Virus record (IMG/VR): IMGVR_UViG_3300009159_000409
Location: 1 to 20,700 of that record
From: a virus
DNA: 20,700 nt
Reading direction: 5' to 3' (one strand)
Below are positions 1 to 20,700 of the stretch, piece by piece. Under the pieces are notes generated by a model that saw only the letters and a program-made list of their open reading frames with translations, had not been told where the DNA came from and searched no databases. The number at the start of each line of letters is the position of its first letter. Within the stretch, counting starts at the first letter, position 1. The position numbers and the translations under genes were made by a program.

Positions 1-73
1 ACTTTTGATCAGTAATCGATTTATAGAATATAGTTGTTTCAAAACAATCTAAATCTAATGTTAAATTTTTCAT
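1..73 (-). CDS. Unidentified protein, N-terminal fragment
   Basis: Only the first 24 codons are inside the window; the gene runs off the left edge. The peptide begins MKNLTLDLDCFETT and matches no family I can name from so short a piece. The start is supported by its junction with the upstream amidotransferase: that gene's TAA stop and this ATG share a base (TAATG), an arrangement typical of translational coupling. It is therefore probably co-transcribed with the amidotransferase and may belong to the same pathway, but that is inference from position only. Confidence 0.6.
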   Translation of the reverse strand, partial: MKNLTLDLDCFETTIFYKSITDQK

Positions 74-759
74 TACAATGTAAAAAAGTGTGATTCAGCG
101 TCAAAAATTTCAGAAACAATAAATCTATTATCTAAATACCAAAGTATTTTCTTTTCCGGTACCTCAATCATATCATCAACTTGTACTGATGAAAATTCAT
201 CACCCTTATAAAACAATGTACTACTTAACCTTGCAATGAATAATTCTATAAATTTGGTATCCCATATCCAATTACTAAACGTACCATTAAGTTGACTTAA
301 TGCTTCTTTAATAGCCTTATCTGATAAATGTGAGTGTTTATTATTTAAACAACCATCAATTAATCTCGGTATAATAGAACTATCTACGTTTGAAGTATTA
401 TCCGTATAATTATGTTTCTCTTTTAATTCTGTAAAATTTGTTAATACCCCATTATGAGCTACAACAAAATTACCATATTCAAATGGGTGCATAGATGATG
501 TACCTTCCCTATCTATACCAGTTGGTGCTTGTATGTGACCTGTAAAATATGTTGGTAACATATTTCGGTATTGTTCAAGAGATTTAAGACCTCTATTAAT
601 ATCATTATCTTTTATGATAGATAAGTTATGAAATACACAAGTACCACTATGTAGACCATGTGCTACTACACAACCAAAAGAGAATGTACCTCTTTGTTTA
701 TTAGCTTCATAAAGCTGAAAAAATCGATCTAAATTACTTGCACCAAAGATTGCGCACAT
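73..759 (-). CDS. Class II (Ntn-type) glutamine amidotransferase
   Basis: This 228-residue protein is a stand-alone glutaminase domain of the GlmS/PurF/AsnB type, which releases ammonia from glutamine for a partner enzyme. The start at 759 puts a cysteine at residue 2, the expected N-terminal nucleophile after Met removal; a GTG 11 codons upstream (792) would bury it and is rejected. Motifs seen: C2; RG at 23-24; GHIQAPT at 74-80; HP at 91-92; AHNG at 101-104; D126. In GlmS-type enzymes the GH motif normally carries an Arg that holds the glutamine carboxylate; here it is Gln77. There is no synthase domain, so a separate acceptor enzyme is needed. The QueC-like gene on the same strand about 840 bases upstream is the obvious candidate, by analogy with fused Gat-QueC proteins. 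Alternatives are an AsnB-like or an unknown amidotransferase role. Confidence 0.88.
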   Translation of the reverse strand: MCAIFGASNLDRFFQLYEANKQRGTFSFGCVVAHGLHSGTCVFHNLSIIKDNDINRGLKSLEQYRNMLPTYFTGHIQAPTGIDREGTSSMHPFEYGNFVVAHNGVLTNFTELKEKHNYTDNTSNVDSSIIPRLIDGCLNNKHSHLSDKAIKEALSQLNGTFSNWIWDTKFIELFIARLSSTLFYKGDEFSSVQVDDMIEVPEKKILWYLDNRFIVSEIFDAESHFFTL

Positions 760-800
760 ATTTTTATAATAGTGACTTATATTTAAAACCACAAGTAAAC

Positions 801-808
801 AATAAATA
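801..808 (+). promoter_or_regulatory. Late-promoter-like box (AATAAATA) before acidic protein gene
   Basis: AATAAATA ends exactly 5 nt before the ATG at 814. It differs by one base from the T4 late box TATAAATA, which gp55-type sigma recognises about 13 to 6 bases before the transcription start. If that geometry holds, transcription would begin at the A of the ATG. There is no Shine-Dalgarno sequence. Promoter function is inferred. Confidence 0.5.
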
Positions 809-813
809 TTTTC

Positions 814-1605
814 ATGGCCAAATCAGACAGTCAACTCATTTTTGAACAGTATTTTCATTCAATTACCGATATAGTGGAAGAAGCTAGAGGTAGGAAGAAA
901 CAATTTTCCGAACGTGTTAAACAAATCATAGAAGACCCTAAAACAGGTGAAAAACGTTTAGAATCATACTATGAAATGATACAAAGAATTAGGCGTCAAC
1001 AGTTAATGAAACAAGCTGATGCAGAGTATGAAGCAGAAAAAGCTGCAGAAATAGGTGGGGCCACACCTGAAACTGAAGCAGAAGTTGAATCTGAAGTAGA
1101 AACACCAAAAGAAATAGAAGTTAAAGCAGAAGAACCGAGTGTTGAGCCAGATGAAGATGTTGATATTGATGTATCAACAGGTCCTATTGAAGATGTAGGT
1201 AGTTTTAATTTCAATGCTACCCTTACAGCTGGTGATTTAGCAGAGAAAGCACCATCAGATGGTATGTCTCAAGATATTATTAGATATGTTGAAGATACAC
1301 CAGCTACAGGTCAAGAAATTGTTAATTATCTTGTTGGTAAAGGTGTGAATGAAGCAGATGCAAAAAATAAAGTTGCAAGTTTAGCAATGCTTGACATTTT
1401 AAAATTCTACTTCAGTGGTGAAGAAAAACCGGTAAAACCAAGTATAATTGATTTACCGGATATCGATGATGAAGATGAAACAGATGATGAAGATCTTGAA
1501 GATTACGAAGATGCTTTAGGTGATTTACCTGAAGTAGAAGATGAGAGTGAAGATTTACACATGACTGAATATTCTGAAGAAGAATTACCTGAAGATGAAC
1601 TTTAA
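814..1605 (+). CDS. Acidic protein of unknown function
   Basis: I do not recognise this 263-residue protein. The N-terminal part (about 1-75) is charged and predicted helical, with many Lys/Arg and Gln. Residues about 80-125 are a Glu/Pro/Val-rich low-complexity linker. Residues about 150-205 look like a compact helical domain of winged-helix size (segment MSQDIIRYVEDTPATGQEIV onward), and the C-terminal 50 residues are strongly acidic. The N-terminal style (MAKSDSQLIFEQYF) resembles small head or core-associated proteins of T4-like marine phages, but that is an impression and not an identification. It lies on the opposite strand to both neighbours, divergent from the amidotransferase and overlapping the QueC stop by 4 bases tail to tail. 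It has its own AATAAATA box, so it is probably expressed late and separately. Confidence 0.85.
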   Translation: MAKSDSQLIFEQYFHSITDIVEEARGRKKQFSERVKQIIEDPKTGEKRLESYYEMIQRIRRQQLMKQADAEYEAEKAAEIGGATPETEAEVESEVETPKEIEVKAEEPSVEPDEDVDIDVSTGPIEDVGSFNFNATLTAGDLAEKAPSDGMSQDIIRYVEDTPATGQEIVNYLVGKGVNEADAKNKVASLAMLDILKFYFSGEEKPVKPSIIDLPDIDDEDETDDEDLEDYEDALGDLPEVEDESEDLHMTEYSEEELPEDEL

Positions 1606-2339
1606 TTAACAGGTTTGCAGTTATATTTAACCCAAATATTGGTTAAATCTTGCTTATATTGTATAGGATCTATATAGCCTGCGTCTATAAATCCTTTAAT
1701 ACGTAAACTACTACTCACACTTTCAGCATCAGCTACAACATTACCACTATAACAGGTGTATGTATTTCCAAAATTTACACCTAATTTAATACCATTCAAA
1801 ATAATATCTTTTTTTGACATATTAATTAAAGGAGTTTCTACAGATATCTGTATATGCCTATTCAAACAAAGTAACTTATTTAAGTAATCTCTGAATTCAT
1901 TACTAGAATCCCAATAACCAGCTAAACTATCTGCTTGAGCTGAACCATGCCAAATAGTACAAGCATTATTAGCCTCTGCAAGTGATGCTAATATACTAAT
2001 AAACATTAAATTACGATTAGGTACATAACTCAATGGCTGAGCTTCCCCCATTACTTTTTTTACATTGGGTGTTGTAATATTATCATTAGTAAGTGAGCTA
2101 GTTGGAGCAATTTCTCTAATAAAGCTCACATCAATAGTCTTATATTCTATAGTCTGTGTATGTGCAATTTTTAACTTAACGTGCTCTAATTGTTTATTTG
2201 CACAATTTTTCTCAATTATATGTCTTTGATTATAATTAAAAAATACAGCAATAATATCATCATAGTGGTTAATTGCTTTATGTAAAAGAACACTGGAATC
2301 CATACCACCACTTACACCTAAAACCACTTTTTTACGCAT
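1602..2339 (-). CDS. queC: QueC-like PP-loop ATPase (7-cyano-7-deazaguanine synthase family)
   Basis: This 245-residue protein belongs to the family that converts 7-carboxy-7-deazaguanine to the amide and nitrile (preQ0) using ATP and ammonia. Seen: PP-loop SGGMDSS (10-16); YVPNRN (105-110), a QueC signature; DSLAGYWDSSNEF (137-149) in place of the usual GYPDC-type segment; and TYTCY (193-197) followed by the region that normally carries CxxCxxC. Of the four zinc cysteines of canonical QueC only Cys196 remains; the other three positions are Ala/Asp, Val/Ser and Ser, depending on alignment. Length is normal. Catalysis may therefore differ, for example by stopping at the amide or using another substrate. 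The gene follows the carbamoyltransferase by 25 bases. Phage QueC proteins usually feed DNA 7-deazaguanine modification; that role is inferred here. No QueD, QueE, FolE or DpdA homologue was seen in the window. Confidence 0.85.
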   Translation of the reverse strand: MRKKVVLGVSGGMDSSVLLHKAINHYDDIIAVFFNYNQRHIIEKNCANKQLEHVKLKIAHTQTIEYKTIDVSFIREIAPTSSLTNDNITTPNVKKVMGEAQPLSYVPNRNLMFISILASLAEANNACTIWHGSAQADSLAGYWDSSNEFRDYLNKLLCLNRHIQISVETPLINMSKKDIILNGIKLGVNFGNTYTCYSGNVVADAESVSSSLRIKGFIDAGYIDPIQYKQDLTNIWVKYNCKPVN

Positions 2340-2369
2340 ATAAGTATATTGATAGGTTTTATAAATAGG

Positions 2370-3944
2370 TCAAGATTTTTTTACAAGAATATTTTCTAAC
2401 ACAACATAATCCATTTGTGTTTTATCTAAAACTGATAAAGCATCTCTGTATGTATTTAATATTGGTTTACCAGCTAAATTAAATGATGTATTTAATAAAA
2501 CACCATGTTCACATATTTTACTGACTTCAGTTAATACATCATATAACCACTGATTTTGTTCTCTTGTAATAGTTTGTACTCTTGCAGTACCATCAATATG
2601 TGTAATTGATGAAAGCTTTTCTCTCCATTCTTGTTTTACTTTAGGACAGAAAAGCATGTGTTTACACTCACCTTCCCATTCAAAATATTTGGAAACATCT
2701 TCTAATCTTACAACAGGTGCAAACGGTCTATACCATTCTCTATTCTTAACTTTCTTATTAAGAATATCTTTCATTTCAGGAAATGCAGGGTTACACATTA
2801 TACTTCTATGACCTAATGCTCGTGGACCATGTTCACATTTACCTTGCACCACACCAACTATCATTCCATCTTTAAAAAGCTTAGCCACATTTTGAGGTGT
2901 TGCATATTGAGTAATTCTATTTTCAACAATTTCTGGTAAAGTACACCTATCAAACACATCCACACCACCATATGTAATATCCACTGGTGTGGAAGGTCTG
3001 GTAAAATCTAATAATTGACCTAATGCAATACCACAATCACTACTATTTGGTGCAATAAATATCTTACGGTCGGTAAACATTTCTTTTAATTTTTGATTAA
3101 GAAGTATATTCAAACCACATCCACCAGTTAAGATAATTGGATAATTACTGTATTTATCAAAGTAAGGTTGTGCAATTTTTAAAAATATATATTCAAAAAC
3201 CTTTTGTGATGTTGCAGCTAAATTGTAACCTGTTTCACCATTAAGTCTAAGACCATCATTAAAATGTATTTTTATACGTTCACACAGCTTTTTAATCTTA
3301 GCTTGATAGGTTTCACCGCAAGGTTTTGATAGATAAAATTCTATCATAGCTGGTTCCCACTCAGGAACTGATACACCAAAATTACAAAGACCCATTATTT
3401 TACCACTATAAACAAGATTACCATCTCCAATCCATTCTTGTTTAATTGGTTCAATATAATGGGCAAAAATCATGTATGCAAATCCAGCATCAAGTAAATG
3501 ATTACCTATTTGCACTATACCGTCTTTTCTATTTGCAGTGTATACATTGAAGAAACCATCATCACCACCACCATCAAAAGAGAAAATAAGAGCGTCGTCG
3601 TAATCTGTTTGATAATACGACGACGCTGCATGAGCTCTGTGATGTGTAGTTTTTACTACTTTTTTAGCAGGAATAAAGTCTTTAAATGCAGTTGTAACAT
3701 TATTATGGGTAACATCGGTATTATTGTGTATTAATGTATCGACTGGAAACTCAATACCAAGTTCGTTTTGTAGATAAATAAGAGCTGAATGAAGCCCGAA
3801 TTCTCTATTTTTAGCGGTTTTGTATTGAGCTAAACCTAAATTCTTACTATTAAAGAACCTTTCAAACTCTAAAACGGTATACTTGCCATCCTGTTCAATT
3901 GCTAAGCCACCGTTATGAGAGCCGTAAAAACCGATATTCACCAT
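2370..3944 (-). CDS. Carbamoyltransferase, NodU/CmcH/TobZ family
   Basis: At 524 residues this is a full-length member of the family that transfers a carbamoyl group from carbamoyl phosphate, via carbamoyl-AMP, to a hydroxyl. Seen: N-terminal YGSHNGG (7-13); HHRAHAASSYY (101-111) with the metal-binding histidines; FSFDGGGDDG (121-130); LTGGCGLN (272-279) of the Kae1-like fold; and the C-terminal domain signature EHGPRALGHRSI (371-382), then NREWYRPFAPVV. Start: ATG 4 bases after the uvsX stop, with TAAATA (3955-3950) ending 5 nt before it. It sits between the recombinase and the QueC-like gene. Family members modify antibiotics and Nod factors, and phage versions have been linked to carbamoylation of hydroxymethylated bases. 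The acceptor here is unknown: a modified DNA base or a glycan from the nearby glycosyltransferases are both possible. Confidence 0.93.
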   Translation of the reverse strand: MVNIGFYGSHNGGLAIEQDGKYTVLEFERFFNSKNLGLAQYKTAKNREFGLHSALIYLQNELGIEFPVDTLIHNNTDVTHNNVTTAFKDFIPAKKVVKTTHHRAHAASSYYQTDYDDALIFSFDGGGDDGFFNVYTANRKDGIVQIGNHLLDAGFAYMIFAHYIEPIKQEWIGDGNLVYSGKIMGLCNFGVSVPEWEPAMIEFYLSKPCGETYQAKIKKLCERIKIHFNDGLRLNGETGYNLAATSQKVFEYIFLKIAQPYFDKYSNYPIILTGGCGLNILLNQKLKEMFTDRKIFIAPNSSDCGIALGQLLDFTRPSTPVDITYGGVDVFDRCTLPEIVENRITQYATPQNVAKLFKDGMIVGVVQGKCEHGPRALGHRSIMCNPAFPEMKDILNKKVKNREWYRPFAPVVRLEDVSKYFEWEGECKHMLFCPKVKQEWREKLSSITHIDGTARVQTITREQNQWLYDVLTEVSKICEHGVLLNTSFNLAGKPILNTYRDALSVLDKTQMDYVVLENILVKKS

Positions 3945-3948
3945 GAAC

Positions 3949-5052
3949 TTATTTACTTACATTGTACCTATAAGCCACACTCAATTTTTTATCCAACTCT
4001 GGAATAATGTGATTTTCCCAAAAATCTATATCTTTAGACCAATTCTTATAGTAACCAATCTTATCACCTTTCTTATACTTACCATCTTCAGAATCAATTC
4101 CAATCTGGAATGTAGGTCCATTAGATATAAGCACACCATGATTTACAGCCATATCACGTAAACCGCTGTATTTATCCAAACCTGTCTTAAAGTTAAGATA
4201 AATACCAGCTTGTAGATACTGTGGTATGAAACGGTTTTTTACAGTTAAGAATTTAAGAGTCTTACCTGAATAATTACGCGCTTCAGTAAGCATCTCATCT
4301 TGATCGTTATTTTCATCTTGCTTCTCGTTGGATGCTGCAATTTGACACAAAACACTTGCAAGATATGTTGGCCCACTACCACCAGCCTGGTTCTTTACCA
4401 AAGAAGGATACATTGCAGTAGGATCACCATAAACATGATTACTAAACAATATGGTTGTACCCGCTGCAGCAGCCTTGTATGTAATAAGACGCATCATAGC
4501 CTTTAAAGTCTTAGCACGGAGACCCATATCAGATGCAGATTTATCCTTTACAACGTCATCGAGTTCTTTCTGTGAAGCTAAGTTACCAAGTGAGTCAACA
4601 CTCACTATAAACTTACCTTGCAGACCTTTCTCAACTACACTATCAAGGAAGGTGGATAGCTGATTACGGCACTGTTCAACTGTATATACAGGTACATACT
4701 TCGTATGTGCAGGGTCAAGACCAACATTGATAGCACTCTCCTTATCAACTGCAAACTCAGTATCAAAAATAACTGGCATCAAACCAAGTTTTTTCTGTGC
4801 AATACCAAGAATTTTATTGATAATATAAGTCTTACCGACCCCGGATTCACCAGAGAAACCAACAATGCGACCCTTAGGTACACCACCATCTCTCAATTTA
4901 CCGCTAATAATTGCATTTAGCGCATAGCACCCAGTGTCGTACCAGGTATCAACATTAGACAAGGCACTCTCACTCAAGAAAGTGGCCTCAGGATTTAATT
5001 TATCAAGACGTTCAAAAACGTCATGTAGTTCATTTTTATTCATACTATTCAT
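3949..5052 (-). CDS. uvsX: UvsX, RecA-like strand-exchange recombinase
   Basis: This phage RecA-family recombinase coats single-stranded DNA and drives strand invasion for recombination-dependent replication and repair. In the 367-residue form chosen here the Walker A motif GESGVGKT is at about 68-75, the catalytic-Glu region VIFDTEFA at about 94-101, and Walker B with the following Ser/Leu (FIVSVDSLGNL) at about 148-158. The loop with SNHVYGDPTAMYPS and QAGGSGPTYL corresponds to the DNA-binding and filament region. Length is close to T4 UvsX (391). Start: the frame is open to 5100, but the extension has no phage-like character. ATG 5052 has AGGTGG 12 bases upstream and overlaps the upstream stop by 8 bases; ATG 5043 is an equally plausible start. 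It should work with the UvsY-like protein and gp46/47 encoded elsewhere in the window. Confidence 0.95.
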   Translation of the reverse strand: MNSMNKNELHDVFERLDKLNPEATFLSESALSNVDTWYDTGCYALNAIISGKLRDGGVPKGRIVGFSGESGVGKTYIINKILGIAQKKLGLMPVIFDTEFAVDKESAINVGLDPAHTKYVPVYTVEQCRNQLSTFLDSVVEKGLQGKFIVSVDSLGNLASQKELDDVVKDKSASDMGLRAKTLKAMMRLITYKAAAAGTTILFSNHVYGDPTAMYPSLVKNQAGGSGPTYLASVLCQIAASNEKQDENNDQDEMLTEARNYSGKTLKFLTVKNRFIPQYLQAGIYLNFKTGLDKYSGLRDMAVNHGVLISNGPTFQIGIDSEDGKYKKGDKIGYYKNWSKDIDFWENHIIPELDKKLSVAYRYNVSK

Positions 5053-5398
5053 CAAACAGCTTAACCACCTTAGGTTGAGCATCCTGTTGCTGTGGTGCAA
5101 CAGGAACTATAGCCTTTAGGTATTGAGCTTTAAGAGCTTCACTAATTGCACCTTCAGTACAGAATGTGCAAGTCTTAGTGTTAAATTTCCATGTGGTGTT
5201 TACTACTTCAGGAGCAAGAAGCTCTTTAAAGAAGTATGGAATAGTCTGAATCTGAATTTGACCATTTGCACCCTGATTAACTACTATAATAGCAGGATTT
5301 TTTACAAACATGACCTTACCATCTGGTGTAGTATTTTCAATTACACCAAGAATATAACGTCCGGCACTATCAACGAATAATTTAATTTCATTTTCCAT
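5045..5398 (-). CDS. Small conserved-looking phage protein between gp43 and UvsX
   Basis: This 117-residue protein is of unknown function. The first 65 residues look like an all-beta unit: IKLFVDSAGRYILGVI, then VMFVKNPAIIVV, then IQIQTIPYFFKELL. The size and strand pattern would fit a small Sm/LSm-like barrel, but this is only a fold guess. A Gln/Pro/Ala linker leads to the acidic C-terminal end VVKLFDE. The middle holds CTFC (two cysteines three apart) without a second pair, so a zinc site is not supported. Proteins of this general style occur beside uvsX in T4-like marine phages. It overlaps the uvsX start and follows the polymerase by 30 bases, so it is likely part of the replication operon. 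TATAATA ends 5 nt before its ATG. Confidence 0.85.
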   Translation of the reverse strand: MENEIKLFVDSAGRYILGVIENTTPDGKVMFVKNPAIIVVNQGANGQIQIQTIPYFFKELLAPEVVNTTWKFNTKTCTFCTEGAISEALKAQYLKAIVPVAPQQQDAQPKVVKLFDE

Positions 5399-5428
5399 AA
5401 TATTATTATAATGGTAAAAAATAAAATT

Positions 5429-8014
5429 TCAACTTAGTAAGTCAAATAAATCAATCTGCACAGCACGACTAGGTATATGTGCATTCCATTTTACTGCTTC
5501 ATAAATACCTTCAATAGGTGCAAATACCATCTTTTCAAACGACTTTTCATAATCAGGTTTAAAATATTTACTAAACTCTTTAGGCCATTGGTATTTAAAT
5601 CCTATTACATCTACATTGAAAGTATTAGGTTTTTGAACGTAAACAAATCTCACCTTATCACCAGAACTAATATGTTCATAATACTTATCAAGTTTATCTT
5701 TCTCAATTATTTTATTATAAAAATATGAAGCTTTACAATGTATAGGCATACCTTTAGCAGGTATAAAGTCCTTACACTTGGAAGCATATTCCTCATAGTT
5801 TTTTAACCCCATTACCTTACAAACACTCTCTACAGGTAATTTCATAAATTCATCATATACCTTCTTTAATACTTCATTAGTTTTAGCATAGTTTTGCGTC
5901 ATTAACATTACTTCTATAATTTCTTTAAGTAGTGGTTTTAATGAATTCGGCGTAGATGTTCTAACCACTTCAACACCAGTATACTTAGTCTTATTCATTT
6001 GCACACCTTCTTCATCAAGGACATGCAAAATATAACGTTTCTTCTGTAAGAATATACCTACATCACCTATATACTCACGTTTAAAACTAAACCTACAATC
6101 TTTACTATTTAACTCTTTTATACCCCATTCTTTAATTGAAGTGTTGAGAGCATTAACAATCTCACCTTCAAGTTTATAAACATCTTGCGACACAATACCT
6201 TTATCATCTATAAAAGGTATATTAAGTTTTTCAATTAGATGTCTAATTGAAACATAAGAGCTATCAGTATCGTTATATATAATAGGACTATCTTGTTCAA
6301 TTTGCTCAGAAGTCATACCAGTTTTTTCACAGATATACTTCTTAATAATCTCATTACTCTGTTTAATTACAGCTTGGCCGGTGAGAGTAATAGAAGCAGC
6401 AATATCGTCATCACCAATAGGTGCTTGTTTGTTACCAAAATAACCGTAAATTGAGTTAATTAAGATTTTTACGGTTAACTGACGAGTACCAAAACGTTGC
6501 ATGTCTGCTTCAAGTTCAGTATAGTTAGGATCATTTTTACTAACTTTAGATAAGTTTTTCTTAAGTTCAACGTACTTCTTTTTAAGTTCATTACGTTTAC
6601 CAAAGTAATAATCTACCACTTCAGGTATAATACCTTTTTCTTTTTGAGTAAATAAACAATTAGCTTTAGTAACTGTTATCTCATGATCTTTAACAAACTT
6701 ATTAAAGATAGGTTGCGATACTACTTTTTGCTTACCATTAGTAAGTAGTATAGTATATTCACCGTTATCAAAACTAGTAATTTTACCGATTTTAGTCTCA
6801 GGTGATAAATTAAGACTAATCATTACAGTCGGATATAGACTGGTAGCATCAAATGAAAATATGTATTTTTGAAAACCACCCTTAGGATCCGCTACATATG
6901 CACCAGGATTCTTATGATCAGGGTCATTACGAATAAAGGTGGGTACAATTTGACCCCTAAATCTACCTCTAATAGCAATTGCACCGTTAATGATAGACAA
7001 GCTACCCATTGCGCTTTCAAACGTTGTTAAACCAACGTAAGCAAGCATTCTTACTAAACTCAAATATTGTAATTTTTCTTCAAGTTTCGTCAACAGACGC
7101 ACGTCTTGAAGGTTGTAATCAATAAATGTTTCCCAGTTATTATCAGCCAAACTAAACAAGTCTTGATTTTCAAACTTAACCTTTTTATCACCTACTTCCA
7201 ATTCAGCAATATAATCAAGCTTATAAGACTCCCGTAATGGTGCAAATCGTTTATATATATCAAGATAGTCTAATAGAGATACACCATCAATATGCCAGCG
7301 AATTTGCTCCCTACCAAAGTCACCTCTGAATGTTCTTGAATATATTTTATTTACCGGTGATAGACGTTTAGTTTCATCCTCACCTAATATACGTGTACAT
7401 CTATTAATAATGTATGGAATATCAAAAAATTCAGAATTCCAACCACTAAGAATATCGGGGTAGTCTTTCTCAAGATAACCAATAAACCCTAAAAGTAAAT
7501 CACGTTCTGTCTTACAATAATAATAAACATGATCTTTATTTTTAGATGTATAAGGTTTCAAACCCCAAGTATGATACTCTTTAGAAATACTATCATAAAC
7601 GGTAATAACGTTTATAGTATGATTTGCAGTAATAATATCAGGAAATCCGTCAGGTGAATAAGTCTCAATGTCAAGAAGTAACATCTTGATAGGATTCTTA
7701 GTAAACTCAAGCTTTTCGTTTTCTTGCCAGTAACTATCAATTAAAAATTGTTGTATTTGTGGTAAGTTTTCAAAAACTCTAGTAATATTATTATCTTTAA
7801 TAAATCTACTTCTATCGTATTGAGTCTGAAAAGTGAGTTTCTTTAATGGAGTCTTAAATAGAGACGTAGCACTTCCCTGTGCACTTGTAGCAACCTCAGT
7901 ATATAGATATGGTTGATAAGTATGATCAACTGTAATTCTTTTACCATTTTCATCCCATGTATACAACCTCATTAGTTGTTCTCTAGGATGGTAGGTAACG
8001 TTTCTATAACTCAT
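5429..8014 (-). CDS. 43: DNA polymerase, family B with 3'-5' exonuclease (gp43-like)
   Basis: This replicative polymerase is 861 residues (T4 gp43 is 898). Exonuclease motifs: Exo I LLLDIETYS with D115 and E117; Exo II SGWNSEFFDIPY with N193 and D199; Exo III YNLQD with Y300 and D304. Polymerase motifs: motif A FSFDATSLYPTVM with D389; motif B KILINSIYG with K516, N520 and Y523-G524; motif C YNDTDSSYVS with D582 and D584. All catalytic residues are present, so it should be active in synthesis and proofreading. The last residues, QIDLFDLLS, resemble a sliding-clamp-binding peptide. A perfect 8-bp dyad lies directly against the start codon, with TATAAATA overlapping it. T4 gp43 represses its own translation by binding an RNA hairpin at its start, so a similar operator is possible. 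Confidence 0.98.
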   Translation of the reverse strand: MSYRNVTYHPREQLMRLYTWDENGKRITVDHTYQPYLYTEVATSAQGSATSLFKTPLKKLTFQTQYDRSRFIKDNNITRVFENLPQIQQFLIDSYWQENEKLEFTKNPIKMLLLDIETYSPDGFPDIITANHTINVITVYDSISKEYHTWGLKPYTSKNKDHVYYYCKTERDLLLGFIGYLEKDYPDILSGWNSEFFDIPYIINRCTRILGEDETKRLSPVNKIYSRTFRGDFGREQIRWHIDGVSLLDYLDIYKRFAPLRESYKLDYIAELEVGDKKVKFENQDLFSLADNNWETFIDYNLQDVRLLTKLEEKLQYLSLVRMLAYVGLTTFESAMGSLSIINGAIAIRGRFRGQIVPTFIRNDPDHKNPGAYVADPKGGFQKYIFSFDATSLYPTVMISLNLSPETKIGKITSFDNGEYTILLTNGKQKVVSQPIFNKFVKDHEITVTKANCLFTQKEKGIIPEVVDYYFGKRNELKKKYVELKKNLSKVSKNDPNYTELEADMQRFGTRQLTVKILINSIYGYFGNKQAPIGDDDIAASITLTGQAVIKQSNEIIKKYICEKTGMTSEQIEQDSPIIYNDTDSSYVSIRHLIEKLNIPFIDDKGIVSQDVYKLEGEIVNALNTSIKEWGIKELNSKDCRFSFKREYIGDVGIFLQKKRYILHVLDEEGVQMNKTKYTGVEVVRTSTPNSLKPLLKEIIEVMLMTQNYAKTNEVLKKVYDEFMKLPVESVCKVMGLKNYEEYASKCKDFIPAKGMPIHCKASYFYNKIIEKDKLDKYYEHISSGDKVRFVYVQKPNTFNVDVIGFKYQWPKEFSKYFKPDYEKSFEKMVFAPIEGIYEAVKWNAHIPSRAVQIDLFDLLS

Positions 8015-8033
8015 AATATACTATGAGTATATT
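8015..8033 (-). promoter_or_regulatory. Hairpin abutting the polymerase start codon, possible translational operator
   Basis: AATATACT and AGTATATT form a perfect 8-bp inverted repeat with a 3-nt loop, ending one base before the ATG at 8014. In T4 and RB69 the polymerase binds a hairpin at this place in its own mRNA to block translation. The sequence differs from T4, and the stem is AT-rich and weak, so function is inferred from position and symmetry only. Confidence 0.45.
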
Positions 8034-8037
8034 TATA
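8030..8037 (-). promoter_or_regulatory. TATAAATA late-promoter box upstream of DNA polymerase
   Basis: A perfect match to the T4 late box TATAAATA, reading leftward, ends 15 nt before the polymerase ATG. With T4 geometry, transcription would start about 9 nt before the ATG and skip the left arm of the overlapping dyad. One exact match in AT-rich DNA can be chance, so confidence is moderate. Confidence 0.45.
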
Positions 8038-8050
8038 TTTTATTGGAACA

Positions 8051-9253
8051 TCAAGGATTAATCTTATTAAGAAGTTTCCTCTCTGGGGATCTATAGGAAT
8101 GTAAATACATCTCTACATATTTACCAATATTTTCAGGATTTTCTAAGAATCTACTTTCTGCAAATGATCTGGCTGATGTAGATGATCTCTTATACGCACC
8201 TTCTTTTAATGTATTATCTATTTGATCAATCATTTCATCACCTGTTTTAAATCTAATAGGAGCATTCTTATATGTTTCAATATCTTGACACACTACAGGA
8301 ATACCGTAGCATGCCCCTTCTAGATATTTTAAATCGCTTTTGCATTTATTAAATGTATTATCAGCTAACGGTTCAATCATCATTTGAACATTCAAATTAT
8401 TGATTGTATATGGGTAATCCATAATTTTAGACCATGGTACAAATTCAATATCACCAGATTTAACATAGGGAATAAGAGTATGTGGTACAGCACCCATAAA
8501 TACCCACCTATATTTCTTAACCGTTTTAATTATAGCTTCATTTACGTGAAAGAAGTCATCACGCTGTTTAATTCTATTATCAACATCAAAATGAGCAGCA
8601 GAACCATTATAAAGAATACGAGGTCTTTTCTTATTATCGTTTAAATTCTTTAACAATTTATCTTTATCATAAAAATTACCCATCCAGAATCGCGGTACAT
8701 AGTTAGGTAATACAGTTACATTTTGATTTGTAAGTTTTGATTTATAATAATCTTTCATGTAATCACATGTGACAGTGATTTCATCACTCAACTCCATTAT
8801 TTGTTGTGCAGAATTTCTTACTTCATCAGATGTAAATGCTGTTTTAAATTTGTTATAATCAGGAATTTCTTCTCTAAACACTACATCATCAATTTCATAA
8901 ACAATTTTAAAATCACATTTTGTTTGTATTAATTTAAGAAATTTAATAAACTCTAATTGATGTGGTGAAGCTTGACGTTGAATTCGTATAGTTTTCATTA
9001 ATCTATACAAATTTTCATCTTTAGCCATTAAAATACTACTAAATGATAACAAATCTCCTCTAAGATTCATTATCATCTCAGGCCAAATTAATCTCCAACA
9101 ACCACAACCACCATGATCAGCTAAAAAATTATATACTTTTGGAACATCATTTACATTTTGCTTACGTTGAGGTTCAGAGGCTTTTTGTACTGGAGCATTA
9201 AAAACTGGTTTGAAAGGTGCAGCAAATGGTGAATTTGCCATGGTATTTAGCAT
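8051..9253 (-). CDS. GT-B fold glycosyltransferase (GT4-like)
   Basis: This 400-residue protein looks like a glycosyltransferase with two Rossmann-type halves. The first ~35 residues are a Pro/Ala/Lys-rich tail. The N-terminal half begins at YNFLADHGGCGCWRLIWP and includes KIVYEIDDVVF. The C-terminal half includes RPRILYNGSAAHF, RWVFMGAVPH, IEFVPW and KSDLKYLEGACYGIPVVCQD, which matches the donor-binding segment of GT4-type enzymes where Glu contacts the nucleotide sugar. Substrate cannot be read from sequence. It could act on virion glycans, host surface polysaccharide or modified DNA bases. Start: ATG 9253 has TATAAAAT ending 5 nt before it; ATG 9241 (residue 5) is an alternative. It lies between gp46 and DNA polymerase, all leftward. 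Confidence 0.85.
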   Translation of the reverse strand: MLNTMANSPFAAPFKPVFNAPVQKASEPQRKQNVNDVPKVYNFLADHGGCGCWRLIWPEMIMNLRGDLLSFSSILMAKDENLYRLMKTIRIQRQASPHQLEFIKFLKLIQTKCDFKIVYEIDDVVFREEIPDYNKFKTAFTSDEVRNSAQQIMELSDEITVTCDYMKDYYKSKLTNQNVTVLPNYVPRFWMGNFYDKDKLLKNLNDNKKRPRILYNGSAAHFDVDNRIKQRDDFFHVNEAIIKTVKKYRWVFMGAVPHTLIPYVKSGDIEFVPWSKIMDYPYTINNLNVQMMIEPLADNTFNKCKSDLKYLEGACYGIPVVCQDIETYKNAPIRFKTGDEMIDQIDNTLKEGAYKRSSTSARSFAESRFLENPENIGKYVEMYLHSYRSPERKLLNKINP

Positions 9254-9258
9254 ACCAT
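9240..9258 (-). promoter_or_regulatory. Small dyad covering the glycosyltransferase start codons
   Basis: ATGGTAT and ATACCAT form a perfect 7-bp inverted repeat with a 5-nt loop. Both possible start codons of the glycosyltransferase (9253 and 9241) touch its arms, and the loop and right arm spell CTAAATA leftward. In mRNA it could occlude the start. The stem is short and could be chance. Confidence 0.3.
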
Positions 9259-9270
9259 ATTTTATACAAC

Positions 9271-11076
9271 TTATTCAGTGTATTCCACTCTAGTAGTTAT
9301 ACCGTTTTTCTTTTCTAAACATACAACTTCACCGGTTGCAAACTTACCACTCTCTTTTCTATGTGATATAACCATAACACATTCATTATACTCATCAACT
9401 CTCTCTTTAAGAATGTTGAGTACTAGCTCAATACCACGTTCATCAACACTACTGTCTAATAATTCATCATATATGCTAATGTTAATTGCAACACCACCTT
9501 GTAATCTTCTAACATCCATGAAAGTAAACAAACACGATAAATCGATAGCTTTTCTTTCAGCACCTGAAAAATTGAAATATGAACATGTTTTACCTTTTTC
9601 ATTGGTAAATTTTTCATCAAAAAATTCATCAAAAATACAAGTGCAATTACTATCCATCTTCTTCAAATAATAAGCAATTCTATTATTAAACAATTCCAAT
9701 ATACGTTTAATAATGAACGACTTAACACCTTCTTCAGATACAATGTATTTCACTGCATCCAACATATTAATAGTATTCTTTAAATCAGTGAGTTTAGTCT
9801 CAGAATCTTTAACTTTAACAGTTGTTTGATCAATTAAAGTATCAAAATTGGTAATATCACTATTGAGTTCTTCTAATTCTTTAACAATAGTTATATTCCA
9901 GTCTTCTAGACTCTTAATTGCAGATGAAAGTGATTTTTTAGATTCTAACTTCTTAGAAATTTGTGAAATTTCATTATTAAGTACTGTAATTTTTTCTTTT
10001 ATTTTATCTTTTGCACCTTTATAAGTGTTAATAAGCTTTTTCTGTTCAGTAAGCTTATCATTTAAGGTGTTTATCTCATTTTTAATATTTTCTTTAGCTG
10101 TATTAATATGAGCTCTATCATTTACATCAATAGGTTTAAGACAAACCTCACAAAGATCATTTTTAGTACCAATTTTAGTAGATTTAGTAGTTAAAACATT
10201 GATTTCAGTCTGATGAGTTGTGGTAGAAACGGTGAGATTATGTAACTCTTTATCGAGTTTATCTATATTTGTATTAAAATCCTCAATCTTTTTCTGTCTA
10301 CCCTCTATATCTATATCACCACTGTCAGAAGTATCAGCATTTTTAAGTTTCTGTATTTTAACATTGTTTTCTTCTAATTGTTTTTCTTTAGAAATCTTAG
10401 AACTCTTACGGTGATCAAGAACACCTTGTCTTTGACTAATGTAGTTATTTAAAGCAGTGACCGTGGATTCGTGTTTAGCTGAATCTATGTCACAAATTTT
10501 CTTATTTTCATTATATGAAGATCTAACTTTAGATAACATATCACTGAAAATTTCAAGATTAAAAATACCTTCAATAAACTTTCTTTTCTCCACCATCTTT
10601 TTGGCCATAAAAGGTGTAGAAGCATTTGCACTCATAATAATACAATTTTGAAACACCTCTTGATTACAAGATATAAGATCAGTAATCAAATTATTAGTAC
10701 CAGCCATTGTATGCATAGTGATATTTTCATCATCACAATACAACGCCAACTCTGAAGGGTTAATTTTTCTAATAACTACATAATTCTTACCTACACCATT
10801 ATTAATAATGGTGAAATCTAATTTTACTTCACAAATACCATTGGTGATATTATTAACAATTAGATCTTTTTTAAGATCTCTAACAGTATTACCATAGATA
10901 GCAAAATTAATTGCATCTAAGATTGTAGTCTTTCCAACAGCATTACGTCTATCTTCTTTATCTTTATTAACACCGGTAATAATATGAAGCCCTTTGCTAA
11001 AGCAAACAACAACAGGAGTATTACCAACTGATAAAAAGTTTTGAATCGAGACACTGTTAAAATTAATGTATTTCAT
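9271..11076 (-). CDS. 46: gp46-like SMC/Rad50 ATPase subunit of the recombination nuclease
   Basis: This 601-residue Rad50/SbcC-type ATPase pairs with gp47 to resect DNA ends for recombination and host DNA breakdown. Seen: an N-terminal P-loop region from G35 to NAVGKTT (45-51); a long central region rich in Lys, Glu and Asn typical of antiparallel coiled coil (about 185-300 and 325-440); a zinc-hook CEVC at 309-312 between the two coils; the ABC signature FSGAERKAIDLS (503-514); Walker B IYDELLDSS (535-543); and the H-loop VISHR near the C-terminus. T4 gp46 has 560 residues. The P-loop is longer than usual, with charged residues where the first Gly/Ala of GxxxxGK normally lies (Arg43). Its ATG overlaps the TGA of the upstream glycosyltransferase (ATGA), so translation is probably coupled. 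Confidence 0.95.
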   Translation of the reverse strand: MKYINFNSVSIQNFLSVGNTPVVVCFSKGLHIITGVNKDKEDRRNAVGKTTILDAINFAIYGNTVRDLKKDLIVNNITNGICEVKLDFTIINNGVGKNYVVIRKINPSELALYCDDENITMHTMAGTNNLITDLISCNQEVFQNCIIMSANASTPFMAKKMVEKRKFIEGIFNLEIFSDMLSKVRSSYNENKKICDIDSAKHESTVTALNNYISQRQGVLDHRKSSKISKEKQLEENNVKIQKLKNADTSDSGDIDIEGRQKKIEDFNTNIDKLDKELHNLTVSTTTHQTEINVLTTKSTKIGTKNDLCEVCLKPIDVNDRAHINTAKENIKNEINTLNDKLTEQKKLINTYKGAKDKIKEKITVLNNEISQISKKLESKKSLSSAIKSLEDWNITIVKELEELNSDITNFDTLIDQTTVKVKDSETKLTDLKNTINMLDAVKYIVSEEGVKSFIIKRILELFNNRIAYYLKKMDSNCTCIFDEFFDEKFTNEKGKTCSYFNFSGAERKAIDLSCLFTFMDVRRLQGGVAINISIYDELLDSSVDERGIELVLNILKERVDEYNECVMVISHRKESGKFATGEVVCLEKKNGITTRVEYTE

Positions 11077-11777
11077 TTATTTAGAACAAATCTATTGTAT
11101 ATTTTATTAAAGCATGTGGCTGCTTCATCTTTGTTTAATATCGGTAACATGTTTGGAAGATAATTATACTTTGTGCGGAATAATTTTAACCCTCTAAGCA
11201 TTATATCTTCATCAATCTTAATTTCTGAATCCAATTCATTTAAAGTTTGTAAAACCGGTGAAGTAAAATACCCTACAGGTCCAACCAACCCTTTGTTAAA
11301 CAATCTATAGTAATAATCAAAAATTTCAAATGAATCTTTATATTTTTCATCCAAATAACCTATTTGCTTTACACAGTTTTTATTGATATAAATAAAATTT
11401 TTAAAGAATCTATCAGCTAATTGAATTGAAATATTTTCATAATCATAGGAAGCAAAACTATTACCACCATTAAACAGCATATGAACACCAGTAGCATTAA
11501 ATGCATCTACATACTTTTGAAATATAGAATCATCATCTACAATAGTAGTATCTCGAATAATAAAAATATGATCACATCCATGCTGTGTTACATATCTTAA
11601 ACCATCATTTATACATGCAGCATAAAACTTCTTATCGTGATATGTAATAGTATTACTTTCAAACAATTTACCATTACAATCATTAGTTACTACGATGTTA
11701 TATTTGTTAAGTTTGTTGATTAAAGCTGCACAATTTGCAACATTCTTTTCAAGATAGATAATAATTCCAATATTCAT
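11073..11777 (-). CDS. GT-A-like (GT2-type) glycosyltransferase inserted between gp47 and gp46
   Basis: This 234-residue protein begins MNIGIIIYLEKN, a Rossmann-type first strand. It contains FYAACINDGLRYV (51-63) followed by CDHIFIIRDTTIVDDDS (68-84), which matches the helix-strand-DxD-like pattern of GT2-type glycosyltransferases. A later part with GYLDEKYKDSFEIFDYYYRL fits their acceptor region with an acidic general-base area. It looks short but complete. Start: ATG 11777 has AAGGAG 8 nt upstream, the best Shine-Dalgarno in the window, and overlaps the gp47 stop by ATGA; the GTG at 11786 is rejected because it would abut that Shine-Dalgarno. The sugar and acceptor are unknown. It is unusual for a glycosyltransferase to separate the two subunits of the gp46/47 complex. 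Confidence 0.75.
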   Translation of the reverse strand: MNIGIIIYLEKNVANCAALINKLNKYNIVVTNDCNGKLFESNTITYHDKKFYAACINDGLRYVTQHGCDHIFIIRDTTIVDDDSIFQKYVDAFNATGVHMLFNGGNSFASYDYENISIQLADRFFKNFIYINKNCVKQIGYLDEKYKDSFEIFDYYYRLFNKGLVGPVGYFTSPVLQTLNELDSEIKIDEDIMLRGLKLFRTKYNYLPNMLPILNKDEAATCFNKIYNRFVLNK

Positions 11778-12811
11778 TTTAGGCACTCCTTATATAGTTC
11801 GTTGATATATTTACGCACAACTGGTTTATTTTCTATCTCCATAAGATCGATGAATTCATCAATCATTGTAGAAATATCAATACCCTTTAAATTAATATCA
11901 AAATCTGTGTTAATTTCTATCTTATCAACATCAATCTTATAGTCTACACTATAACCGATAGGTTTAAATTGTGAAATTTTAGCTGATATTTTATCCACTT
12001 CTTCATGGGTGACTTTCTTATCAACATGTAACCTAACAATATTACTATTAAAAATATCATTTTTATTATCTAAATTATCAATCTCACTTACTTTAACAAT
12101 CAAATGTTTTGGAGATACATCATTTTCTATACGTGTATAAGTACTATCAATAAAATCATATAAATAAACATACTTTGATCTTTCAGCATCACCGAAATCC
12201 ATTTGAAAGGTGTTACCTACATATATAATTTTACCGTTATCAAATATTCTTTCTTGATTAAGATGAAAATGACCGGTAAAAGTCATAGTGGAACTATTAA
12301 GAAGATCTTTATAATCCTCACCATGATCACAAATTTTGAAGTTATTAATTTGAAAGTTAGCTAATTCAAAATGACCAAATACAACATCGCTTCTAGGAAC
12401 ATCTTTTACAGGAACCCCCCAAGGTACGAAAGTTACTTATTTATTAAAAACATCATGAGTTTCGAGAGTATCAAATACTTTTACATTATTTCTACCTTTA
12501 ATAATTGATAAGGAATTAATAGTAGCTTCATTTTTAAGATAACAATCATGGTTACCAGGTATCATGACTATATTAAAACATGATAAAATATCTAAAATTT
12601 TAGATGCAACATTAATAGTAGCAACATTAATTTCATCTCTATGATGAAACCAATCTCCACAAAACATTATATCTTCAATATCGTGCTTTTCTAAAATTAC
12701 TTTTAACCATTTTGCATAGTTAATTGCTATATCATGCCACATGGAGTTGTTTTGGTGAACTCCTAAATGCAAATCAGCTATAACAGCAATTTGTCTATTT
12801 TTAAATATCAT
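11774..12811 (-). pseudogene. 47: gp47-like Mre11/SbcD nuclease gene interrupted by one in-frame TAA
   Basis: The frame from ATG 12811 to TGA 11774 spans 346 codons (T4 gp47 has 339) and stays in one frame throughout, broken only by TAA at 12439-12437 (codon 125). Before the stop are the phosphoesterase motifs IADLHLG (D13, H15), CGDWFHH (D53) and IPGNHD (86-89). Directly after it are VTFVPWG (126-132), VVFGHFE (143-149) and FTGHFH (178-183), so metal ligands lie on both sides. There is no frameshift and no inserted sequence. The first in-frame ATG after the stop is at 12286, already past the GHFE motif, so restart would not give an active enzyme by itself. Possibilities are a nonsense mutation, a sequencing or assembly error, or stop-codon readthrough. 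All three stops are used normally elsewhere, so TAA is not reassigned. Confidence 0.88.
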
Positions 12812-12832
12812 GTTGTAAATCTAATATATTAT

Positions 12833-12840
12833 TTTAAATA
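12833..12840 (+). promoter_or_regulatory. Late-promoter-like box (TTTAAATA) before HtrL-like gene
   Basis: TTTAAATA ends exactly 5 nt before the ATG at 12846, in the 34-bp gap between the divergent gp47 and HtrL-like genes. It shares spacing and the TAAATA core with boxes at 801, 3950, 14913 and 18887. There is no Shine-Dalgarno. Promoter function is inferred. Confidence 0.45.
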
Positions 12841-12845
12841 CTTTT

Positions 12846-14000
12846 ATGTATAAATCAAACACAAGAATTGTCACTTGCGTTTATCATTCTTACCGTGATA
12901 GCGAAACTGGAGGTCGTAGTTGGCCAGTAGAATACTATAAATGGACTCTTTACAATATTTTTAATTTTGGATTACCAATAACTTTATTTTTTGATGGCAC
13001 AGAAGGTAATAGGGAAAAATTAATAAAAATTATTAACGATTATAAAGAAAATATAAACCAAGAAATCAATGTTGATTTAATACAACATGATCTTAAAACT
13101 CATCACCAATATGATAAAATTGTTAAAAATCGTAAAGATATTCTCGATGAACTAAATAATGATAAAATTAACAATCCTAACGGGTTTAATTGGGTAAGAA
13201 ATGAAGTAATTTGCCATAGTAAAGTTATTTTTCTTAAAAACACGTTTGAGTTATATCCAGAAATAGAAAATTTAGTTTGGGTAGACGCAGGTATTACTCA
13301 TTGGGGATTAAACCCACGATGTTTTGGTGGTATGGAGATTAATGGTCTGACACATAATTATTCAGATTTTTATCCATTTAATAGTAATAACATGTTTAAA
13401 CCTGATGTAGGAAAAGGTTTTACAAGTTTATTAAACAAACATAAGATGTTTTTTATAGGTCATCACAATAATTGGTATTCATCAGATTTTCAAAGAGTAA
13501 ATGCTGACTATGTATTTGATAATTTAAATTATAAAGAAAAAATCGACCCATATGCTCAATGGGTAAAGAATAGTTACAATAGAGTTTTAAGACAATATGA
13601 TTCTACTACACCTAACGCTAAATATGTTGTACATTCTACTGGTAATGATGATCCAAATACATCTGGAACACCGGTAAATGTGTTTGGTAAACAAATAGTT
13701 GGTGGTATTATTGGTATTACAAGAGAAAAAATGGAACATGTATTTTCTTTTTATAATCATTATTTAGATTACATCTTTAATCATGATCATAAGAGTTTAT
13801 TTACAGAAGAACCTATTTTATCATTATATTACTGTATATTTGAACCGCATTTAATAGATTTTTCAGACTGGAATCATAATGTACCATGTAATCCACCTAA
13901 CCCATGTACAACTGAAGGTGCATTTGGAAAGAGTTTCTATAATGTATGGTTTGAAATTGCTAACGTTTCCACTTCTGATTTACAAGTAACTCCTCAATAA
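12846..14000 (+). CDS. HtrL/YibB (WlaTC)-like putative glycosyltransferase
   Basis: This 384-residue protein resembles the HtrL/YibB family, thought to be glycosyltransferases linked to lipopolysaccharide or capsule synthesis. Seen: N-terminal RIVTCVYHSYRD followed by PVEYYKWTLYNIFNFGLPIT and LFFDG (48-52); the strand NLVWVDAGITHWG (about 142-154), whose W-x-D-x-G is the family's DxD-like centre; GKQIVGGIIGITREKM (about 281-296); and FTEEPILSLYY (about 318-328), an acidic motif typical of the family. The protein appears complete. It is a lone rightward gene between leftward ones: divergent from gp47, with 41 bases of tail-to-tail overlap with the lipoprotein gene. Own promoter likely (TTTAAATA). 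Such isolated placement fits a moron-type accessory gene. The family call rests on motif memory. Confidence 0.72.
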   Translation: MYKSNTRIVTCVYHSYRDSETGGRSWPVEYYKWTLYNIFNFGLPITLFFDGTEGNREKLIKIINDYKENINQEINVDLIQHDLKTHHQYDKIVKNRKDILDELNNDKINNPNGFNWVRNEVICHSKVIFLKNTFELYPEIENLVWVDAGITHWGLNPRCFGGMEINGLTHNYSDFYPFNSNNMFKPDVGKGFTSLLNKHKMFFIGHHNNWYSSDFQRVNADYVFDNLNYKEKIDPYAQWVKNSYNRVLRQYDSTTPNAKYVVHSTGNDDPNTSGTPVNVFGKQIVGGIIGITREKMEHVFSFYNHYLDYIFNHDHKSLFTEEPILSLYYCIFEPHLIDFSDWNHNVPCNPPNPCTTEGAFGKSFYNVWFEIANVSTSDLQVTPQ

Positions 14001-14907
14001 CGTCTTTATGTTTTTGATCCATTACACCTCTTAAATTAATTAAAACCTCAGATAATTTATATTGTTTTTCAGGAAATTCTTTCTCTTTTACTATATACTC
14101 TTGAATTGTATCAACTATAATATCAAGAGTTTCTTTATATCTGTTATACTCATGTGCTTCTACAAATTTACTCATTGAAACAGCATTTGGTGTAAGAGCC
14201 TTAACAGTTGCTATAACCGTAGAACCTATCATATTAAATATAAAAAATATAGATGCAGCAACCGGGTTAGTCATTGATAATACTCTTAAAACTACAAATA
14301 CAACCATAAAAATAAGAATACCTGTTAATGTGCTAAAGACAAATCTTTTTAAACCCCAAATAACAGCATTCAAACCAAACATACCACCCATGGAATCAAT
14401 AGTTGCTTGTTTTGAATCTGATTCTTTTGCTAAAACTTTAGCTTTATCATTTAAATCCCCCAATTGATCATCATATTTTTCTTTGAGTTGAATATTTTGT
14501 TTTTGTAATTCAACAATAATTTTATCTCTTAGGGATAATAATTCTTCACCACGTTTACGTTCTTCTGCAACTTGTGAATTTAATAAGTCTACTGTTGCTT
14601 TAATTCTTTTAATTTCATCTAAATGGGGTGAACCAATTATAGACACAACACGCTCATTTAAAGCTTTTGCGGTATCAACTTGAATAGTTGGGTTAGTAAT
14701 TTGCTGTAAAGAATGTTGAATACCAGCAGTAAGAGTGGCTGTTTGTTGTTTTTTAGCAGCATCTACTTTTTCAATATCAGAAAGAGTTAAATCTATTTTT
14801 CTTTCTTGTTTATTTAAAACATTTTGTGCAGTATTTACTTGTGATGTTACTGGTATTTTACAACCGAGTAAAATTAAAGAAATAAATACAATAAAAACCC
14901 GTTTCAT
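13960..14907 (-). CDS. Lipoprotein with coiled coil and two membrane helices (unimolecular-spanin-like)
   Basis: The 315-residue product starts MKRVFIVFISLILLGC, a lipoprotein signal with Cys16 in the lipobox and Lys at +2. Residues about 98-168 are rich in Glu/Lys/Leu/Gln and look coiled-coil. Two hydrophobic stretches follow: about 188-210 (FVFSTLTGILIFMVVFVVLRVL) and about 216-236 (AASIFFIFNMIGSTVIA). A charged C-terminal domain of about 75 residues ends the protein. A lipid anchor, periplasmic coil and inner-membrane helix is the plan of unimolecular spanins, which fuse the two membranes at lysis, but those are shorter and end soon after one helix. An envelope or superinfection role is also possible. 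Start: ATG 14907 gives the proper signal peptide; ATG 14928 adds 7 residues. Both lie in a strong dyad. No holin or endolysin is seen nearby. Confidence 0.85.
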   Translation of the reverse strand: MKRVFIVFISLILLGCKIPVTSQVNTAQNVLNKQERKIDLTLSDIEKVDAAKKQQTATLTAGIQHSLQQITNPTIQVDTAKALNERVVSIIGSPHLDEIKRIKATVDLLNSQVAEERKRGEELLSLRDKIIVELQKQNIQLKEKYDDQLGDLNDKAKVLAKESDSKQATIDSMGGMFGLNAVIWGLKRFVFSTLTGILIFMVVFVVLRVLSMTNPVAASIFFIFNMIGSTVIATVKALTPNAVSMSKFVEAHEYNRYKETLDIIVDTIQEYIVKEKEFPEKQYKLSEVLINLRGVMDQKHKDVIEELLVNQKWKR

Positions 14908-14935
14908 GTATATATTTAGTATATACATGAAACGG
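14899..14935 (-). promoter_or_regulatory. Perfect 16-bp inverted repeat over the lipoprotein start, terminator- or thermosensor-like
   Basis: CCGTTTCATGTATATA and its exact complement flank a 5-nt loop. The repeat is followed leftward by a T5 run that also encodes the lipoprotein's residues 4-5. Both candidate ATGs (14928 and 14907) are inside the arms. In leftward RNA the element looks like an intrinsic terminator or attenuator after the gp55-like gene, or a stem that hides the lipoprotein start. The loop and right arm contain CTAAATA (14919-14913), which ends 5 nt before ATG 14907. Transcripts started there would lack the left arm and so escape the stem. The symmetry is directly seen; function is inferred. 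Confidence 0.65.
14913..14919 (-). promoter_or_regulatory. Late-promoter-like box (CTAAATA) inside the dyad before the lipoprotein
   Basis: CTAAATA reads leftward and ends exactly 5 nt before ATG 14907, matching the spacing at 814, 3944, 12846 and 18900. Its place inside the loop and arm of the 16-bp dyad would let late transcription bypass the stem. Function is inferred. Confidence 0.4.
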
Positions 14936-14937
14936 AT

Positions 14938-14961
14938 ATAACTTATTTATAAATAAGTTAT
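14938..14961. repeat. Perfect 24-bp palindrome at the end of the gp55-like gene
   Basis: ATAACTTATTTA is followed directly by its exact reverse complement TAAATAAGTTAT. The palindrome includes the TAA stop of the gp55-like gene. It lies two bases from the 16-bp inverted repeat, giving two hairpins in tandem in a leftward transcript. All pairs but two are A-T, so it may act as a protein-binding palindrome or a weak terminator stem; no T-run follows it. Confidence 0.6.
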
Positions 14962-15452
14962 GGTTGGGTATTGTAATTTTCTTGTTCGTCGTCTACAGTA
15001 CCAATATATATATAACCACCGGTAATATCAGAATCACCCATAATATCTTCATATACCTTTTGCTTATATTGAGTTACAATTTCTTGATGCTTCTTTTCTT
15101 TCTTAATTCTATTAATAAAAGCATGGAAAGCAATTGTTGTAAAAAAAGAGAAAGGATTATAAGAATTACCTTCACTATCTTTAGCTTCTAATCCAAATTT
15201 CTTATTTTTAACCGCCTGAAACATTTTAACCATTGCATCACCAATCATTTCCTCTTTATAGGAATAATTAATAAAGTTAGGTGCGTAGCTTAACCCTTGA
15301 GCAATCTTTGTGAGGGACTCACAAAGTTTCTCAGTATACTCATTTGATTCATAATATTTACGAATCTCATCTTCGAACTCCTTACTATTAACATAGTGTG
15401 GACGGTCCTTAGGTTTAATTTTTACACCGTTCTTATGTTTTTTACTAAGCAT
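14958..15452 (-). CDS. 55: gp55-like late sigma factor
   Basis: This 164-residue protein resembles T4 gp55 (185 residues), the small sigma factor that directs host RNA polymerase to late promoters with the help of the sliding clamp. The recognisable part is about 85-125: a segment with EEMIGDAMVKMFQAVKNKKF followed by NPFSFFTTIAFHAFINRIKK, which corresponds to sigma region 2 and is the hallmark of phage gp55 proteins. The N-terminus is basic, and the last 30 residues are acidic and likely disordered. It is downstream of uvsW by 10 bases in a leftward operon. TATAAATA-type boxes in this window are the expected targets. The call is strong on motif and neighbours. No gp33 or gp45 gene is visible here. 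Confidence 0.85.
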   Translation of the reverse strand: MLSKKHKNGVKIKPKDRPHYVNSKEFEDEIRKYYESNEYTEKLCESLTKIAQGLSYAPNFINYSYKEEMIGDAMVKMFQAVKNKKFGLEAKDSEGNSYNPFSFFTTIAFHAFINRIKKEKKHQEIVTQYKQKVYEDIMGDSDITGGYIYIGTVDDEQENYNTQP

Positions 15453-15462
15453 AATAATACTA

Positions 15463-16917
15463 CTACACCGTTTCTTTAAAAGTGTAGGTCTTAGTTATTA
15501 TACGCTCATTTTTATATAGTTCAAGTCTACGGTCTGAATGTTCACCAGCATATTTTAATTGATCTGCAATATCAATTAACATTAGTTTTTCTTTGTTATC
15601 ATGTAACCGTAAACCTCTACCAATACTTTGAAGTATCTTAACCTTAGCCTTTCCACCCCCAGCAAATACAATATAGTGAATATTATTTATACTAATACCG
15701 GTTGAAAATATCTTACTTATAGCAATACAAATAACATTATTATCAGTTTCCATTATTTGTTTTACTTTATCTCTATCTTCCACTTCTACCTCACCTCTAA
15801 TAAAGAAAACCTGTTTTTCAGGACATATAGACTTAATTGTATTATATAAATTCTCACCATGAGCAATTAAATCAATTAGAACAAGTGTGTTGTTCTTTAA
15901 ACCATTACAAATTTTACCTATAAAGTTATTTCTAAAAATATTTTCTTGGATAAATTCCTGTTCCATTCTATACCAGGCTCCAGGATCAGTTAATAACTCT
16001 CTATTATAGATAAGCTTTTTATTATATGTAATATTAAATACACTTGCTTCAGCATTAGCTACATAATTTTCTTCACGTAATTCAAAACTACGTTTTTCAA
16101 ACAATATATCACCAATTTTACCAATAATATTCCATTGATCTTGTATTTCTTCAGGAAGAGTACCAGTAAAACCAAATTTTCTTGGTGTTTTTACAGATTT
16201 TATTAATTTATTAATCTTATTATCTTTTCTAAGTTTATGTACTTCATCAATAATAAGTAAATCAATAAATTTGACCCAATCAGTATCAGTATTTTTACTT
16301 TGTAAAATACCTACATTAGCTATCACCACATTACTACCTAAATTAAGTTCATTATTACCTGTCCATTTTGAATAGGTAAAATTAACATTATATGTTAGAA
16401 AATCTTTAAACGTCTGATTAACAAGTCCTAAATCCGGTACTATTATTAACACCTTCCATGTATGTTTATTAAGGTAACCATTGTAGATACTTTGGAGCAA
16501 GTTGGCAAATGTAAGTGTCTTACCACCAGCAGTTGCTAACAATACAACACCTCTACCCTTATCAATACATAAATTTACAATATCTTTTTGATAATCACGT
16601 AATTCTAACTGTAATTGAGCTAAACCAGTGGTATGAAATTTTGGGTTTAATATATTATATAATTCTTCAGATATTTCTATTTCAGTACCTGGAAAATTCT
16701 TTTCTATGTAAGATTTAATTAAATTAGTTAATCCTTCATCAAATCTACGTGTTGGTGTAATAAAATAACTTCTTTCAGGTATATATCGTCCGATTTTACG
16801 AGCAAATTTAGCTCCAGGATTTTCGTAAGAAAAATGTTCGGCAACTTCAGCAATTATGCTTTCATCACCTAAAATCTTAGCTCTCCTGTCTTTTGCATCG
16901 TAATCGAACCGAATCAT
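15463..16917 (-). CDS. uvsW: UvsW-like SF2 DNA/RNA helicase
   Basis: This 484-residue superfamily 2 helicase corresponds to T4 UvsW (503 residues), which unwinds R-loops and branched DNA and helps switch from origin-dependent to recombination-dependent replication. Motifs: LELRDYQ before motif I (104-110); Walker A LATAGGKT (127-134); PDLGLVNQ (motif Ia, 161-168); DEVH (224-227); GFTGT (motif III, 249-253); STGISI (405-410); and QSIGRGLRLHD (motif VI, 430-440) with the arginine finger. The first ~100 residues form the family's small N-terminal domain. Its ATG overlaps the UvsY-like stop (ATGA), so the two are translationally coupled, as expected for genes that neighbour each other in T4. Confidence 0.95.
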   Translation of the reverse strand: MIRFDYDAKDRRAKILGDESIIAEVAEHFSYENPGAKFARKIGRYIPERSYFITPTRRFDEGLTNLIKSYIEKNFPGTEIEISEELYNILNPKFHTTGLAQLQLELRDYQKDIVNLCIDKGRGVVLLATAGGKTLTFANLLQSIYNGYLNKHTWKVLIIVPDLGLVNQTFKDFLTYNVNFTYSKWTGNNELNLGSNVVIANVGILQSKNTDTDWVKFIDLLIIDEVHKLRKDNKINKLIKSVKTPRKFGFTGTLPEEIQDQWNIIGKIGDILFEKRSFELREENYVANAEASVFNITYNKKLIYNRELLTDPGAWYRMEQEFIQENIFRNNFIGKICNGLKNNTLVLIDLIAHGENLYNTIKSICPEKQVFFIRGEVEVEDRDKVKQIMETDNNVICIAISKIFSTGISINNIHYIVFAGGGKAKVKILQSIGRGLRLHDNKEKLMLIDIADQLKYAGEHSDRRLELYKNERIITKTYTFKETV

Positions 16918-17321
16918 GTTGTTTCAATTGTTATAATTTTAACTATGTTTGAGATATCAAACGTCATACTTGAAAGAGTTTTTTCAGTCTTTTCAAGAAA
17001 TTCTATGATCAGTTTAGTGTAACTTATTTCACTATCAATAGAAATAATATCTACATGTCTAACAGCATTCCTCTCTACCACTGTATTGGGTAAAGTGGTA
17101 GGAGATTGCATTTGAACTAAATTACATATATCTTTAAGTTTAAGAGCTCTCTTAACAGTCAATTCATTAACATCTATTTTATGTCTAATTAATCTACCAG
17201 TCCATTTATGTTTTATACCAGGTAAAGATAATTGTGCTTCTTTAAGATTAAATTGATCTAATTTTACATCTTTATCTAGTTCCTCGATATATTTATGTAA
17301 CAATTCTTTTGCGGAACTCAT
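16914..17321 (-). CDS. uvsY: UvsY-like recombination mediator
   Basis: At 135 residues this is almost the length of T4 UvsY (137), which loads UvsX onto gp32-covered single-stranded DNA. The pattern fits: an N-terminal helix ending in LDKDVKLDQFNLKEAQ; a KW pair (IKHKWTGRLIRHKI); a lysine/arginine-rich helical middle (VKRALKLKDICNLV); then an acidic helix and a hydrophobic heptad-like C-terminal helix (ISYTKLIIEFLEKTEKTLSS), where UvsY oligomerises. Sequence identity to T4 is low, so the call leans on size, pattern and the tight coupling to uvsW. It is the first gene of the leftward uvsY-uvsW-gp55 set, with a possible sigma70-type promoter at 17355-17384. Confidence 0.78.
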   Translation of the reverse strand: MSSAKELLHKYIEELDKDVKLDQFNLKEAQLSLPGIKHKWTGRLIRHKIDVNELTVKRALKLKDICNLVQMQSPTTLPNTVVERNAVRHVDIISIDSEISYTKLIIEFLEKTEKTLSSMTFDISNIVKIITIETT

Positions 17322-17347
17322 ATATGTAGTATAATACCTTTATCTTC

Positions 17348-17355
17348 TATAAATA
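17348..17355 (+). promoter_or_regulatory. TATAAATA late-promoter box for the rightward small-protein cluster
   Basis: Exact TATAAATA, 39 nt upstream of the ATG at 17395. Transcription would start near 17361, giving a leader of about 34 nt. A second TATAAATA (17388-17395) overlaps the ATG itself and cannot serve this start by T4 geometry. The box suits a late operon driven by the gp55-like sigma factor. Confidence 0.55.
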
Positions 17356-17384
17356 TTATAAACGACTTTCAATTAGGAAATCAA
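17355..17384 (-). promoter_or_regulatory. Possible sigma70-type promoter for uvsY-uvsW-gp55
   Basis: Reading leftward, TTGATT (17384-17379) and TATAAT (17360-17355) are separated by 18 nt and sit upstream of the UvsY-like gene. The -35 has two mismatches to TTGACA. Its -10 touches the rightward TATAAATA box, so early leftward and late rightward transcription may compete. Such matches are frequent in AT-rich DNA. Confidence 0.35.
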
Positions 17385-17394
17385 CTGTATAAAT

Positions 17395-17661
17395 ATGACT
17401 TTTAATAAATTTTATTATCACGAATCGGGTCAAAGTGCTGCAATACAAGGTAACATTTTCGGTAATTTTCCTATGACTACTTTTCAATCCACTTCAGAAA
17501 CTTTACCTATACCAGGTTCTAATACAGCTAATAAAATTAAAAAACATAAGAAACTTTACATAAAACCAGGTAATAGAAAAGTTGTTCCTAAATATAATGT
17601 TGGTAGAGTAAATATGGCTACCACAATGTTACCATATCAAGGAAATGGATCTTCATTATGA
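17395..17661 (+). CDS. Small protein of unknown function, probably late
   Basis: I do not recognise this 88-residue protein. The N-terminal half is Gly/Phe/Ser/Thr-rich (AAIQGNIFGNFPMTTFQST), and the second half has a basic cluster NKIKKHKKLYIKPGNRK around residues 46-62. There is no signal peptide or membrane helix. It is the first gene of a rightward run preceded by a TATAAATA box, and its stop overlaps the next start (ATGA at 17658-17661). Size, composition and company suggest a minor virion or packaging-related protein; this is inference. Confidence 0.8.
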   Translation: MTFNKFYYHESGQSAAIQGNIFGNFPMTTFQSTSETLPIPGSNTANKIKKHKKLYIKPGNRKVVPKYNVGRVNMATTMLPYQGNGSSL

Positions 17662-17900
17662 ATAAATTTGATCAACTAGTAAACAAAATTATTGAAAACA
17701 ATGTTGCAGGTGGTACAGGATCAGTATTTTCTAATGGAACAGTGAATATAGGTGCTGGTGGTAATGAGTTAAATACAGGAGATTCCTATGCACCTGGTGA
17801 TATGAGAGTTCCAAAAGTGTTAGGAGCTAAAATAGTTAAGAAAAAAGGTAAAAAGAAATTACAAATACCAATACAGCGTAGAACCTTTACATATTTCTGA
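17658..17900 (+). CDS. Small Gly/Asn-rich protein with basic C-terminus
   Basis: This 80-residue protein of unknown function starts with an amphipathic helix (MNKFDQLVNKIIENN). A Gly/Asn/Ser-rich middle follows (GGTGSVFSNGTVNIGAGG), then the basic stretch KIVKKKGKKKLQIPIQRRTF. The short helical start and flexible middle resemble small virion proteins of T4-like marine phages, and the basic tail could bind DNA. Translation is probably coupled to the preceding gene through the ATGA overlap. Confidence 0.8.
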   Translation: MNKFDQLVNKIIENNVAGGTGSVFSNGTVNIGAGGNELNTGDSYAPGDMRVPKVLGAKIVKKKGKKKLQIPIQRRTFTYF

Positions 17901-17911
17901 TAAATGTAAAT

Positions 17912-18337
17912 ATGGATTTAGGACATTGGGAGATTTGTTGTGCTGTACTTACTGAAAATTATGTAAGTGAGCAGTATGGTTTTATTTATATGATTACCAA
18001 CACAGTAAACAATAAATTTTACATCGGTAAAAAGCAGATGAAAACAATTAAAAAGCGTCCTCCCCTTAAAGGTAAAAAGAATAAAAGATGTGAAGAGATC
18101 GAAACGGATTGGAGAACTTACACAAGTTCTAGTAATGATATAAATGAAGATATAAAAAAGTACGGTGAAGATAAATTCAAATTCCAAATATTACAATTTT
18201 GTAATAGTAAGTGGGAACTTGCATACTATGAAGCAAAACTGCAGTTTGAATATAAAGTATTGTTAAGAGAAGATTGTTATAATGGAATTATTAATCTCCG
18301 CATTCCAAAGTTGAAAAAATATACAGATCAACCATAA
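17912..18337 (+). CDS. GIY-YIG nuclease-superfamily protein
   Basis: This 141-residue protein carries a GIY-YIG-type domain: YGFIYMITN (22-30), where G23-F-I-Y stands for GIY, and NKFYIGKKQ (34-42), where YIG is exact and followed by two lysines. The segment DWRTYTSSSNDINEDIKKYG and the later ELAYYEAKLQFE supply the Arg-rich middle and the helix with the usual catalytic Glu. Proteins of this shape, beginning MDL-H-E, are common as single-domain genes in T4-like phages and are not clearly homing endonucleases, since no DNA-recognition domain is attached. Role unknown; cleavage of branched DNA or a late-stage nuclease function are possible. It starts 11 bases after the previous stop. Confidence 0.82.
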   Translation: MDLGHWEICCAVLTENYVSEQYGFIYMITNTVNNKFYIGKKQMKTIKKRPPLKGKKNKRCEEIETDWRTYTSSSNDINEDIKKYGEDKFKFQILQFCNSKWELAYYEAKLQFEYKVLLREDCYNGIINLRIPKLKKYTDQP

Positions 18338-18343
18338 TAAATT

Positions 18344-18895
18344 ATGGTTTTATTAGATATTAATCATCAAAATATATGTTTAGTAAATCTCAATTTAATA
18401 ATTAGATATACATCAATTACAACTGTTAATAATCTCAATAGTTATGGTATTGGGTGTGATACTAAAAACGGGTTATGTAAGAAATTTATTATATCTGATA
18501 TAATTTATGAAATGTGCGAAACCTTGAGTAAACTCAAGACAACAAATAAAATTGTGTTTTACTATAATAAAGAAGATAAAGATTTTAATTGGTATAATGA
18601 ATTTTTTGATGCAGAAGAATTGAGCGCATTTTTCTTAAAACTGTGTAAAACTATAGCAAAAAACATACCTTTGCGTATATTTACCGGTAAAGTAAGTGTA
18701 GAATACATACAATCTGAACTAACTAATCCTGAAATTGTAATGTTACTTAATGAAATATCTTTATATACGCAAAAACAGAGTTTAAGACCTATTACATTTG
18801 CTAGAGCTAGAAATTTTCTTGATAAATATAAACTTACATTTTTATCAAATAAGTATTTTACAACAATAAAAAGCAAACAGCTTATGTATAAATAA
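18344..18895 (+). CDS. Protein of unknown function, tRNA-free late cluster
   Basis: This 183-residue protein starts MVLLDINHQNICLVNLNLII, a hydrophobic strand with one Asp. The middle holds NKIVFYYNKEDKDFNWYNEFF. That order loosely recalls the start and spacing of phage 5'-3' exonucleases/RNase H (an N-terminal VDLNQ strand, then a D-rich region), but the acidic metal-binding clusters are missing, so I do not assign that function. The C-terminal third is basic. There is no signal peptide or clear membrane helix. It begins 6 bases after the GIY-YIG gene and ends 4 bases before the next gene, so it is probably in one operon. Confidence 0.8.
   Translation: MVLLDINHQNICLVNLNLIIRYTSITTVNNLNSYGIGCDTKNGLCKKFIISDIIYEMCETLSKLKTTNKIVFYYNKEDKDFNWYNEFFDAEELSAFFLKLCKTIAKNIPLRIFTGKVSVEYIQSELTNPEIVMLLNEISLYTQKQSLRPITFARARNFLDKYKLTFLSNKYFTTIKSKQLMYK
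18887..18894 (+). promoter_or_regulatory. TATAAATA late-promoter box before the 18900 gene
   Basis: Exact TATAAATA ends 5 nt before the ATG at 18900 and overlaps the end of the preceding gene. It is the perfect-consensus member of the set with fixed 5-nt spacing, predicting a transcript starting at the ATG itself. Function is inferred. Confidence 0.55.
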
Positions 18896-18899
18896 TATT

Positions 18900-19358
18900 A
18901 TGAAGTTTAACAAAACACTTCAAAAACAATATCATAAACATTTACAGATACCAATACTTAGTGAACAACTCGGTAAGGAGCAAATGGATAAACTTGTAGG
19001 AGTGGCTAATGTAATTAAACAAATAATGGGTAACACATCACACAAGGTTGAAGCATTACAATTTTTGTTTGATACAGTAATGACTGAAACCAGTAAATGT
19101 ATGAAATGTGCAGGTAATAAATTTGAAGATGAAGAAACCAAATATGAAGAAGATGAATTTACATTAACCCCGGGTCAGCGTGACGCTGTGAACCTTGCCT
19201 ACAGTTTATCGCAAGGTAAAGCAAGAGGTGGTTTAGCAAGCACTTTATCAGGTGGGTTAATTGGTGACCCAGTAAAGAAAATTCAGAAAGCATACGGTAC
19301 ATTACTTGGTAAGGTAGCTTCTGAATTAGACAAAGCTGCACAAGGTATCGGTAAATAA
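18900..19358 (+). CDS. Small protein with CxxC, probably virion-associated
   Basis: This 152-residue protein of unknown function has a basic N-terminus (MKFNKTLQKQYHKHLQ) followed by a helical region to about residue 65. CMKC at 67-70 has no second cysteine pair, and an acidic stretch EDEETKYEEDEF follows. The C-terminal Gly/Ala/Lys-rich half (GKARGGLASTLSGGLIGDP) is followed by a helix. There is no signal peptide; the Gly-rich part is too polar to be a clear membrane helix. An exact TATAAATA box 5 nt before the start marks it as a probable late gene. Confidence 0.82.
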   Translation: MKFNKTLQKQYHKHLQIPILSEQLGKEQMDKLVGVANVIKQIMGNTSHKVEALQFLFDTVMTETSKCMKCAGNKFEDEETKYEEDEFTLTPGQRDAVNLAYSLSQGKARGGLASTLSGGLIGDPVKKIQKAYGTLLGKVASELDKAAQGIGK

Positions 19359-19371
19359 ACAATGTAAAATT

Positions 19372-19782
19372 ATGAGATTTAAATCATTAATAGGAATTCG
19401 TGAAAAATCTTAAACAGCTGTTCAACAACCTCTTAAATTAACCAAATTTAAGCAATTAATAGGTAGTTATGGTTTATTAGAACAAACTGCAGATGATCCA
19501 AATGCAGCTGCTTTACAGGATGCAGCCTTGGATCCTAGTATGGCTCAAACTCAGGCTGCTCAGGCACAACCACCTGCACCTGCCCCAGAACAACCTGAAA
19601 CTGAAACTTTAACCCCTGAAGGAGAAGTAGAATTGATTAGACTTTTAAGAAAAGCATTAACATTAGATATACCAGCCAATACAATGCCATTAGAGATTGT
19701 AGATACTGAAATAAATCAGGAAAATGCACGTGAAATATACGAAAAAATTAAGACTTTCATGTCTACATTCACCGGTGATTAA
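19372..19782 (+). pseudogene. Small late protein gene with in-frame TAA at codon 14
   Basis: From ATG 19372 the frame encodes MRFKSLIGIREKS, then TAA at 19411-19413, then continues in the same frame as TAVQQPLKLTKFKQLIGSYG and on to TAA at 19780-19782. The part after the stop reads as genuine coding sequence well before its first ATG (19528): it holds KFKQLIG, a near copy of the FKSLIG before the stop. The body is Ala/Gln/Pro-rich (MAQTQAAQAQPPAPAPEQPE) with a helical, acidic C-terminal domain (VELIRLLRKALTL onward). Short N-terminal peptides of this kind can be capsid-targeting signals in T4-like phages. If TAA is a true stop, only the 85-residue part from 19528 (84 aa) would be made by restart. 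Alternatives are readthrough, a point mutation (CAA to TAA is one step) or sequencing error. Confidence 0.7.
19378..19463 (+). repeat. Imperfect 17-bp direct repeat, 69 bases apart
   Basis: TTTAAATCATTAATAGG (19378-19394) and TTTAAGCAATTAATAGG (19447-19463) agree at 14 of 17 positions. The offset of 69 bases is 23 codons, so both copies are read in the same frame (FKSLIG and FKQLIG). The in-frame TAA lies between them. A local duplication of the protein's N-terminal peptide is the simplest explanation. Confidence 0.55.
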
Positions 19783-19818
19783 TAGTTGATTGTTTTTATC
19801 TAAAAATTAATATATTTT

Positions 19819-20514
19819 ATGGTTTTAGATTTCCATAGAAACTATATATTTCAGCATATTTTTAAGACTGGTGGTACTACTATTAAACATACGCTGTATT
19901 CATATAGAATACCTGATCAAAAGATATTATCACAATGGAATGAAAATAAATTATATAGAGCTTATAACAATGCTTTACCGTATGAATTTGGTAATGAACA
20001 CATTACTTTTGATCAATTTAATGTAATATGGCCTTATATTGATTTTAATAAATACTATAAATTTTGCTTTATAAGACACACATATGACTGGATAGTTGCA
20101 GGTTTTAAACACTGTTGCGATGCATCTTATTTTAAGAATTTTCCAGAAGGTCCAGTTAGAGATGAACAAATATCTAAATTTACATTTAATTTTTATGTAA
20201 GAAATTGGGTTATACCTGATTTTACACAATTAGATTATGCAAAATTTAACGATAAAGTAATTGTAGATAAAATTGGTAGATTTGAAAATTTACAGGAAGA
20301 TTTTGATAAAATTGTAGATACAATTGGCTTACCTAAGAAAAAGCTTGATAAATACAATTCGAGTGAAGGTAGAGATTATGCGGTAAAAGATACAGCTATA
20401 AAAGCCAATCAACATTATTCTTTATGGTTTACTGACGAACTCTTAGAATTAGTAAATAAAAGATTTAAAGAGGAAATAGATTACTTTAATTTTAAATTTG
20501 AAGATAAACGTTAA
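19819..20514 (+). CDS. PAPS-dependent sulfotransferase-like protein
   Basis: This 231-residue protein fits the carbohydrate sulfotransferase family, which moves sulfate from PAPS to sugars or other acceptors. Seen: the 5'-phosphosulfate loop in YIFQHIFKTGGTTIKHTL (9-26, with K16-T-G-G-T); the 3'-phosphate-binding segment YYKFCFIRHTYDWIVAGFKH (79-98), matching the usual FVRNPYDRLVSAY pattern with R87 but His88 where Asn is common; and IGRFENLQEDFDKI near residues 152-165, also typical of the family. No signal peptide or membrane anchor is visible, so it would act in the host cytoplasm. It may sulfate a glycan made by the phage's glycosyltransferases. The gene is 36 bases after the previous one and overlaps the leftward gene at the window end by 4 bases, tail to tail. 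Confidence 0.85.
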   Translation: MVLDFHRNYIFQHIFKTGGTTIKHTLYSYRIPDQKILSQWNENKLYRAYNNALPYEFGNEHITFDQFNVIWPYIDFNKYYKFCFIRHTYDWIVAGFKHCCDASYFKNFPEGPVRDEQISKFTFNFYVRNWVIPDFTQLDYAKFNDKVIVDKIGRFENLQEDFDKIVDTIGLPKKKLDKYNSSEGRDYAVKDTAIKANQHYSLWFTDELLELVNKRFKEEIDYFNFKFEDKR

Positions 20515-20700
20515 TCTCCAGTTCTACCATCGTAATAATTAGCCACATCTTCAATATATTGAGTAGCATGGGCTATTTTTTCTTGCACCCAAGGAGGTAT
20601 ATCTTTCATTTTCCTAAAATCTTCAGCAATAGATTTCAAACTTGAGTTAATTGTAATAAGATTGGTTGAAACCATATCTTTTCTATCTTGAGTAAAATCT
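20511..20700 (-). CDS. Phage structural-region protein, C-terminal fragment
   Basis: Sixty-two C-terminal codons plus TAA are visible; the start lies beyond the right edge. The end reads IPPWVQEKIAHATQYIEDVA followed by NYYDGRTGD. The pattern PxWVQxKIxxAxxYIxxVxxY recurs at the ends of several small proteins in T4-like marine phages, often ones associated with the virion or head core, but its function is not known to me. The upstream visible part is helical and polar. Reading is leftward, convergent with the sulfotransferase. Confidence 0.75.
   Translation of the reverse strand, partial: DFTQDRKDMVSTNLITINSSLKSIAEDFRKMKDIPPWVQEKIAHATQYIEDVANYYDGRTGD

Follow-up and report, generated by a model that had tools for sequence, protein, structure and literature searches.

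The co-localization of genes for a NodU/TobZ-type carbamoyltransferase (CT), a QueC-like enzyme and a class II glutamine amidotransferase (Gat) in a viral stretch of 20,700 nucleotides, here referred to as the window, raises the question whether the three proteins cooperate in the modification of phage DNA and, if so, what the CT carbamoylates.

Organization and phage context of the locus

All three genes were recovered on the minus strand, at about the coordinates proposed in the first-pass annotation (Table 1) and with family matches above the curated Pfam cut-offs. They are separate genes on the same strand, as this annotation had claimed, but the CT does not join QueC to Gat. It precedes QueC, and the order of transcription is UvsX, CT, QueC, the opposite-strand ORF and Gat. 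The gaps comprise 4 nt between the end of uvsX and the start of the CT gene and 30 nt between the end of the latter and the start of queC. The host of the locus is an uncultured T4-like phage, with the three genes being located between uvsX and the gene of a gp41-like helicase. Contig G001 (50.6 kb) represents a twin of the window with 99.96% identity across its whole length, and its 442-aa protein, which covers the truncated gene at the left end, is a homologue (1e-40) of a Campylobacter phage CP220 protein annotated as a possible gp41-like primase-helicase. This homology rules out the further modification enzyme that had been proposed for positions 1 to 73. The acidic ORF on the opposite strand has no Pfam match at 0.01 and no PHROG match; a related opposite-strand ORF is present at the same site between QueC and Gat in all 12 grouped CT-QueC-Gat loci. 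Rfam, tRNA and tandem-repeat searches of the window retrieved nothing.

Table 1. Genes of the CT-QueC-Gat locus and its flanks in the window
Feature	Position	Strand	Length	Evidence and remarks
gp41-like (DnaB-type) helicase gene, 5' end	1..73	-		whole gene in contig G001, 20645-21973
Class II glutamine amidotransferase (Gat)	73..759	-	228 aa	PF13522; Cys2 nucleophile and HNG motif
Acidic ORF on the opposite strand	814..1605	+	263 aa	between QueC and Gat; 4-nt overlap with the 3' end of QueC
QueC-like ATP-dependent enzyme	1602..2339	-	245 aa	PF06508, motifs, AlphaFold model
Carbamoyltransferase (CT), NodU/TobZ-type	2370..3944	-	524 aa	both domains; Pfam, PHROG, solved relatives
UvsX-like recombinase, upstream neighbour of CT	3949..5100	-		PHROG 97, 5.4e-52

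A zinc-less QueC among deazaguanine genes

The QueC protein matches PF06508 (7.3e-46) with 156.8 bits versus a curated cut-off of 22, and its AlphaFold model (pLDDT 89.2) finds QueC 3bl5 as the best match (5e-12), thus indicating a QueC fold. Its score for the NCBI equivalog TIGR00364 is 139.9 bits versus a cut-off of 150.3; the equivalent from locus L122 (143.1) is also below the threshold, and the zinc-intact proteins of L044 (154.8) and Vibrio phage KVP40 (173.2) pass. Three motifs as defined in the excerpted text of PMC13329287 are kept, namely, SGGxDS (SGGMDS), YxQxHxxE (YNQRHIIE) and VPxRN (VPNRN). The YPDC motif reads YWDS in the window, and YWD also occurs in KVP40-type and other relatives with a separate Gat. 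The zinc motif C(x)8CxxCxxC is not kept: only the first cysteine is present and three of four are lost. This motif is missing in all 15 scored CT-linked QueC proteins of the CT-QueC clade, and seven of the 20 zinc-less rows of the tree lack a CT. The zinc site is lost, yet QueC still lies within a deazaguanine pathway, which raises the question whether zinc is required for the synthesis of preQ0 or whether another product is made.

Gat is recognized by PF13522 (2e-9; 38 bits versus a cut-off of 27) and PF13537 (3.6e-8). Its N-terminus MCAIFG carries the nucleophilic cysteine in second position, and both this residue and the HNG motif are invariant in an alignment of four relatives. Translation most likely starts with the ATG at position 759 and not with the GTG at 792, because the aligned relatives begin there. 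Unlike the Gat-QueC archaeosine synthase, Gat and QueC of the window are not fused, being two genes with an ORF between them. The novelty initially attributed to this split was overstated, since the Gat homologue of KVP40 directly follows its QueC.

Further genes of the pathway are scattered among the relatives. FolE, QueD and QueE are located on the same contig in three CT-QueC-Gat representatives (G048, G049, G050), QueD and QueE in G004, and QueF, with a score under the NCBI equivalog cut-off, in G006. The 50.6 kb of G001 revealed no deazaguanine-pathway gene besides QueC and Gat, and a QueE-based hunt for more members of the window's clade returned only G004 itself. One example from the wider relationship is L311, an 11.6-kb contig with QueE, PRT, QueD, FolE, a transglycosylase, a formyltransferase, a kinase-like gene, QueF, QueC and Gat in 9 kb. 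Most relatives harbor a small TGT-fold protein, a formyltransferase (PF00551, 2e-13) and a kinase-like gene beside QueF; the model of the small protein resembles the archaeosine TGT 1iq8 (Z 18.0) and DpdA 7ui4 (Z 17.2). Among the relatives a transglycosylase was also found in G025 and G027, and none in the 19 CT-QueC contigs, which are all incomplete. Richer profiles for the transglycosylase and the formyltransferase found neither in the CT-QueC contigs G001, G004, G006, G040, G044 and G048-G050; a kinase-like homologue is present in G006 (6029-6640). DpdA2 was detected in four of 27 contigs only, all from another phage group, and PF01702 in none of 13, a negative of little weight since this model also misses G032, which has DpdA2. 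For the 9g-type DpdA no convincing match was obtained. In the window's subclade, the slot next to QueF no longer contains the transglycosylase, formyltransferase and kinase-like genes, and QueF stands alone in L231, L232, L234 and L235. L231 and L232 are near copies.

The relatives with the same QueC-Gat locus thus have FolE, QueD, QueE, QueF and, in some cases, a TGT-fold transglycosylase, which supports the 7-deazaguanine pathway proposed in the first-pass annotation. The latter had regarded a lack of precursor genes or of a transglycosylase as an argument against its proposal; such a lack does not apply to the lineage as a whole, and the subclade to which the window belongs yielded no transglycosylase. 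Based on these gene inventories, QueC and Gat very probably serve a 7-deazaguanine pathway.

Linkage and candidate acceptors of the carbamoyltransferase

The CT matches PF16861 (1.5e-61), PF02543 (2.4e-16) and PHROG 1601 (1.1e-116), and its relatives with solved structures comprise 7xb6, TobZ and GdmN. Solved NodU/TobZ enzymes are annotated as O-carbamoyltransferases where the record states it. The motifs HHxxHAASxYY, GPRALGxRS and LNTSFN align with TobZ, and the TobZ residues W408, G421 and R423, which are named in the excerpted text of eLife 2021 (PMC8670742), correspond to V, G and R according to a position count on the alignment, a comparison from which no acceptor follows. With 136.4 versus a cut-off of 1000 the protein is far under the NCBI equivalog NF041651 for the nodulation protein NodU.

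The scan for CT homologues covered the best 80 of 165 relatives. Within this set QueC follows in all 21 loci in which the CT shares 56% or higher identity with that of the window, and Gat comes next in 20 of them, the 21st ending at the contig end; the constancy of CT and QueC argues against a chance arrangement. Neighbours were counted in 53 loci grouped at 95% identity from 77, and QueC and Gat accompany the CT in the 12 of 12 that are nearest to the window. None of the other 41 has a Gat within 4 kb of the CT. The identities of CT and DNA polymerase change in step (91 versus 92%, 74 versus 72%, 60 versus 60%), which is unlike cargo that comes and goes. In the UvsX tree the CT-QueC link represents one acquisition (SH-aLRT 96), and the many loci are therefore not independent; 14 near-copies or fragments were left out of the trees.

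We tentatively favor, at slightly less than even confidence, that the window contributes the step catalyzed by QueC and Gat to a 7-deazaguanine DNA modification whose genes are scattered round a T4-like genome, with the CT carbamoylating the side chain of the deazaguanine. The sequences show the three genes with their conserved linkage, the precursor genes on contigs of the CT-bearing clade and the transglycosylase, formyltransferase and QueF of wider relatives, whereas all reactions, the entry of the base into DNA and in particular the CT acceptor are inferred. FolE, QueD and QueE would convert GTP to CDG, and the zinc-less QueC would form preQ0 with ATP and with ammonia that Gat frees from glutamine; QueF would reduce preQ0 to preQ1. 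A transglycosylase would insert the base into DNA, and the CT would carbamoylate the side chain with carbamoyl phosphate and ATP. Taken alone, this last assignment, namely, that the CT acts on a deazaguanine, is a possibility that we regard with some reserve. The favored reading is weakened by the single acquisition of the CT-QueC link, by the lack of a transglycosylase in the 19 incomplete CT-QueC contigs and beside QueF in the window's subclade, by zinc-less QueC proteins that occur without a CT, by the O-carbamoyltransferase annotation of solved NodU/TobZ enzymes and by the scores of the window's QueC and the G006 QueF under the NCBI cut-offs.

The neighbourhood of the other CTs provides an argument for a different acceptor. 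Among the 81 proteins directly beside the 41 remaining CTs are 30 HtrL_YibB, 15 Glycos_transf_2 and 11 GlcNAc glycosyltransferase matches; one other phage CT is a CT-GT2 fusion, and those of S-SCSM1 and Bellamy belong to nucleotide-sugar modules. Sugar genes occur in the window's relatives, too (RmlD-, nucleotidyltransferase- and dehydratase-type in G001, an epimerase near Gat in L122). QueC and Gat might accordingly make deazaguanine beside a NodU-like sugar O-carbamoyltransferase that became the neighbour of QueC by chance and remained there because the order of replication genes in T4-like phages is stable. The single gain of the CT on the UvsX tree speaks for this explanation, which is doubtful though to be taken seriously. 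It is opposed by the position of the CT in the replication region, kept in 21 of 21 loci among the best 80 of 165 relatives, and by a rate of divergence like that of DNA polymerase. The alternative that the phage supplies preQ0 or preQ1 to raise queuosine in host tRNA and leaves its own DNA unmodified, as offered by Hutinet et al. for phages without DpdA (PMC6884629), would explain the lack of a transglycosylase in the 19 CT-QueC contigs and the solitary QueF of L231, L232, L234 and L235. We consider it improbable: these contigs are incomplete, in the wider relatives such genes occur together with a TGT-fold protein, and the CT is left without a role. Carbamoylation of a pyrimidine beside a deazaguanine was also part of the initial proposal. 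A phage-type CT of the same family carbamoylates 5hmC in vitro according to the excerpted text of PMC8670742, and 5-carbamoyloxymethylcytosine, formed independently of the deazaguanine genes, would be the product. No thymidylate-synthase-type gene (PF00303) was found in any of the 20 CT-QueC contigs searched, which are incomplete; the searched batches yielded zero of four, zero of 15 and two of 30 matches, and the two positive contigs (G054, G056) belong to the other CT lineage. In these 20 contigs the hydroxymethylpyrimidine route thus finds no support, and we consider it highly improbable.

Within the favored deazaguanine reading, the CT could replace the preQ1 formyltransferase and N-carbamoylate preQ1 or dPreQ1, and the virion DNA would contain 2'-deoxy-7-ureidomethyl-7-deazaguanosine (C13H18N6O5, calculated [M+H]+ about 339.14) made via a zinc-free, glutamine-fed QueC. 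We know of no report of this base, and in such detail the scenario is rather unlikely. It is favored by the retention of QueF and the loss of the formyltransferase in L231, L232, L234 and L235, and by the lack of any CT in the 26 QueF contigs searched from the best 80 of 365 in the QueF scan; the formyltransferase is present in 20 of these contigs. It is weakened by the parallel loss of the transglycosylase and the kinase-like gene from the slot, by the near identity of two of the four loci and by five loci without evidence of a CT (L248, L249, L263, L265, L308) in which the formyltransferase is missing as well. Phage deazaguanines protect DNA against restriction enzymes (PMC6884629). A CT that stays tied to QueC throughout a lineage might stand for a new base and for anti-restriction chemistry of a new kind, and the enzyme itself is open to direct testing.

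Comparison with known systems

The dG+ pathway of Enterobacteria phage 9g (Hutinet et al. 2019, PMC6884629) resembles the window in combining a class II glutaminase with QueC in a deazaguanine pathway. However, its Gat-QueC is fused, and its QueC exhibits four zinc cysteines and YPDN, whereas the window has two genes, YWDS and one of four cysteines. The QueF of the window's relatives suggests preQ1 rather than archaeosine. The KVP40-type cluster shares the separate Gat directly after QueC, with FolE and QueF of KVP40 nearby, but its QueC has four cysteines and exceeds the NCBI cut-off, DpdA2 is located beside QueC, and the 8.7-kb stretch examined contains no CT.

Activity of a phage-derived NodU/TobZ-type CT on a DNA base, 5hmC, has already been described (eLife 2021, PMC8670742, excerpted text). 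That CT is linked to a thymidylate synthase homologue, whereas the CT of the window's clade is linked to QueC, with no such homologue found in 20 incomplete contigs. Among the literature matches listed, this source is the only one that mentions a carbamoyltransferase, in the excerpted text without QueC. The Nol-like CTs of Synechococcus phages S-SCSM1 and Bellamy are homologues of the window CT (44.0 and 42.8% identity over the aligned part) but reside in regions with nucleotide-sugar and glycosyltransferase genes. The T4-like cassette of transglycosylase, formyltransferase, kinase-like gene and QueF, whose first two members we take to be DpdA3 and DpdN (DpdN-like) after Cui et al. 2023, is combined with a split QueC-Gat in the wider relatives, and QueF is its sole remainder in the slot of the window's subclade.

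Conserved linkage of the carbamoyltransferase with QueC and Gat

The replication genes of the 20.7-kb virus record are T4-like and include a UvsX-like recombinase recognized by a PHROGs match; the labels gp46, gp47 and UvsW were assigned by eye from the open reading frames (ORFs). The related contig G001 (50.6 kb), which is 99.96% identical to the window over all 20.7 kb of the latter, encodes a DNA polymerase and a gp41-like helicase with matches to the Campylobacter phage CP220, and a second contig, G004 (31.1 kb), shows about 83% identity to the window. The minus-strand order in the window is UvsX, carbamoyltransferase (CT), QueC, an opposite-strand ORF, Gat and gp41-like helicase, and CT, QueC and Gat alike exceed the Pfam cut-offs. 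Two peculiarities of replication genes were seen in related loci (coordinates in the table). The helicase gene of contig G003 is, judged by eye only, seemingly split by an intein-like ORF ending in FFANDILTHN. The DNA polymerase of locus L011 is apparently divided into two ORFs, which enclose a PP-loop (TilS-like) gene and an ORF on the opposite strand, and similar short polymerase ORFs are present in L025, L026 and L120.

Coordinates of the genes and clusters discussed, in the window and in related loci
Sequence	Positions	Strand	Feature
Window	73-759	minus	Gat, class II glutamine amidotransferase
Window	1602-2339	minus	QueC-like enzyme
Window	2370-3944	minus	CT, NodU/TobZ type
Window	8051-9253		glycosyltransferase match (PHROG)
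Window	11073-11786		glycosyltransferase match (PHROG)
Window	19819-20514		sulfotransferase-family gene
L013	6850-8587		gp41-like helicase gene of G003
L011	9404-13724		DNA polymerase region
L154	54-857		second zinc-cysteine-less QueC type
L134	14789-15640		second zinc-cysteine-less QueC type
L142	10070-13348		1,092-aa multidomain protein
L100	1404-1853		phosphoribosyltransferase gene
L311	2194-2649		phosphoribosyltransferase gene
L311	710-9572		ten-gene deazaguanine cluster

The succession of QueC and Gat seen in the window is general at this locus among the relatives that were found. A CT profile scan, evaluated for the best 80 of 165 relatives, provided 79 loci. All 21 of these with at least 56% CT identity carry QueC as the next gene, which is followed by Gat in 20; the contig of the remaining locus ends within QueC. 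Grouping of the CT loci at 95% identity left 53 of 77, and QueC together with Gat is present in 12/12 grouped loci of the CT-bearing clade, i.e. those with a CT close to that of the window. Among the 41 other grouped loci, Gat was never found within 4 kb of the CT and QueC only once. The CT was gained a single time on the UvsX tree (SH-aLRT 96), and its divergence keeps pace with that of the DNA polymerase. The CT is a stable operon member alongside QueC and Gat in one clade; no earlier report of a CT together with QueC was found in the open-licence literature searched.

Loss of the QueC zinc site

The four-cysteine zinc site of QueC, represented by the motif CGxCxxC, is retained in 21 of 37 QueC sequence rows and lost in 15, with one row cut short. 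It is also absent from all 12 further CT-linked QueC rows of the CT-bearing clade and from three rows (one of them cut) of the other CT lineage, which comprises the remaining phage CT loci. This loss requires two changes on the UvsX tree of 30 loci and one change, with a support of 93, on the QueC tree calculated without the zinc region; both trees were established with a quick method without bootstrap and gave long-branch warnings. The discrepancy of two changes versus one points to a probable transfer of the zinc-less QueC from one core lineage to another. The other CT lineage (L154, L134) contains a second QueC type that lacks the zinc cysteines, with TSYKP and a retained YPDC.

Candidate acceptors of the carbamoyl group

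Deazaguanine genes are found near the CT of the other lineage as well. Within 10 kb of the CT in the 58 ungrouped other loci, QueC is present in four and FolE in nine; scanning of whole contigs located QueD, QueC, QueE and a transglycosylase on four CT contigs of this lineage, three of which also harbor FolE. The CT therefore co-occurs with deazaguanine genes in two lineages. A deazaguanine as acceptor of the CT is our guess, for which the support is circumstantial, and a sugar is nearly as likely. In the other lineage the CT itself has sugar genes around it. The 81 immediate neighbor proteins of the 41 other CTs include 30 matches to HtrL_YibB, 15 to Glycos_transf_2, 11 to a GlcNAc glycosyltransferase, five to an FkbM methyltransferase and four to a carbamoyltransferase. 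The protein of locus L142 combines carbamoyltransferase, HtrL_YibB and GT2 domains.

The probable deazaguanine pathway and its candidate transglycosylase

There is good support for placing QueC and Gat in a deazaguanine pathway. The preQ0 precursor enzymes FolE, QueD and QueE are jointly encoded on the long contigs G048, G049 and G050, all three from the CT-bearing clade, QueD and QueE on G004, and QueF, which would convert preQ0 to preQ1, on G006. The large contigs G025 (193 kb) and G027 (230 kb) harbor the entire pathway set plus a transglycosylase candidate. The identity of FolE and QueD was checked with Pfam on proteins of G002 and G004, and that of QueF on a G027 protein; QueE was identified via PHROGs but scores below the cut-offs of the NCBI models, and the G006 QueF (228.9) likewise remains below its NCBI cut-off of 293.45. 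One example of a compact arrangement is locus L311, whose ten genes encode QueE, a phosphoribosyltransferase, QueD, FolE, a transglycosylase, a formyltransferase, a kinase-like protein, QueF and a split QueC-Gat pair with four cysteines. Its contig is filed under a Rhodobacteraceae MAG and is probably phage DNA. A phosphoribosyltransferase gene also adjoins the deazaguanine genes of L100, and both enzymes might recycle the guanine freed by transglycosylation.

The best 80 of 365 QueF loci comprise 56 with at least 1.3 kb of upstream sequence, which contains a kinase-like gene in 52, a transglycosylase in 48 and a formyltransferase in 46. Kinase-like gene and formyltransferase are both missing in four loci (L231 and its near copy L232, L234, L235), whose QueF is, among these best 80, the closest to that of G006; this contig includes L232 and also carries CT, QueC and Gat. 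The transglycosylase candidate was found by comparing CP220 with G025 and G027, which share a protein of about 260 aa adjoining QueF, and it is present in seven of 46 contigs; besides G025 and G027, these are five contigs from another CT lineage. Its structural model, built from 23 relatives (pLDDT 93.0), resembles the archaeosine TGT 1iq8 (Z 18.0, rmsd 2.9, 231 aligned residues) and DpdA 7ui4 (Z 17.2). We take this protein to be DpdA3 as described by Cui et al. (2023).
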